Shown here piece by piece: positions 1 through 64,000 of a stretch of DNA of 64,000 nucleotides; positions within the stretch are counted from its first letter, which is position 1, and every line of letters begins with the position of its first letter. This DNA comes from Actinotalea subterranea. Its GTDB lineage: Bacteria; Actinomycetota; Actinomycetes; Actinomycetales; Cellulomonadaceae. Both the position numbers and the translations under genes were made by a program. Location of the stretch: positions 62,001 to 126,000 of the forward strand of contig NZ_VTTP01000007.1 in the NCBI RefSeq assembly GCF_008364845.1, in the 5' to 3' direction. A model generated the notes under the pieces. It saw only the letters and a list, made by a program, of their open reading frames with translations. It ran no database searches and was not told the origin of the DNA.

Positions 1-1571
1 ACGTCGTGGCCGCGTACGCAGCGCTCGGCCAGACCGGCGCCCGCGGCTCCCGGGCGCGGTGGGACTACGCCGACGAGGACCCGCTGGCCGACGCACGGGG
101 CTTCCGCCTCCAGCGGGCCTCGGCGCACCCCTCGCTCCTGACCGACGACCCGGAGCACCCGGCCCCGGCGGGTCCGTCCGCTGGTCAGGGCGCGGCCGAC
201 GCGGTGCCCGACCGCCCTGCTGGGGGGCGGCTCGACCTCGCCGCGGTCGACCGACCCGCGGTCGAGGAGTACGAGGACCCGGGGGCGGCCACGACGATCC
301 TGACGAACGGTGCTCGCCTGTACGTCGACCACGCCCACCCGGAGTACTCCTCGCCCGAGGTCACGAACCCGCGTGACGCCGTGCTGTGGGACAAGGCGGG
401 TGAGGCCGTGATGCTGCGGGCCGCGCGGCTGCTCGCGGCGAACCCGGCGATGCCCGACGTCGTGCTCTACAAGAACAACGTCGACGGCAAGGGCGCCTCG
501 TACGGGACGCACGAGAACTACCTGGTGGACCGCGCCGTACCCTTCCGCGAGCTCGTCGACCTCCTCACGCCGTTCCTGGTCACCCGGCAGGTGTTCGCGG
601 GTGCGGGGCGCGTGGGCCTCGGGCAGGCGGGTCAGGGCGCGGGGTTCCAGCTCTCGCAGCGCGCGGACTACATCGAGGCCGAGGTGGGCCTCGAGACGAC
701 TCTGCGCCGGCCGATCGTCAACACGCGCGACGAGCCGCACGCGGACCGTGACCGGTGGCGGCGCCTGCACCTGATCCTCGGGGACGCGACGCTGCTCGAG
801 GTCGCGACGTACCTGCGGCTCGGCACGACGTCGCTCGTGCTGTGGCTCGTCGAGCACGCCGCAGAGCACCCGGCCGAGGTCGCGCGGGTACGGGCGCTCG
901 CGCTCGCCGAGCCGGTCGACGCGGTGCGTGCCGTCAGCCGCGACCTCACGCTGAACGCGCGGGTCGAGCTCGCGGACGGTCGGCGCCTGACGGCGATCGA
1001 GGTGCAGGAGGAGTACCTCGCGGCCGTGCTGTCCGCGGTCGGTGGCCGGGGGACGGTGGACGCCGCCACGGGCGAGGTGCTCGACCGGTGGGCGGGCGTC
1101 CTGGGCCGGCTGCGCACGGACCCGATGACGTGCGCGCGAGAGGTCGAGTGGGTCGCCAAGCTGCGCCTGCTGGAGGGCATGCGGCGACGGGACCACCTCG
1201 ACTGGGACAACCCGCGGCTGGCCGCGATGGACATCCAGTGGTCGGACGTGCGGCCCGAGCGGGGTCTGTACCACCGCCTGGTCGCGGCGGGCGCCGTCGA
1301 GCGCCTCGTCACCGACGACGAGGTCGAGGCCGCCGTCACGACGCCGCCGGCGGACACCCGCGCGTACTTCCGTGGCAGCGTCGTCGCGCGCTTCCCCGGC
1401 GAGGTGCGGGCGGCCTCGTGGGACTCCGTGGTGCTCGACGTCGCCTCGCTGCCCTCGCTGCGGCGCATCCCCCTGCGCGACCCGTGGCGCGGCACGCAGG
1501 CCCACGTGGGGGCGCTCCTGGAGGAGTGCGCGGACGCGGCCGCGCTCGTGCAGCGGCTCTCGGAAGGCTGA
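1..1571 (+). CDS. dop: Pup deamidase/depupylase Dop, 5' truncated by window edge
   Basis: Dop converts the C-terminal Gln of Pup to Glu and removes Pup from tagged proteins, acting in the cytosol with the Pup-proteasome. The reading frame is open from base 3 and ends with TGA at 1569-1571. It already reads VVAAYAALG at the edge, so roughly the first 30 residues, including the N-terminal metal-binding Glu segment, lie outside the window. Family motifs visible are YKNNVDGKGASYGTHENYL and NTRDEPHAD, the latter also present in PafA at 9.8 kb, as expected for these paralogous carboxylate-amine-ligase-fold enzymes. The start RWDYADEDPLADARGF is typical of Dop rather than PafA. In most actinobacteria pup follows directly; here a sugar-transport operon intervenes. 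Identification is firm from motifs and locus context. Confidence 0.95.
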   Translation, partial: VVAAYAALGQTGARGSRARWDYADEDPLADARGFRLQRASAHPSLLTDDPEHPAPAGPSAGQGAADAVPDRPAGGRLDLAAVDRPAVEEYEDPGAATTILTNGARLYVDHAHPEYSSPEVTNPRDAVLWDKAGEAVMLRAARLLAANPAMPDVVLYKNNVDGKGASYGTHENYLVDRAVPFRELVDLLTPFLVTRQVFAGAGRVGLGQAGQGAGFQLSQRADYIEAEVGLETTLRRPIVNTRDEPHADRDRWRRLHLILGDATLLEVATYLRLGTTSLVLWLVEHAAEHPAEVARVRALALAEPVDAVRAVSRDLTLNARVELADGRRLTAIEVQEEYLAAVLSAVGGRGTVDAATGEVLDRWAGVLGRLRTDPMTCAREVEWVAKLRLLEGMRRRDHLDWDNPRLAAMDIQWSDVRPERGLYHRLVAAGAVERLVTDDEVEAAVTTPPADTRAYFRGSVVARFPGEVRAASWDSVVLDVASLPSLRRIPLRDPWRGTQAHVGALLEECADAAALVQRLSEG

Positions 1572-1615
1572 GAGATGCGTTCGAGTCTTGACCGCATCAC
1601 CGCGCGTGAGGCACT

Positions 1616-2827
1616 GTGACCGCCATGGCGGTGAACGCGGAGCGCGGGGGAGGTGGCACGCGTCCCGGATCTCAGACGGCCCTGCGGAGCCGCAACGTGC
1701 TGCTCGTCGTCGACGCGCTGATCGCGGACGGCGCCGCGACCCAGGCGGAGCTCTCGCGCTCGACCGGCCTGTCCCGTGCGACGGTGTCGAACATCGTGCG
1801 CACCATGGTGGACGCGGGGCTGGCGACGGTCTCGCCGACGACGAGCTCGGGTCGCCGTGCCCACCTGGTCACGCTCGAGGGGCGCGGCGCCGTCGCCGTC
1901 GGCATCGACTTCGGCAGACGTCACGCGCGCGTCGTGCTCATCTCCCTGGGCCACGAGGTCCTCGGCGAGCGGGAGATCCCGCTGCCGGCGGGGCACCGTG
2001 CGCAGGAGGGCATCGCCGCAGGCGCGGCCCTCCTGGACGAGCTCCTCGACGAGTACGCGGTCGACCGGACCGCGGTCCTGGGCGTCGGCGTCGGCATCCC
2101 TGGCCCGATCGACCGTCGCACCGGGACCGTCGTCGAGGGGGCGATCCTGCCGGAGTGGGTCGGCCTCAACCTGCGTGACGCCCTCGAGGAACGGATCGGG
2201 TTCCCCGTCCACCTGGACAACGACGCCAACCTGGGCGCGTTGGCCCAGGTCACCTGGGGTCCTCAACCCGCGCCGTCGACGGTCGTGTTCCTCAAGATCG
2301 GCACGGGCATCGGCTGCGGGCTCATCGTGGCAGGTGCGCCGTTCTACGGCCATGTGGGCACCGCCGGGGAGATCGGTCACTCGCCGATCGGGGACTCGGG
2401 GCCCCTGTGCCGGTGCGGGAACCGGGGCTGCCTCGAGCTGGCCGCATCGACGTCGATGATGACCGAGGTGCTGAGCCGTGCCCAGGGCGAGCCGGTGACG
2501 ACCGCGGACGTCGTGCGCAACGCGCTGCGTGGCGACACGGCGACGCTGCGCGTGCTCGAGGACGCCGGCCTCGCCGCCGGCCGTGCGCTCGCCGGGGTCG
2601 TGAACCTGATCAACCCCGAGGTGGTCGTCGTCGGCGGTCCCCTCGCGGAGCTCGGGGAGATCCTGCTCGACCCCGTCCGCCGCGGGATCTCGCGCTACGC
2701 GATGCCGCTGGCGTCCGAGACGACGACGGTCGTGATGTCCTCGCTCGGCGCGCGTGCGGAGGCGCTCGGTGCTGCGGCCCTCGTGCTGCGTCAGCCCGGT
2801 CTCCCGCTGGCCCTGCACGCCTCCTGA
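1616..2827 (+). CDS. ROK-family transcriptional repressor
   Basis: A sugar-responsive regulator of the ROK (NagC/XylR) family, 403 residues. An N-terminal winged helix-turn-helix (about residues 25-75, AELSRSTGLSRATVSNIV) precedes a sugar-kinase-like domain starting at GIDFGRRHARVV. The ROK zinc motif CRCGNRGCLE is intact near residue 265. GTG at 1616 and ATG at 1625 are both possible starts. The gene lies 44 nt after dop and just upstream of the mmsA-mmsB-chvE importer, with a candidate operator at 2961-2989. The simplest reading is a local repressor released by the imported sugar; xylose is a reasonable guess, but the ligand cannot be read from the sequence. Confidence 0.92.
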   Translation: MTAMAVNAERGGGGTRPGSQTALRSRNVLLVVDALIADGAATQAELSRSTGLSRATVSNIVRTMVDAGLATVSPTTSSGRRAHLVTLEGRGAVAVGIDFGRRHARVVLISLGHEVLGEREIPLPAGHRAQEGIAAGAALLDELLDEYAVDRTAVLGVGVGIPGPIDRRTGTVVEGAILPEWVGLNLRDALEERIGFPVHLDNDANLGALAQVTWGPQPAPSTVVFLKIGTGIGCGLIVAGAPFYGHVGTAGEIGHSPIGDSGPLCRCGNRGCLELAASTSMMTEVLSRAQGEPVTTADVVRNALRGDTATLRVLEDAGLAAGRALAGVVNLINPEVVVVGGPLAELGEILLDPVRRGISRYAMPLASETTTVVMSSLGARAEALGAAALVLRQPGLPLALHAS

Positions 2828-2960
2828 TCCAGGCTAGCCGCGCGATCACCGCGTGCTCGGTGACTGCGCCGAGCGTCGCTTCCGGACGGGATCCGTCCGT
2901 CGGCCTGTGAACGCACGATGGCCGCGCTCCCACGGCTTGTGTTCAAGAGTCGTTACCAAA

Positions 2961-2989
2961 GCGTTGTCTTCATTAGTTGACGACAACGC
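2961..2989. promoter_or_regulatory. Inverted repeat, candidate ROK operator of the sugar importer
   Basis: An 8-bp perfect inverted repeat, GCGTTGTC and GACAACGC, separated by 13 nt. It sits in an unusually AT-rich patch of the 267-nt gap between the ROK gene and mmsA. Position and symmetry suit a repressor site. Assignment to the adjacent ROK protein is inference. Confidence 0.5.
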
Positions 2990-3010
2990 CTCCGGACGCT
3001 TGACTCGGGT

Positions 3011-3028
3011 GCGGGCAAGGTAGCCCGC
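3011..3028 (+). promoter_or_regulatory. 5'-leader hairpin before the sugar importer
   Basis: A perfect 6-bp stem GCGGGC/GCCCGC with loop AAGGTA lies between the candidate operator and the Shine-Dalgarno sequence of the small leader ORF. It may affect translation or mRNA stability. No T-run follows, so it is not a typical terminator. Confidence 0.35.
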
Positions 3029-3054
3029 CGACAGCGAAGTCACCGGAGGAACGC

Positions 3055-3105
3055 ATGCAGCAGGTCCATGACCTGGACCCCGAGCGGGGTGCTCGTGTCG
3101 ACTGA
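3055..3105 (+). CDS. Putative 16-residue leader peptide overlapping mmsA start
   Basis: This short frame, [16 protein letters not shown], has the best ribosome-binding site in the region (GGAGGA at 3045-3050, 4 nt before ATG). Its TGA at 3103-3105 lies just past the likely GTG start of mmsA at 3095, in a different frame. The arrangement suggests translational coupling by re-initiation, or a regulatory leader. I do not know a homologous peptide. The alternative is that it is not translated and mmsA uses ATG 3068. Confidence 0.4.
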
Positions 3106-4645
3106 ACCGACCATCCTCGAGATGCGCTCGATCACCAAGGAGTTCCCGGGCGTCAAGGCCCTCTCGGACGTCAACCTGACCGTGAAGGCCGGCGAGATCC
3201 ACGCGATCTGCGGTGAGAACGGTGCAGGCAAGTCGACCCTCATGAAGGTCCTGTCCGGGGTCTACCCGTACGGGACCTACGCGGGCGACATCGTCTACCA
3301 GGGCGAGGTCTGCCGCTTCAAGGACATCGCGGCGAGCGAGCACGCGGGCATCGTGATCATCCACCAGGAGCTCGCGCTCATCCCGACCCTCTCCATCACC
3401 GAGAACATCTTCCTCGGCAACGAGCCCGCCCGCCGGGGCGTGATCGACTGGCAGGAGGCCAAGCTCCGCGCGGTCGAGCTGCTCGCACGCGTGGGCCTCG
3501 ACGAGAACCCCGACACGCTGATCAAGAACATCGGCGTCGGCAAGCAGCAGCTCGTCGAGATCGCGAAAGCGATGAGCAAGCAGGTCAAGCTCCTCATCCT
3601 CGACGAGCCCACCGCGGCGCTGAACCAGTCGGACTCGCGCCACCTGCTCGACCTGATCCAGGGCCTCAAGGGTCGCGGGATCACGTCGATCATGATCTCC
3701 CACAAGCTCGACGAGCTCGAGGCGATCGCGGACAGCATCACGATCCTGCGCGACGGTCGCACGATCGAGACGCTCGACGTGGTGGGCGACGGCGTCGACG
3801 AGGACCGGATCATCCGCGGCATGGTCGGCCGGTCGCTCGAGAGCCGGTTCCCCGAGCACACGCCGAACATCGGCGAGGTCTTCTTCGAGGTGCGCGACTG
3901 GACCGTGCAGCACCCCATGGTCGCCGAGCGCCTCGTGTGCAAGGACTCCGCCTTCACCGTCCGGCGCGGCGAGATCGTCGGGTTCGCCGGGCTCATGGGC
4001 GCGGGTCGCACCGAGCTCGCGATGAGCCTCTTCGGGCGCTCCTACGGGACGTACGTCAGCGGCCAGATCATCAAGGACGGCGTCGAGATCCGGGTCCCCG
4101 ACGTGGCGAGCGCCATCCGGCACGGCATGGCCTACGTCAGCGAGGACCGCAAGGTGCTCGGGCTCAACCTGCTCGACGACATCAAGCGCTCGACCGTCTC
4201 GGCGAAGCTCACCAAGATCTCCCGCGGGCAGGTCGTCGACAAGGCCGAGGAGCACGCGGTCGCGGAGCAGTACCGCACGAGCCTGCGGATCAAGACGCCG
4301 AGCGTCGACGAGGGCGTCTCGAAGCTCTCGGGCGGCAACCAGCAGAAGGTCGTCCTGGCCAAGTGGATGTTCACGGACCCGGACCTGCTGATCCTCGACG
4401 AGCCGACGCGCGGCATCGACGTGGGGGCCAAGTTCGAGATCTACGGCGTGATCCAGCAGCTCGCCAACCAGGGCAAGGGCGTCGTCGTCATCTCCTCGGA
4501 GCTGCCCGAGCTGCTCGGCCTGTGCGACCGGATCTACACGATCTTCGAAGGCTCCATCACCAACGAGCTCGCGGCTCGCGACGCCGACCCCGAGTCCCTC
4601 ATGCGTTCCATGACCTCCTCGACGAAGAAGAAGACGAGCCGATGA
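3095..4645 (+). CDS. mmsA: Multiple-monosaccharide ABC importer, ATP-binding protein
   Basis: A double-ATPase subunit of the carbohydrate-uptake-2 class (MmsA/GguA/XylG type), energising uptake of pentoses or related monosaccharides. About 516 residues carry two nucleotide-binding domains. The first has Walker [10 protein letters not shown] and Walker [12 protein letters not shown]. The second has the usual degenerate Walker A region (GLMGAGRTE), signature [14 protein letters not shown] and [19 protein letters not shown] 3095 ([20 protein letters not shown]) is chosen because homologues begin there; ATG 3068 lacks a ribosome-binding site. The stop overlaps the mmsB ATG by 4 nt (ATGA). The substrate is inferred from family and from the neighbouring ROK gene. 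Confidence 0.93.
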
Positions 4646-5928
4646 CAACTCGCATCTCAGACCTCAAGAAGATGTTCGGCGGCGGCGCCTCCACGGGCCG
4701 CCAGTTCGGGATGATCTTCACGCTGGTCGGCATCATCCTGCTGTTCCAGGTCCTCACGGACGGCCTGACGCTCGACCCGATCAACCTGATCGCGCTCGTC
4801 AGCCAGTACTCCTACATCCTCATCCTGGCCATCGGCATGCTCATGGTCATCATCCTCGGCAACATCGACCTGTCGGTGGGGTCGGTGGCCGCCGTCGCCG
4901 GCATCGTCGTCGCCAAGGCGATGGCCACCTTCGACCTGTCCTGGCCGCTCGCGATCGTCCTCGGCCTCCTCCTGGGTGCCGCGATCGGGGCCTGGCAGGG
5001 CTTCTGGGTCGCGTACGTCGGGGTGCCGGCGTTCATCGTGACGCTCGGCGGCCTGCTCCTGTTCCGGGGCATGAACCAGTTCATCGGCAACGCGCAGACC
5101 ATCCCCGTGCCCGCCGAGTTCCGGGTCATCGGCTCGGGCTACCTGCCGGAGATCGGGCCCGACACGGGCTACAACAACCTCACCCTGCTGCTGGGGCTGC
5201 TCGTCGCGATCGCCCTCGCGTTCCGCGAGGTGCGCATGCGCAGGACGCAGCGTGCGATGGGCTCGGACATGGCCCCCACCTGGGTCAGCGCCGTCAAGGT
5301 CACGCTCCTCATCGCGGTGGTCGTGTACGCGTCGATGCTCTTCGCGGGCGGCCGGGTGGGGACCAGCTTCCCCGTCTCGGGCATCATCCTGCTCGTCCTG
5401 GTCGTCGTGTACTCGTTCCTCACGAACAACACGATCTTCGGCCGGCACGTGTACGCGGTCGGTGGCAACGCGCTCGCGGCACGCCTCTCGGGCGTGAAGA
5501 ACAAGCACGTGCACTTCCTCGTGATGATGAACATGTCGATCCTCGCGTCGCTCGCGGGCATGATCTTCGTCGCACGGTCCGCCGCCTCCGGTCCGCAGGA
5601 CGGGCTCAACTGGGAGCTCGACGCGATCGCGGCGTGCTTCATCGGCGGCGCGGCCGTCGCGGGCGGTGTCGGGACGGTGACGGGCGCCATGGTCGGCGGC
5701 CTCGTCATGGCCGTCCTCAACAACGGCCTGCAGCTCATGGGCGTGGGCGCCGACAAGGTCCAGATGATCAAGGGGCTCGTGCTCCTGCTCGCGGTGGCCG
5801 TCGACGTCTACAACAAGTCGCAGGGCCGCCCCTCGCTCACGGGCATGCTCACCCGTCGGTTCCAGCGGGTCCCCGAGGTCGAGCCGACCCCGGTCCCGGC
5901 AGCAGAGACGTCCCGTCCCACCTCGTGA
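4642..5928 (+). CDS. mmsB: Multiple-monosaccharide ABC importer, permease
   Basis: The membrane channel of the importer, 428 residues, of the BPD_transp_2 type (GguB/XylH). Many hydrophobic segments are visible (for example [18 protein letters not shown] and [18 protein letters not shown]). The family motif [15 protein letters not shown] follows the third segment, and LLVLVVVY and the C-terminal glycine-rich [19 protein letters not shown] are typical. A longer central loop, rich in charged residues (about 190-215), is characteristic of MmsB versus RbsC. The ATGA overlap with mmsA indicates coupled translation. A 152-nt gap with a hairpin separates it from chvE. Confidence 0.93.
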
Positions 5929-5934
5929 CGGGCT

Positions 5935-5959
5935 GCCGACCGGTCAGCACCCGGTCGGC
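5935..5959 (+). promoter_or_regulatory. Intercistronic hairpin between mmsB and chvE
   Basis: A perfect 9-bp stem GCCGACCGG/CCGGTCGGC with a 7-nt loop begins 6 nt after the mmsB stop. Such hairpins often set different mRNA levels for the binding protein and the membrane subunits. That role is inference; there is no T-tract. Confidence 0.4.
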
Positions 5960-6080
5960 GCGCACCACTGGTTCCACCGCACCCGCTCCACCAGACCCCC
6001 CGGTCGGCACGGTGCTGCCCGGGGACAGGCACCACCCAACATTCCGGGTCGTCGATGATCCGGAAGGAAAGTGAAGGACC

Positions 6081-7193
6081 ATGCGCAAGTTCGCCAGAGC
6101 GTCGGTCGCCGTAGCGGCGGTCGCGATGCTCACCCTGACCGCGTGCTCCAGCCGTGACGACGCCGAGACCCCCGCGGGTGACGACGACACCGCTGCAACG
6201 ACCGGCTTCGACGCCGGATCCGTGATCGGCGTCGCCCTCCCGTCGAAGACCTCGGAGAACTGGGTCCTCGCAGGTGACCTGTTCACCAACGGCCTCGAGG
6301 AGGCGGGCTTCGAGGGCGACGTGCAGTACGCCAACGCGAGCAGCCCCGTCGCTGACCAGCAGGGCCAGATCCAGTCCATGATCACCAAGGGTGCGAAGGT
6401 CATCATCATCGGCGCGGCCGACGGTGGCCAGCTGAGCACCCAGGTCGAGGCGGCCAAGGAGGCCGGCGCGGTCGTCATCGCGTACGACCGTCTGATCCTC
6501 AACACCGAGGCCGTCGACTACTACGTCGCGTACGACAACTTCAACGTCGGCGAGCTCCAGGGCCAGGCGCTCCTGGACGGCATGGCCGCGCGCGGCGAGG
6601 GCCCGTACACGATCGAGCTCTTCTCGGGCTCGTCCGACGACGCGAACTCCGCCGTCTTCTTCGACGGCGCGATGAGCGTGCTCCAGCCGGCCATCGACGC
6701 GGGCGACGTCGTCGTCGGCTCGGGCCAGACGGACATCAAGCAGACGGCGACCGCCGGCTGGAAGGCCGAGAACGCGCAGAGCCGCATGGACTCGCTCATC
6801 ACGAGCACGTACAGCGGTGACACCGAGCTCGACGGCGTGCTGTCGCCGAACGACACCCTGGCGCGGGCGATCATCACGTCCATCCAGGGCGCCGGCAAGA
6901 CCGTCCCGGTCGTCACCGGCCAGGACTCCGAGGTCGAGTCCGTCAAGTCCATCATGGAGGGTCTGCAGTACTCGACCATCAACAAGGACACCCGCAACCT
7001 GGTCGCCGCGGCCGTCCAGATGGTCACGGACCTGAGCGAGGGCAAGGACATCGAGGTCAACGACACCGAGTCGTACGACAACGGAGTCAAGGTCGTCCCG
7101 GCCTACCTGCTGCCCCCGCAGATCGTCACCAAGGAGAACGCGGCCGAGTCCTACAAGGACGACCCCACGCTCTTCCCGCTGACGCAGGAGTGA
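6081..7193 (+). CDS. chvE: Multiple-monosaccharide ABC importer, substrate-binding lipoprotein
   Basis: The extracytoplasmic sugar-binding component (ChvE/XylF type, periplasmic-binding-protein-like fold), 370 residues. A signal peptide (MRKFARASVAVAAVAMLTLTAC) ends in the lipobox LTAC with Cys22 as the lipid attachment site, as expected for a Gram-positive receptor. A strong purine-rich ribosome-binding stretch (GGAAGGAAAGTGAAGGA) precedes ATG 6081. The mature part contains the typical repeats AKVIIIGAADGGQLSTQVE and VVTGQDSEVESVKSI. It ends the importer operon and is followed by a strong hairpin at 7242-7281. The exact sugar is unknown. Confidence 0.93.
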   Translation: MRKFARASVAVAAVAMLTLTACSSRDDAETPAGDDDTAATTGFDAGSVIGVALPSKTSENWVLAGDLFTNGLEEAGFEGDVQYANASSPVADQQGQIQSMITKGAKVIIIGAADGGQLSTQVEAAKEAGAVVIAYDRLILNTEAVDYYVAYDNFNVGELQGQALLDGMAARGEGPYTIELFSGSSDDANSAVFFDGAMSVLQPAIDAGDVVVGSGQTDIKQTATAGWKAENAQSRMDSLITSTYSGDTELDGVLSPNDTLARAIITSIQGAGKTVPVVTGQDSEVESVKSIMEGLQYSTINKDTRNLVAAAVQMVTDLSEGKDIEVNDTESYDNGVKVVPAYLLPPQIVTKENAAESYKDDPTLFPLTQE

Positions 7194-7241
7194 CCGGGGA
7201 GGGCCTCGCCCTCACCGCATGACACCGACGGACGGATCCGT

Positions 7242-7281
7242 CAGCAGGGCCCGATCGCGCACGTGCGGTCGGGCCCTGCTG
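7242..7281 (+). terminator. Hairpin terminator after chvE
   Basis: A 13-bp perfect stem (CAGCAGGGCCCGA and complement), extended inward by further pairs including one G-T, closes the sugar importer operon. A poor T-run follows, as is common in high-GC genomes. It insulates the importer from the pup promoter about 60 nt downstream. Confidence 0.7.
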
Positions 7282-7338
7282 CTGCGGGCCCGCGGCGACC
7301 ACGGCGCGGACGACCTGACCTGTGTCGGCGGCGCCACC

Positions 7339-7344
7339 TAGGAT
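7339..7344 (+). promoter_or_regulatory. Candidate -10 element for pup-prcBA-pafA
   Basis: TAGGAT matches the actinobacterial TAnnnT -10 pattern and lies about 105 nt before the pup ATG. No clear -35 is visible. It is supported mainly by position after the chvE terminator. Confidence 0.35.
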
Positions 7345-7448
7345 CGAGGGGTCGGCGAGACGTCGACGCACAGGCAGGACAGCACGTCGCCCTGACGGAC
7401 CGGCCGGGAGGCACGGGACGTGGGGCGGCCGACGATCGGGAGGGCACC

Positions 7449-7643
7449 ATGGCCGGTCAGGACCAGCGCCAGCACCACCGCGACGGCGAGGACCCCGCCG
7501 ACACCCCGGAGCCCGTCCCCACGGCGCCCTCCGCCCAGTCGCGCGACTCCGAGGTGGATGCCCTCCTCGACGAGATCGACGACGTGCTCGAGTCGAACGC
7601 CGAGTCCTTCGTGCGCGGATTCGTGCAGAAGGGCGGTCAGTGA
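7449..7643 (+). CDS. pup: Prokaryotic ubiquitin-like protein Pup
   Basis: Pup is the small, disordered tag joined to lysines of proteins destined for the proteasome. The chosen ATG 7449 gives 64 residues, the usual family length. The C-terminal half carries the conserved helix DSEVDALLDEIDDVLESNAESFVRGF (split here as two adjoining stretches), which binds the proteasomal ATPase coiled coil. The protein ends VQKGGQ: the C-terminal Gln must be deamidated by Dop before PafA can ligate it. The gene is followed 6 nt later by prcB. Identification is certain. Confidence 0.98.
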   Translation: MAGQDQRQHHRDGEDPADTPEPVPTAPSAQSRDSEVDALLDEIDDVLESNAESFVRGFVQKGGQ

Positions 7644-7649
7644 GCCTCG

Positions 7650-8477
7650 ATGACCGACTCCCACGGCCGCCTGCCGCGGTCCTTCACCACGCCCGGCACG
7701 TCGTCGTTCCTCGACTTCCTGGCCCATCACGACCCGAGCCTGCTGCCGACGGGTCGGACCCTGCCCGCAGGTGACGCGCCGGCGTCGACGCACGCGACGA
7801 CCATCGTCGCCCTGACCTTCGACGGCGGGATCGTCATGGCGGGGGACCGCCGCGCGACGGCGGGCTCGATGATCGCGAGCCGGCACATCGAGAAGGTGTT
7901 CCCGGCGGACGAGTACTCGGCGATCGGCATCGCGGGCACCGCGGGGCTCGCGCTCGAGCTCGTCCGGCTCTTCCAGCTCGAGCTCGAGCACTACGAGAAG
8001 ATCGAGGGGACCCTGCTCTCGCTCGACGGCAAGGCCAACCGGCTCGCCACGATGGTCCGCGGCAGCCTCGGGCTCGCGATGCAGGGGCTCGCGGTCGTGC
8101 CGCTCTTCGGCGGGTACGACCTCCAGCGCGGAACCGGACGGATGTTCTCGTTCGACGTCACCGGCGGCCGGTACGAGGAGCTCGAGCACCACGCCGTGGG
8201 CTCCGGGTCCGTGTTCGCACGTGGCTCCTTGAAGAAGCTGTGGTGGCCCGGCATGCCCGCGTCCGACGCCGTGCGCACGGCCGTCCACGCCCTGGTCGAC
8301 GCGGCGGACGACGACTCGGCGACGGGCGGCCCTGACACCGTGCGGCGCATCTGGCCGGTCGTGGCCGTCGTCACGGCAGAGGGCTACCGGCGCGTCGCCG
8401 ACGACACGCTCGCCGAGGTCGCCGCGCAGGTCGACGGCATGCGCCGCGCGACCGAGTCAGGAGGGGGTGCGCGATGA
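7650..8477 (+). CDS. prcB: Proteasome beta subunit PrcB
   Basis: The catalytic subunit of the 20S proteasome, 275 residues. It is made with a propeptide of about 49 residues, removed to expose Thr50 as the N-terminal nucleophile in the motif [23 protein letters not shown] and [13 protein letters not shown] follow, as in mycobacterial PrcB. It starts 6 nt after pup and its stop overlaps the prcA ATG (ATGA), giving equimolar subunit synthesis. Confidence 0.97.
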
Positions 8478-9253
8478 GCATGCCGTTCTACGTCTCGCCC
8501 GAGCAGCTCATGAAGGACCGTGCGGACTACGCCCGCAAGGGCATCGCCCGGGGGCGCTCCGTCGTCGTGCTCGCGTACGACGAGGGCATCGCGTTCGCGA
8601 CGGAGAACCCCTCGCGCGCCCTCCACAAGATCTCCGAGATCTACGACCGCATCGCCTTCGCGGCGGTCGGCAAGTACAACGAGTTCGAGAACCTCCGCGT
8701 CGCGGGCGTGCGCTACGCGGACCTGCGCGGCTACTCCTACGACCGGCAGGACGTCAACGCCCGGGGGCTCGCGAACGCCTACGCGCAGACCCTCGGCACG
8801 GTCTTCACGACCGAGTCGAAGCCCCTCGAGGTCGAGCTCGTCGTCGCCGAGGTCGGGCACGTCGCCGAGGAGGACCAGATCTACCGGCTGTCGTACGACG
8901 GGTCCGTCGCCGACGAGCACGGGTTCGTCGCGATGGGCGGCCAGGCCGAGCAGCTGACCGAACGCCTTCGCGAGGGCTGGGCACCGGGCCTCGACCTCGC
9001 CGGCGCGGTCCGGCTCGCGGTCGACGTCCTCGGGTCGCAGCCCGAGGGGGAGCCGCGCGTGCTCACCCCCGGGCAGCTCGAGGTCGCGGTCCTCGACCGG
9101 ACGCGCTCGCGACGCGCGTTCAGGCGCGTCGCGGCGCCGGCGCTCGGGACGCTCCTCGGGCAGCCCGCAGGGGACGACGCACCGACCGACGGCGCGGCGA
9201 CGACCGATGGCGCGGCGCCGGACGTCAGCGCCGCGACGGACGAGCGGGGCTGA
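8474..9253 (+). CDS. prcA: Proteasome alpha subunit PrcA
   Basis: The non-catalytic ring subunit that forms the gate and docks the unfolding ATPase, 259 residues. It opens [20 protein letters not shown], typical for actinobacterial PrcA, and has no catalytic Thr. The body ([38 protein letters not shown]) matches the family. The C-terminus, from about residue 225, is a low-complexity Ala/Thr/Asp tail. It overlaps prcB by 4 nt and ends 2 nt before pafA. Confidence 0.97.
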
Positions 9254-9255
9254 CG

Positions 9256-10617
9256 GTGGACCGCCGCATCTTCGGCCTCGAGACCGAGTACGGCGTGACG
9301 TGCGCCGTCGACAGCGGTCGCGGGCTCTCGGCGGACGAGGTCGCGCGTTACCTGTTCCGCAAGGTCGTCGCGTGGGGCCGGTCGTCGAACGTGTTCCTGC
9401 GCAACGGCTCGCGCCTGTACCTCGACGTCGGCTCCCACCCCGAGTACGCGACGGCGGAGTGCGACGACGTCCGCCAGCTCGTGGCGCACGACCGCGGCGG
9501 CGAGCGCATCCTCGAGGGCCTCGTGGCCGACGCGCAGCAGCGCCTCGAGCACGAGGGCGTCCCCGGCACGATCCACCTGTTCAAGAACAACACCGACTCG
9601 GCCGGCAACTCCTACGGGTGCCACGAGAACTACCTCGTGCGGCGCCAGGGCGACTTCGGGCGCCTTGCCGACGTGCTGGTGCCGTTCCTCATCACCCGCC
9701 AGGTCCTCACGGGTGCGGGCAAGGTGCTGCCGTCGGCCCGGGGCGCGACGTACACGCTCTCGCAGCGCGCAGACCACATCTGGGAGTCGGTCTCGAGCGC
9801 CACGACCCGCTCGCGTCCCATCATCAACACGCGTGACGAGCCCCACGCCGACGCCGAGTCGTACCGCCGTCTCCACGTGATCGTCGGCGACTCCTCGATG
9901 TCCGAGACGACGACGCTGCTCAAGGTCGGTGCGACCGACCTCATCCTGCGGCTCGTCGAGGCCGGGGTCCCGATGCGCGAGATCGCGCTCGAGAACCCGA
10001 TGCGTGCCATCCGCGAGATCAGCCACGACCTGACCGGGAGCAAGCCCGTCCAGCTCGCGAACGGGCGCACGGCGTCGGCGATCGAGATCCAGGAGGAGTT
10101 CCTCGGGCGTGTGCAGGAGCACGTCACCGACCACGTCGAGCTGACGCCCGTGATCAAGCAGACGCTCGAGCTCTGGGAACGCGGCCTGCGCGCGGTCCGG
10201 ACCGGTGACCTGAGCCTGGTCGACCGCGAGCTGGACTGGGTCATCAAGCTGCGGCTCGTCCAGCGCTACCAGGACAAGCACGGCATCGGGCTCGACGACC
10301 CGCGCATCGCGCGCCTCGACCTCGCCTACCACGACATCTCCCGCAGCGAGGGCCTGTACAACCTCCTGGCGGCCCGTGGCCTGGTCGAGCGCGTCGTCAC
10401 CGACCTGGACGTCTTCGAGGCGACGGCGGTGCCCCCGCAGACGACGCGCGCCCGGCTGCGCGGCGAGTTCGTGCGGCGGGCCCAGGAGGCCCGCCGTGAC
10501 TACACCGTCGACTGGGTGCATCTCAAGCTGAACGACCAGGCGCAGCGAACAGTCCTGTGCAAGGACCCGTTCCGCAGCGTCGACGAGCGTGTGGACCGGC
10601 TGCTCGAGTCGCTGTGA
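9256..10617 (+). CDS. pafA: Pup-protein ligase PafA
   Basis: PafA uses ATP to phosphorylate the C-terminal Glu of Pup and forms an isopeptide bond to substrate lysines. GTG 9256 gives 453 residues, the family length, and begins [18 protein letters not shown] with the metal-binding GLETEYG motif. [19 protein letters not shown] and [17 protein letters not shown] are conserved and shared with Dop. The start lies only 2 nt after the prcA stop. With dop in the same window, the tagging machinery is complete apart from the ATPase, which is normally found upstream of dop. Confidence 0.97.
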
Positions 10618-10752
10618 GGACGTCGTGACGTCGCGGTGAAGGCGGGCGCCCGGGCAGGTCACAGCCCCGCGGCAAGCCGTACAGTGGCGTGCGCGGGTCC
10701 CCGCCCGCATCCGCAGCCCGCGCCGGAACCACGGCGCCAGGAAGGGAGCTCC

Positions 10753-11634
10753 GTGCGCCGTCAGGTCCTCGTCGGGGTCGTCTGTGCCGCGCTCGCTTCG
10801 CTCGTCGGGCTGTCGGCCTGCACCCCGGAGGCAGCCCCGACCGGGGAGGTCACGGTCACGGGGGAGCCGGGCGCCGTCCCGACGCTCGAGTACGAGAAGC
10901 CGCTGACCGTCGACGAGCCCACGGTCGAGGTGATCTGGGAGGGTGACGGCCCCGAGGTCGCCGACGGGCAGGCCGTGCTCGTCGACTACTACGCCGAGGC
11001 AGGGTCCGACGGCTCCGTCGTCGGCGAGACGTACTCGGCCGAGCCCAAGGCCTACCTGATGAGCGCCGAGGCGCTCGGCATGGACATCTACGAGGCGCTC
11101 AGCGGGCAGCACGTCGGCGCACGCGTGCTGCACCTCGTGCCCGCCGCGGGTGGCCAGGAGGCCCCCACGGTCGCCGTGTTCGACATCCTCCCGACCCGGG
11201 CGTCAGGCGAGGCCCTCGAGGCGCGCGAGGGGCTGCCCACAGTCGAGCTGGGTGACGACGGCGAGCCCGCCGTGACGATGCCGGCGGCCGAGCCGCCCGC
11301 GGACCTCGTGGTCCAGCCGCTCATCCGCGGGCTCGGCCCGCAGGTGGAGCCCGGACAGGTCATCACCGTCCAGTACACGGGCCTCAAGTGGTCGGACGGG
11401 TCCGTGTTCGACTCGAGCTGGGGCCCGGGCAAGCTGCCCGCCCCGTTCCCCATCGGCGTCGGCTCCGTGATCGAGGGCTGGGACGAGGGCCTGGTCGAGC
11501 AGACGGTCGGGAGCCAGGTCCTCCTCGTCATCCCCCCGCGCCTCGGGTACGGCGGCACGGAGAACGAGCTCGCGGCGGAGACGCTCGTCTTCGTCGTGGA
11601 CATCCTGGCCGCGAGCGGCCCGACGACCGAGTGA
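10753..11634 (+). CDS. FKBP-type peptidyl-prolyl isomerase lipoprotein
   Basis: A membrane-anchored folding helper, 293 residues from GTG 10753, chosen for its GAAGGGAGC ribosome-binding site and because a signal peptide begins there. The lipobox is LSAC with Cys23. The C-terminal FKBP domain is clear ([45 protein letters not shown]). The N-terminal half (about 55-150) looks like a second, degenerate FKBP domain with an insertion ([18 protein letters not shown]). Such a protein downstream of pafA is common in actinobacteria. hisF follows after 16 nt, so they may share a transcript. Confidence 0.92.
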
Positions 11635-11650
11635 GGGACGGCCGAGACCG

Positions 11651-12418
11651 ATGACTGCCGCGATCCGTGTGATCCCGTGCCTCGACGTCGACGCAGGGCG
11701 CGTCGTCAAGGGCGTGAACTTCGCCGACCTGCGTGACGCCGGCGACCCCGTCGAGCTCGCACGCCGGTACGACGCGGAGGGGGCCGACGAGATCACCTTC
11801 CTCGACGTCTCGGCGTCCTCGGGAGACCGCGAGACCACCTACGACGTCGTGCGGCGCACCGCGGCCGAGGTGTTCGTCCCGCTCACGGTCGGCGGAGGTG
11901 TGCGTTCCGTCGAGGACGTGGACCGGCTGCTGCGCGCGGGAGCGGACAAGGTGGGCGTCAACACCGCCGCGATCGCCCGTCCCGAGCTGATCTCCGAGAT
12001 CGCCCAACGCTTCGGCAGTCAGGTGCTGGTGCTGTCCGTGGACGCACGCCGCATCGAGGGCGCCACGGCACCCTCCGGGTACGAGGTCACCACCCACGGC
12101 GGACGGCGCGGCACAGGCATCGACGCCGTCGGCTGGGCGAGGCGCGCCGTCGAGCTCGGCGCCGGCGAGATCCTCCTGAACTCGATGGACGCGGACGGGA
12201 CCACGGCCGGCTTCGACCTCGAGATGCTCGCCGACGTCCGCCGCGAGGTCGCGGTGCCGCTCATCGCGAGCGGCGGTGCGGGCACGCCCGAGCACTTCCT
12301 CGAGGCCGCCCGCGCCGGCGCCGACGCCCTGCTCGCCGCGAGCGTGTTCCACTTCGGCGTCCTGACCGTCGGGCAGGTCAAGGAGCACCTGCGCGGCGCG
12401 GGGATCCCGGTGCGCTGA
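11651..12418 (+). CDS. hisF: Imidazole glycerol phosphate synthase subunit HisF
   Basis: The cyclase half of IGP synthase; with HisH it converts PRFAR and glutamine-derived ammonia to IGP and AICAR in histidine synthesis. It is a TIM barrel of 255 residues. The catalytic aspartates are in [15 protein letters not shown] (Asp12) and VLSVDARR (Asp130), with phosphate-binding [11 protein letters not shown] and [11 protein letters not shown]. hisI, usually adjacent, lies 4.7 kb away beyond an exporter. Confidence 0.97.
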
Positions 12419-12519
12419 CGTCGGCGCCCACCGGCGCGCGCCGACCCGCCGGGGGACCGGCACGGTGCTGTGCCGCCCGGGCACGACTCAGCATGACCGG
12501 GCTCGACGTGGCGGGCGCG

Positions 12520-13197
12520 TCAGCGCGGCCTGAACCCCTCCATCGCGGCCACGGCGTCAGGCGCGCCGTCGACCAGGACCCGGGCGGCCGACGACCGGCC
12601 GAAGGCGTGCAGGAGCAGGTCGTCGAGCGCCCCGCGCACCACCACGTCGGACGGCCCCGGGCTCGTCGGGAGCGCCCGGGAAGCGCGTGGCGCGGCGCGG
12701 GCCCGGACCTCGCGTCCCGCCGTGTCGGCCAGCACGACGCCGACCGGGGACCGTCGGTACGCGAGCCTGGCCATCCGGGTCAGGGCGCGCCACAGGGCGT
12801 CGTCGTGAGCGGCCGTGCGCGTGCGCGCCTCGACGGACGCGCCCGCCGGCCCGGCGCGACGCACGTCCTCGGTGTGCACGAAGAGCTCCGTGAGGTCCGC
12901 CAGGTCGCCCGCCCAGGCCACCGGGCTCCAGCGCGGCGGGGTGCGGACCCGCTCGACGAGCGCCTGGTAGCCGGCGCCGGTCACGGAGCTGTCGCCCAGG
13001 GCGAGCGTGACCCGCTCCGTGCGCCCGTGCAGCCCGGGCACCACGAGGCCGAGGGCTACCGTCGGCGAGCCCTGCCGGAGCACCACGTGGGCGGCGAGGT
13101 GCTCGGTGCGCCAGCCCTCGCAGAGCGTGGGAGCGCCCGGCCCGGCGGTGAGCAGCGCCTCGACGAGCGCCGACCTCTCGAGCGTGTGCCAGGCCAT
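12520..13197 (-). CDS. TIGR03085-family metal-binding (DinB/maleylpyruvate isomerase-like) protein
   Basis: About 225 residues; it resembles the TIGR03085 group of actinobacterial DinB-like four-helix proteins. Its N-terminus is MAWHTLERSALVEALLTAG, with a conserved LCEGWRTEHLAAHVVLRQG motif carrying a likely metal-binding His. The family often includes mycothiol-dependent enzymes, but this branch has no defined reaction. ATG 13197 is preferred; an in-frame ATG at 13212 is possible. It is transcribed divergently from the ABC exporter at 13254 and converges on hisF, so it interrupts the his gene order. Confidence 0.75.
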   Translation of the reverse strand: MAWHTLERSALVEALLTAGPGAPTLCEGWRTEHLAAHVVLRQGSPTVALGLVVPGLHGRTERVTLALGDSSVTGAGYQALVERVRTPPRWSPVAWAGDLADLTELFVHTEDVRRAGPAGASVEARTRTAAHDDALWRALTRMARLAYRRSPVGVVLADTAGREVRARAAPRASRALPTSPGPSDVVVRGALDDLLLHAFGRSSAARVLVDGAPDAVAAMEGFRPR

Positions 13198-13253
13198 GCG
13201 CCATCGTCCCATGAGATGCTTGTGCACCCCCTTCGCACCATGGAAGGACTGCT

Positions 13254-15248
13254 GTGCGCCTGGGATCGAAGCGTTCCGACGAGGAGCGTCCCGTCGTACC
13301 CCCTCACCGATCGGCCGACGCGTCAGCACGCCCTGCCGCGCTGAGTGGCGGCGCCGTGCGTCGCTCGCTGCAGCTCATGGGCCGCGGGATCGCGTCGCAG
13401 CCACGGACCTACCTCCTGGCGATCGGCACGTCCGCGGTCTTCGGGGCGATGATGGTGGGCGTCAGCCAGGCGCTCGGCGCGGTGACGGACCGTGTGGTCG
13501 TCCCCGCCCTCGAGGGCTCGGCACAGGCGCGGTCGCAGGTCTGGGTCGCGGGCCTCGTCCTCTTCGGCGTGGCGGTCACGCTCGCCCTCGCGGTCGCCGG
13601 CCGGCGCGTGTTCGCGGGCATCGGCTACGCCGACATCCAGGCCGACCACCGACGCGCGGTCACCCGGCAGTACCTGCGCCTGCCGATGTCGTGGCACCGG
13701 GCGCACCCGACCGGTCAGCTCCTGTCCAACGCGAGCTCGGACGTCGAGGCCTCGACGGGGGTCTTCAACCCGCTGCCCTTCGCCCTGGGCGTCGTCGTGA
13801 TGATCGGCGTCGCGGCCGTCGCCCTGTTCCGGGTCGACGCCCTCCTCGCGGTCACGGCCCTCGCGGTGCTGCCGCTCGCGGTGCTCGCGAACCTCGTGTT
13901 CCAGCGCTACATGTCGCCCGCGATCACGCGTGCGCAGCAGCTGCGCGCCGAGGTGTCCGACGTGGCGCACGAGAGCTTCGAGGCGGCGCTCCTCGTCAAG
14001 TCCCTCGGGACCGAGGACCGCGAGGAGGCACGGTTCGCTGAGCGGGCCGACGCGCTGCGCGCCGCGAACGTCCGCGTCGGCCAGGTGCGCGCCGTGTTCG
14101 ACCCCGTCATCGACCTGCTGCCGAGCCTCGGGACCCTCGTGGTGCTCCTCGTCGGCGCCCACCGCGCCGCCGCGGGCGCCGTCCAGACCGGCGACATCGT
14201 GTCCGCGGCCTACCTGCTCACGATCATGGCGGTGCCGGTGCGCGCGTTCGGCTGGGTCCTGGGGGAGCTGCCGCGTGGGCTCGTCGGCTACGACCGCATC
14301 GCCCGCGTGCTCGACGCCTCGGGCGTGCTCCCCACGGGCGACGCGAGCCTCCCGGCGCGGCCGGGCGGCGCGGGCGTGCGCATGCGGGGCGTGCAGGTGC
14401 TCGCTCCGGGCGCCGAGGGCGACGTCGCCCTGCTGCACGACGTCGACCTCGACCTCCCACCCGGTCGTGTCGTGGCGCTCGTCGGCACGACGGGCTCGGG
14501 CAAGACCACCCTCGCGTCGTTGCTCAGCAGGCTGCGCGACCCGGACGCAGGGACGATCGAGGTGGACGGCGTCGAGCTGCGGCAGATCCGCCCCGCCGAC
14601 CTCGCGGCCCAGGTCGCCCTCGTCGCCCAGCAGTCCTTCGTCTTCGAGGACACCGTGCGGTCCAACGTCACGCTCGCCGACCCCGACGAGCCGGGTGCGC
14701 CCGACGACGAGGCCGTCTGGGAGGCCCTGCGCATCGCACGGGTCGACGACGTGGTGCGGGCCCTGCCCGACGGTCTCGACGCGCAGATCGGTGAGCGCGG
14801 CGCCAACCTGTCCGGTGGTCAGCGGCAGCGCCTCGTCATCGCACGTGCGCTCGTGCGCAGGCCACGCCTGCTCGTGCTCGACGACGCGACGTCGGCCGTC
14901 GACCCCCGGGTCGAGCAGCAGATCCTCACGGGTCTGCGGGCGGCGACGGCGCGGCCCGCAGCGACCGCGCACCAGCCGGCCGACGCCGACGGCGACGTCG
15001 GGCTGCAGTCGGACCAGGTCACGGGGCCGACGGTCCTCCTGGTCGCCTACCGGATGTCCTCGGTGCTGCTGGCCGACGAGGTCGTGCACCTCGAGGGCGG
15101 GACGGTCGTCGACCGAGGCACCCACGAGGAGCTCCTGGGCCGCGACCCCGGGTACCGCGAGCTCGCGACGGCCTACCTGCTCGAGTCCGAGCGCAGGTCA
15201 GGGCTCCAGGAGACGCTCCCCGTGGAGCAGGCGGGGGCGGAGCGATGA
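13254..15248 (+). CDS. ABC exporter half-transporter, subunit 1 (degenerate ATP site)
   Basis: An ABC exporter with fused membrane and ATPase domains, 664 residues. GTG 13254 has a good GGAAGGA site. Transmembrane segments occupy about residues 40-340. The ATPase domain has Walker A GTTGSGKTT (Lys417) and signature LSGGQRQRL. Its Walker B is LLVLDDATSAVD, with Asp where the catalytic Glu is expected, and the switch His is Tyr (LLVAYRMSSV). These substitutions mark the non-catalytic partner of a heterodimer, whose partner is the next gene (4-nt overlap). A Gln/Asp-rich insertion follows the D-loop. The substrate is unknown; multidrug or lipid export is typical for the class. Confidence 0.92.
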   Translation: MRLGSKRSDEERPVVPPHRSADASARPAALSGGAVRRSLQLMGRGIASQPRTYLLAIGTSAVFGAMMVGVSQALGAVTDRVVVPALEGSAQARSQVWVAGLVLFGVAVTLALAVAGRRVFAGIGYADIQADHRRAVTRQYLRLPMSWHRAHPTGQLLSNASSDVEASTGVFNPLPFALGVVVMIGVAAVALFRVDALLAVTALAVLPLAVLANLVFQRYMSPAITRAQQLRAEVSDVAHESFEAALLVKSLGTEDREEARFAERADALRAANVRVGQVRAVFDPVIDLLPSLGTLVVLLVGAHRAAAGAVQTGDIVSAAYLLTIMAVPVRAFGWVLGELPRGLVGYDRIARVLDASGVLPTGDASLPARPGGAGVRMRGVQVLAPGAEGDVALLHDVDLDLPPGRVVALVGTTGSGKTTLASLLSRLRDPDAGTIEVDGVELRQIRPADLAAQVALVAQQSFVFEDTVRSNVTLADPDEPGAPDDEAVWEALRIARVDDVVRALPDGLDAQIGERGANLSGGQRQRLVIARALVRRPRLLVLDDATSAVDPRVEQQILTGLRAATARPAATAHQPADADGDVGLQSDQVTGPTVLLVAYRMSSVLLADEVVHLEGGTVVDRGTHEELLGRDPGYRELATAYLLESERRSGLQETLPVEQAGAER

Positions 15249-17062
15249 GCGAGGGCACGCAGGGTGGGGCGGCGTCGGCCCAGGTCGGGCGGTCCAGGAC
15301 GCTGGGGCCGATGGCGACGCTGCGCCGCGGCGTCGAGGTCTCGCCGGAGCTCGTCCAGGGCATCGGCGTCACCGTCCTGCTGGCGGTCCTCGCCGCGGCC
15401 GGACGGGTCGTGGTGCCGATCACCGTCCAGCAGACCGTCGACACGGGGATCCTCGCCCCCGGCGGGCCAGTGGTCGGCAGGGTCGCGACGCTCGTCGCGC
15501 TCGCCGGCGTCGCCCTCGTCGTCTCGGGCGCGTGCGCGGCGCTCGTCAACGTCAGGCTCTTCCGCAGCAGCGAGGCGGGGCTCGCCCGCCTCCGGGTCCG
15601 GGCGTTCCGGCACGTCCACGACCTCTCCGCGCTGACCCAGGGCACCGAGCGGCGGGGAAGCCTCGTCTCACGCGTCACGAGCGATGTCGACACCATCTCG
15701 CTGTTCGTGCAGTGGGGCGGGATCATGCTGCTCGTCTCGGTGCTGCAGATCCTCGTCGCGACCGCCCTCATGCTCGTGTACTCGTGGCAGCTCACGCTGG
15801 TCGTGTGGGCCTGCTTCGTGCCTCTGCTCCTCGTGCTGCGGCCGGCCCAGAAGAGGGTCAGCACGGCCTACGCGGCGGTCCGGGAGCGCGTAGGGGCGAT
15901 GCTCGGGGCGATCTCCGAGGCCGTCGTCGGTGCCGAGACCATCCGCGCGTACGGTGTCGGTGCGCGGAGCCAGCGCAAGATCGACGCCGCGGTGCGCGCC
16001 ACGCGGGACGCGATGGTGCGGGCGCAGACCCGGGTCGCCCTCGTGTTCTCGAGCGGCGTGCTCGTCGCCAACGGCGTCCTCGCGGCCGTCGTCGTCGTCG
16101 GGACGTTCCTCGGGGTCGCGGGCGACATCTCGGTGGGCCGCCTGCTCGCGTTCCTCTTCCTCGTCCAGCTCTTCACCGGCCCGGTGCAGATGGCGACGGA
16201 GATCCTCAACGAGCTCCAGAACGCGCTCGCCGGCTGGCGGCGGGTGCTGGGCGTGATCGACACACCGGTCGACATCGCCGACCCGGCCGACGGCGGGGCG
16301 CCGACGGCACGTGGAGCGGCGCGCGTGGAGCTGCGCGGCGTGAGCTTCGCGTACCCGGGCGGCCCGCGGGTCCTGAGCGACGTCGACCTCGAGGTCCCCG
16401 CGACGGCGAAGGTCGCGGTCGTCGGGGCGACGGGGTCCGGCAAGACGACGCTCGCGAAGCTCGTGACGCGCCTGGTGGACCCCGCGGAGGGCTCCGTGCT
16501 GCTCGACGGCGTCGACCTGCGGGACCTCGCCCTCGCCGACCTGCGCCGACGCGTCGTGCTCGTGCCGCAGGAGGGCTTCCTGTTCGACGGCACCGTGCTC
16601 GACAACGTCGCGTACGGGTCACGCACCGACGCCGAGGAGCCGGACGAGAGCGCGGCACTCGCGGCGTTCGACGAGCTCGGTCTCTCCGACTGGCTGGCCG
16701 ACCTCCCGCAGGGGCTGCGTACGGACGTCGGTCAGCGCGGCGAGCGGCTCTCGGCGGGGGAGCGGCAGCTCGTCGCCCTCGCGCGGGCCCACCTCGCGGC
16801 CGGGGACTTCCTCGTGCTCGACGAGGCGACGAGCGCCGTCGACCCCGCGACGGAGGTCCGCATCGCGCGTGCTCTCGACCAGCTCACCGCCGGGCGCAGC
16901 ACGTTGACCATCGCGCACCGCCTGTCCACCGCCGAGGCGGCCGACCTCGTGGTCGTGGTCGACGCGGGACGTGTCGTCCAGGTCGGGGCCCATCGTGAGC
17001 TCCTCACCGAGGACGGGCCGTACGCGGCCATGCACGCGGCGTGGCTCGCCCAGACCCGCTGA
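15245..17062 (+). CDS. ABC exporter half-transporter, subunit 2 (canonical ATP site)
   Basis: The 605-residue partner of the preceding gene, with ATGA overlap. The transmembrane domain covers about residues 30-325, and the coupling-region sequence FRHVHDLSALTQGTERRGSL is typical of exporters. The ATPase domain has Walker A GATGSGKTT, signature LSAGERQLVALARA, Walker B FLVLDEATSAVD with the catalytic Glu, and switch motif IAHRLSTAEAADLV with the His. Thus one site of the heterodimer is canonical and the other degenerate. The pair sits between hisF and hisI, with no evident functional link to histidine synthesis. Confidence 0.92.
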   Translation: MSEGTQGGAASAQVGRSRTLGPMATLRRGVEVSPELVQGIGVTVLLAVLAAAGRVVVPITVQQTVDTGILAPGGPVVGRVATLVALAGVALVVSGACAALVNVRLFRSSEAGLARLRVRAFRHVHDLSALTQGTERRGSLVSRVTSDVDTISLFVQWGGIMLLVSVLQILVATALMLVYSWQLTLVVWACFVPLLLVLRPAQKRVSTAYAAVRERVGAMLGAISEAVVGAETIRAYGVGARSQRKIDAAVRATRDAMVRAQTRVALVFSSGVLVANGVLAAVVVVGTFLGVAGDISVGRLLAFLFLVQLFTGPVQMATEILNELQNALAGWRRVLGVIDTPVDIADPADGGAPTARGAARVELRGVSFAYPGGPRVLSDVDLEVPATAKVAVVGATGSGKTTLAKLVTRLVDPAEGSVLLDGVDLRDLALADLRRRVVLVPQEGFLFDGTVLDNVAYGSRTDAEEPDESAALAAFDELGLSDWLADLPQGLRTDVGQRGERLSAGERQLVALARAHLAAGDFLVLDEATSAVDPATEVRIARALDQLTAGRSTLTIAHRLSTAEAADLVVVVDAGRVVQVGAHRELLTEDGPYAAMHAAWLAQTR

Positions 17063-17170
17063 CGCGCACGTCCGCGCGGCGCTGAGCGAGACAGGGCGGC
17101 GCCGCCTCCTGTGCCGCCACCCGGGCGGGCGCGGGCGCACCGGGAGCGTGCCGCGTGGCAGGATCGGCGC

Positions 17171-17563
17171 GTGCTCGAACCGGTCCAGCCCGCCCGCCCG
17201 TCCGCTCTCGATCCTGCCGTCGCCGCGCGCCTCAAGCGCGACGACGCGGGCCTGGTCTGCGCCGTCGTGCAGCAGCACGACTCGGGCGAGGTGCTCATGG
17301 TCGGCTGGATGGACGACGAGGCGCTGCACCGCACCCTGACGAGCGGACGGGTCACGTTCTGGAGCCGCTCGCGCCAGACCTACTGGCGCAAGGGCGACAC
17401 CTCGGGGCACGCCCAGCACGTGAGGTCCGTGAGCCTCGACTGCGACGGCGACGCCGTCCTCGTGCGGGTCCACCAGGTCGGCGCCGCGTGCCACACCGGG
17501 GCGCGCACATGCTTCGAGGCCGGCGGCGACCTGGGCGCCGTCGTCGGGCAGGACGCGCGATGA
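17171..17563 (+). CDS. hisI: Phosphoribosyl-AMP cyclohydrolase HisI
   Basis: Hydrolyses the adenine ring of PR-AMP, the third step of histidine synthesis. It is 130 residues from GTG 17171. Characteristic motifs are [28 protein letters not shown] and the zinc/magnesium-binding [11 protein letters not shown] with C residues in [12 protein letters not shown]. It lacks the fused HisE pyrophosphatase, as usual in actinobacteria. The stop overlaps trpE (ATGA), so histidine and tryptophan genes are translationally linked. Confidence 0.96.
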
Positions 17564-19119
17564 GCCCGACGACGACGGAACCCGCAGCGGTGGACCTCGC
17601 CTGGGGCGCGACCTGGCCGCAGCTCGAGACCTTCCGCGAGCTCGCTCGCACCCGGCGGGTCGTGCCGGTCGTGCGCCGGCTGCTCGCCGACGAGGTCACG
17701 CCGGTGGGCCTGTACCGGACGCTCGCCCAGGGCCGTCCGGGCACGTTCATCCTCGAGTCGGCCGAGGTCGACGGGACCTGGTCGCGGTACTCGTTCGTCG
17801 GGGTCGCGTCCCGCGCCACCCTGACCGTCGCCGACGGCCAGGCGGCGTGGCTCGGCGACGTGCCCGTCGGCGTCCCCCGCACGGGCGACGTGCTCGACGT
17901 GCTGAGTCGCACGCTCGAGGCGCTGCGGACGCCCGCCATCGCGGGCCTGCCCCCGCTGACCGGTGGCCTCGTGGGTGCACTCGGCTGGGACATCGTGCGG
18001 CACTGGGAGCCGACGCTGCCCGCCAAGGCCCCGGAGGAGCTCGGCGTCCCGGAGCTGACGCTGTGCCTCGCGAGCGACCTCGCCGTGGTCGACCACGTCG
18101 ACGGCACCGTCTGGCTCGTCGCCAACGCGATCAACTTCGACGACACGGACGAGCGGGTGGACGAGGCGCACGCCGATGCCGTCGGGCGTCTCGACGCCAT
18201 GCAGGCACGGCTCGCGGAGCCCGTGCGCACCCCGCCTGCCGTCCTGACGGACGCGCGCGAGCCCGAGCTCGAGTTCCGCAGCTCGCGTGCCGACTTCGAG
18301 GCGTCCGTGCGCGCCGGGAAGGAGGCGATCCGTGAGGGGGAGGTCTTCCAGGTCGTCCTCTCCCAGCGCCTGGACCTCGACTGCCCCGCGGCGCCCCTGG
18401 ACGTCTACCGGGTGCTGCGCACGATCAACCCGAGCCCGTACATGTACTACTTCGCCCTCCAGGACGCGCGGGGGCAGGAGTTCGCGGTGGTCGGGTCCAG
18501 CCCGGAGACGCTCGTCAAGGTGACCGACGGGCGGGTCGTGACCTTCCCGATCGCGGGCTCGCGTCCGCGTGGGGCGACGCCCGCGCAGGACGCCGAGCTC
18601 GCCGAGGAGCTGCTCGCCGACCCCAAGGAACGCGCCGAGCACATCATGCTCGTGGACCTGTCCCGCAACGACCTCGTCAAGGTGTGCGAGCCGACCTCGG
18701 TCGAGGTCGTCGAGCTCATGGCGGTGCGGCGCTTCAGCCACATCATGCACATCTGCTCGACGGTGGTCGGTCGCCTGAGGCCCGGCGCGACGGCGGTGCA
18801 GACCCTCACGGCGACGTTCCCCGCGGGGACGCTCTCGGGGGCGCCCAAGCCGAGGGCCATCGCACTCATCGACGAGCTCGAGCCGGCCCGCCGCGGCATC
18901 TACGGCGGAACCGTGGGCTACTTCGACTTCGCGGGTGACATGGACATGGCGATCGCGATCCGTACGGCCCTGATCCGCGACGGTCGCGCGAGCGTCCAGG
19001 CGGGCGGGGGGATCGTCGCGGACTCGGTCGAGGCCCTCGAGTACGCGGAGTCGCGGAACAAGGCGGCGGCGGCGGTGCGCGCCGTCCAGGTCGCGGCGCG
19101 GCTCCGCCCGGCGACATGA
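17560..19119 (+). CDS. trpE: Anthranilate synthase component I
   Basis: Makes anthranilate from chorismate, the first committed step to tryptophan, with a TrpG glutaminase not seen here. It is 519 residues. The N-terminal feedback-binding segment contains [19 protein letters not shown], with the LES motif used for tryptophan inhibition. The catalytic C-terminus has [37 protein letters not shown] and GGTVGYFDF. It overlaps hisI upstream and the TIGR02234-type membrane protein downstream by 4 nt each. Confidence 0.97.
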
Positions 19120-19841
19120 GCGGCGTTCCTCCTCACATGTCGCAGGACGAGGGCAGCAGCGCTCGGCGCCCGACGCGCGTCGTCGTGCCCGACCGGCGTG
19201 CCGTCGTGCTCCTGGGCTGGGCGCTCGGCCTCGGGACGCTCGCGGCGGGCGGCGCGGTCTGGGCGCGCGCCGCGACGTCGAGCGCGGTCGAGGCGCACGT
19301 GGACCTCGCCGTGGCGGGCGGTGACGTCGCCCCGGGCGTCGCCGCCGGTGGGCTCGTCGTGCTCACGTCGGCGCTCGCGCTGGTGCTCGCGGGCCCGTGG
19401 TTGCGGCGCGCGGCGGCGGCACTGCTCGCCCTCGGCGGCCTGCTCGTGGTCACGTCCGCGGTCGCCGGCCTGCGCTCTGTCGCCCGGGCCGCGCGGGCCG
19501 CCGCGCAGGATGCGGTCGGCGTTCCCGAGCTCGACGGACCGGTGACGGTGACGGCGATGCCGTGGGTCACGGCTGCCCTCGGCGTCCTCGTCGTCGTGCT
19601 CGGCGCGTGGGCAGTGGTCGTCGCGGGGCGCTGGGGGGCGGCCACGGCCAGGCACGACGCGCCCGGGCGTCGCGGCGTCGGCACCGCGTCCGTCGGCACC
19701 TCCGTCGGCACGTCCGGCGCCGCACCCGGTCCGGCTCGCGCCTCGGTCGAGCCGTCGGCGGACGGGCCGGCCCTGGACGGCGACGACCCCGACCTCCACG
19801 CGACCTGGGACGCGCTGTCCCGGGGCGAGGACCCGACCTGA
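19116..19841 (+). CDS. Trp-operon-associated membrane protein (TIGR02234 type)
   Basis: A 241-residue membrane protein conserved after trpE in actinobacteria. Its function is not established. It has four hydrophobic segments (about 27-50, 68-90, 92-115 and 150-170). The C-terminal tail ends with the family signature WDALSRGEDPT after a low-complexity Thr/Gly/Ala stretch containing the tandem VGTASVGTSVGTSG. It overlaps trpE by 4 nt. A link to tryptophan biosynthesis is inferred from conserved position only. Confidence 0.85.
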   Translation: MSGVPPHMSQDEGSSARRPTRVVVPDRRAVVLLGWALGLGTLAAGGAVWARAATSSAVEAHVDLAVAGGDVAPGVAAGGLVVLTSALALVLAGPWLRRAAAALLALGGLLVVTSAVAGLRSVARAARAAAQDAVGVPELDGPVTVTAMPWVTAALGVLVVVLGAWAVVVAGRWGAATARHDAPGRRGVGTASVGTSVGTSGAAPGPARASVEPSADGPALDGDDPDLHATWDALSRGEDPT

Positions 19842-19918
19842 CCCGACCTCGCCCGACGGCGGTGCGGCCGGACCGTCCCACGCTCCGCGGATGCCGCGAC
19901 CGTCCGGGCTCTTTTCGC

Positions 19919-19924
19919 TAGGCT
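19919..19924 (+). promoter_or_regulatory. Candidate -10 element for the small membrane-protein cluster
   Basis: TAGGCT preceded by a short T-rich run (CTTTTCGC), unusual in this GC-rich background, lies 31 nt before ATG 19956. The same hexamer precedes pyk and the ANTAR regulator. Confidence 0.45.
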
Positions 19925-19955
19925 CACGATCACTCCACGAAAGGCACACACGCGC

Positions 19956-20276
19956 ATGGGTGACATGTCCGCCGACCGTCCCGTCGAGGTGACCCACCTC
20001 CCGGTGGCGCCACCGCCACGGAACCACGGCCACACGACGGCCGCCTGGGTCACCGTGACCCTGGTGCTCGTCGGCGCGGTCACGTCGTCCATCGCCGTCG
20101 TCGTCGCACTTCCGTGGCTCTTCTGGGCCGGCCTCGGCGTGATCCTCGTGGGTCTCGTCGCCGGTCGCGTCCTGAAGATGCTCGGCCTCGGTCAGCCCGA
20201 CCACCCCGGCCGGTCCGACCGATCCCGCCTGCCCGGCACCGCCGGGCACCAGGGCACGGGTCACCCCGCGTCCTGA
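19956..20276 (+). CDS. HGxxPAAW-family small membrane protein
   Basis: A 106-residue protein of the actinobacterial family named after its motif, seen here as NHGHTTAAW at about residue 23. Two hydrophobic segments follow (about 32-52 and 54-70), and a polar tail ends the protein. It is characteristically found between trpE and trpC in actinobacteria. Function unknown. ATG 19965 is an alternative start; the GAAAGG site favours 19956. Confidence 0.85.
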   Translation: MGDMSADRPVEVTHLPVAPPPRNHGHTTAAWVTVTLVLVGAVTSSIAVVVALPWLFWAGLGVILVGLVAGRVLKMLGLGQPDHPGRSDRSRLPGTAGHQGTGHPAS

Positions 20277-20309
20277 CTTCCCCTCCACACCCACAGGAGC
20301 GTTTGGCAC

Positions 20310-20669
20310 ATGAGTACTCCGCCTGGACCCCAGGACCCGTACGGCGCGCAGCCGCCCGCCGGGGGCATGCCCCCGAACTACTACGGTGGCGCGCCGCAGC
20401 AGCCGGGCCCGCCGCCGCAGAACTACCTGGTCTGGGCCATCATCAGCGTGTTCCTGTGCTGGCCGCTCGCCATCCCGGCGATCATCTTCTCGACCCAGGT
20501 CAACACGAAGTGGGCCCAGGGCGACGCCATGGGTGCTCAGGAGTCCTCGCGCAAGGCGAAGACCTTCGCCCTGTGGGCCACGATCGCCGGTGCTGTGTCG
20601 ATCGTGCTGTGGTTCGCGCTCAGCGCCGCCGGGATCCTGGCCGCCGGAAGCATCGACTCCACCTACTGA
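20310..20669 (+). CDS. CD225/dispanin-family small membrane protein
   Basis: 119 residues: a Pro/Gly/Tyr/Gln-rich cytoplasmic head (first 38 residues, NYYGGAPQQPGPPPQNYL) and two membrane segments. The motif VWAIISVFLCWPLAIPAIIFSTQVNTKW, read across two adjacent stretches, is typical of bacterial CD225 domains. The role is unknown; relatives bend or stiffen membranes. It is 33 nt after the previous gene and 16 nt before the DUF2752 gene, probably one operon. Confidence 0.85.
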   Translation: MSTPPGPQDPYGAQPPAGGMPPNYYGGAPQQPGPPPQNYLVWAIISVFLCWPLAIPAIIFSTQVNTKWAQGDAMGAQESSRKAKTFALWATIAGAVSIVLWFALSAAGILAAGSIDSTY

Positions 20670-20685
20670 TCGATCGCTGCGACGT

Positions 20686-21105
20686 ATGAGTGCTGCATCG
20701 ACGCCGGCTCGGCGTCGTCAGCTCATCGCGCCGGTGACGACGGCCGTGGCGGGTATCGCCGCGGCCGTCGTCGCGTTCGGCGTCGACCCGTACGAGCCGG
20801 GTCACTTCCCGACCTGCCCGGTGCTGTCGATGACAGGTCTGTACTGCACGGGCTGCGGCACGCTCCGCGCCGTGCACAGCCTGCTGCACCTCGACGTCGC
20901 CGGCGCGTGGGGGATGAACCCGCTCGCGCTGCTGCTCGCGCCCTTCGCCGTGGCCACCTGGGCAGCGTGGGTGCGGCGCGCCTGGACCGGCGAACCCCTG
21001 CGGTGGCTCGCTCCTCCGTGGGCGGTCGGCGTCGTCCTCGTCGCGATGGCGCTCTTCACCGTCCTGCGCAACCTCGCGCCGTTCGCGCCGTACCTCGCTC
21101 CCTGA
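20686..21105 (+). CDS. DUF2752 membrane protein
   Basis: 139 residues with about three membrane segments. The family signature is present: CPVLSMTGLYCTGCGTLRA, with the conserved cysteines and GCGTLRA, followed by HSLLHLDVAGAWGMNPLALLL. Function is unknown. It often sits beside CD225/TM2-type proteins, as here. Confidence 0.88.
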   Translation: MSAASTPARRRQLIAPVTTAVAGIAAAVVAFGVDPYEPGHFPTCPVLSMTGLYCTGCGTLRAVHSLLHLDVAGAWGMNPLALLLAPFAVATWAAWVRRAWTGEPLRWLAPPWAVGVVLVAMALFTVLRNLAPFAPYLAP

Positions 21106-21138
21106 CGCGACCGCCTACCACCCCCGGCGGCGCGGCCG

Positions 21139-21158
21139 CCAGGGCCGAGGGGCCCTGG
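21139..21158 (+). terminator. Hairpin after the DUF2752 gene
   Basis: A perfect 8-bp stem CCAGGGCC/GGCCCTGG with loop GAGG lies 33 nt past the DUF2752 stop and before the trpC promoter region. There is no T-run, so termination strength is uncertain. Confidence 0.5.
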
Positions 21159-21200
21159 TCCCAGCCCGTGGGCGTGGCGGGGACCGCCGCCGGACGGCCC

Positions 21201-21206
21201 TACGAT
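21201..21206 (+). promoter_or_regulatory. Candidate -10 element for trpC-trpB-trpA-lgt
   Basis: TACGAT, a good actinobacterial -10, lies about 48 nt before the trpC start and after the hairpin at 21139. No tryptophan-rich leader peptide is visible between it and trpC. Confidence 0.4.
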
Positions 21207-21253
21207 GACCCGTGACGGGGTCTGCGGGGGATGGGCCCGAGGAGGTGGCGGAG

Positions 21254-22066
21254 ATGACGGTCCTCGAGGACATCGTTGCCGGGGTGCGCCTGGACCTGGC
21301 CGAGCGTGAGGCGGCCACGCCGCTCGCGGCGGTCAAGGAGCGTGCGGCCCGCGTGCCCGAGGCCAAGGAGTGCCTGAGCCGCCTCCACGACGAGGCCGCG
21401 GTCGCGGTCATCGCCGAGGTCAAGCGGTCGAGCCCGAGCAAGGGCGCGCTCGCCTCGATCGACGACCCTGCGGCGCTCGCGTCGGAGTACGAGGCCGGTG
21501 GTGCGGCCGCGATCTCGGTGCTCACAGAGCAGCGGCGCTTCCACGGGAGCCTCGCGGACCTCGACGCCGTCCGCGGGACCGTCGACGTCCCCGTCCTCCG
21601 CAAGGACTTCGTCGTGACGCCGTACCAGGTCTGGGAGGCCCGTGCGCACGGCGCCGACCTGGTCCTGCTCATCGTCGCGGCCCTCGAGCAGACGGTCCTG
21701 ACCTCCCTCGTCGAGCGTGTCCACTCCCTCGGGATGACCGCGCTCGTCGAGGTGCACGACACGGAGGAGGTCACGCGCGCGCTCGACGCCGGCGCACGGT
21801 GCATCGGGGTCAACGCCCGCAACCTCAAGACGCTCGACGTCGACCGCACGACCTTCGCGCGGCTCGCGCCGATGATCCCCAACGGTGTCGTCCGCATCGC
21901 CGAGTCCGGCGTGCGTGGGCCGCACGACGTCATGGACTACGCACGCTCGGGCGCCGACGCCGTGCTCGTCGGCGAGAGCCTCGTGACCGGCCGCGACCCG
22001 AGGGCGGCGGTCGCCGACCTGGTCGCCGCGGGCGCGCACCCCTCGCTGCGGGCGGTGCGTCAGTGA
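21254..22066 (+). CDS. trpC: Indole-3-glycerol phosphate synthase
   Basis: Cyclises CdRP to indole-3-glycerol phosphate. It is a TIM barrel of 270 residues. ATG 21254 is preceded by GGAGGTGG; a GTG at 21212 would add 14 residues but lacks a site. Motifs are [15 protein letters not shown] (catalytic Lys), [44 protein letters not shown] and [10 protein letters not shown]. It begins a tightly overlapping trpC-trpB-trpA-lgt unit. Confidence 0.97.
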
Positions 22067-23424
22067 CGGCTGCGCCCGACGGCGCACGGTCCGTCCCGGA
22101 CCACGCGCACGAGGACGTCGACGGCACCGCCGCGGCGTCGAGCACCACGGCGGCGACCCCGCCCCCACCGGTCGAGGAGGCCGCCATGGCGGAGGCGATG
22201 GGTCCCACCCGCACGGCAGCGGGTTCCGGCCCCTACTTCGGGGACTTCGGCGGGCGGTTCGTCCCCGAGGCGCTGATCGAGGCTCTGGACGAGCTCGACG
22301 CCGAGTACAGCAAGGCCAAGGCCGACCCGGCGTTCGGTGACGAGCTCGCGCGGCTGCACCTGACCTACACGGGCCGCCCGAGCATCATCACCGAGGTGCC
22401 CCGGTTCGCCGCCCACTGCGGTGGCGTGCGCGTCATCCTCAAGCGCGAGGACCTCAACCACACGGGGTCCCACAAGATCAACAACGTGCTCGGCCAGGCG
22501 CTCCTGACCAAGCGCCTCGGCAAGAAGCGCGTCATCGCGGAGACCGGGGCCGGCCAGCACGGCGTCGCCACCGCGACCGCCGCCGCGCTCTTCGACCTCG
22601 ACTGCGTCATCTACATGGGCGAGGAGGACACGCGCCGCCAGGCGCTCAACGTCGCGCGCATGCGGCTCCTCGGCGCCGAGGTGGTGCCCGTGTCGACCGG
22701 CTCGAAGACGCTCAAGGACGCGATCAACGAGGCGCTGCGCGACTGGGTGACGAACGTCGACACGACCAACTACGTCTTCGGCACGGTCGCGGGCCCCCAC
22801 CCGTTCCCCGCGATGGTGCGCGACTTCCAGCGCATCATCGGGGTGGAGGCACGGCAGCAGGTGCTCGACCTGACCGGCCGCCTGCCCGACGTGGTCGCCG
22901 CGTGCGTCGGCGGCGGCTCGAACGCGATCGGCATCTTCCACGCGTTCCTCGACGACCCGGACGTGCGCCTCGTGGGCCTCGAGGCGGGCGGCGACGGGGT
23001 CGACACGGGGCGTCACGCCGCGACGATCAGCGGGGGAGCGCCGGGCGTCCTCCACGGGGCGCGGTCCTTCCTGCTCCAGGACGAGGACGGGCAGACCATC
23101 GAGAGCCACTCGATCTCCGCGGGCCTGGACTACCCGGGGGTCGGCCCCGAGCACTCGTGGCTCTCCTCGATCCACCGGGCCGAGTACCGCCCGATCACGG
23201 ACGCCCAGGCCATGGAGGCCTTCCGTCTGCTGTGCCGCACCGAGGGCATCATCCCCGCGATCGAGTCGTCGCACGCGCTCGCCGGGGCGATGCAGCTGGG
23301 CCGTGAGGCCGTCGCGGCAGGCCGGCCCGACACCACGATCCTCGTGAACCTGAGCGGGCGGGGCGACAAGGACGTCGAGACGGCTGCGGCGTGGTTCTCG
23401 CTGCTGGACGAAGGAGAGTCGTGA
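22063..23424 (+). CDS. trpB: Tryptophan synthase beta chain
   Basis: PLP enzyme joining indole and serine. From GTG 22063 (GTGA overlap with trpC) it is 453 residues. The first 50 are an Ala/Pro/Thr-rich extension not needed by the fold, and ATG 22186, with a GAGGAGG site 5 nt upstream, may be the real start. The conserved core begins [15 protein letters not shown]. The PLP lysine is in [15 protein letters not shown] (Lys138 from GTG). [14 protein letters not shown] and the phosphate-binding [10 protein letters not shown] are present. Confidence 0.97.
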
Positions 23425-24281
23425 CCGATCAGGCCGTGGGTACGCAGGACCCTCGCGCACGGGACGTCCGTAGCGCCGTCGGGGAGCGCATCGACGCGGT
23501 GCGTGCCGCCGGCCGCGCCGCGCTCGTCGGCTACCTGCCGGTCGGCTTCCCGGACGTCGAGACGTCCGTGCGCGCGGCACGGACCATGGTCGAGCAGGGC
23601 GTCGACGTCGTCGAGCTCGGCGTCCCGTACTCCGACCCCGTCATGGACGGGCCCCTGATCCAGAAGGCCGTCGAGTCCGCGCTCGGCGCCGGGGTCCGCG
23701 TGCGCGACACCCTGCGCGCGGTCGAGGCCGTGGCCGGCGCCGGTGCGCCGGTGCTCGTGATGACGTACTGGAACCCGGTGATCCGCTACGGGGTCGACGC
23801 CTTCGCCCGCGACCTCGCCTCGGCGGGCGGGGCGGGCATGATCACGCCGGACCTCATCCCGGACGAGGCCGGCGAGTGGATGACGGCGTCCGACCGCTAC
23901 GGCCTCGACCGGGTGTTCCTCGTGGCACCCAGCTCGACGACCGAGCGCCTCGCGCTCACCGCGCGGGCCTCGCGGGGCTTCGTCTACGCGGCGTCCACGA
24001 TGGGCGTGACGGGTACGCGTACGTCCGTCGGCGAGCACGCCGCACGGCTCGTCGCCGACACACGCCGGGCGGGTGCCGAGCACGTGTGCGTCGGCCTGGG
24101 CGTGAGCACGGCCGACCAGGCGGCCGAGGTCGCGGCGTACGCGGACGGCGTCATCGTCGGGAGCGCGTTCGTCCGTCCGCTCGTCGAGGCCGCGGAGGGC
24201 TCGCCGGGCTCCGACGGCATCGAGCGGCTCGCCGCCGTCGTGCGTGACCTCGCCTCGGGCGTGCGCCGGGCGGCCGTATGA
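23421..24281 (+). CDS. trpA: Tryptophan synthase alpha chain
   Basis: Splits indole-3-glycerol phosphate and channels indole to TrpB. It is 286 residues from GTG 23421, overlapping trpB (GTGA). The catalytic Glu and Asp are in [16 protein letters not shown], with phosphate-binding [13 protein letters not shown] and [13 protein letters not shown]. It overlaps lgt by 4 nt. Confidence 0.97.
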
Positions 24282-25186
24282 GCGCACTGCACGCCGTCGC
24301 GGGCCTCGTCCTGCCCGCGGCGCTCCCGAGCCCGTCCCAGGGCGTCTGGTACCTCGGCCCGTTCCCGCTGCGCGCCTACTCGCTGTCGATCATGACCGGC
24401 ATCGTCGTCGCCCTCTGGCTCACCCGGCGCCGCTGGGTCGAACGTGGCGGGGACCCGGACACCGTGCTCGAGATCGTCTTCTGGGCGGTGCCGTTCGGCA
24501 TCGTCGGCGGACGGCTCTACCACGTCGTGTCCTCGCCCGACCAGTACTTCGGACCGGACGGCGACCCCTGGAAGGCATTCGCGGTCTGGGAGGGAGGCCT
24601 GGGCATCTGGGGTGCGATCGCGGTCGGGGCCGTCGGCGCATGGATAGGCACGCGTCGGCAGGGGGTCCGGTTCGCGCCGTTCGCCGACGCCGTCGCGCCC
24701 GGCCTGCTCGTCGCGCAGGCGATCGGGCGACTGGGGAACTGGTTCAACCAGGAGCTCTTCGGGGGACCGACGGACCTCCCGTGGGGCCTGCAGATCGACC
24801 CCGCGAGCCCGACGTTCCCCGACGGGTACCCCGCCGACACGCTGTTCCACCCCACCTTCCTCTACGAGATGGTGTGGAACCTCGCGGCGGCCGCGCTGCT
24901 CATCTGGCTCGACAGGCGTCGCCGCCTCGGGCACGGACGTGTCTTCTGGCTCTACGTCGTCCTCTACACGTCCGGCCGGCTCTGGATCGAGGCCCTGCGC
25001 ATCGACCCCGCCGAGCTGGTCCTCGGGCTCCGGCTGAACATCTGGACGTCCATCCTGGTGGGACTGACCGCGCTGGTAATCTTCGTGGTGGTCGGACGCC
25101 GTCACCCCGGGCGTGAGACCACCCTGCAGCTGCGAGCACCGGCCGAAGGCACGACCGACGACGCCGAGGTCCCTGACCCGCACTGA
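24278..25186 (+). CDS. lgt: Prolipoprotein diacylglyceryl transferase
   Basis: An integral membrane enzyme that moves diacylglycerol from phosphatidylglycerol to the lipobox Cys of prolipoproteins. It is 302 residues with about seven membrane segments. The signature [20 protein letters not shown] and the conserved [12 protein letters not shown] are visible. Lipoproteins in this window (the FKBP protein and the three substrate-binding proteins) are its natural clients. Co-transcription with trpA is common in actinobacteria. Confidence 0.96.
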
Positions 25187-25215
25187 ACCGGCGTGACCGG
25201 TCGCACGGCGGCCTT

Positions 25216-25235
25216 CGCGTGACATATGTCACGCG
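25216..25235. promoter_or_regulatory. 20-bp perfect palindrome, candidate CRP/GlxR site before gltB
   Basis: CGCGTGACATATGTCACGCG is a perfect palindrome with a GTGA-N6-TCAC core, the pattern bound by CRP/FNR-superfamily regulators such as GlxR. It lies 122 nt upstream of the gltB start, 30 nt after lgt. A near-identical site occurs at 45312-45329. The assignment to GlxR/CRP is inference from the core pattern. Confidence 0.65.
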
Positions 25236-25356
25236 GCACGATGAAGGTCCGCCCGGGCGCCCCCGGTATCGTCGCCACGATTTCGGGCCGACGGCGTCCC
25301 TGTACTTCTCCCGACCACGAACCCGGCACCGTCCGGGTCCAGCGAGGACGGTGCAC

Positions 25357-28300
25357 ATGAGCCGGCCGCTCCACCCCAGCGAAGCGCCCTCGGCGTCGGG
25401 TCTCTACGACCCCTCGGCCGAGCACGACGCCTGCGGCGTAGCGTTCGTCGCGACGCTGCGTGGCACCCCCGGGCGCGACATCGTCGACGCGGGCCTGACG
25501 GCGCTGCTCAACCTCGACCACCGCGGCGCCGTGGGTGCGGAGACGGACAGCGGCGACGGCGCCGGCATCCTGACCCAGATCCCCGACGCGTTCCTGCGGG
25601 ACGTGGTCGACGCCGAGCTCCCGCGCCCCGGTCACTACGCGATCGGGATGGCCTTCCTGCCCACGGACGCCGACGCCCAGCTCGCGGCCGTCGAGGGTGT
25701 CGAGAAGCTCGTCGTCGACGAGGGCCTCGAGCTCCTCGCATGGCGCGACGTCCCGGTGACCGCGGGCCTCGTCGGGCCGACGGCGCGCGCGAGCATGCCG
25801 TTCTTCCGTCAGCTCGTCGTCGCCGACCCGAGCCGGGAGCTCGGCGGGATCGACCTCGACCGTCGGACGTTCCGCGTGCGCAAGCGTGCCGAGAACGAGC
25901 TCGGCGTGTACTTCGCGTCGCTGTCCGCCCGCACCCTCACGTACAAGGGCATGCTCACCACGGCTCAGCTCGAGCCGTTCTTCCCGGACCTCTCGGACCC
26001 GCGCTACGCGTCGGAGCTGGCCCTGGTCCACTCGCGGTTCTCGACCAACACGTTCCCGTCCTGGCCGCTCGCCCAGCCGTTCCGCCTGCTGGCGCACAAC
26101 GGCGAGATCAACACGGTCCGTGGCAACAGGAACTGGATCGCCGCCCGGCAGAGCACGCTCGGCAGCGACCTGATCGGTGACCTCCAGCCCCTGCTCCCGG
26201 TGTGCACCCCGGGTGGCAGCGACTCCGGGACGTTCGACGAGGTGCTCGAGCTGCTGCACCTCGCGGGCCGCAGCCTGCCCCACGCGGTGCTGATGATGGT
26301 GCCCGAGGCCTGGGAGAACCACACGGAGATGGACCCGGACCGTCGGGCCTTCTACGAGTACCACGCGAACCTCATGGAGCCGTGGGACGGGCCCGCCGCG
26401 CTGACGTTCACGGACGGCACCCTCATCGGCGCCGTGCTCGACCGTAACGGCCTGCGGCCCGGGCGGTACTGGATCACCGACGACGGCCTCGTGGTCCTCG
26501 CGAGCGAGACGGGCGTGCTCGACCTCGACCCGGCGACCGTGGTGCGCAAGGGCCGGCTCGAGCCGGGCCGCATGCTGCTCGTCGACACGGGTGCGGGCCG
26601 CGTCATCGCGGACGACGAGATCAAAGCCCAGCTCGCCGCGCAGCGGCCGTACGCGCAGTGGGTCGCCGACCACTCGGTGTTCCTCGACCAGCTCCCCGAG
26701 CGCGAGCACGTGCAGCACAGCCCCGCGTCCGTGCGCCGTCGTCAGCGCGCCTTCGGGTACACCGAGGAGGAGCTCAAGATCCTCCTGGCGCCGATGGCCT
26801 CGACGGGTGGCGAGCCGCTCGGTGCGATGGGCTCCGACACGCCGATCGCGGTCCTCTCCGCGCGTCCGCGCCTCCTGTTCGACTACTTCACGCAGATGTT
26901 CGCCCAGGTCACGAACCCGCCGCTCGACGCGATCCGCGAGGAGCTCGTCACATCGATCGGCGGCGCGATCGGCCCCGAGCCGAACCTCCTGGCCGACCTC
27001 CCGGAGCACGCGCGCAAGCTCGTCCTGCCGTTCCCCGTGCTCGACAACGACCAGCTCGCGAAGATCGTGCGGATCGACCGTGACCCGGCGCTCGCCGGCG
27101 TCTTCCGGTCGGTCATGGTGCGGGGTCTCTACAAGGTCGACGGCGGCAAGGCGGCCCTCGAGGCGCGCCTCGAGGAGATCTTCACGCAGGTCGACCAGGC
27201 GATCGACGACGGTGTCAGCTTCATCGTCCTGTCGGACCGCGACTCCGACGCGGACAGCGCGCCGATCCCGTCGCTCCTGCTCTCGAGCGCCGTGCACCAC
27301 CACCTGCTGCGTCGGCACACCCGGACGCGGGTGAGCCTGGTCGTCGAGGCCGGCGACGTGCGCGAGGTCCACCACGTGGCGCTCCTGATCGGCTACGGCG
27401 CGGCTGCCGTCAACCCGTACCTCGCCATGGAGACGGTCGAGGGCATGGCGCGCGAGGGCTCGCTCGGCGCCGTCACGCCCGAGCAGGCCGTCGCCAACCT
27501 CATCAAGGCGCTCGGCAAGGGCGTGCTCAAGGTCATGAGCAAGATGGGCATCTCCACGCTCATGTCCTACCGGGGCGCGCAGACGTTCGAGGCGTTGGGC
27601 CTGTCCCAGGAGGTCGTGGACCGGTACTTCGCCGGGACGACGAGCCGGCTCGGCGGCATCGGGCTCGACGTCGTCGCGGCCGAGGTCGCGGCACGCCATG
27701 CGGACGCCTACCCCGCGAGCGGGAACCCGCAGGCGCACCGCAGGCTCAACGTGGGCGGCGAGTACCAGTGGCGCCGGGACGGCGAGGAGCACCTCTTCGA
27801 CCCCGAGACCGTCTTCCGGCTCCAGCACTCGACGCGCACGCGACAGCTCGACGTGTTCCGTCAGTACACGCGACGCGTCGACGACCAGGCCTCGCGCCTG
27901 CTCACCCTGCGTGGCCTCATGACGTTCGCTCAGGGCACGCGTCCGCCCGTGCCCCTCGACGAGGTCGAGCCGGTCAGCGAGATCGTCAAGCGCTTCAACA
28001 CCGGCGCGATGTCCTACGGCTCCATCTCGGCCGAGGCGCACGAGACGCTCGCGATCGCGATGAACCGCCTCGGTGGCCGGTCGAACACCGGCGAGGGCGG
28101 CGAGGACCCCGAGCGGCTGCACGACCCTGCTCGGCGCAGCGCGATCAAGCAGATCGCGTCGGGCCGGTTCGGCGTCACCGCCGACTACCTCACGAACGCC
28201 GACGACCTGCAGATCAAGATGGCGCAGGGGGCCAAGCCGGGCGAGGGTGGGCAGCTGCCAGGCAACAAGGTCTACCCGTGGATCGCCGCGACGCGGCACT

Positions 28301-29919
28301 CGACCCCGGGCGTCGGCCTCATCTCGCCGCCGCCGCACCACGACATCTACTCGATCGAGGACCTCGCCCAGCTCATCCACGACCTGAAGAACGCGAACCC
28401 GGCGGCCCGGGTCCACGTCAAGCTCGTGAGCGAGTTCGGTGTGGGCACGGTCGCGGCGGGCGTGTCGAAGGCGCACGCCGACGTCGTGCTCATCTCCGGG
28501 CACGACGGCGGGACGGGCGCGAGCCCGCTCACGTCCCTCAAGCACGCGGGCACCCCGTGGGAGATCGGCCTCGCGGAGGCCCAGCAGACCCTCGTGCTGA
28601 ACAACCTGCGGGACCGCGTCGTGGTCCAGGTCGACGGCCAGCTCAAGACCGGCCGCGACGTCGTCGTCGGTGCGCTCCTGGGCGCCGAGGAGTTCGGCTT
28701 CGCGACCGCGCCCCTGGTCGTGAGCGGCTGCGTCATGATGCGCGTCTGCCACCTGGACACGTGCCCGGTCGGTGTCGCCACGCAGAACCCCGAGCTCCGG
28801 GCGCGCTTCACGGGCAAGCCGGAGTTCGTCGAGACGTTCTTCGAGTACATCGCCACCGAGGTGCGCGAGTACCTCGCGGCGCTCGGGTTCCGGTCGATCG
28901 CCGAGGCCGTCGGGCACGTCGAGGCCCTCGACACGCGGGCCGCGATCGACCACTGGAAGGCGGCCGGGCTCGACCTCGCGCCCGTGCTCGCCCGCCCCGA
29001 GCCCGCCCCGGGCTCATCGTTGCGTCACACGACCGCGCAGGACCACGGTCTGCACAAGGCGCTCGACAACCAACTGATCGCGCTCGCCGCTCCTGCGCTC
29101 CAGGACGGGACACCGGTGCGCATCGCGCTGCCCGTCCGCAACGTCAACCGCACGGTCGGCACGATGCTCGGCCACGAGGTGACGAAGCGGCACGGCGGCG
29201 CGGGGCTCGCGGACGGCACCATCGACGTGACCCTCACGGGGTCGGCGGGCCAGTCCCTGGGCGCGTTCCTGCCGAAGGGCATCACCATCCGCCTGCTCGG
29301 TGACGCGAACGACTACGTCGCCAAGGGCCTGTCGGGCGGGCGCGTCGTCGTGCGCCCGGACCAGGCCGCGGTGCTCGCGGGGGACCGCGACGTCATCGCG
29401 GGCAACGTCATCGGCTACGGCGCGACGTCGGGCGAGGTGTTCCTGCGCGGGGTCGTGGGCGAGCGGTTCGCCGTCCGCAACTCCGGGGCCACCCTCGTCG
29501 TCGAGGGCGTCGGCGACCACGCGTGCGAGTACATGACGGGCGGGACCGTGCTGGTCCTCGGGCGCACGGGCCGCAACTTCGGCGCCGGCATGTCCGGCGG
29601 TCAGGCGTTCGTCCTCGACCTGCGCCGCGAGGTCGTCAACAAGCCGGCGCTCGCCCAGGGCGACCTCGCCCTGACCCCGCTCACCGACGCGGACGCGGCG
29701 CTCGTCGAGCAGCTCCTGCGCAGCCACCACGAGGAGACGGGCTCGCCGCGCGCCGCGGCGCTCCTTGCGGACCTCCCCGCGGCCCTGGCCCGCTTCACGC
29801 GCGTCGTGCCGACCGAGTACGAGCGCATGCTCGCGACGCTCGCCTCGGCGCACGAGCAGGGGCTCGACCCGTCGGCTCCGGGCGTGTGGGACCACATCCT
29901 GGAGGTGTCTCGTGGCTGA
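25357..29919 (+). CDS. gltB: Glutamate synthase (NADPH) large subunit
   Basis: Converts 2-oxoglutarate and glutamine to two glutamates. It is 1,520 residues. The N-terminal class II amidotransferase domain becomes active when the first 25 residues are removed, exposing Cys26 in [11 protein letters not shown]. The FMN-binding synthase domain (about 830-1200) contains [16 protein letters not shown] and [20 protein letters not shown]. The [3Fe-4S] cysteines are Cys1125, Cys1131 and Cys1136 in [16 protein letters not shown]. The C-terminal GXGXG barrel is present ([18 protein letters not shown]). ATG 25357 is chosen by homology and a GAGGACG site. It overlaps gltD by 8 nt. Confidence 0.98.
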
Positions 29920-31393
29920 CCCCCGGGGGTTCCTCAAGGTGCGGGACCGTGCGCTCCCGCCGAGCCGCCCGGTGCCCGTGCGTCTCATGGACTGGCGCGA
30001 GGTCACGGAGCACCGCGCGACCGAGGAGGACGCCGAGCACGCGGTGATGCTCCACGCGCAGGCGGGCCGGTGCATGGACTGCGGCATCCCCTTCTGCCAC
30101 CAGGGCTGCCCGCTCGGCAACCTCATCCCGGACTGGAACGACCTCGTCTGGAAGGACCAGTGGGCGGAGGCGAGCCATCGCCTGCACCAGACGAACAACT
30201 TCCCGGAGTTCACCGGGCGCATCTGCCCGGCCCCGTGCGAGACGTCGTGCGTGCTCGGCATCAGCCAGCCGCCCGTGACGATCAAGAACATCGAGGTCTC
30301 GATCGCGGAGGAGGCCTTCGCGCGCGGGTACGTCACGCCCCAGGTGCCGCACTTCCTCACGGGCAGCACCGTCGCGGTCGTCGGCTCCGGACCGGCGGGC
30401 CTCGCGGCGGCGCAGCAGCTCACCCGGGCCGGGCACACCGTCGCGGTGTTCGAGCGCGACGACCGCATCGGTGGGCTCCTGCGGTACGGCGTGCCGGACT
30501 TCAAGCTCGAGAAGGACCTCATCGACCGCCGGGTCGCCCAGATGGAGGCCGAGGGCACCCGCTTCCGTCCCGGCGTCGAGATCGGGGTGGACATCAGCTG
30601 GCGTGAGCTGAGCGCGCGCTACGACGCCGTCCTCATCGCGACCGGTGCGACGGTGCCGCGGACGCTCCCCGTGCCGGGCGCGGACCTCGCGGGCATCCAC
30701 CCGGCCATGGAGTACCTGCACCAGGCGAACGCCGTGGTCGCGGGCGACGACGTCCCCGGGCAGGTCATCGCGACCGGCAAGCACGTCGTCATCATCGGCG
30801 GCGGCGACACCGGCTCCGACTGCCTCGGCACGGCGCTGCGCCAGGGCGCCGCCTCGGTGACGACGCTCGCGATCGGCATGCAGCCGCCCCTCGACCGTCC
30901 CGAGAACCAGCCGTGGCCCACGGACCCCGTGCTGTTCGAGGTCTCGTCCTCGCACGAGGAGGGCGGTGAGCGCACCTACCTCGCGTCGACCGTCGGCTTC
31001 CAGGGCGACGAGCACGGGCGGGTGCGCAGCCTCCGGGTCGCCAGGACGGAGTACCTCCCCGACGGCCGGCGCGTCCCGACGCCCGGCACCGAGCACGAGA
31101 TCCCCGCGGACCTCGTGCTCGTGGCGATGGGCTTCACCGGCCCGGAGACGGCCACGCTCGTCGAGCAGACGGGTGCCGACGTGACCGGGCGCGGCTGGAT
31201 CGCGCGCGGCGACGACTACGCCACGTCCGTCCCGGGCGTGTTCGTGGCGGGCGACGCCGGGCGCGGCCAGTCGCTCATCGTGTGGGCCATCGCCGAGGGC
31301 CGTGCCGCGGCCGCCGGCGTCGACGCCTACCTGCGTGGCAGCACCGAGCTGCCCGTCCCCGTGGGCCCGGGCGCGCGGGCCATGCGACCCTGA
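29912..31393 (+). CDS. gltD: Glutamate synthase small subunit
   Basis: Passes electrons from NADPH through FAD and [4Fe-4S] clusters to GltB. It is 493 residues from GTG 29912, which overlaps the gltB end. The N-terminal cysteine clusters ([14 protein letters not shown] and [10 protein letters not shown]) bind the Fe-S centres. Two Rossmann motifs bind FAD ([15 protein letters not shown]) and NADPH ([12 protein letters not shown]), and [18 protein letters not shown] closes the FAD site. Confidence 0.97.
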
Positions 31394-31508
31394 GGGGCAC
31401 GACGAACCACCGCACGGCCACGTGCGTGCCCCACGAGGGGTGAAAACCGCCGTGCCCTACCGGGGCGTGGCGGGTGGGAGGGACCGAAAGGTCCCAGGAC
31501 CGAGGACT

Positions 31509-31514
31509 TAGGCT
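31509..31514 (+). promoter_or_regulatory. -10 element of a probably leaderless pyk transcript
   Basis: TAGGCT lies 6 nt before the pyk ATG, so transcription would start at or next to the start codon. The pyk start is fixed by homology (MRRAKIVCT), which supports a leaderless mRNA. Confidence 0.6.
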
Positions 31515-31520
31515 GGAGAC

Positions 31521-32945
31521 ATGCGTAGAGCCAAGATTGTGTGCACCATCGGACCCGCGACCGAGTCGCCCGAGCAGATCCAGGCGCTCGTCGACGCCGG
31601 CATGGACGTCGCGCGGATCAACCGCAGCCACGGTGAGGCGTCCGAGCACGCCGCCGTGATCAAGCGCGTGCGCGACGCCGCGAAGGCCTCCGGCCGCGCC
31701 GTCGCCGTGCTGGTCGACCTCCAGGGCCCGAAGATCCGCCTGGGCCGGTTCGTCGAGGGCAAGCACGAGCTCGCCGACGGCGACGTCTTCACCATCACGA
31801 CCGAGGACGTCCCCGGCACCAAGGAGCTCGTCTCCACCACGTACAAGGGCCTGCCGGGCGACGCCAAGGTCGGCGACCGCATCCTCATCGACGACGGTCG
31901 TGTCGCCGTGCGGATCACCGCAGTCGAGGGCCCGCGCGTCATCACGCGCGTCGAGGTCGGCGGTCCGGTGTCCAACAACAAGGGCCTCAACCTCCCGGGC
32001 GTCGCTGTCAACGTCCCGGCCATGTCCGACAAGGACGAGCAGGACCTGCGGTGGGGCCTCGCCCAGGGCTGCGACCTCATCGCCCTGTCGTTCGTGCGCA
32101 GCGCGGCCGACTACGACGACGTCGCGCGGATCATGGCGGAGGAGGGCCGCACGGTCCCCGTCATCGCCAAGGTCGAGAAGCCGCAGGCGGTCGAGAACCT
32201 CGTCGAGATCGTCGACGCGTTCGACGGCATCATGGTCGCCCGCGGCGACCTCGGCGTCGAGCTGCCGCTCGAGCAGGTCCCGATCGTCCAGAAGCGTGCG
32301 ATCGAGCTGGCGCGTCGCTCGGCGAAGCCGGTGATCGTCGCCACCCAGGTGCTCGAGTCGATGATCTCCGCGCCGCGGCCGACGCGCGCCGAGGCCTCCG
32401 ACTGCGCCAACGCGGTGCTCGACGGCGCCGACGCGGTCATGCTCTCGGGCGAGACCAGCGTGGGTGAGTACCCGATCGAGGCCGTGCGCACCATGGCGCG
32501 GATCATCGAGAACACCGAGGAGCACGGTCGGGAGCGCATGGCGCCCCTCGGCTGGAGCCCGCAGACGCGCGGTGGCTCGATCACCCGCGCCGCGGCAGAG
32601 GTCGGCGAGACGCTCGGCGTCAAGTACCTCGTGACCTTCACGCAGAGCGGTGACTCGGCCCGGCGCGTCTCGCGTCTGCGCTCGTCGATCCCGATGCTGG
32701 CGTTCACGCCCGACGCGCACGTGCGCAACACGCTCGCCCTGACGTGGGGCGTGCAGACGTACGAGGTCCCGACCGTGGCGCACTCCGACGCGATGGTCAT
32801 GCAGGTGGACCAGACGCTGCGGGCCAACGGCCTCGCGGAGGACGGCGACCTCGTGGTCATCGTCTACGGCGCGCCCGTGGGCGTCCCCGGCACGACGAAC
32901 TCGCTGCTGGTCCACAAGATCGGCACCGAGGTCGACATCCACTGA
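31521..32945 (+). CDS. pyk: Pyruvate kinase
   Basis: Last step of glycolysis: phosphoenolpyruvate plus ADP to pyruvate plus ATP. It is 474 residues. The start MRRAKIVCTIGPATESPEQI is canonical. The active-site Lys/Glu/Asp signature is VIAKVEKPQAVENLVEIV followed by GIMVARGDLGVELP. K+ and nucleotide-binding regions and the C-terminal allosteric domain are of normal length. It is a single-gene unit with its own promoter and a strong hairpin at 32986-33015. Confidence 0.98.
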   Translation: MRRAKIVCTIGPATESPEQIQALVDAGMDVARINRSHGEASEHAAVIKRVRDAAKASGRAVAVLVDLQGPKIRLGRFVEGKHELADGDVFTITTEDVPGTKELVSTTYKGLPGDAKVGDRILIDDGRVAVRITAVEGPRVITRVEVGGPVSNNKGLNLPGVAVNVPAMSDKDEQDLRWGLAQGCDLIALSFVRSAADYDDVARIMAEEGRTVPVIAKVEKPQAVENLVEIVDAFDGIMVARGDLGVELPLEQVPIVQKRAIELARRSAKPVIVATQVLESMISAPRPTRAEASDCANAVLDGADAVMLSGETSVGEYPIEAVRTMARIIENTEEHGRERMAPLGWSPQTRGGSITRAAAEVGETLGVKYLVTFTQSGDSARRVSRLRSSIPMLAFTPDAHVRNTLALTWGVQTYEVPTVAHSDAMVMQVDQTLRANGLAEDGDLVVIVYGAPVGVPGTTNSLLVHKIGTEVDIH

Positions 32946-32985
32946 CGTACCGCGCCCCCGAGGGCGCGGCAGACGGCACGCATCG

Positions 32986-33015
32986 GCGGGGCCCCGGGAT
33001 CGTCCGGGGCCCCGC
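32986..33015 (+). terminator. Hairpin terminator of pyk
   Basis: A perfect 12-bp stem, GCGGGGCCCCGG and complement, with a 6-nt loop, followed by TTGCC, 40 nt past the stop. Confidence 0.75.
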
Positions 33016-33177
33016 TTGCCACGTCCGGCCCCTACCGTGCGGCAAGCGGTCGGCACCGGGCCCGCGCAGGGCGCCTCGGTCGCAGGTGGCGCCGCGGGCC
33101 CGCCGCCTGGCACGGTGTGCTGAGCACGGTGCCGGGCGCCGTGCTCGGCGCGTGCCGAGCGGGCGGAGGGACCACGG

Positions 33178-33942
33178 GTGGCAACGATCGACCTGAACAG
33201 CGACGTGGGGGAGTCGTTCGGCTCCTGGACGATGGCCGACGACCCCGCGATCATGGCGGTCGTCTCGAGCGCCAACGTCGCGTGCGGTTTCCACGCCGGG
33301 GACCCGGTCACGGCTCGCCGGACCTGCACCGACGCCGCGAGGCTCGGGGTCGCCGTCGGGGCGCACGTGGGCTACCGCGACCTGGCGGGGTTCGGTCGGC
33401 GGTTCATGGACCTCTCCGCGGCCGAGCTGGTCGACGACGTCGTCTACCAGATCGGTGCGCTCCAGGCGATGGCCGCCGTGTCGGGGACGGCCGTGCGGTA
33501 CGTCAAGCCGCACGGTGCGCTGTACAACGCGATCGTGCACCACGAGGTCCAGGCCGGCGCCGTCGTCGAGGCGGTCGCGTCCGTCGATCCGGGGCTGCCG
33601 TTGCTCGTCCTGCCAGGCAGCGTGGTGGAGCGGCTCGCCCAGCGGGCCGGCCTGCGCACCGTCGTCGAGGCGTTCGTCGACCGCGCGTACACGCCCGAGG
33701 GCACCCTCGTGCCGAGGACCGTGACGGGGGCGGTCCTCACGGACCCGCTGCGGGTCGCCGAACGCGCGGTGCGGCTCGCCGTCGAAGGCGCGGTCGACGC
33801 GCTCGACGGCAGCGACGTGAGACTCGTGCCCCAGACGCTGTGCGTGCACGGCGACACCCCCGGCGCCGTCGGGATCGCCCGGGCGGTCCGCGCCGCGCTC
33901 GACGAGGCGGGCGTGGGCGTGACGAGCTTCGTATGGGCCTGA
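33178..33942 (+). CDS. pxpA: 5-oxoprolinase subunit PxpA (LamB/YcsF family)
   Basis: With PxpB and PxpC it hydrolyses 5-oxoproline (pyroglutamate), a damage product of glutamine, to glutamate using ATP. It is 254 residues from GTG 33178. Family motifs are [53 protein letters not shown] and [10 protein letters not shown]. It overlaps the next gene by 10 nt. The family also includes relatives in other amide and lactam pathways, but the linked pxpB/C part supports oxoprolinase. Confidence 0.94.
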
Positions 33943-35567
33943 TCGGCCCGACACCCCCGAGCGGCTCGAGCGGCCCGGCCGGCTCGAGCGGCTCACGCAG
34001 AGTGCTGCCGCTCGGGGCCCGCGCCCTCCTCGTCGAGTGCGGCGGCGTCGCCGAGGTCGTCGGTCTCCACGCGGCCCTCGAGGTCGATCCCCTGCCCGGG
34101 CAGAGCGAGGTCCTTGCGGCGGCCTCGACGGTGCTCGTCGTGCTCGAGCACCCGCGCTACCGTGCGGGCGCCGCGCTGGATCTCGCCGCGCGCCCGGTCG
34201 TGGCCCGGGCGACGGCTCGGGGCACGACCGTCGTGCTGGACACGGTCTACGACGGCGAGGACCTGACCGTCGTCGCCGAGCTGACGGGGATGAGTCCTGA
34301 CGCGCTCGTCGCGCGGCACGCCGGGCAGCAGTGGACGGCCGCGTTCATCGGCTTCGCGCCGGGTTTCGCGTACCTCGTGGGTGAGGACCCGCCGTTCGAC
34401 GTGCCCAGGCGCGCGACGCCGCGGGCCGTGGTGCCCGCCGGTGCCGTGGGCCTCGCGGGCGCCTTCTCCGCCGTCTACCCCCGCGCGACGCCGGGGGGCT
34501 GGCAGCTCATCGGGCGGACCGACGCCCCGATGTGGGACGTCGCACGGCAGCCACCCGCTCTGCTCCGGCCGGGGGACGCGGTGCGCTTCCGCCCGGTGCG
34601 CGCCCGTTCCGCGGGCGCGTCCAGGACTCCTGCGGCGCACGTGCCGAGGGCTGACGCCCAGCCGTCCGGACCGCCGCCGGGGCGCGCCCTGGTCGTCGAG
34701 GCGACGGGCGCACTCAGCGTCGTCACGGACCTCGGGCGGCCGGGCATGCTGGACCTCGGCGTGTCGCCGTCCGGCGCCGTCGACCGTGGGGCGTGCGTCC
34801 GCGCGAACCGGCTCGTGGGCAACCCTCGCGGCGCCGCGGTCGTCGAGACGGCCCTGGGTGGCCTGGTCGTCGTCGCGCGCGGGGACCAGGTCCTCGCGGT
34901 GACGGGCGCCCCCGTGGGGCTCGTGGTGCGGTCGGGCGCCGGCGAGCGGCGGCAGCCGGGCGGTGAGCCGTTCCGGCTGCGCGACGGCGAGCGGCTGACC
35001 CTCGAGGAGCCCGTCACCGGGCTGCGGTCCTACGTCGCGGTGCGCGGCGGGCTCGATGTCCCGCTCGTGCTCGGGAGCCGGTCGACCGACGTGCTGTCCG
35101 GGCTCGGTCCCGCGCCGCTGCGTCCGGGCGACGAGCTGCCCGTGCTGCCGGCCGGTGGGGAGGCCGTCGAGGTGCCCGTCCCCGCCGCGCAGCCGGCACG
35201 GGACGACCAGGCCGGACCGGTGGTCGTCGACGTGGACCCCGGGCCGCGGCAGGACTGGTTCCGGCCGGGCACGTTCGAGGTGCTCTGCAGCCAGGAGTGG
35301 CGCGTCGGGCACAGCTCGAACCGCGTGGGGCTGCGGCTCGAGGGCCGCCCGCTCGTGCGGGCCCGCGACGGGGAGCTGCCCAGCGAGGGCATGGTGGCCG
35401 GGGCCGTCCAGGTGCCACCCTCCGGGGAGCCCCTGGTGTTCCTCGCCGACCACCCCGTGACCGGGGGCTACCCCGTCCTGGCGGTGGTCCGCGAGGCGCA
35501 CCTCGACCGGCTGGCACAGGTGCGCCCCGGCCAGACCGTGCGGTTCCGCGGCGGTGGACCCGGGTGA
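33933..35567 (+). CDS. Fused 5-oxoprolinase subunits PxpB-PxpC
   Basis: One 544-residue protein joins two usually separate subunits. Residues about 20-225 are PxpB/KipI-like ([30 protein letters not shown]). Residues about 250-540 are PxpC/KipA-like ([55 protein letters not shown]). A 25-30 residue Ala/Pro/Arg linker separates them. A Gly/Ser-rich N-terminal leader precedes the PxpB domain. With PxpA this makes a full ATP-dependent oxoprolinase. The order A then BC and the 10-nt overlap support a single complex. The fusion occurs in other actinobacteria too. Confidence 0.92.
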
Positions 35568-35601
35568 CGCGGGCGCCCGGGCGGGGCGTCGGCGCCGTGG
35601 C

Positions 35602-35632
35602 GCACCGGCCCCCGTCGGACGGGGGCCGGTGC
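35602..35632. terminator. Bidirectional terminator between pxpBC and terC
   Basis: A perfect 14-bp stem, GCACCGGCCCCCGT and complement, with a 3-nt loop in the 75-nt gap between converging genes. Confidence 0.8.
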
Positions 35633-35642
35633 ACCTCCGGGC

Positions 35643-36839
35643 CTACGGGGTGACGGTGTCCGGGTGGGCCCGGTGCGCTTCCTTGGCGCGGTGGATGAGC
35701 TCCGCGAGCTCGTCCTGGTCGGCCACGGCCTTGGGGTGGCGGTCGCGCAGCGCGAGGAGGGTGCGCTCCTCGTCGAGCAGCTCGGCATAGATGCGCTCGC
35801 GCTCGGCGAGATCGGCCGTGTACTCGAGGTCGAGGTACTCGGTCGCGTGGCGCCGAGCGCTCGAGAGCGCGTTCTGCGCCTTTCCGGCGGGGCTGAGCAG
35901 GGACGCGAGGACCGTCACGACGAGGACGCCGATGATCACGCTGAGCGACAGCGCCGTGCTGACCTCGACGACCGGGACGGCCTCGCCGCCGTTGACGAAC
36001 GGCAGGTTGTTCTCATGCAGCGCGTGGAGGATGAGCTTGACGCCGATGAAGCCGAGGATCGCCGCGAGCCCGTACGACAGGTAGATGAGCCGGTCCAGGA
36101 GGCCGTCGATGAGGAAGTACAGCTGTCGCAGGCCGAGGAGCGAGAACGCGGTCGCGGTGAAGACGATGTACACGTTCTGCGTGAGGCCGAAGATCGCCGG
36201 GATCGAGTCGAGCGCGAAGAGGATGTCCGTGCCGCCGATGGCGACCATGACCAGGAGCATCGGCGTGAGGGCGCGTCGCCCCTGGTGCATCGTGAAGAGC
36301 TTGTCGCCGTCGTAGTGCTCGGTCGTGTGGAACACGCGTCGCGCGAACCGGATGAACAGGTTGTCCGCCGCGTGCGAGTCCTCACTCTCGGGCTTGAGCA
36401 GGTTGCCTGCCGTGACGAGGAGGATCAGGCCGAACGCGTAGAACACCCACGCGAACGAGTTGATCAGCGCCGCCCCGAGGAGGATGAACCCTGTGCGTGC
36501 GATGAGTGAGAACGTGATGCCGAAGAGCAGGACCTTCTGCTGGTCCTCGCGGGGCACCCGGAAGCTCGACATGATGATGAGGAAGACGAAGAGGTTGTCG
36601 ACCGACAACGCCTTCTCGGTGATGTAGCCGGCGAAGTACTCCGAGCCCATCTGCCCGCCGCCCCACACGAGCACACCGAGCCCGAAGGCGACGGCGATGC
36701 CGATGTAGAGGGCCGACCACGTGGCCGCCTCCCGCAGCGTCGGCGTGTGGGCCTTGCGGACGTGGAACACGTAGTCGAACGCGAGCAGGGCAAGGATGCC
36801 CAGGATCGTCACGCCCCAGACAAGCGGGGTCACCTGCAT
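35643..36839 (-). CDS. TerC-family integral membrane protein
   Basis: A 398-residue protein of the TerC/Alx family, linked in characterised members to manganese efflux, metalation of exported proteins or tellurite resistance. About nine membrane segments are visible. The conserved acidic motifs are GYITEKALSVDNLFVFLII and GGTDILFALDSIPAIFGLTQ, whose Glu/Asp residues likely bind metal. A charged cytoplasmic tail of about 80 residues follows (SARRHATEYLDLEYTADLAE). The start has a GGAGGAAG site. I checked the leader for the yybP-ykoY manganese riboswitch and did not find it. Confidence 0.9.
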   Translation of the reverse strand: MQVTPLVWGVTILGILALLAFDYVFHVRKAHTPTLREAATWSALYIGIAVAFGLGVLVWGGGQMGSEYFAGYITEKALSVDNLFVFLIIMSSFRVPREDQQKVLLFGITFSLIARTGFILLGAALINSFAWVFYAFGLILLVTAGNLLKPESEDSHAADNLFIRFARRVFHTTEHYDGDKLFTMHQGRRALTPMLLVMVAIGGTDILFALDSIPAIFGLTQNVYIVFTATAFSLLGLRQLYFLIDGLLDRLIYLSYGLAAILGFIGVKLILHALHENNLPFVNGGEAVPVVEVSTALSLSVIIGVLVVTVLASLLSPAGKAQNALSSARRHATEYLDLEYTADLAERERIYAELLDEERTLLALRDRHPKAVADQDELAELIHRAKEAHRAHPDTVTP

Positions 36840-37005
36840 CGTGGTGCTTCCTCCAGGTTCGGTGCCGCGCGCGGGCGGCGGTCGACGGACGGGGCCGTCG
36901 CGGGTGCCCGTCCTACGTCAGTCTCGCGTGTGCGGCTGCGTAGGGCGAACGAGCGTGGTGCGCGCGAGGTTCCCGGGCGGTCCCGTGCTCCTCGTCGCCG
37001 CGCCC

Positions 37006-37011
37006 TAGGAT
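37006..37011 (+). promoter_or_regulatory. Candidate -10 element of the polyol dehydrogenase operon
   Basis: TAGGAT lies 25 nt before ATG 37037, in the 197-nt divergent gap with terC. Confidence 0.4.
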
Positions 37012-37036
37012 CGAATGGATACGACCGGCGACGCGG

Positions 37037-38071
37037 ATGGACTGGCTCATGGCGATGATGACGGCGGCACGTCTGCACGGGGCCGGTGACGTGCGGCTCG
37101 GGACCGAGGAGGCGCCGGTCGCCGGACCGGGCGAAGAGCTCGTCCGTGTGACGGCTGTCGGTCTGTGCGGCTCGGACCTGCACTGGTTCGGGCAGGGAGG
37201 TATCGGCGACGCCCAGCTGGACCGTCCGCTCGTGCTCGGTCACGAGTTCGCGGGTGTGATCGCCGAGGGGCCGCGTGCGGGGACGCCCGTCGCGGTCGAC
37301 CCCGCCCGTCCCTGCGGCTCGTGCGAGGACTGCCTCGATGGCAACCGCAACCTGTGCCCGCAGGTCGTCTTCGCCGGTCACGGGACCAACGACGGCGGGC
37401 TGCGCGAGCTCGTCGCGTGGCGCAGCGACGCGCTCCACCCGGTGCCGGAGTCCTTCAGCGCGGCGGACACCGCGATGCTCGAGCCGCTCGGCGTCGCCCT
37501 GCACGCGCTCGACCTGGGGCACCCGCGCCTCGGCGGGACCGTGGCCGTCGTCGGGGCGGGCCCGATCGGCCTGTGCGCCGTCCAGCTGGCCCGACGCGCG
37601 GGCGCGGTCCGTGTCGTGGCGGTCGAGCCGCTCGCGCACCGTCGGGAGGCCGCCGCACGCCTGGGGGCGGACCTCGTGCTCGACCCGGGGGCGGGCGACG
37701 TCGGTGCGCAGGTCCGCGAGGCGACCGAGGGGCGCGGCGTCGACGTCGCGTTCGAGGTCGCCGGCAACGACTCGGCCGTCGCCATCGCGGTCCAGAGCGC
37801 CCGGCCCGGTGGGCGCGTGGTCCTCGCGGGCATCCCGGACGAGGACACGACGGAGTTCCCCGCGTCGGTCGCGCGTCGCAAGGGGCTGACGATCAAGCTG
37901 TCGCGGCGCATGAAGGAGGTCTACCCGCGTGCGACGCGGCTCGTGGCCGCCGGGATGGTCGACGTGACCTCCCTCGTCACGCACCGCTTCCCGCTCGCGC
38001 AGGCGGGGGCCGCCTTCGAGGTCGCGCAACGGCGAGACGGCCTCAAGGTCGTCGTCCACCCCGGCGCATGA
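37037..38071 (+). CDS. Zinc-dependent polyol/alcohol dehydrogenase (MDR family)
   Basis: A medium-chain zinc dehydrogenase of the sorbitol/xylitol dehydrogenase type, 344 residues. The catalytic zinc ligands are in GLCGSDLHWFG (Cys) and LVLGHEFAGVIAEG (His-Glu). Structural-zinc cysteines are in PCGSCEDCLDGNRNLC. The NAD-binding motif is VVGAGPIGLCAVQLA. ATG 37049 and 37058 (MTAARLHGAGD) are alternative starts and cannot be excluded. It overlaps the following FGGY kinase (ATGA), suggesting oxidation of a pentitol to a ketose that the kinase then phosphorylates. The substrate is inferred. Confidence 0.88.
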   Translation: MDWLMAMMTAARLHGAGDVRLGTEEAPVAGPGEELVRVTAVGLCGSDLHWFGQGGIGDAQLDRPLVLGHEFAGVIAEGPRAGTPVAVDPARPCGSCEDCLDGNRNLCPQVVFAGHGTNDGGLRELVAWRSDALHPVPESFSAADTAMLEPLGVALHALDLGHPRLGGTVAVVGAGPIGLCAVQLARRAGAVRVVAVEPLAHRREAAARLGADLVLDPGAGDVGAQVREATEGRGVDVAFEVAGNDSAVAIAVQSARPGGRVVLAGIPDEDTTEFPASVARRKGLTIKLSRRMKEVYPRATRLVAAGMVDVTSLVTHRFPLAQAGAAFEVAQRRDGLKVVVHPGA

Positions 38072-39576
38072 CCGCGCGCCGCAGGCTCGTCCTCGCCGTG
38101 GACGTGTCCACGACCGCCGCCAAGGCGGTCGTGGAGGACGAGGCGGGTCGTGTCGTCGCAGCTGCGTCGCGGCCGCTCGCGACGAGCAGTCCACGCGCGG
38201 CCTGGCACGAGCAGGACCCCTCGGACTGGTGGACGGCGACCCGTGGGGCGGTGGCCGAGGCGGTGGGGAGCCTGCCGCACCCGGCTGACGTCGCCGCGAT
38301 GTGCGTGACGCACCAGCGTGAGACGTTCGCGTGCCTCGACGGTGCCGGCCACGCGCTGCGGCCCGCCGTGCTGTGGGTCGACGGCCGTGCGCACGAGGAG
38401 ATCCGCGAGCTGGGCTCGGCGCGCGTGCACGAGCTCTCGGGCAAGCCTGCGGACACGACCCCGGCGCTCTACAAGCTCGCGTGGCTCGCGGAGCACGAGC
38501 CCGAGGTGCTCGACTCGGCCGAGCGCGTCGGCGACGTGCAGGCCTACCTCGCGCTCCGGCTCACCGGACGCTGGGCGACGGGGACCGGATCCGCGGACTC
38601 GCTCGGGCTCATGGACCTGCGTTCGGGGACCTGGGCCCCCGAGCTGCTCGGCGTGGCGCACGTGCGCCCGGACCAGCTCCCACAGCTGGTCCCCACCGGT
38701 GAGCTGATCGGTGAGCTCCTGCCGGAGGTCGCCCGCGACCTCGGCCTCGCGCCCGGGCTCCCGCTCGTCGCGGGCATCGGGGACGGTCAGGCCGCCGGCG
38801 TCGCCCTCGGCACGGCCACGCCGGGCGTCGCGTACCTCAACCTGGGGACGTCGATGGTCCTGGGCATCGAGGTGCCCCAGTACGTCTGGGACCCGGCGTT
38901 CCGCACGCTCGCCGGGCCGCGTCCCGGGACGTTCACCCTGGAGACGGTCCTCAACGCGGCCGCGTACGTCGCCGCATGGTGCCGCCGGGAGCTCGGGGAC
39001 GTCGGGCCGGGAGGCGAGCGCGGCGTCGAGCTCGAGGCGGCGGCCGCCGCCGTGCCGCCCGGCGCCGAGGGCCTGCTCACCGTCCCGTACTGGAACGCGG
39101 CGCAGACTCCCTACTGGGACCCGACGGCACGTGGTGCGACCGTGGGCTGGCACGGCCGCCACACGCGCGCGCACCTGTACAGGTCGATCCTGGAGGGTGT
39201 CGGCTACGAGCTGCGCCTGCACCTCGAGCGCCTCGAGGCTGCGACGGGGCGTCCGGTGCTGGAGATCCGCGCCGCCGGTGGTGGCGCGCGCAGCGGCCTG
39301 TGGGTGCAGATCCTCAGCGACATCACCCAGCGACCCGTGCGGGTGTGCGCCGACGGCGAGATGAGCGCGGCGGGCGCCGCCGTGCTCGCACGTGCGTACC
39401 TCGCCCGCACCGATGACGTCTTCGCATCGCCGCCTGTGCGCGCACCCGAGGGGCACGAGGTCACGCCGGACCCGGCGCTCGCCGAGCGGTACTCGGCCCT
39501 GTTCGGCGTGCAGCGACGCATCTACCCGCAGCTGCGCGACGTCTTCGCGGAACTCGTCGAGGCGCTCGGGGAGTAG
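38068..39576 (+). CDS. FGGY-family carbohydrate kinase, xylulokinase-like
   Basis: A 502-residue sugar kinase. The N-terminal ATPase-fold motif VLAVDVSTTAAKAVVED and the substrate loop WHEQDPSDWW are typical, as are CVTHQRETFACLD, GIGDGQAAGVALGT and NLGTSMVLGIEV. The second FGGY signature region is RAAGGGARSGLWVQILSDITQRPV. Pairing with a polyol dehydrogenase suggests D-xylulose or another ketopentose as substrate. Glycerol and gluconate kinases share the fold, so the exact sugar is uncertain. Confidence 0.88.
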   Translation: MTARRRLVLAVDVSTTAAKAVVEDEAGRVVAAASRPLATSSPRAAWHEQDPSDWWTATRGAVAEAVGSLPHPADVAAMCVTHQRETFACLDGAGHALRPAVLWVDGRAHEEIRELGSARVHELSGKPADTTPALYKLAWLAEHEPEVLDSAERVGDVQAYLALRLTGRWATGTGSADSLGLMDLRSGTWAPELLGVAHVRPDQLPQLVPTGELIGELLPEVARDLGLAPGLPLVAGIGDGQAAGVALGTATPGVAYLNLGTSMVLGIEVPQYVWDPAFRTLAGPRPGTFTLETVLNAAAYVAAWCRRELGDVGPGGERGVELEAAAAAVPPGAEGLLTVPYWNAAQTPYWDPTARGATVGWHGRHTRAHLYRSILEGVGYELRLHLERLEAATGRPVLEIRAAGGGARSGLWVQILSDITQRPVRVCADGEMSAAGAAVLARAYLARTDDVFASPPVRAPEGHEVTPDPALAERYSALFGVQRRIYPQLRDVFAELVEALGE

Positions 39577-39578
39577 CC

Positions 39579-39875
39579 GTGCCGTCCTACCGCCTCGTCC
39601 TGGCCGTCGGCACGCTCGGCCCCGGCGTCGATCCCGCGACCGTGCTGCCCACCACCGCTGCCGCCGCACGCGAGCGCGTGACGGTCGAGGCCTTCGACGT
39701 CGAGGTGGTCCGCGGGCAGGCCCGGGTCGTGGTCCGGTACAGCGCCGACGACGACGCGCAGGCCCTCGCGGCCGGCCGCGGGGTGCGCGCCGTCGTCTCC
39801 GGGATGGCTCACGTGACGGACAGCGCCATCACGCGTCGCTACGGGGCCCGCTGGTACGCGTGCCGGGACAGCTGA
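39579..39875 (+). CDS. Small uncharacterised protein downstream of FGGY kinase
   Basis: 98 residues from GTG 39579, 2 nt after the kinase stop, so probably translated in the same operon. I do not recognise a domain. It begins with strand-like PSYRLVLAVGTLGPGVDP. It has an acidic middle, VRYSADDDAQALAAGRG, and ends RRYGARWYACRDS. The alternating pattern suggests a small alpha/beta fold. Codon bias matches neighbouring genes, which favours a real protein. Confidence 0.6.
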   Translation: MPSYRLVLAVGTLGPGVDPATVLPTTAAAARERVTVEAFDVEVVRGQARVVVRYSADDDAQALAAGRGVRAVVSGMAHVTDSAITRRYGARWYACRDS

Positions 39876-39882
39876 CCCGCCC

Positions 39883-42171
39883 TCAGCCTCCGGTCGCCGG
39901 CTCCACGGGAACGTTGTGACGGAAGACGTTCGTGGGGTCGTAGGCAGCCTTCGCACGGCGCAGCCGGTCGAGGGTCGCGCCGGGGAACACCCACGGCAGC
40001 ACACGCGCCTGGTCGTGGGACTCGAAGCTCAGGTACACGCCGTTCCGGGCCAGGGTGTCCCACTGCGCGTCGACGTCGGCCCCGCCCGTCGTGCGTCCGC
40101 CCGAGGCCGGCAGCCCCGTGGTGGCGAGCAGCGAGAAGGACTGCGTCCGGTGCGCGTACGCGGTCGCGTCCGGGGCGACGTCGTTGACCGCGCCGCCTAC
40201 GGACCGCACCTGGACGGTGCCGACCGCTCCGGCGTCGAGGAGGCCCGCGAGGCGGTCGGCGGTCTCGGCGTCGAGGTGGTCGACGAGGGCCGAGCGCGAG
40301 CGCAGGTGCGCCTGCCCGGTGTGGCGGTTGTGGTGCGGCGGGACGACGGCCGAGTACGGGACGAGCTGGGCCTGCTGCTGCACCACGGGCGCGATGTCGA
40401 GGAACGGCTGGATGGCCTCGACCGCCTCGTCGGTGTCGTCAGCGCCGGCCCAGACGAGCAGGGTCTGCGCGACCGCGGGCTCGGCCGCCCCGCTCCGGTA
40501 GAGGGTCAGGAAGGGCGTGAGGCGCCGGGGTGACGCCTCGACGAGGGCGCCCCAGCGGGTCAGGAGGTCGGCGGTGCGCGTGGCGTCCTGGACGACGACC
40601 GCGAAGACGACGTCGGTGACCTCGGCGGCCTCGATGTCGAACGACGTGACGACACCCATGTTCCCGCCTGCGCCGCGCAGGGCCCAGAACAGCTCGGGCT
40701 CGTGCTGCGCGTCGGCACGGACGGTGCGACCGTCGGCGAGCACGACGTCGGCGCCGACCACGTGGTCGATCGTCAGCCCGTAGGAGCGTGCGAGGAAGCC
40801 CTGGCCGCCGGCTGTGGCGAGGCCGCCGACACCCACGTCCCCGTAGTCGCCCGAGCTGATCGCGAGCCCGTGGGGGCGCAGCGTCGCCGCGACGTCACCC
40901 CAGCGGGCGCCGGCACCTACCCGGACGAGACGCCGTTCGCGGTCGAGCACCTCGACGCGGTCGAGGCCGCCCACGTCGATCAGGACCCCGCCCTCGTTGG
41001 TCGAGCGACCGCTGATGCCGTGGCCACCGCTGCGGACCGCGAGGGGCACGTCCTGCGCCGTGGCGAACCGCACGGCGTCGGCGACCTCGGCTGCGGTCGC
41101 GCACCGTAGGACGAGTCCCGGGGAGCCGGGCCAGACGTACGACGAGCGGACTGCGGCATACTCCCGGTCGCCGGGCTCGACGGCACGGGCTGTCAGCGCC
41201 GGCGGGATCGCGTCGTAGTCGATGCCGGCGACGCGCAGCCCGAGAGCCCGGTTCGACCGGGTGCCCGCTGCCGGCGTCCCGGCCGCGGAGCGTTCGGCTG
41301 CGACGGCGTCGCGCAGCGCGGGTGCGACCTCAGCGGCGAAGGTCTCGAGGGTTCGGGGGTCGTCCGAGCCGAGGATGAAGGTGCTCACGCCGTCGTCGAG
41401 CGCGTAGGGGAGCAGCTCCTCGACCCACTCGCGAGGTCCGCCCTGGAGGCCGGGGCCCGAGCCGCGCAGGTCGCCGCTGATGTTGAGGAGCCGACGGACC
41501 TCCTGGGGGTCGCGCCCCGCAGCAGCGGCGGCCTCGTCGATGACCTCGTTCCCGCGTGCGAGGTCTCCGGGCTGGAGGTACCCGAGGCTGGGCAGCCACC
41601 CGTCGGCCTTGGCCCCGACGAGGCGGAGCATGCGCGGCTTGTAGGCGCCGAGCCAGAGGGGCACGTCATGGGCGGGGGCCGGGCCCCGCTTGGCGCCGAC
41701 GACACGGTGGTGCTCCCCGTCGACCCTGAGCGGTGTGCGTGCGTCGGCGTCCCAGATGCCTCGGATCACGTCGATGGCCTCGCTCAGCGCCGTGACGCCC
41801 TGTCCGGGGGTGAGCCGGTGGCCGCCCATCGCCTCGATCGCCTCCCAGAACGCCCCGGCGCCGAGCCCGAGCTCGATGCGACCTCCGGCGAGCAGGTCGA
41901 GGCTCGCGACCGACCGTGCGAGCACGGCCGGTGGGCGCAGCGGGAGGTTGAGGACGTTCCCTGCGAGGTGCACACGCTCGGTCCGGGCCGCGACCCAGCT
42001 CAGGAGCGTCCACGTGTCGAGGAAGCCGGGCTGGTAGGGGTGGTCCTGGAAGGTCACGAGGTCGAGGCCGATGCGCTCGCTGAGCTGGGCGAGCGCGACG
42101 ACGGCGTCGGGGTCCCGGTTCTGGGGCGTGAGGAACGAGCCGAAGCGCAGGTCGTGGCCGTAGTCGGGCAA
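39883..42171 (-). CDS. Fused luciferase-like F420/flavin oxidoreductase and berberine-bridge-type FAD oxidase
   Basis: A two-enzyme fusion of about 762 residues. The N-terminal part (to about 305) is a luciferase-like (LLM) oxidoreductase: RFGSFLTPQNRDPDAVVALA, DLVTFQDHPYQPGF, GLGAGAFWEAIEAMGG. The C-terminal part is a PCMH/BBE-type oxidase with RSGGHGISGRS (His about 384, the expected 8-alpha FAD attachment), GVGGLATAGGQGFLARSYGL, and the BBE tail YDPTNVFRHN. The second attachment Cys of bicovalent enzymes is absent (the position reads SGDYGDV), so FAD is probably linked only by His. TTG 42171 with GGAAGG is preferred; TTG 42204 would extend it into the palindrome at 42191. The substrate is unknown. 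Confidence 0.88.
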   Translation of the reverse strand: MPDYGHDLRFGSFLTPQNRDPDAVVALAQLSERIGLDLVTFQDHPYQPGFLDTWTLLSWVAARTERVHLAGNVLNLPLRPPAVLARSVASLDLLAGGRIELGLGAGAFWEAIEAMGGHRLTPGQGVTALSEAIDVIRGIWDADARTPLRVDGEHHRVVGAKRGPAPAHDVPLWLGAYKPRMLRLVGAKADGWLPSLGYLQPGDLARGNEVIDEAAAAAGRDPQEVRRLLNISGDLRGSGPGLQGGPREWVEELLPYALDDGVSTFILGSDDPRTLETFAAEVAPALRDAVAAERSAAGTPAAGTRSNRALGLRVAGIDYDAIPPALTARAVEPGDREYAAVRSSYVWPGSPGLVLRCATAAEVADAVRFATAQDVPLAVRSGGHGISGRSTNEGGVLIDVGGLDRVEVLDRERRLVRVGAGARWGDVAATLRPHGLAISSGDYGDVGVGGLATAGGQGFLARSYGLTIDHVVGADVVLADGRTVRADAQHEPELFWALRGAGGNMGVVTSFDIEAAEVTDVVFAVVVQDATRTADLLTRWGALVEASPRRLTPFLTLYRSGAAEPAVAQTLLVWAGADDTDEAVEAIQPFLDIAPVVQQQAQLVPYSAVVPPHHNRHTGQAHLRSRSALVDHLDAETADRLAGLLDAGAVGTVQVRSVGGAVNDVAPDATAYAHRTQSFSLLATTGLPASGGRTTGGADVDAQWDTLARNGVYLSFESHDQARVLPWVFPGATLDRLRRAKAAYDPTNVFRHNVPVEPATGG

Positions 42172-42190
42172 GGGGCCGCCTTCCAGGGGT

Positions 42191-42206
42191 GGTTGACGTG
42201 TCAACC
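42191..42206. promoter_or_regulatory. Palindromic operator before the LLM-BBE fusion gene
   Basis: GGTTGACGTGTCAACC, two 7-bp arms with a 2-nt spacer, just upstream of the likely TTG start. On the reverse strand it contains TTGACA. The shape is like MarR-family operators; no regulator gene adjoins it. Confidence 0.5.
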
Positions 42207-42234
42207 ATACGCTTGTCCAGGGGCGGGTCGGACG

Positions 42235-42846
42235 TCAGGCCGTCGCGGTCGGGGCCCCAGGCGTGGCGCTTCCGGACGTGTCCGCGTCACCAGTGGCGCG
42301 CGCCGCCTGCTCCGCCGGCGGCGGAGGTCCCTCACCGAGTCGACGGGTGCCGGTCCAGGCCGCGACCACGACCCCGAGGGCGATGAGGACGTCGCCGACG
42401 CTGAACGTGTTGGCGAGGGGCAGCGGGGCCGGCCACGCGAACACGTCCCCGAGCCACGGCAGCAGCGGGTCCGCGACGACGGCCGAGTTCGCGAAGCCGT
42501 CGCCGTGGTCGAGCCCGGCAGCCGCCACCGCGCCGGGGGCTGCCGGCAGCACGCCCCCGTTGAGCGCGATCGTGATGCCGTTCGACGCGGCGCCCGCGGC
42601 CACGACGAGAGCCCCGGCGACGTGCCGGTTGAACCACAGGAACGCGAGGGCGACGACGTACGTCCCGACGTGCAGGACGGGCGCGAGAGCCCCGGGCAGC
42701 GGAACCTCGGTCGCGACGACCTGCAGCGCCAGGGTCGCCCAGATGAGACCCGCGTGACGCCACCGGTTCACGAGCAGGGCGGCGGACCACCTGCCCGCGA
42801 CGAGCGGGGACAGGACCGCGAGCGCGCACACGGCGACGAGGAGCAC
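42235..42846 (-). CDS. DUF5317 membrane protein
   Basis: 203 residues with about five membrane segments. It carries the family's central motif ASNGITIALNGGVLPAAPG and the C-terminal LGDVFAWPAPLPLANTFSVGDVLI. The function of the family is unknown. GTG start 42846 lies 1 nt after the stop of the upstream GGDEF-EAL gene, so they are co-transcribed. A Pro/Ala-rich tail of about 35 residues ends the protein. Confidence 0.85.
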   Translation of the reverse strand: MLLVAVCALAVLSPLVAGRWSAALLVNRWRHAGLIWATLALQVVATEVPLPGALAPVLHVGTYVVALAFLWFNRHVAGALVVAAGAASNGITIALNGGVLPAAPGAVAAAGLDHGDGFANSAVVADPLLPWLGDVFAWPAPLPLANTFSVGDVLIALGVVVAAWTGTRRLGEGPPPPAEQAARATGDADTSGSATPGAPTATA

Positions 42847-42847
42847 C

Positions 42848-45019
42848 TCAGAGCACAGCCCGGTCGTCCGCGCCCGTGCCCGCGGCGAGCGCCTGGGGCG
42901 TGTGGGGCGTCGGGGTCGTGCTGAGCCCGGCGACGGACCGGGACCCGGTCGCGGCCCGCCGGGCCACGGCCTCGGGCGACAGGACCTCGCGCGCGACCTC
43001 GTCGACGCGCCGTTCCGCGTCGAGGCGCTCGAGCACCCGGTCCGGCGTGGTCGGACGACCCAGGTGGAACCCCTGGCCGATGTCGCAGCCGAGGTCTCGC
43101 AGCGCGACGGCGGTCTCCTCGTCCTGGATGCCCTCCGCGATGACGCGCAGGCCCAGGTCTCGGGCCAGTGCGATCGTCGACCGGACGATGATGAAGTCGT
43201 GGTGGTCGCGGCCCATGTCGCTCACGAACGAGCGGTCGACCTTGAGCTCGTCGACCTCGAGGCGCTTGAGGTAGCTGAGCGAGGCGTGGCCGGTTCCGTA
43301 GTCGTCGACGGCGATGGCGACGCCGAGGTCACGCAGCGCGCCGATGACGACGTCGACGCGGGCCGGGTCGGCGAGGATGCCCGTCTCCGTGACCTCGAGC
43401 ACGAGTGCCGCGGGCGGCACGCCGTGGGCGTCGAGCGCCTCGGTCACGCGACGGGGGAGCGCGAGGTCGGACAGGTGTCGCGCGGAGAGGTTGACCGCCA
43501 TCCGCACGTCGTGGCCCGCCGAGCGCCACTGGGCGAGGACCCCGAGCGCCGAGTCGAGCACGTACGTGGTCACGGCCGCGATGAGGCCCGAGTTCTCCGC
43601 GAGCGGGATGAAGTCGTCCGGAGGGACGTCGCCGCGCGTCGGGTGCTCCCAGCGGATCAGCGCCTCGACGCCGACGACGCGCCCGTCGGCGAGGTCCACC
43701 TGCGGCTGGTAGGCGACACCGAGCTGGCCGGTGTCGAGCGCCGTGCGCAGGTCCGCGAGGAGGCGCAGGCGCTCGACGGTGTTGACGTCGAACTCCGCCG
43801 AGTACGTCGCCGTCCGGTCCCGCTCGAGCTTGGCCTGGTAGAGCGCGATGTCCGCGTTCTTCATGAGCGTCTCGGCGTCGTCGCCGTGCTGCGGTGCGAC
43901 AGCGACGCCCGCGCTCGCCCGGACGAGGAGCTCGACCTCACCGACGCGCATGGGTGCCTCGAGCGCCGCGAGCAGCGTCTGCGCCGCCGCGTGGGTCTCG
44001 GTCGTGTCGCCGCTGACGACGACGGCGAACTCGTCGCCGCCGAGCCGCGCGGCGCTCGCGGTCTCGCCGAGGGCGTCGACGAGGCGGTCGGCCACCTGGC
44101 GGAGCAGCCGGTCGCCCACGGGGTGCCCGAGCGTGTCGTTGATGTCCTTGAAGTGGTCGAGGTCGAGCAGGACGAGGCCCGGGCCGTCCTCGGGGGAGCG
44201 GGCGCCGGCGAACGCCTGGGCGAGGTCCTTGTGCAGGCGGTCGCGGTTGACGAGCCCCGTGAGCGAGTCGTGCGAGGCCTGGTGCGCGTGCCGGATCGCG
44301 GCCGCCGCGGTCAGGTACACCGCCACCACCGGCGGGCCGAGCAGCGCGAGGATCGCGATGCCCTCCTCGGCGACGACGGCGGCGACCGCGCCGATGCAGA
44401 GCAGGACGACGTGCGTGGCGAGGATGAACCGACCGTCCTCGCGCAGGATGGTGCCGACGCGCTGGCGGCTCGCGAGCGCGACGACCACGGCGACGAGGAG
44501 GCGGTTGACCGCGACCATGACGATCCCGGCCGCGATGAGGGGTCCGAGCTGGGCTGAGCCGATGGCCGTGTGGCTGCCGAAGAAAGGCACTCCGGCGAGG
44601 GCGCTGAAGACGGCGCGGGCCGCGACGACGCTGAGCGTGTACTGGGCGGTGTTGAAGGCCGACTTCTTCGCCGGCCTGCGGTTCACGAGGTCGTCCGAGA
44701 GGCTCGCGACGGCCTGTGCGATGACCGCGACGCCCACGCCGCCGATCGCGAGCAGGGCGAGGATGAACGGCGCCGAGGTGGAGATGGTCTCGGAGGTGAC
44801 CTCGCCGCGTGAGATCGGCAGGGGCCGGGCCTCGCCGAGCACGGCTGCGACCGCGAGGAACCCGATGGGCAGGAGGGCCGGTGTGGTCGCGACGGGCCAG
44901 GATGCCCCGGCCAGGACGAGGGCCAGGGCACCGAGGCCCAGGCAGCAGATGACTGCCACGTACGGGGTGAGCAGCGAGGGCGGAGCCAGGGTTCGTCCCC
45001 CGGCTCCGCCCTCGCTCAT
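42848..45019 (-). CDS. Membrane-bound GGDEF-EAL cyclic-di-GMP enzyme
   Basis: About 723 residues. The N-terminus has around seven or eight membrane segments (about 15-270). A GGDEF domain follows (DSLTGLVNRDRLHKDLAQ; RLGGDEFAVV, catalytic motif intact) and then an EAL domain (VGVEALIRWEHPTRGDVP; LKVDRSFVSDM). Both active-site signatures are intact, so it could make and break c-di-GMP. An ATG at 45019 (MSEGGAGG) is preferred; GTG 45037 overlaps the upstream small ORF. The next gene, DUF5317, is 1 nt away. A CRP-like palindrome lies upstream of the small ORF. Confidence 0.93.
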   Translation of the reverse strand: MSEGGAGGRTLAPPSLLTPYVAVICCLGLGALALVLAGASWPVATTPALLPIGFLAVAAVLGEARPLPISRGEVTSETISTSAPFILALLAIGGVGVAVIAQAVASLSDDLVNRRPAKKSAFNTAQYTLSVVAARAVFSALAGVPFFGSHTAIGSAQLGPLIAAGIVMVAVNRLLVAVVVALASRQRVGTILREDGRFILATHVVLLCIGAVAAVVAEEGIAILALLGPPVVAVYLTAAAAIRHAHQASHDSLTGLVNRDRLHKDLAQAFAGARSPEDGPGLVLLDLDHFKDINDTLGHPVGDRLLRQVADRLVDALGETASAARLGGDEFAVVVSGDTTETHAAAQTLLAALEAPMRVGEVELLVRASAGVAVAPQHGDDAETLMKNADIALYQAKLERDRTATYSAEFDVNTVERLRLLADLRTALDTGQLGVAYQPQVDLADGRVVGVEALIRWEHPTRGDVPPDDFIPLAENSGLIAAVTTYVLDSALGVLAQWRSAGHDVRMAVNLSARHLSDLALPRRVTEALDAHGVPPAALVLEVTETGILADPARVDVVIGALRDLGVAIAVDDYGTGHASLSYLKRLEVDELKVDRSFVSDMGRDHHDFIIVRSTIALARDLGLRVIAEGIQDEETAVALRDLGCDIGQGFHLGRPTTPDRVLERLDAERRVDEVAREVLSPEAVARRAATGSRSVAGLSTTPTPHTPQALAAGTGADDRAVL

Positions 45020-45027
45020 GTCTGTGC

Positions 45028-45138
45028 TCAGAACCACTTATGCCCGGCGCCGACCAGCGCAGCCACGGCAACCAGCGTGCCGGCGCTGGCCGTGATGCGG
45101 ACGATCGTGCTGTTCTTCGCGATGCGCCACTTGTCCAT
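45028..45138 (-). CDS. 36-residue hydrophobic peptide upstream of GGDEF-EAL gene
   Basis: A previously untracked small ORF: strong AAGGAGATCGACC site, ATG 45138, start MDKWRIAKNSTIVRI, one hydrophobic segment (about residues 11-31: STIVRITASAGTLVAVAALV), and the tail GAGHKWF. It ends 8 nt before the downstream ATG. A basic, amphipathic start and one membrane segment suggest a small membrane peptide that may be translated with and act on the c-di-GMP enzyme. Function unknown. Confidence 0.6.
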   Translation of the reverse strand: MDKWRIAKNSTIVRITASAGTLVAVAALVGAGHKWF

Positions 45139-45311
45139 GGTCGATCTCCTTATCAAGGGGGTCCGCGCGGCCGGAGCCGCCCCTGCCACGTCCGCTGGTG
45201 CAGCCGGTCGTGCGCATGACCTCTGGTTCTAGTGTCGGCCGACAGGGGCGCGGCCTTGAGTGATCGTTTCGTGCCGATTCGTGCCGGGTCCATGCGCTCG
45301 CCCGTTCAGGA

Positions 45312-45329
45312 TCGTGACATTCGTCACGA
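45312..45329. promoter_or_regulatory. Second CRP/GlxR-like palindrome
   Basis: TCGTGACATTCGTCACGA, 7-bp arms with a 4-nt spacer and GTGA-N6-TCAC core; 14 of 16 central bases equal the gltB site. It lies 174 nt upstream of the small ORF start. A TGTCGGCCGACA palindrome at 45233-45244, and TAGAAC read on the reverse strand at 45226-45231 (possible -10), lie between. The remaining 45139-45435 holds two 10-bp-spaced TTCGTGCCG repeats at 45268 and 45278 and no gene. Confidence 0.6.
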
Positions 45330-45435
45330 AAACGGACAAAAGCGCAGATAGGACCCGTGTGCCATCCGTGGCGCCCCGCCTCATGATCACCCGAACGGGC
45401 GAACGATTCAGCCTAACGGCTCAACGTGTCCGTGA

Positions 45436-46263
45436 TCAGAAGGGGCGGAGCAGCCGGTGCAGGAACTGGCGGGTGCGTTCCTCCCGCGGCGCACGCAGCA
45501 CCTGCTCGGGCGGCCCGTGCTCAACGATCACGCCGCCGTCGACGAACGCCACCTCGTCCGCGACCTCGCGGGCGAAGTGGAGCTCGTGGGTGACGACGAC
45601 CATGGTCCAGCCCTCGTCGGCCAGCTCCTTGATGAGCGCGAGGACGTCCCCGACGAGCTCGGGGTCGAGCGCTGACGTCGGCTCGTCGAAGAGGAGCAGG
45701 TCCGGCCGCAGGGCGAGCGCTCGCACGATGCCGACGCGCTGCTGCTGGCCGCCGGAGAGCTCGAACGGGTACGCGTCGCGCTTGTCCGCGAGGCCGACGC
45801 GCTCGAGCATCGCGAGCGCCTCTGCCGTCGCCTCGGCGACCGGGCGGCGCTGGACGACCACGGGTCCCTCGAGCACGTTCTCGAGGACGGTCATGTGCGG
45901 AAAGAGGTTGTAGTGCTGGAAGACCATCGCGGACCGGTCGCGCAGCGACGCGAGACCCGCGCGCGAGGGCGCGGCGGCGAGGTCGATGCTGACGGCGTGC
46001 TCGGTCCCGACGATGCCGATGGTGCCGGCGTCGCCGACCTCGAGGCCGTTGAGGCAGCGGAGCACCGTGGTCTTGCCGGACCCGGACTGTCCGATGAGCG
46101 CGAGCACCTGCCCGCGCCCGACGGTGAGGTCGACCGAGCGCAGCACCTCGTTCGCCCCGAAGGTCTTGCGCAGGCCGCGCACGGTCAGCAGCGGGACGCC
46201 CTGCCCGACGGCACCCACGCCGTCGGCCGGGCGCGGTGGCTCGAGCGGGTCAGTGGGCGACAT
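45436..46263 (-). CDS. Polar amino-acid (cystine-type) ABC importer, ATPase
   Basis: A 275-residue ATPase of the GlnQ/TcyN type. Walker [11 protein letters not shown]-loop [18 protein letters not shown], signature [14 protein letters not shown], Walker [13 protein letters not shown] and switch His [11 protein letters not shown] are all intact. The sequence after Walker A ([15 protein letters not shown]) and an extra loop resemble cystine importers. It overlaps the permease by 14 nt. Uptake of cystine is inferred from the leader peptide and family similarity. Confidence 0.9.
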
Positions 46264-46927
46264 GACGGTCCAATCGCTTCTCGAGGCGGCTCTGCACCGC
46301 TGACAGCCCGAGGCAGATGATCCAGTAGACGACCGCAGCCTCGAGGTAGACGGCCATGAACTCCTGGCTGAACGCTGCGACCTCCTGAGCCCGCCGGAAC
46401 AGCTCGGTGACGAGGATGAGCGAGGCCAGCGACGTGTCCTTGACGAGGCTGATGAAGGTGTTCGACAGGGGTGGGACGGAGACCCGGGCCGCCTGCGGCA
46501 GGATGACGCGGCGCAGGGCGAGCCGGCGCGACATGCCGATCATGTACGCGGCCTCCCACTGGCCCTTCGGCACGGAGAGGATCGCCGCGCGGATCACCTC
46601 CGCGGCGTAGCCGCCGACGTTGATGGAGAAGGCGATCACCGCGCTCGGCCACGGGTCGACGAGGATGCCGACCGAGGGCAGCCCGTAGAAGATCACGAAG
46701 AGCTGCACCAGCAGCGGCGTGCCCCGGACCACGGACACGTACGCGCGCGCGAGGCCGGACAGCCAGCCCCTACGCGACAGCCGCATCAGAGCGACGCCGA
46801 GGGCGATCACGAGGCCGACGGCGAACGAGACGAGCGCGAGCGGGATGGTCCCGGCGACCGCCCCGAGCGCGACGGGCCCGAGCGCCTCGACGAGGAGGTC
46901 CCACGTGGAGCCGGACGTCACCGGCAC
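46250..46927 (-). CDS. Amino-acid ABC importer, permease
   Basis: 225 residues of the HisM/GlnP-type permease family, with about five membrane segments. Motifs are [22 protein letters not shown] and the cytoplasmic EAA loop [21 protein letters not shown], which contacts the ATPase. GTG start at 46927. It is 61 nt downstream of the substrate-binding gene. Confidence 0.92.
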
Positions 46928-46988
46928 GCCCCGCGCGCGTGGACCGGCCCCGAGGGTGCGAGGTGGGGCTCTCCGGCGCCGTGACGGG

Positions 46989-47828
46989 TCATCGCGTGAC
47001 GTCCTCGCCGAAGTACTTCTCGGAGATCTCGGCGAGGGTGCCGTCGGCGGCCAACGTCGCGAGGGCGTCGTCGACGGCGTCCGCGAGCGTGCTGCTCCCG
47101 CGGGCGAAGGCGAAGGCGCTGCGTGACTCCTCGTCGGTCTCGGCGGCGACGCGGAGCCCCGAGGCGTCGTTCGTCGTCGCGTAGTCGAGGTAGGTCAGCT
47201 TGTCGTTGATCGTCGCGTCGACGCGGCCCTGCTCGACGAGCGCCACGGACTGCGCCCAGCCCTCGACGGCCTCGATCGTGGCCCCGCTGTCCTTGGCCAG
47301 CGTCATCCAGTTGCTCGTCAGGGACTGTGCGGTCCGCTTGCCCGCGAGGTCGTCGAACGAGGAGATCGAGTCGTCGTCGGCGGCCACGACGATCACGCCC
47401 GTCGAGTACGTGTAGGGCTCGGAGAAGGTGTAGGCCTCCTCGCGCTCGGGGGTGATCGAGACCTGGTTGGCGATGACGTCGAACCGGCCCGCGTCGAGGC
47501 CCGCGAAGATCGCGTCCCACTGCGTCTCCTCGAACTCGACCTCGACACCCAGCTCGGTGGCGACGGCTGTGACGACCTCGACGTCGAACCCCGTCAGCCC
47601 GCCGGTGCCGTCCTCGTGGAACGAGAACGGCCGGTAGGTGCCCTCGGTGCCGACGGTCAGGGTCCCGGCGTCGAGAACCGCCTGGAGCGAGTCGTCGCCC
47701 GCGTCGCCGGCGGTCGCGGCGGTGGACCCCGGGGCAGCGTCGTCGGCCGGCGAGGAGCAGGCGGCGAGCGTCAGGGCCAGCGCGGTCGCGGCGAGTGCGG
47801 GACGGGCGAGGCGGGCGCGGTGCGTCAT
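46989..47828 (-). CDS. Amino-acid (cystine-type) ABC importer, substrate-binding lipoprotein
   Basis: A 279-residue extracytoplasmic receptor of the polar amino-acid class. The signal peptide ends in lipobox LAAC. Conserved features are [42 protein letters not shown] and [24 protein letters not shown] 47828 has a GAAGGAAG site. The first gene of this three-gene reverse operon, it is preceded by the Cys-Cys leader peptide. Cystine as ligand is an inference. Confidence 0.92.
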
Positions 47829-47904
47829 GGGGCTTCCTTCGGACGGGACGGGCGGACGACGGTCGTACCGGGGCGTCCGGGTCAGGTGGCGGTGCGGTCG
47901 AGCA

Positions 47905-47922
47905 GCCGACCTGCGGGTCGGC
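47905..47922 (-). promoter_or_regulatory. Leader hairpin between Cys-Cys peptide and importer
   Basis: A perfect 7-bp stem GCCGACC/GGTCGGC with a 4-nt loop lies 85 nt after the leader peptide stop and 77 nt before the importer start. It could serve as part of an attenuation switch. No T-run is present. Confidence 0.4.
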
Positions 47923-48006
47923 GGTGGCACGGCGGGGCTGCGACGGCACCTCGTCGTGCGCCGTGGGCGGCGGTCCGTGCGATGGCGGCGCGTGCGCGCC
48001 GCAGGC

Positions 48007-48090
48007 TCAGCGGCCGAGCGGGAGGCGCCGACAGCACGCCCGGCGGGGGGCGCGCTGCGGACCCGTCGCGGACGTGAGGTGAGCGGACAT
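48007..48090 (-). CDS. Cys-Cys leader peptide, putative regulatory uORF for cystine uptake
   Basis: 27 residues beginning MSAHLTSATG and ending RRACCRRLPLGR. Two adjacent Cys codons (19 and 20) near the C-terminus within an Arg-rich context resemble actinobacterial leader peptides upstream of sulfur genes, where ribosome stalling at Cys codons reports cysteine shortage. It lies 178 nt upstream of the importer start, in the 430-nt gap 47829-48258 which contains no other gene. No strong ribosome-binding site, so it may be leaderless. Confidence 0.55.
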   Translation of the reverse strand: MSAHLTSATGPQRAPRRACCRRLPLGR

Positions 48091-48258
48091 GCGGCGATTC
48101 GACCACAGGTCGCCGTCGATGTCATCCCAGGTCCACGCCCCGTGCGTGGTCCCGGCCACCCAGCTCTGAGGTGTGGGTGCATGGTGCGGCCGGCGCCCGA
48201 TGAGTTCGAGCGACCCGCGAGGTCTACCCCGTCGACCGACTCGACCGCGGAGGTTCCG

Positions 48259-49170
48259 ATGACCGTTGCACCCCTGACCGAACGTCTGATCCTGCCGGAC
48301 GCCGAGGTCCACTACGACGTACGCGGGACGGGACCGCTCCTGCTCGTCGTCGGCCAGCCGATGACCGCCGAGCCCTTCGGGCCGCTCGCCGACCTCCTGG
48401 CCGGGGAGCGGACGGTCGTGACGTACGACCCGCGCGGCCTCGGCCGCAGCACCGTGACCGACCCGTCCGCGCCCGTGACACCCGAGCAGCAGGCGGACGA
48501 CCTGGCCCGGATCGTCGAGACGCTCGACCGTGGCCCGGCGGACGTGCTCGGCAGCAGCGGAGGTGCGGTGACCGCCCTCGCGCTCGCAGCCCGTCACCCG
48601 CACCTCGTGCGCACCGTGATCGCGCACGAGCCACCCGTCACGGAGCTCCTCGAGGACGCACCGCACGTGCGCGCCGTGGTCGACGGCATCGAGGACGCCT
48701 ACCGCAGCGGCGGCCCGGCCGCGGCCTGGGGCGCCTTCGTCTCGCTCGTGATGCACAGCGGACACGTCGGGCCCGACGGCGTCCCACCCGCGTCCTGGCC
48801 CCCGCCGGGCGGGTCGGCAGCGAAGGACGAGGCGGTCGAGCAGGGTGCGGAAGACCCACCCGTGGGCGCGGACGAGCCGCCTGCACCCACGCCCAAGCAG
48901 CTCGCCGACGACGAGCTCTTCTTCCTGGCGATGCTCAAGCCGTTCACGCGGTGGCTCCCGCCGGTCGACGCCCTGCGCGCGCTGGGTGACCGCCTCGTCG
49001 TCGCCGTCGGTGAGGAGTCCCACGACGAGGTCGCGAGTCGCTCCGCGGTCGCGCTCGCACGGCTCCTGGGCCTGACGCCCGCACCCTTCCCCGGGGACCA
49101 CGGCGGGTTCATGGCGGACCCCGGCCGGTTCGCCGAGACGCTCCTGCGCACGGTCGACCGGGGCCGCTGA
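48259..49170 (+). CDS. Alpha/beta-hydrolase fold protein
   Basis: 303 residues. The nucleophile elbow is GSSGGAV and the catalytic His lies in PGDHGGFM near the C-terminus. The oxyanion region (LLLVVGQPMTAEPFGPLADL) and YDPRGLGRSTVTDP are typical. An unusual Pro/Glu-rich insertion (about 178-215, PASWPPPGGSAAKDEAVEQG) interrupts the cap. ATG 48259 has a GCGGAGG site. Substrate unknown: esterase, haloperoxidase-like or epoxide hydrolase-like activities are possible. Confidence 0.8.
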   Translation: MTVAPLTERLILPDAEVHYDVRGTGPLLLVVGQPMTAEPFGPLADLLAGERTVVTYDPRGLGRSTVTDPSAPVTPEQQADDLARIVETLDRGPADVLGSSGGAVTALALAARHPHLVRTVIAHEPPVTELLEDAPHVRAVVDGIEDAYRSGGPAAAWGAFVSLVMHSGHVGPDGVPPASWPPPGGSAAKDEAVEQGAEDPPVGADEPPAPTPKQLADDELFFLAMLKPFTRWLPPVDALRALGDRLVVAVGEESHDEVASRSAVALARLLGLTPAPFPGDHGGFMADPGRFAETLLRTVDRGR

Positions 49171-49319
49171 GCCGGCAGCACGCGCGGTCCACGGCTCGCC
49201 CGGCGCCCGGGACGACGCACCCGCGCGCACGTGGCCGCGCCGACACGCGGACGATCGGGCAGCCCAGCGGGCTGATCAGGCTCCCGTGCGGCAAGATCGG
49301 GGCGACCTGAGGAGGCGCA

Positions 49320-50480
49320 GTGCGCACGAACGTCCCGACGAGCACCCGAGCCGGCGTACCGAGGAGGGTCCTGCTCGACCCCGGGAACATCTGGCGGATC
49401 GGGTTCGTGATCATCGGGCTCATCGTGCTCACGATGGTCGTGCGGTTCATCCTCTCGCAGGGCAGCTCGCTGATCTTCGTGGTCGTCATGGCGTGGTTCG
49501 CGTCGCTCGCGCTCGAGCCGGCGGTGAGCCGGCTCGCCCGGCACATGCCCCGGGGCGCCGCCACGGGCATCGTGATGGCGAGCGTCGTCCTCTTCCTCGT
49601 GCTGTTCTCGGCGCTGTTCGGCCAGCTCGTCGTCGAGCAGGTGGCGAACCTGGTCAAGAGCGTCCCCGACCTCGTGGACCAGGCGCTGACGTGGACGAAC
49701 GCACGGTTCGCCACCGACTACACGGTCGACGACCTCGTCGCGAACATCGACCTGTCCGCCGAGCGCGCCGCGGGCGTCGCGAGCCAGGTCGCCGGGGGAG
49801 TGCTCGCCGTGCTCGGCTCCGTGGCCGGAGCCGTCGCAAGCTTCTTCATGTTCGCGCTCTTCCTGTTCTACCTGTCCGCCGACGGCCCGCGGCTGCGCCG
49901 CTGGATCGCCTCGCTGTTCCCGCCCCGGGTCCAGGAGACGACCGTCGTGGTCTGGGACACGATGGCGGAGAAGACCGGCCGCTACGTCGGCGCCCGCGTC
50001 GTCCTCGCGGCGGTGAACGCCACGACCAGCGGCATCGTCTTCCTGATCATCGGCCTGCCGTCCTGGCTCGCGCTCGCCCTGTGGACGGGACTCGTCGCGC
50101 AGTTCGTGCCCGCGATCGGCACGTACATCGCGATCGTCCTGCCGGTCCTCGTCGGGCTGCTCAGTCCGAACCCGTGGCTCGGGGTGATCGTGCTGGCGTG
50201 GGGGATCCTCTACCAGCAGGTCGAGAACCTGACGATCGAGCCGCGCATCAGCTCGCGCGCGGTCAACGTGCACCCCGCCGTGAGCTTCGCCTCGGTCATC
50301 CTGGGAACCGCGATGTTCGGCGTCGCGGGCGCCCTGCTGGCGATCCCCGTGGTCGCGATGCTGCTGACCCTCCTCGACCTGTACCGGACGCGGTACGAGC
50401 TCCTGCCGGAGCTCGAGGAGCCCGTGAGCGCGTCGGCGACGACCGACGACGCGGACGCCGCGGACGACTCGGAGGACTGA
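49320..50480 (+). CDS. AI-2E family transporter
   Basis: A 386-residue membrane protein of the AI-2E (PerM/YdiK) family, with about eight segments. Conserved parts are LIFVVVMAWFASLALEPAVSRLAR, AEKTGRYVGARVVLAAVNA, GLVAQFVPAIGTYIAIVLPVL and the loop WGILYQQVENLTIEPRIS. GTG 49320 has a GGAGG site. The name comes from one member; the family also includes ion antiporters, so the substrate is uncertain. The C-terminus is acidic. Confidence 0.9.
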   Translation: MRTNVPTSTRAGVPRRVLLDPGNIWRIGFVIIGLIVLTMVVRFILSQGSSLIFVVVMAWFASLALEPAVSRLARHMPRGAATGIVMASVVLFLVLFSALFGQLVVEQVANLVKSVPDLVDQALTWTNARFATDYTVDDLVANIDLSAERAAGVASQVAGGVLAVLGSVAGAVASFFMFALFLFYLSADGPRLRRWIASLFPPRVQETTVVVWDTMAEKTGRYVGARVVLAAVNATTSGIVFLIIGLPSWLALALWTGLVAQFVPAIGTYIAIVLPVLVGLLSPNPWLGVIVLAWGILYQQVENLTIEPRISSRAVNVHPAVSFASVILGTAMFGVAGALLAIPVVAMLLTLLDLYRTRYELLPELEEPVSASATTDDADAADDSED

Positions 50481-50503
50481 GCGGTCGTGCCGTCGTCGAC
50501 GGC

Positions 50504-51022
50504 TCAGGAGCCGTCGTCGACGACCGGGACCTCGTCCCACCACGGACCCTGCGTCACGAGGAGCTCGCTGATGCCCGGCGGCTTCGTGACGAGCACGACC
50601 CGCGGGGGCCGACCGCCGTCCCACTGGAGGTAGAGGTCGTGGCGCACCGTGCCGTCGGGCATGAGGACGGAGCCGAGCTCCACCTGGTCGAGGATCGCGC
50701 CCGAGTACCTGCCACGCGAGACCGGCAGCACGATCGCCCTGTCCTCGTCGGACAGGGTCACGCCGTAACGCTCCTCGACGCGCGCCCACGTCGCGTCGTA
50801 GTCGTAGCCCTTGCGGGCCTCCTCGGCACGGGGCGCGGCGTACGCGATCCCGCCGCCGACCGTCGCGGCCAGGACCAGCCCGCTCAGGACCGCCCGACCC
50901 CACGACTCGCGGAACCACGCCGCGACGAGGCTGAAGTGCGCGAACATGGCCACGATGAGCGCGAGGGCCACGATCCACGTGAAGCCCGGCACGGACTCGA
51001 CGGCGACGACGCCTGGCTGCAT
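50504..51022 (-). CDS. Membrane-anchored hypothetical protein
   Basis: 172 residues, starting MQPGVVAVESVPGFTWIVAL at ATG 51022 with a strong GAGGAGGGAC site. Two membrane segments (about 12-34 and 43-64) are followed by an outer part (about 70-172: ATWARVEERYGVTLSDEDRAI, YSGAILDQVELGSVLMPDGT). I do not recognise a domain. It converges with the AI-2E gene (24-nt gap) and is divergent from the sigma-factor gene. Confidence 0.7.
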   Translation of the reverse strand: MQPGVVAVESVPGFTWIVALALIVAMFAHFSLVAAWFRESWGRAVLSGLVLAATVGGGIAYAAPRAEEARKGYDYDATWARVEERYGVTLSDEDRAIVLPVSRGRYSGAILDQVELGSVLMPDGTVRHDLYLQWDGGRPPRVVLVTKPPGISELLVTQGPWWDEVPVVDDGS

Positions 51023-51161
51023 GTCCCTCCTCGGCCGACCCCACACCCTAGGGCCCGCACGGACGTCCGCTGCGCGCGCACACCGGTCATGAGGCCCGGC
51101 GTCGAGGCGCCGTTCCACACCTGGAGCGACACATCAGACGCCGTGCCGGACAGGTAGAGGT

Positions 51162-51728
51162 ATGAGCCCTCCGCCGAGCGCACCCGACCGGGAGCAGGTC
51201 TTCCGATCGTTGTACGGGGCGCTGTACCCGGACCTCCTGAGGTTCGCGCAGCGCCGCGTGGACGCCGACCAGGCGGAGGACGTCGTCGCCGAGGCGTTCC
51301 TCGTCCTCTGGCGGCGGCTCGCGGACCTGCCCCGCCGTGAGGAGGACGTGCGGGCGTGGGCTTTCGGCATCACGCGCAACGTCCTGCTCAACAGCAGGCG
51401 GAGCGAGCTGCGTCGCCACGCGCTCGGTGTGCGCCTCGCGGAGCCGACAGCCGTGCACGACGGCGATGCCGATGCCGACGGCGTCGTGAGCGCGGTCGAC
51501 CTCGCCGTCGCGTGGCGCCGGCTCTCGGAGACGCACCAGGAGGCGATCGCGCTGACCGCGTTCGAGGAGCTGAGCGCACCACACGCCGCCGCCGTGCTCG
51601 GCATCTCCCCGGTCGCCTTCAGGCTGCGGCTCAGCCGTGCCCGCCGGGCGCTCCGGCTCCACCTCGACCACCGTCCGTCGGGCCCGCGCGCTGCGGCCCC
51701 CGTCCCGGAGAGGACCGCGACACGATGA
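51162..51728 (+). CDS. ECF-type RNA polymerase sigma factor
   Basis: 188 residues with sigma-70 region 2 (LYPDLLRFAQRRVDADQAED, AFLVLWRRLADLPR) and region 4 (LSETHQEAIALTAFEELSAP, VLGISPVAFRLRLSRARRAL). Region 3 is missing, as in the extracytoplasmic-function group. ATG 51162. The stop overlaps the next gene by 4 nt, so the following membrane protein is the likely partner. Target promoters are unknown. Confidence 0.9.
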   Translation: MSPPPSAPDREQVFRSLYGALYPDLLRFAQRRVDADQAEDVVAEAFLVLWRRLADLPRREEDVRAWAFGITRNVLLNSRRSELRRHALGVRLAEPTAVHDGDADADGVVSAVDLAVAWRRLSETHQEAIALTAFEELSAPHAAAVLGISPVAFRLRLSRARRALRLHLDHRPSGPRAAAPVPERTATR

Positions 51729-52567
51729 ACACGCTCGACGACGCCGCCTCGACGACGCTGCGCAGGCTCGACCCGGCCGACCGACAGGTGCACCCGGGTG
51801 CCCGTGCGGCGGCGGATCTCGAGGCGATCCTCAGCTCCCCACTCGGGTCCCCCTGCCCACCGGCCGCTCGCGCGCGCGGTCGCACCGGTCGACGGCGTCC
51901 GGGCGTGCCCGCACGGCGGCTCGTCGTCGTCGGTGGTCTGGCGGCTGCAGCGGCGCTCGGCCTGGTGCTGCTCGAGCCGCTCGCAGGCGGTGATCCGGCG
52001 TTCGCGACCTGGACCGGGGTGCCGTCCGGGCTCTCTGCGACGGAGGAGGCGGCAGCCGTCGTCGAGTGCCGCGACAGCTCGGCGGAGGCGGCCCAGGGCG
52101 ACGACCCGTTCGCCGACCGCCTCGCGTCCGGCCTGCGTACGGCCACACCGGTCGTGGTCGAGCGGCGGGGTGCGTGGACCACTGTCGTGCTCGCCGGTGC
52201 GGACGGGTTCTCCGCCCTGTGCATCACGGACGACTCCGCCCCACCGTTCGCCGGCGCGATGATCGGCGCGCTCGGGACGCCCGACGGGTTCGTCGAGCCC
52301 CAGCCGCGTGAGGTCCGGGCCTCGTCGCTCGGCATGGGAGCGACCGGCGGGGGAGAGGTCTCCGTCGCCGTCGGCGTCGCGGGGTCCGACGTCGTCGCGG
52401 TCGTCTACCGGAGCCGCGTGCACGGTGACGTGAGCGCGACCGTCAACCACGGGCACTTCGCGCTCTGGCTGCCGGGGGACGAGCTGACGGACGCGTCCAG
52501 CCAGGGCGTGGACGTCGAGGTGACCTACCGCGACGGCGCGACCGCGACGGCGCGGCTCACGCTCTGA
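51725..52567 (+). CDS. Membrane protein partner of ECF sigma factor (possible anti-sigma factor)
   Basis: 280 residues. The N-terminal 65 residues are cytoplasmic and Arg-rich, followed by one membrane segment (about 67-84, LVVVGGLAAAAALGLVLL) and an outer domain of about 195 residues. The topology suits an anti-sigma factor, and the ATGA overlap with the sigma gene supports it. No zinc-binding ZAS motif (HxxxCxxC) is seen, so this is inference. The outer domain has two Cys residues (VVECRDSS and ALCITDDS). Confidence 0.65.
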   Translation: MNTLDDAASTTLRRLDPADRQVHPGARAAADLEAILSSPLGSPCPPAARARGRTGRRRPGVPARRLVVVGGLAAAAALGLVLLEPLAGGDPAFATWTGVPSGLSATEEAAAVVECRDSSAEAAQGDDPFADRLASGLRTATPVVVERRGAWTTVVLAGADGFSALCITDDSAPPFAGAMIGALGTPDGFVEPQPREVRASSLGMGATGGGEVSVAVGVAGSDVVAVVYRSRVHGDVSATVNHGHFALWLPGDELTDASSQGVDVEVTYRDGATATARLTL

Positions 52568-52591
52568 GCCGTCGCGGTCGTCCGTCGGCCG

Positions 52592-52771
52592 CTAGGCCTC
52601 CGTCTCGACGATCGCCGCCCCGTCCGCGGCACGCTGCACGGCCTCGCAGCCCCGCTTCGCACCGTCCTTGGACGCGTAGGCCTCGCCGCTCGCGACCGTC
52701 TCGCCGTTCCCTGCCTTGAGGCGCCAACGGAACTCGGCGCCACTGGGGTACACCTCGAACTTGCCCGCCAT
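52592..52771 (-). CDS. YegP-like (DUF1508) small protein
   Basis: 59 residues: MAGKFEVYPSGAEFRWRLKA followed by GNGETVASGEAYASKDGAKRG. This is the single-repeat form of the DUF1508 family, which forms a beta-rich fold; members have no defined reaction. ATG 52771 has a GGAGGT site. It converges on the sigma/partner operon. Confidence 0.88.
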   Translation of the reverse strand: MAGKFEVYPSGAEFRWRLKAGNGETVASGEAYASKDGAKRGCEAVQRAADGAAIVETEA

Positions 52772-52996
52772 CGGGACCTCCGTGTGCTCGTCGTCGAGCG
52801 ACCTGGTGCCCCGAGCGTAGACCCGGCGGGTGCGGGAGGACCATGCCCGTGTGCTCGCCGTGCGGGTGCGACCGGAACGTGTCCCGCGGCCCGACCCCGG
52901 GCGTTCACCCTCGTGTGAGAACATCCGCGGCGCCTGGCCCTGGAGGGTCACCACGGCGGATGCCCGCGTTTCAGCCGGGCGGGAACGAGACGAACG

Positions 52997-55900
52997 GTGA
53001 CGAACGCACGACCTGCGACGAGCCTGCTGCGTGCCGGGACGCGGGCGCCCGCCGCACGGACCCTCGTCGACGTCTTCGAGGAGACGGTGCGCCGGCACCC
53101 GCTGGCGGTCGCGATCGACGACGGCGACGAGGTCCTGACCTACGCGGCGCTCGACGAGGCCGTGAGGCTGCGTGCGACGAGGCTCGCGGCGGCGGGGGTG
53201 CGGCGCGGCGACCGGGTCGGCGTCCGCGTCGCCTCAGGGACGGTGGACCTGTACCTGTCGATCCTTGCGGTCCTGCGAGCGGGCGCGGCGTACGTCCCCG
53301 TCGACGCCGACGACCCCGACGAGCGTGCCAGGCAGATCTTCGACGAGGCGGGCGTCCGGGTCGTCATGGGTGACGCGTTCGCGCTCACCGGTCCCGCCGG
53401 GGAGCCGGTCGTGCCGACGGACGGGGCCCTGACCGTCGACCACGTGCCGGCCGTCACGGACGACGCGTGGGTCATCTTCACGTCGGGCTCCACGGGACGG
53501 CCCAAGGGCGTCGCGGTGTCGCACCGCAACGCCGCCGCGTTCGTCGACGCGGAGGCCCGCCTCTTCCTCCAGCGCGCGCCGATCGGTCCCGGCGACCGGG
53601 TCCTCGGGGGCCTCTCCGTCGCGTTCGACGCGTCGTGCGAGGAGATGTGGCTCGCGTGGCGGTACGGGGCGACCCTCGTCCCGGCGCCGCGTTCGCTCGT
53701 GCGGGCCGGCACCGAGCTCGGCCCGTGGCTCGTCGAACGGGAGATCACCGTGGTCTCCACCGTCCCCACGCTCGCGGGCCTGTGGCCGGTCGAGACCCTC
53801 GCGGGCCTGCGCCTGCTGATCTTCGGCGGCGAGGCGGTCCCCCCGGAGCTCGCCGAGCGCCTGGTCCACCCCGGGCGGGAGGTGTGGAACACCTATGGGC
53901 CCACGGAGGCCACCGTCGTCGCCTGCGCCGCGCTCCTCGAGCCGGGGCAGCCCGTGCGCATCGGGTTCCCGCTCGACGGCTGGGACCTCGCGGTCGTCGG
54001 GCCGGACGGCGCCGAGGTCGAGCCCGGCGCGATCGGCGAGCTGGTCATCGGTGGCGTCGGCGTCGCCCGCTACCTCGACCCGGCGCTGGACGCCGCCCGG
54101 TTCGCCGCCATGCCCGGTCTCGGCTGGGACCGCGCCTACCGCACCGGTGACCTCGTCGAGCGGCACGACGACGGGCTCGTCTTCGTCGGGCGGGCCGACG
54201 ACCAGGTCAAGGTCAACGGGCACCGCATCGAGCTCGGCGAGGTCGATGCCGCACTGCTGGCCCTGCCCGGCATCGTCGGTGCCGCGGCCGCGGTCCGGCG
54301 CACACCGGCCGGCACCGCGCTGCTCGTGGGGTACGTGGTGCCCGGGGACGCCGCGCCCGTGCAGACCGCGTCGCTGCTCGCCCTGCTGCGCGAGACCCTG
54401 CCGGGGTCGATGCTGCCGCTGCTCGCCGTCGTCGAGGAGATCCCGACCCGCACGTCCGGCAAGGTCGACCGCGACGCGCTGCCCTGGCCGGTACCCGGCT
54501 CCGACGCCCCGGCGGACGGAGCGCGCCTGACGGGCACCACCGCGTGGGTGGGCGAGCAGTGGGTGGCCGTGATCGGCGCGCACCCCGACGGTCCCGAGGA
54601 CGACTTCTTCCTGCGCGGCGGCAGCTCGTTGACGGCCGCGCAGCTCGTGTCCGCGCTCCGCACGCGCTACCCGGAGGCGACCGTCGCGGACGTCTACGAC
54701 CATCCCGAGGTCGGGGACCTGGCGGCCTACCTGGACGCGACGTGGCCTCAGGCCGGCGGCGAGCCCCCTCCGCCCACCCCCGGCCCAGCGGTGCGGCCGG
54801 TCGGCGTCGCCAGCCAGGTCGCGCAGGTGGCGGCGCTGATCCCGCTCCGCACCCTCGTGGGCCTGCGCTGGCTGACCGCGCTCGCGGCCGTCAACGTCGT
54901 GCTGCACGCCCTCGTGCCGATCGCGTGGCTACGACCGGTCTCGGGGTGGTGGGTGCTCGCCGGGTGGCTGCTCACGGTCAGCCCGGTCGGACGCATGGGC
55001 GTGACCGCGCTCGGTGCCCGGCTCCTGCTTCTGGGTGTGCGCCCCGGCGACCACCCCCGCGGCGGTGCGGTGCACCTGCGGCTGTGGGCAGCCGAGCGCC
55101 TCACCGAGTCGTTCGGGGCGATCACGCCGGCGACGGCGACCTGGGTCTGGCTCTACGCCCGCGCTCTCGGTGTGCGGATGGGGCGCGACGTCGACCTCCA
55201 CTCGGTGCCGCCGGTGACCGGCATGCTCACGCTCGGCGACGGGTGCGCGATCGAGCCCGAGGTCGAGCTCTCGGGCCACTGGGTCGACGGCGACGTGGTG
55301 CACGTCGGCCGGATCACCGTCGGCGCGGGGGCGACCGTCGGCGCGCGCAGCGTCCTGTACCCGGGCGCGCACGTCGGTGACGGCACGGACGTCGCCGCAG
55401 GGTCGGCCGTGCACGGTCGCACGGGTGCGGGGGAGTACTGGGCGGGCTCGCCCGCCGCCCGCGTCCACGAGGCGCGCCACCCCTGGCCGGCCGAGCGACC
55501 GACGCCCCGTGGCCGGGCGGCCCGGTGGGTCGTCGCCTACGGCCTCGTCGGCGCCGTGGTCGCGGCGCTGCCCGTGATCGCGGTGACGGCAGGGCTCGCC
55601 GTCGTCGCCCTCGCGGTGCGGCACACGACGAGCCTCGCCGACGCGGTCGCGCCGGCCCTGCTCGCGGGGCTTCCGGCCGCCGTCGCCGCCGCGACGCTGT
55701 ACGCCGGGCTCGTCGTCGGGTGCGTCCGGCTGCTCGGGCTGGGTCTCGACGAGGGGTACCACCCCGTCAGGTCCCGTCAGGGCCTTCAGGCCTGGGCGAC
55801 TGAGCGGCTCATGGATGCCGCCCGCACGATCCTGTTCCCGCTGTACTCGTCGGTGGTGACCCCGGTCTGGATGCGCCTGCTGGGCGCCGAGGTGGGCCGC

Positions 55901-56920
55901 GGCACCGAGATCTCGACCGTGATCGGGCTGCCCGGCATGATGCGGCTCCGCGACGGCGCGTTCCTCGCGGACGACACGATGGTGGCGCCCTACGAGCTCG
56001 GCGGCGGCTGGGTCCGGATCGCCGTGGCCAAGGTCGGCCGGCGCGCGTTCGTCGGCAACTCGGGCATGACGGCGCCCGGGCGCACGGTTCCGAAGAACGG
56101 GCTGGTCGCGGTCCTGTCGGCGACCCCCCGGCGCACGCGGGCGGGGTCGAGCTACCTCGGCAGCCCGCCCGTCCTGCTCCCGCGCGCAGCGACGCTCGAC
56201 GACCCCGCACGGACGTACGACCCGCCCACGCGCCTGCGGCTCGCCCGCGCCCTCGTCGAGCTCGGCCGCGTCGCCCCTGCCCTGACGCTGAGCACCCTGG
56301 GCCTGGGCACGCTCCTGACCTTCCAGGCCGTCGTCCTCGAGGTCGGCTGGGGCGGCGCGGTCCTGCTGGGCGGGCTCGTCCTGGTGGCGACGGGTCTGGT
56401 CGCCGCGGTGGTGACCGTCGTCGCGAAGTGGCTGCTGGTCGGCCGCCACCGGGCGGGCGACCACCCGCTGTGGAGCTCGGCCGTGTGGCGCGGCGAGGTC
56501 GCCGACACCTTCACGGAGATGGTCGCGGCCCCGCTCTTCGCGGACCCCGCCACCGGTACTGTCGCGCTGGTGTGGTGGCTGCGGGGACTCGGGGCGCGGA
56601 TCGGGCGCGGGGTGTGGTGCCAGTCCTACTGGTTGCCGGAGCCCGACCTGGTCAGTCTCGGCGACGGCGCGACGGTCGGCGCCGGCTGCGTCGTGCAGAC
56701 CCACCTGTTCCACGACCGCGTCATGAGCCTGGACACCGTGGTCATGGACGCCGGCGCGACGCTGGGCCCGCACGGCGTGATCCTCCCGGCCGCGAGGCTC
56801 GGGGCCGGGACGAGCGTCGGCCCCGCCTCCTTGGTGCTGCGCGGCGAGCACGTCCCGGCGGGGACCCGATGGGTCGGCAACCCCATCGCGCCCTGGCGCA
56901 CCGCGCGGGTCGACGCGTGA
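52997..56920 (+). CDS. Pls/PosA-type membrane NRPS, predicted lysine homopolymer synthetase
   Basis: 1,307 residues, close to known poly-lysine synthetases in length and layout. The adenylation domain (about 20-495) has TSGSTGRPKGVAVSHRN, NTYGPTEATVV and Lys489 in RTSGKVDRDAL. By aligning to the GrsA pattern I read specificity positions as Asp211, Ala212, Glu215, Ser254, Ile275, Gly277, Thr299, Val307, matching the remembered lysine code D-A-E-S-I-G-S-V in seven of eight. A carrier domain follows (FFLRGGSSLTAAQ, Ser544). Then three pairs of membrane segments (about 620-670, 840-915, 1090-1145) alternate with three soluble domains with hexapeptide-like repeats. No condensation or thioesterase domain occurs. 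GTG overlap with the M1 gene. Confidence 0.85.
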   Translation: MTNARPATSLLRAGTRAPAARTLVDVFEETVRRHPLAVAIDDGDEVLTYAALDEAVRLRATRLAAAGVRRGDRVGVRVASGTVDLYLSILAVLRAGAAYVPVDADDPDERARQIFDEAGVRVVMGDAFALTGPAGEPVVPTDGALTVDHVPAVTDDAWVIFTSGSTGRPKGVAVSHRNAAAFVDAEARLFLQRAPIGPGDRVLGGLSVAFDASCEEMWLAWRYGATLVPAPRSLVRAGTELGPWLVEREITVVSTVPTLAGLWPVETLAGLRLLIFGGEAVPPELAERLVHPGREVWNTYGPTEATVVACAALLEPGQPVRIGFPLDGWDLAVVGPDGAEVEPGAIGELVIGGVGVARYLDPALDAARFAAMPGLGWDRAYRTGDLVERHDDGLVFVGRADDQVKVNGHRIELGEVDAALLALPGIVGAAAAVRRTPAGTALLVGYVVPGDAAPVQTASLLALLRETLPGSMLPLLAVVEEIPTRTSGKVDRDALPWPVPGSDAPADGARLTGTTAWVGEQWVAVIGAHPDGPEDDFFLRGGSSLTAAQLVSALRTRYPEATVADVYDHPEVGDLAAYLDATWPQAGGEPPPPTPGPAVRPVGVASQVAQVAALIPLRTLVGLRWLTALAAVNVVLHALVPIAWLRPVSGWWVLAGWLLTVSPVGRMGVTALGARLLLLGVRPGDHPRGGAVHLRLWAAERLTESFGAITPATATWVWLYARALGVRMGRDVDLHSVPPVTGMLTLGDGCAIEPEVELSGHWVDGDVVHVGRITVGAGATVGARSVLYPGAHVGDGTDVAAGSAVHGRTGAGEYWAGSPAARVHEARHPWPAERPTPRGRAARWVVAYGLVGAVVAALPVIAVTAGLAVVALAVRHTTSLADAVAPALLAGLPAAVAAATLYAGLVVGCVRLLGLGLDEGYHPVRSRQGLQAWATERLMDAARTILFPLYSSVVTPVWMRLLGAEVGRGTEISTVIGLPGMMRLRDGAFLADDTMVAPYELGGGWVRIAVAKVGRRAFVGNSGMTAPGRTVPKNGLVAVLSATPRRTRAGSSYLGSPPVLLPRAATLDDPARTYDPPTRLRLARALVELGRVAPALTLSTLGLGTLLTFQAVVLEVGWGGAVLLGGLVLVATGLVAAVVTVVAKWLLVGRHRAGDHPLWSSAVWRGEVADTFTEMVAAPLFADPATGTVALVWWLRGLGARIGRGVWCQSYWLPEPDLVSLGDGATVGAGCVVQTHLFHDRVMSLDTVVMDAGATLGPHGVILPAARLGAGTSVGPASLVLRGEHVPAGTRWVGNPIAPWRTARVDA

Positions 56921-58272
56921 AGGCCGCCGCGCGCGACCCGTACGACACGGCCCACGGCGACAGGTCCACGCACGTCGTGCACTACGACCTCGACCTCACG
57001 TACCGGCCCGTCAGCAACCGGCTCCAGGGCACCGCCACGCTCGACGTCGTCACGCTCGAGCCGACCAGGGCCGTCGTGCTCGACCTCGTCGGTCTCGCGG
57101 TCGCCAAGGTCACGGTGAGCGGGGCACCGCAGGGCAGGTACGACCATGACCGTGGGCGGCTGAGGATCCGGCTCGCGCGCGAGGTCGCCGCAGGGACGCG
57201 CCTGACGGTCACGGTCCGCTACGGCGGGAGCCCCGGGCCGACCCCGAGCCCGTGGGGGCCGGTCGGCTGGGAGGAGCTCGAGGACGGCGTGGTCGTCGCG
57301 AGCCAGCCCACGGGTGCGCCCACGTGGTTCCCGTGCAACGACCGGCCGGACGACAAGGCGACCTACCGGACGTCCCTGACCGTGGACAACCCCTACCGCG
57401 CGCTCGCGCACGGGGTGCTCGTGGATCGGCGCACCAAGGCGAGCGCGACGACCTGGGTGTACGACGAGACCCACCCGACCTCGCCGTACCTCGCGACGGT
57501 CCAGATCGGTCGGTACGACGAGGTCGTCCTGGCCGACGAGCCGGTTCCGCAGCGGGCGCTCGTCCCCACCCCGCTCGTCGCGGCCGCCCGACGCCGGCTC
57601 GCCGACCACGGTGCGCTGATGGCGTACTTCTGCGAGACGTTCGGGCCCTACCCCTTCGCGGGGTACACGGTGGTGTGCACACCGGACGAGCTCGAGATCC
57701 CGCTCGAGGCCCAGGGCGTCTCCATCTTCGGCGCGAACAACCTCCAGGCCACGGGGGGCGAGGAACGACTCGTCGCGCACGAGCTCGCGCACCAGTGGTT
57801 CGGGAACAGCGTCTCGGTGAGCTCGTGGCAGCACATCTGGCTCAACGAGGGCTTCGCCTGCTACGCGGAGTGGCTCTGGTCCGAGGCGTCGGGCGGGCCA
57901 CGAGCCGACGCCGTCGCCCGCGGGTGGCACGCACGGCTGGCCGCGTCGCCGCAGGACCTGGTGCTCGCCGACCCCGGCTACCCACGCATCTTCGACGACC
58001 GCATCTACAAGCGCGGCGCGCTGACCCTGCACGCCGTGCGCACCGTCCTCGGTGATCCCGTCTTCTTCGACCTCGTGCGCGCGTGGACGACGTCGTTCGC
58101 CCACCTGACGGCGGGCACGCAGGACTTCCGTGACCTGGTCGCCGCGCACGCGCACGCTGCCGGGGGACAGCCGTTGGCGCTGAGCGCCGGTGCGGTCCTG
58201 AGTGCGTGGCTCGACGAGCCGGGCCTGCCGCCGTACCCCGGTCACGTCGCCGCCCCGTCCCGGGCGCGCTGA
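56917..58272 (+). CDS. M1-family zinc aminopeptidase
   Basis: 451 residues from GTG 56917 (4-nt overlap with the synthetase). The zinc site is HELAHQWFGN (His288, Glu289, His292) with Glu311 in WLNEGFACY, the M1 HEXXH-18-E spacing. The exopeptidase motif usually GxMEN reads LEAQG. An N-terminal beta domain (about 15-190) and a shortened helical C-terminus make it smaller than most M1 enzymes (about 850 residues). No signal peptide. The tight coupling suggests a role with the synthetase, such as trimming or protection, which is inference. Confidence 0.9.
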   Translation: MKAAARDPYDTAHGDRSTHVVHYDLDLTYRPVSNRLQGTATLDVVTLEPTRAVVLDLVGLAVAKVTVSGAPQGRYDHDRGRLRIRLAREVAAGTRLTVTVRYGGSPGPTPSPWGPVGWEELEDGVVVASQPTGAPTWFPCNDRPDDKATYRTSLTVDNPYRALAHGVLVDRRTKASATTWVYDETHPTSPYLATVQIGRYDEVVLADEPVPQRALVPTPLVAAARRRLADHGALMAYFCETFGPYPFAGYTVVCTPDELEIPLEAQGVSIFGANNLQATGGEERLVAHELAHQWFGNSVSVSSWQHIWLNEGFACYAEWLWSEASGGPRADAVARGWHARLAASPQDLVLADPGYPRIFDDRIYKRGALTLHAVRTVLGDPVFFDLVRAWTTSFAHLTAGTQDFRDLVAAHAHAAGGQPLALSAGAVLSAWLDEPGLPPYPGHVAAPSRAR

Positions 58273-58279
58273 CCGGGCG

Positions 58280-59026
58280 TCACCGCGCCGTCGCGGCGAC
58301 GACCTCCAGGACCGCGCCCCCGTCGTGCAGCACGACGTCGACGGCTCCTGGCCGTGATGCGCGCACCGACCCGGCGGCCACCGAGACCGCGATCGCACCG
58401 ACGACCGTTCGTCCCAGGCGCAGGTCCACGACGTGAGCGAGGAGGTCGCCGGTCCCTCCGGGATCGCTCGCGTGCGCGAGGGCCGCACGAACGTCCACCG
58501 TTGCGGGATCCATGCGCAGACCCGTTCTCCACGCCTTGAGCGCGGCCTCCTTGCGCACCCAGGCGCGCGTCAGCTCCGCCGAGCGCCGGTCCAGGGGCAG
58601 CCGGGCCAGCGAGCGCCGCTCCGCGTCCGACAGCGCGACGTCGGCCACCGGCGCCCGTGCCACCCGGGCGTGGGACTCCACGTCGATGCCGACCGGACCG
58701 GTGGCGCTGAGCACCACGGCCAGCACCGGTCCCGACCGCGTCGCGCTCACGTGCAGCCCAGGTCCGTCCGTCGGCGGCCCTTCGACCTCGATCGGCCCGT
58801 GAGGCCCGCCGCAGCCGGGGCAGCGTGCCTGGAGGCCGACGGCGCCGGCCGGCACCCCGAGCCGGGCACCGACCACCGCCCGAAGCAGAGCCCTGGCCCG
58901 CACGAAGCCCACCTGGGCGGAGGGTGGCATCGCGTCCGCACGCGCGCGCTCCGCAGGGTCGAGCACCGGCAGCAGGCGGGCGACGTCCGTGCCGGTCGAC
59001 GCGGTCGCCCAGACCTCGACCGTCAC
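58280..59026 (-). CDS. 4'-phosphopantetheinyl transferase
   Basis: 248 residues of the Sfp-type superfamily. GTG 59026 (adjacent GTG 59029 possible). Signatures VGIDVESHARVARAP (GxDxE) and WVRKEAALKAWRTGL (WxxKEA) carry the magnesium- and CoA-binding residues. It transfers the phosphopantetheine arm of CoA to carrier-domain serines. It converges on the M1 gene (7-nt gap), so it is the natural activator of the carrier domain at Ser544 of the synthetase. Confidence 0.92.
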   Translation of the reverse strand: MTVEVWATASTGTDVARLLPVLDPAERARADAMPPSAQVGFVRARALLRAVVGARLGVPAGAVGLQARCPGCGGPHGPIEVEGPPTDGPGLHVSATRSGPVLAVVLSATGPVGIDVESHARVARAPVADVALSDAERRSLARLPLDRRSAELTRAWVRKEAALKAWRTGLRMDPATVDVRAALAHASDPGGTGDLLAHVVDLRLGRTVVGAIAVSVAAGSVRASRPGAVDVVLHDGGAVLEVVAATAR

Positions 59027-59177
59027 CACCTCGCCCGCACCCCGCACACGATCATTCTGACGGGCACGGGCATGTGCCCCGCTCCGCGCGCTCCCCGGCG
59101 TTCGCGCCTGCTGGCTGACACGTATGCGTGGCCGTCCGCTTCCGGGCTCAGCACAGCTGTCAGGAGAGGGCTGCATC

Positions 59178-59767
59178 GTGGATGCCCATGAACGGGCGGA
59201 GATGCTCGAGGCCCTCAGCGACGGCATGCACGCGGTCGGCCGCCATCGGCGCACCACCTACTGGAACGCCGCAGCCGCGCGGATCACGGGCTACACGGCC
59301 GAGGAGGCGGTGGGGCGGTCCTGCGGGGACGGCCTGCTCAACCGCAGTGGGCCCGGGACGGGCGGCGCTTCGGCGTCGTCATGCTGGACCTCGACCGCTT
59401 CAAGGACGTCAACGACCTCCACGGGCACGACGTCGGCGACACCGTGCTCCAGGTGACGGCGCGCAGCCTGCGCGGGGCGGTCCGGGCCGACGACGAGGTC
59501 TGCCGCTTCGGAGGCGACGAGTTCGCGGTGGTGACCGCGCAGGCGAACTGGGCAGAGCTCGCCGGCCTGGTGCAGCGTCTCCACATGGTCGTCGCGCAGA
59601 GCCGGTTCACCGGCTCAGACGGGCGACCTCTGGACATCACGGCGTCGGCCGGTGCCGCGCTGGTGCTGGCGGGGGAGGACGCCGCAGCCCTGGTGCGACG
59701 TGCCGACCAGCGCCTGCTGCAGGCCAAGCACGAGGGTCGCAACCGGACCCTGGTCCTTCCCGACTGA
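59178..59767 (+). pseudogene. Broken PAS-GGDEF diguanylate cyclase
   Basis: GTG 59178 (site CAGGAGAGG) opens VDAHERAEMLEALSDGMHAV and a partial PAS domain (WNAAAARITGYTAEEAVGRS), which breaks off at about 59343. From about 59348 the other frame continues with the end of a GGDEF domain (WARDGRRFGVVMLDLDRFKD; CRFGGDEFAVV), to TGA 59767. The end of PAS and the start of GGDEF are lost, with a frameshift. A single intact protein is not possible without frameshifting. The GGDEF motif itself remains intact. Confidence 0.75.
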
Positions 59768-59818
59768 CCTGGGGCCACGGCTCGTCGGCACGTCGGATCT
59801 CCGGAGAGATCACAGGCG

Positions 59819-59892
59819 TGCCCCGAGTGGGATTCGAACCCACACTGGATCGGGTTTGAGCCGAACGCCTCTGCCGGTTGGGCTATCGGGGC
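59819..59892 (-). tRNA. tRNA with CAA anticodon (Leu), short variable loop
   Basis: Reads on the reverse strand GCCCCGATAGCCC..., with a 7-bp acceptor stem GCCCCGA/TCGGGGC, discriminator A at 59819, Leu-like D arm (3-bp GCC/GGC stem, 11-nt loop), anticodon loop CTCAAAC giving CAA, and T arm GTGGG/CCCAC with TTCGAATC. The variable region is only 5 nt (CCAGT), whereas Leu tRNAs normally have a long arm. The first anticodon-stem pair is T-T. CCA is not encoded. It may be atypical or a pseudo-tRNA. Confidence 0.75.
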
Positions 59893-60015
59893 ACTGCGGC
59901 CGATGAGCGGGCCGGACGCTTGCGCGGGGCCCGCTCGGGCCGCGGGGTGGCGTCGGGCCAGGTGTCGCGCCGTGAGACACGACGGACGCTTGCCTGCTCC
60001 GGCGACGTCGGGCAC

Positions 60016-60021
60016 TAGGCT
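60016..60021 (+). promoter_or_regulatory. -10 element of a probably leaderless ANTAR-regulator transcript
   Basis: TAGGCT, 7 nt before GTG 60029, the same hexamer as the pyk promoter. TTGCCT at 59990 may be the -35 (spacer 20 nt, long). Confidence 0.5.
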
Positions 60022-60028
60022 AGCGCCC

Positions 60029-60700
60029 GTGACGGAGAAGGACGTGCCTCAGACCCCCGACCTCGACCTGCCCCTCGGGGGCGTGGCGCCGCCCGAGCCT
60101 GCCCCCGCCGGCAACGGGCCGCGGCCCGCGCGCCGCGCCGTGGTCGCCGAGGACGAGGCGCTCATCCGGATGGATGTCGTCGAGACCCTCCGCGAGGCCG
60201 GCTTCGACGTCGTGGGTGAGGCCGGTGACGGCGAGGAGGCGATCCGTCTCGCGATGGAGCTGCGTCCGGACGTCGTGGTGATGGACGTCAAGATGCCCGT
60301 GATGGACGGCATCACGGCCGCCGAGCGCATCGGCAAGGAGCACGCGGCACCCGTCGTCCTGCTCACCGCGTTCTCGCAGACCGAGCTCGTCGAGCGCGCA
60401 CGTGACGCCGGCGCGATGGCGTACGTGGTCAAGCCGTTCACGCCCGCGGACCTGCTCCCCGCCGTCGAGATCGCGATCTCGCGGTACAGCCAGATCACGG
60501 CGCTCGAGGCCGAGGTCGCGGACCTCGCTGACCGCTTCGAGACGCGCAAGCGCGTGGACCGGGCCAAGGGCCTCCTCATGACGAAGATGGGCCTGACGGA
60601 GCCGGAGTCGTTCCGCTGGATCCAGAAGACCTCGATGGATCGCCGCCTCACCATGCGTGAGGTTGCTGACGCCGTCATCGAGCAGGTCGGCGGGGCATAA
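60029..60700 (+). CDS. ANTAR-domain response regulator (AmiR/NasT type)
   Basis: 223 residues. A short Pro/Ala-rich leader, then a receiver domain (RRAVVAEDEALIRMDVVETL; phosphorylation Asp in VVVMDVKMPVMDG; Lys in AYVVKPFTPADLL) and an ANTAR RNA-binding domain (RKRVDRAKGLLMTKMGLTEP, SMDRRLTMREVADAVI). ANTAR proteins prevent transcription termination by binding two-hairpin RNA motifs. The start GTG 60029 follows homology. In actinobacteria it often sits by branched-chain amino-acid transport genes, as here. Confidence 0.95.
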   Translation: MTEKDVPQTPDLDLPLGGVAPPEPAPAGNGPRPARRAVVAEDEALIRMDVVETLREAGFDVVGEAGDGEEAIRLAMELRPDVVVMDVKMPVMDGITAAERIGKEHAAPVVLLTAFSQTELVERARDAGAMAYVVKPFTPADLLPAVEIAISRYSQITALEAEVADLADRFETRKRVDRAKGLLMTKMGLTEPESFRWIQKTSMDRRLTMREVADAVIEQVGGA

Positions 60701-60930
60701 GCACCGCGATCTTCGCTGGCGCCACGGATTCCGGGGCGCGCGCGGGGTGCGACGACGGGCCGTCGGGCCGATCAGGACTTTGGTCACAACTCGGCAACAG
60801 TCCGTTCTGATACAGCCCATGTCACACTCCGGACATACTTCCGGGGTACCTTCACGTGCACAGTCCCCCACCGGGCACCTGTGCGACCCCCGGTGCGGGA
60901 GAACCCAGTGCCCACCTGAGGGAGCCCCGC

Positions 60931-62199
60931 ATGAAGAGTTCCACCCACGCGGTTCGTGCCGCAGCACTCGCCGGAGCCGTCGCCCTCGCCCTCGCCGCGT
61001 GCAGCGGCGGAGGTGACGCCGAGCCCGACGACGAGGGCGCAGGCGGCGGCGGCGAGAGTGACACCCCGCTGGTCATCGGCTCACTGCTTCCCCAGACCGG
61101 GTCCCTCGCGTTCCTCGGCCCGCCCGAGATCGCCGGTGTCGACCTCGCCATCGCCGAGATCAACGACGCCGGGGGCGTCCTCGGCCAGGACGTCGAGATC
61201 GTGCACACGGACTCCTCCGACGCGGACAACGCCGAGGTCGCGACCCAGTCCGTGACGGACCTGATGAGCCAGAAGGCCCAGGTCGTCATCGGTGCCGCGT
61301 CGTCCTCGGTCACGCTCAACGTCGTCGACGACATCACGGGGGCCGAGGTCGTGCAGATCTCGCCGGCCAACACGTCCACCAAGCTCAGCGGCTACTCCGA
61401 CTTCTACTTCCGCACCGCCCCGTCGGACGTGCTGCAGGGCCGCGCGCTCGGTGACCTCGTCGCCGCGGACGGCTACTCCAACGTCGCGTTCCTCGTCTTC
61501 AACGACGACTACGGCATCACGCTGCGCGACCAGGCCAAGGAGGCGTTCGAGGCGGCCGGCGGCACCGTGACCTACGGCAACCCGGGCGAGGAGTTCGACC
61601 CCGCGTCGGACGACGTCATCGCCTCCGCCGTGACGGCCGCCGTGGCCACCAACCCCGACGCGATCGTCATCATCGCGTTCGACCAGACGAAGCTCATCGT
61701 GCCCGCGCTCGCCACCGCCGGGTTCGACACCTCGAAGCTCTACTTCGTCGACGGCAACCTCGCGGACTACAGCGCGGACTTCGAGCCCGGCACCCTCGAG
61801 GGATCGAAGGGCACGCTGCCCGGCGCCAACGCCGAGGGTGAGTTCCGGGACCGCCTGCTCGAGATCGACTCCGGTCTGACGGACTTCGCCTACGCGGCCG
61901 AGTCGTACGACGCCGTCGTCCTCGCGGCCCTCGCGGCCGTCAAGGGCGGCGCGACCGACGGCGCCACGATCCAGGCGAACCTCGCCGCGGTCTCGGGCGC
62001 CGACGGCGGGACGGAGTGCACCGGCTTCGCCGAGTGCGTCGAGCTCCTCGACAGCGGTGAGGACATCGACTACGCCGCCGTCTCGGGTGCCGGCCCGTTC
62101 AACGAGGACAACGACCCGTCGTCGGCCCTCATCGGCATCTACCAGTACGGCCCGGAGAACACGTACACCTGGGTCAGCGAGGTTCCCGGGGAGCTCTGA
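60931..62199 (+). CDS. Branched-chain amino-acid ABC importer, substrate-binding lipoprotein
   Basis: 422 residues from ATG 60931 (site CTGAGGGAG). Lipobox LAAC, a Gly/Glu/Asp-rich linker, then a Leu/Ile/Val-binding fold (LVIGSLLPQTGSLAFLGPPE, GVDLAIAEINDAGGVLGQDV, FDQTKLIVPALATAG). An extra Cys pair (TECTGFAECVELL) probably forms a disulphide. Livf and LivG lie on the opposite strand, converging with it, so it is separately transcribed. The 230-nt gap 60701-60930 holds a probable promoter region but no gene. Confidence 0.92.
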   Translation: MKSSTHAVRAAALAGAVALALAACSGGGDAEPDDEGAGGGGESDTPLVIGSLLPQTGSLAFLGPPEIAGVDLAIAEINDAGGVLGQDVEIVHTDSSDADNAEVATQSVTDLMSQKAQVVIGAASSSVTLNVVDDITGAEVVQISPANTSTKLSGYSDFYFRTAPSDVLQGRALGDLVAADGYSNVAFLVFNDDYGITLRDQAKEAFEAAGGTVTYGNPGEEFDPASDDVIASAVTAAVATNPDAIVIIAFDQTKLIVPALATAGFDTSKLYFVDGNLADYSADFEPGTLEGSKGTLPGANAEGEFRDRLLEIDSGLTDFAYAAESYDAVVLAALAAVKGGATDGATIQANLAAVSGADGGTECTGFAECVELLDSGEDIDYAAVSGAGPFNEDNDPSSALIGIYQYGPENTYTWVSEVPGEL

Positions 62200-62223
62200 C
62201 CCGGACCGCGCGTCCCGCGCACA

Positions 62224-62267
62224 CGCACGAGAGCCCGGCCAGGACGTCCTGGCCGGGCTCTCGTGCG
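62224..62267. terminator. 44-bp perfect palindrome, bidirectional terminator
   Basis: A loopless perfect palindrome of two 22-bp arms, core AGGACGTCCT and arm CGCACGAGAGCCCGGCC, between the converging substrate-binding gene and livF. Forms a strong hairpin on either strand. Confidence 0.8.
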
Positions 62268-62274
62268 CTGTGCG

Positions 62275-62349
62275 GTCGTCAGTCGTCAGCCGTCAGCCGT
62301 CAGCTGTCAGCTGTCAGCCGTCAGCCGGGTCACCCGGGTCAGCCGGTCA
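62275..62349. repeat. Tandem 7-bp repeat array
   Basis: Seven exact-length units of the type G[T/C][C/T]GTCA (62275-62323), followed by three longer degenerate units (GCCGGGTCA, CCCGGGTCA, GCCGGTCA), running up to and including the livF stop codon. It may be a variable-number tandem repeat. Confidence 0.8.
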
Positions 62350-63159
62350 GGCCGTCGGCGGCGGCTGGGAGGCGCTCTTCTCAGCCTCCTGGTCTGCCGC
62401 GAGGGTGCCCAGGTACAGCTCGATGACCTTGGGGTCGTTCATGAGTTCGCGGCCCTTGGCGGTGTACGCGTTCTTGCCCTGGTCGAGCACGTAGCCGCGG
62501 TCGCAGATCTGCAGGCAGCGGCGGGCGTTCTGCTCGACCATGATGATCGACACGCCCGTCTTGTTGATCTTGCGGGTCCGGATGAAGGTCTCGTCCTGGC
62601 GCACCGGTGACAACCCCGCCGACGGCTCGTCGAGCAGCAGCACCGACGGGTTCATCATCAGGGCGCGCGCCATCGCGACCATCTGCCGTTCCCCGCCGGA
62701 CAGCGATCCGGCGCGCTGCTTGCGCCGGTCGCCGAGCGTGGGGAACAGGTCGACGACGGCGTCGAACCGCTCGCCGAACGTGCGGGGTGCCTGGAAGCTG
62801 CCCATCTGCAGGTTCTCCTCGATGGTCAGCGAGGGGAACACGTTGTTGTTCTGGGGCACGAATCCGACGCCGCGGTGCACGAGCGTGTCGGCGCGCTTGT
62901 TCGTGATGTCCTCGCCGCCCAGCGTGACGGTCCCGGACCGCACGGTCACGAGCCCGAAGAGCGCCTTGAGCAGGGTCGACTTGCCGGCGCCGTTCGGTCC
63001 GATGATCCCGATGAGCTCGCCGGGGTACACGTCCAGGTCGCAGCCGTTGAGGATGTTCACACCCGGCAGGTAGCCGGCGACGAGGTCGCTCGCGCGCAGG
63101 AGCGGTTCGCCGCGCGGTGCGTCGCTCGCGGCCTGAGGGCGGTCGGTCGCGGTGCTCAT
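62347..63159 (-). CDS. livF: Branched-chain amino-acid ABC importer, ATPase LivF
   Basis: 270 residues. Walker A GPNGAGKST, Q-loop FVPQNNNVFPSLTIEENL, signature LSGGERQMVAMARALMM, Walker B VLLLDEPSAGLSP, and switch SIIMVEQNARRCLQICDRGYVLDQG, where the usual VEQN motif of LivF is seen. It starts at ATG 63159 and overlaps livG by 4 nt. The final stop lies within the 7-bp repeat array. Confidence 0.95.
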   Translation of the reverse strand: MSTATDRPQAASDAPRGEPLLRASDLVAGYLPGVNILNGCDLDVYPGELIGIIGPNGAGKSTLLKALFGLVTVRSGTVTLGGEDITNKRADTLVHRGVGFVPQNNNVFPSLTIEENLQMGSFQAPRTFGERFDAVVDLFPTLGDRRKQRAGSLSGGERQMVAMARALMMNPSVLLLDEPSAGLSPVRQDETFIRTRKINKTGVSIIMVEQNARRCLQICDRGYVLDQGKNAYTAKGRELMNDPKVIELYLGTLAADQEAEKSASQPPPTA

Positions 63160-64000
63160 CGGTCTCCCTCGTCGGTCTGGGGGCCCTCGGCCTGGCCGTG
63201 GGAGCGGGCTTCGGCCTCCGCCTCGGCCTCCGCCTCGAGCTGCTCGGCGACCTCGTCGCTCAAGAGTGAGTCGTCCCCGAGGTCGGTGTCGTGGTGGGCG
63301 CCCAGGTACGCGTCGACGACCGCCGGGTTCGCCATGACGCCGCCCGGTGGGCCTTCCGCCACGAGCCGGCCCTCGGCCATCACGGCGACCCAGTCGGAGA
63401 TGTGGCGGACCATGTGCATGTCGTGCTCGACGAACAGCACCGTGGTCCCGCCGTCGCGCAGGCCCTGGATGTGCCCCAGGAGCGACTGCGTCAGCGCCGG
63501 GTTCACGCCCGCCATCGGCTCGTCGAGCATGACCATCGTCGGGTCGCTCATGAGCGCGCGCGCCATCTCGAGGAGCTTGCGCTGGCCGCCGGAGAGGCTC
63601 CCCGCGAAGTCGTCCTTCTTCTCCAGGAGCTTGAAGCGCTCGAGGAGCTCCTCGGCCTTGGCCGTGATCTCGCGCTCCCTGGGCTTCCACAGCGGCGGCA
63701 CGAGCGCCTGGAGGAGCCGTTCGCCGGGCTGGTCCGACGCGCCGAGCCGCATGTTCTCCATCACGGTCATGCGGCTCAGGGCCTTGGTGAGCTGGAACGT
63801 GCGGACCATGCCCGCGCGCGAGACCTTGGCGGCGGGCACGCCGGCGAGCTGTCGCCCCTCGAAGGTCCACCGGCCGGAGTTGGGCTGGTCGAAGCCCGTG
63901 AGCAGGTTGAAGAGCGTCGTCTTGCCCGCGCCGTTCGGGCCGATGAGCGCGGTGATCGCACCGCGCTGGACCTCCAGGTGGCCGACGTCCACGGCGGTCA
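63156..64000 (-). CDS. livG: Branched-chain amino-acid ABC importer, ATPase LivG, 5' truncated by window edge
   Basis: Reading frame runs to the window end. It begins ...TAVDVGHLEVQRGAITALIG, so only the first few residues of the ATPase (about 20) are missing. Walker A GPNGAGKTT, Q-loop VRTFQLTKALSRMTVMENM, signature LSGGQRKLLEMARALM, Walker B MVMLDEPMAGVNP, switch VLFVEHDMHMVRHISD. The C-terminal tail carries an acidic EAEAEAEAEA repeat. The stop overlaps livF (ATGA). Permeases livH and livM are expected upstream, outside the window. Confidence 0.95.
   Translation of the reverse strand, partial: TAVDVGHLEVQRGAITALIGPNGAGKTTLFNLLTGFDQPNSGRWTFEGRQLAGVPAAKVSRAGMVRTFQLTKALSRMTVMENMRLGASDQPGERLLQALVPPLWKPREREITAKAEELLERFKLLEKKDDFAGSLSGGQRKLLEMARALMSDPTMVMLDEPMAGVNPALTQSLLGHIQGLRDGGTTVLFVEHDMHMVRHISDWVAVMAEGRLVAEGPPGGVMANPAVVDAYLGAHHDTDLGDDSLLSDEVAEQLEAEAEAEAEARSHGQAEGPQTDEGDR

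Follow-up and report, generated by a model that had tools for sequence, protein, structure and literature searches.

Epsilon-poly-lysine is a natural antimicrobial polymer, and three neighboring genes in the window, i.e. the whole 64,000-nucleotide stretch of DNA analyzed here, raise the question of whether their host is equipped to build this polymer, to activate the enzyme that builds it and to degrade the product. The chemistry of the synthetase Pls and the degradase PldII in S. albulus was reportedly worked out by Yamanaka in 2008 and 2010. In S. albulus, pls and pldII belong to one operon, with an overlap of 4 nt between the two genes (PMC4361855; excerpt), and epsilon-poly-lysine degradation by PldII has been published (PMC4361855, PMC9223678; excerpts). 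Furthermore, pls homologs have been mapped in eight coryneform genera, and expression of C. variabile Pls in S. coelicolor yielded epsilon-poly-lysine (PMC8117764; excerpt). The features of the locus in the window are as follows:

52997..56920, plus strand: pls-like gene for a Pls/PosA-family synthetase of the A-T-(TM-C)x3 type, 1,307 aa (TIGR02353, 666 bits; 7wew, E 3.3e-188)
53075..54481, plus strand: adenylation domain, approximately residues 27-495, pocket DAESIGTVVK (PF00501, 7wew alignment)
54545..54733, plus strand: thiolation (carrier) domain, residues 517-579 (PF00550)
54809..56887, plus strand: three left-handed beta-helix (hexapeptide acyltransferase-like) domains interspersed with membrane segments (TIGR02353 residues 608-1297, model, Foldseek)
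56917..56920, plus strand: GTGA, 4-nt stop/start overlap of pls and the M1 gene
56917..58272, plus strand: pldII-like gene for a two-domain M1 zinc aminopeptidase, 451 aa, leaderless, with HELAH(18)E and Tyr364 (PF01433/PF17900)
58280..59026, minus strand: Sfp-type 4'-phosphopantetheinyl transferase (PPTase), 248 aa from a GTG at 59026 (PF01648)

All three genes lie where the original prediction had placed them. The M1 gene, which runs from a GTG start at 56917 to a stop at 58272, indeed shares four letters with the end of pls, and the stop of the converging PPTase gene at 58280 leaves the claimed 7-nt gap. On the minus strand, the PPTase frame is open to 59257; we took the GTG at 59026 as its start.

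The synthetase passes the TIGR02353 model ‘Pls/PosA family non-ribosomal peptide synthetase’ (NCBIfam) well above the cut-off of 423.1 bits. Pfam detects AMP-binding (PF00501), PP-binding (PF00550) and Hexapep families in it, and none of its five hits at E<=0.001 is a condensation or thioesterase family. Hydropathy reveals hydrophobic blocks at residues ~620-648, 841-917 and 1095-1150, and in the AlphaFold prediction for the last 703 residues (36 rows; pLDDT 88.3, pTM 0.88), helical blocks at the same three positions alternate with three beta-helical soluble parts, the third membrane pair being seen there only as a single 57-residue helical run. Partial Foldseek matches to this model include hexapeptide acyltransferases, CysE and maltose O-acetyltransferase (best E 5.5e-5). 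The protein thus has the plan that had been read from it, A-T followed by six TM segments that alternate with three acetyltransferase-like domains and without a condensation or thioesterase domain. This plan is shared with S. albulus Pls, which comes from a different actinobacterial order, and with PosA of Acinetobacter baumannii, a member of the same family that makes delta-poly-L-ornithine; PosA differs, however, in its pocket (DMEHNGTVSK) and in being encoded in a single-gene operon (PMC10522769; excerpt). In the carrier domain, S544 is invariant in a 14-row alignment and is probably the attachment serine. In the third soluble domain, H1236 (QTHLFHDR) is the sole histidine conserved in all sequences of a 42-row C-terminal alignment that takes in three far relatives with other codes, and for this reason our guess would be that this domain carries catalysis.

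The best PDB match of the adenylation domain is 7wew (‘Epsilon-poly-L-lysine synthase’, 631 bits), which we take to be the S. albulus enzyme. At the Stachelhaus positions, which we presume to be those of GrsA, the window protein has D211, A212, E215, S254, I275, G277, T299, V307, V308 and K489, and all ten residues are the same as in 7wew (columns read by eye; one solved enzyme compared). A comparison with Streptomyces Pls had been suggested as a check on the substrate, and it finds no differing pocket position if 7wew is indeed the S. albulus enzyme. The original prediction had read the residues DAESIGTV correctly, but had set them against the lysine code DAESIGSV, presumably the bacitracin type, and had taken the threonine to be off-code; since 7wew also carries threonine there, this is rather the poly-lysine form. 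To place the pocket among its relatives, we scanned for the peptide patterns ASCEEMW and [GTD]RE[VL]WNTY and used the best 80 of at least 589 confirmed relatives. The code DAESIGTVVK occurs in all 80 of these named genome loci, which is partly built in because the search patterns contain A212, E215 and T299, as well as in 15 of 16 relative loci and in three of six plasmid loci. A lysine-type pocket is likewise found in C. variabile and other coryneform pls loci (PMC8117764; excerpt). In a Pls tree of 53 rows (SH-aLRT, no bootstrap), which was thinned by L101 and 34 other loci, mostly of Mycobacteriales, the window protein stands beside that of Cellulomonas telluris (81% identity), inside the Cellulomonadaceae. 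The 49 rows with the lysine code lie on one side of a branch with an SH-aLRT of 100 and the four rows with other codes opposite, the latter being an outgroup of long branches and none of the 53 rows an experimentally confirmed synthetase.

The M1 gene accompanies pls almost throughout the sampled genomes. Among the 80 named loci (best 80 of at least 589), it lies downstream on the same strand in 79, while at the remaining one (L101) the contig ends right after pls. An in-frame ATG, GTG or TTG start at a 4-nt overlap is possible in 49 of these 79 loci and at a 1-nt overlap in a further 15; at L077, L085, L086 and L095, the M1 frame opens 267-2,067 nt after pls. Sixteen of 59 whole genomes, the window's own included, contain a Pls match of at least 55% identity over most of the protein (split over contigs in G004, in two adjoining pieces in G026), with G045, whose full-length relative has 36% identity and a non-lysine code, scored as being without Pls. 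The M1 has a match at E<1e-100 in the same 16 genomes and in none of the 43 others; relaxing the threshold to E<=1e-30 brings in four more genomes with weaker matches, for a total of 20. Plasmids are less uniform: five of the nine plasmid loci with a Pls-like protein (52-62% identity) have an M1 gene within flanks of 3-5 kb (L108, L109, L114, L116, L117) and four have none within this range (L112, L115, L118, L119), nor was one found at the three plasmid loci whose codes differ (L110, L111, L113). The coupling of pls and M1 is therefore kept in most actinobacterial loci examined, yet it is not strict. With a partner nearly as widespread as pls itself in the sampled genome loci, these data support a conserved build-and-degrade pair.

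No such conservation was found in the surroundings. Eleven other genes of the window (an ECF sigma factor gene and its partner ORF, amino-acid ABC genes, genes for an AI-2E transporter, for DUF1508, GGDEF and ANTAR proteins and for a binding protein, and one hypothetical) were searched for among the ORFs of all 80 named loci (best 80 of at least 589) and of six plasmid loci. At E<=1e-8, eight of them matched nothing and the other three matched only sporadically (the ABC ATPase in nine loci, ANTAR in four and AI-2E in one), for which reason the idea of a wider conserved cluster was dropped; the 59-aa DUF1508 gene was barely covered, as ORFs below 80 aa were left out of this search.

The M1 protein itself matches PF01433 (91 bits vs 27.7) and the N-terminal domain PF17900 in Pfam. 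Its zinc site is intact, and HEXXH, the distal glutamate and Tyr364 are conserved in all 38 sequences of an alignment. PLEAQGV occupies what we take to be the GAMEN position of M1 enzymes, and E264 within it is invariant in the 38 rows. The structure model (pLDDT 91.4) has its best fold match in the two-domain M1 of Deinococcus radiodurans (6a8z, 6koz; TM ~0.84), which is also the best match by sequence, at 30% identity. This enzyme does without the C-terminal domain of large M1 enzymes, and so does the window M1. We know of no link between the D. radiodurans enzyme and a polymer synthetase.

As in S. albulus, an M1-type enzyme is thus encoded directly downstream of pls with a 4-nt overlap (excerpt of PMC4361855), but the two enzymes may differ in their location. 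No export leader or N-terminal hydrophobic segment was found in the window M1, in which six residues precede the first conserved aspartate, whereas for S. albulus PldII a location outside the cell membrane has been reported (PMC9223678; excerpt). The Streptomyces plasmid copies at L108 and L114 begin with TRCSRRALLRGxALLPLAA, Tat-like by eye, and among 84 M1 loci, a rough scan that was judged by eye, with unsure starts (e.g. at L085), gave no other acceptable leader. Since the window M1 is leaderless, degradation in its host may be intracellular, rather than a trimming of secreted polymer. Given the difference from the Tat-like Streptomyces copies and from S. albulus PldII, the location of the degradase may vary between lineages. 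One could go further and suppose that the Micrococcales and most carriers outside Streptomyces pair a cytosolic M1 with an activator of their own in a build-and-recycle cycle, and that their polylysine is cell-associated or stored, or tightly metered, instead of being secreted as an antibiotic and trimmed outside the cell; we regard this generalization as unlikely.

The third gene encodes a phosphopantetheinyl transferase with a match to PF01648 (Pfam ACPS; 52.3 bits vs 25). Its motifs GIDVE and WVRKEAALKA, read by eye, correspond to G-[IV]-D-[VI]-E and W-xx-KEA-xx-K, which we take to be those of Sfp-type enzymes. With an iterated profile, a PPTase converging beyond M1 was found in 14 of the 80 named loci (12 with a single-sequence search; best 80 of at least 589), namely in 14 of 17 Micrococcales loci and in none of 63 others, where the Micrococcales label stems from the tree and the 63 include two actinobacterial bins and several short flanks. 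The gaps between the M1 and PPTase frames range from -43 to 1,679 nt. Among the Micrococcales, it was not found in the stored flanks of L024, the nearest relative, L028 and L066; the genomes of the latter two have two PF01648 matches each. In the 16 whole genomes with Pls, the converging PPTase gene is adjacent or within ~1 kb in nine (G000, G002, G017, G018, G030, G033, G035, G036, G046) and elsewhere in five (G025, G026, G041, G042, G048); in G004 and G023, PPTase and M1 lie on different contigs, so that linkage is not scorable. At least two PF01648 matches occur in all 16 of these genomes and in 11 of the 43 others (hypergeometric p 1.2e-7, relatedness ignored). PPTase and Pls distances also correlate across 15 loci (Mantel r 0.39, p 0.0004, against 0.88 for M1 and Pls), a result of little weight because of shared relatedness and because two of the PPTase envelopes span no more than 34 and 50 aa. 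Among open-licence papers, we found none on a PPTase beside pls: the excerpt of the S. albulus genome paper mentions none next to pls and names a PPTase only in a GO enrichment, and that of the coryneform study (PMC8117764), whose named genera do not include Cellulomonas, describes no such linkage.

It is conceivable that this gene is a mere bystander, with a role in other pathways and a chance position next to pls and M1. It is on the other strand and hence outside the operon, it was not found at 63 of 63 non-Micrococcales and three of 17 Micrococcales loci (best 80 of at least 589), and it is located elsewhere in the five genomes named above. However, the genome of the window offers it hardly any other client: the two PF00550 matches are Pls and an 82-aa ACP, and the two PF01648 matches are the PPTase of the cassette and a 117-aa AcpS (ACP and AcpS named by eye). 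Moreover, within the genus, a PPTase match is present in five of five genomes with Pls and in two of 14 others, and these two have other NRPS-like A-domain hits. We therefore consider a bystander unlikely. The same holds, more firmly, for the view that the pocket is only lysine-like and that the actual product is another cationic homopolymer, such as delta-poly-ornithine, poly-diaminobutyrate or poly-beta-lysine. Synthetases of the same family with other pockets do make other polymers (PMC10522769; excerpt), and four of the 102 loci examined carry non-lysine codes (DFEYNGTVTK, DSECYGGVTK, DFEYLGTVTK, DMEHNGTVTK). Yet all ten pocket positions equal those of 7wew, and the tree separates the other-code synthetases, long-branched as they are, from the lysine-code rows. 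Position 2 of the pocket has been proposed to set chain length, with phenylalanine in PDAP/PDAB synthetases, methionine in PosA and alanine in Pls; the known alternatives have methionine, phenylalanine or glycine there, and the window protein has alanine, like Pls (PMC10522769; excerpt). Another polymer is therefore quite improbable.

Least probable of all, in our view, is a relic locus, silent or in decay, with genes that are intact yet unexpressed. One reason to consider silence is that neither the polymer nor the Pls protein was detected in C. variabile cultures (PMC8117764; excerpt). In addition, the presence of pls is patchy (five of 19 genomes of the window's genus), and simple consensus scans of 52000-59500, with other promoter types outside their scope, gave no sigma-70-type promoter-like or terminator-like site. 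Against decay, the reading frames of pls, M1 and PPTase are all open with intact active-site motifs, and the same-genus genomes G017 and G018, whose pls is 76% identical, have kept M1 and PPTase as well.

Judging from the domain plan, the pocket, the gene coupling, the zinc site and the uniqueness of the PPTase in its genome, all of them features of the sequence, we consider it highly probable that the locus is an ortholog of the pls-pldII operon with an adjacent activator gene, that is, an epsilon-poly-lysine system. From characterized relatives, we infer the following functions for its genes. The PPTase would load phosphopantetheine onto the carrier domain of Pls, whose A domain would adenylate L-lysine and then load it onto the carrier. 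The three tandem, membrane-tethered hexapeptide-fold domains would link the lysines via the epsilon-amine, without the help of condensation or thioesterase domains, and would release chains tens of residues long across the membrane. Translationally coupled to pls, the M1 enzyme would hydrolyze the isopeptide bonds and thereby limit damage or recycle lysine; as it is leaderless, we expect it to be active in the cell interior or on the inner membrane face. It could cut internal as well as terminal bonds, since each residue retains a free alpha-amine beside the carbonyl and the enzyme lacks the C-terminal domain. The cassette of synthetase, degradase and activator in the original prediction hence stands as the best reading of pocket, M1 pairing and PPTase uniqueness, with the amendment that trimming is likelier to be intracellular.

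The arrangement as such is not new, as the pls-pldII pair, including its 4-nt overlap, has been published for S. albulus (PMC4361855; excerpt). On polylysine in Cellulomonas, we found no literature among open-licence papers. We regard the locus as a well-supported and largely expected Cellulomonas-type member of this known system, with the PPTase linkage in Micrococcales and the leaderless degradase as small additions. It adds a Cellulomonas-type host to the known carriers of the pls-pldII operon, and the Micrococcales linkage provides a compact three-gene set for the heterologous production of epsilon-poly-lysine. Finally, where and why the polymer is degraded becomes directly testable through the leader that a degradase has or lacks.

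The genes surrounding pls, which encodes the predicted epsilon-poly-lysine synthetase, include the following:

45436-48182, minus strand: ABC importer of the polar amino-acid type (family 3 binding protein, permease and ATPase)
51162-51728, plus strand: ECF sigma factor gene, upstream of pls
51725-52567, plus strand: 280-aa ORF, upstream of pls, its start overlapped by the ECF sigma factor gene
52592-52771, minus strand: small DUF1508 gene (59 aa), between the ECF pair and pls
59818-59892, minus strand: tRNA-Leu (CAA), beyond the phosphopantetheinyl transferase (PPTase) gene

The 280-aa ORF has no Pfam match, and only its position beside the sigma factor gene suggests an anti-sigma-like product. 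Neither member of this pair found a match among the ORFs of the 80 named pls loci, the best 80 of at least 589 confirmed relatives. The ABC importer lies about 5 kb upstream of pls, and comparison with the pls loci revealed no conserved association between the two.

Plasmid-borne relatives vary in the M1 aminopeptidase gene. Within the 3-5 kb inspected, it is absent beside the Pls genes of Rhodococcus opacus pROB01 (L112), Streptantibioticus cattleyicolor (L115), Streptomyces viridifaciens (L118) and Mycobacterium intracellulare (L119). On two Streptomyces plasmids (L108 and L114), the product of the M1 gene that follows pls carries a Tat-like leader, which is absent from the window copy and most other actinobacterial copies.

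Other plasmid synthetases differ in the pocket code of their adenylation domain. On a Sphingomonas parapaucimobilis plasmid (L113, 3698-8259), a Pls/PosA gene has the ornithine-like code DMEHNGTVTK and overlaps a PPTase gene on the same strand by 4 nt; the PPTase is linked here in a different arrangement from that in the Micrococcales. The synthetase of a Streptomyces sp. NBC_00648 plasmid (L110, 4935-8954) has the code DSECYGGVTK, which it shares with a Bdellovibrionales enzyme reported in PMC10522769.
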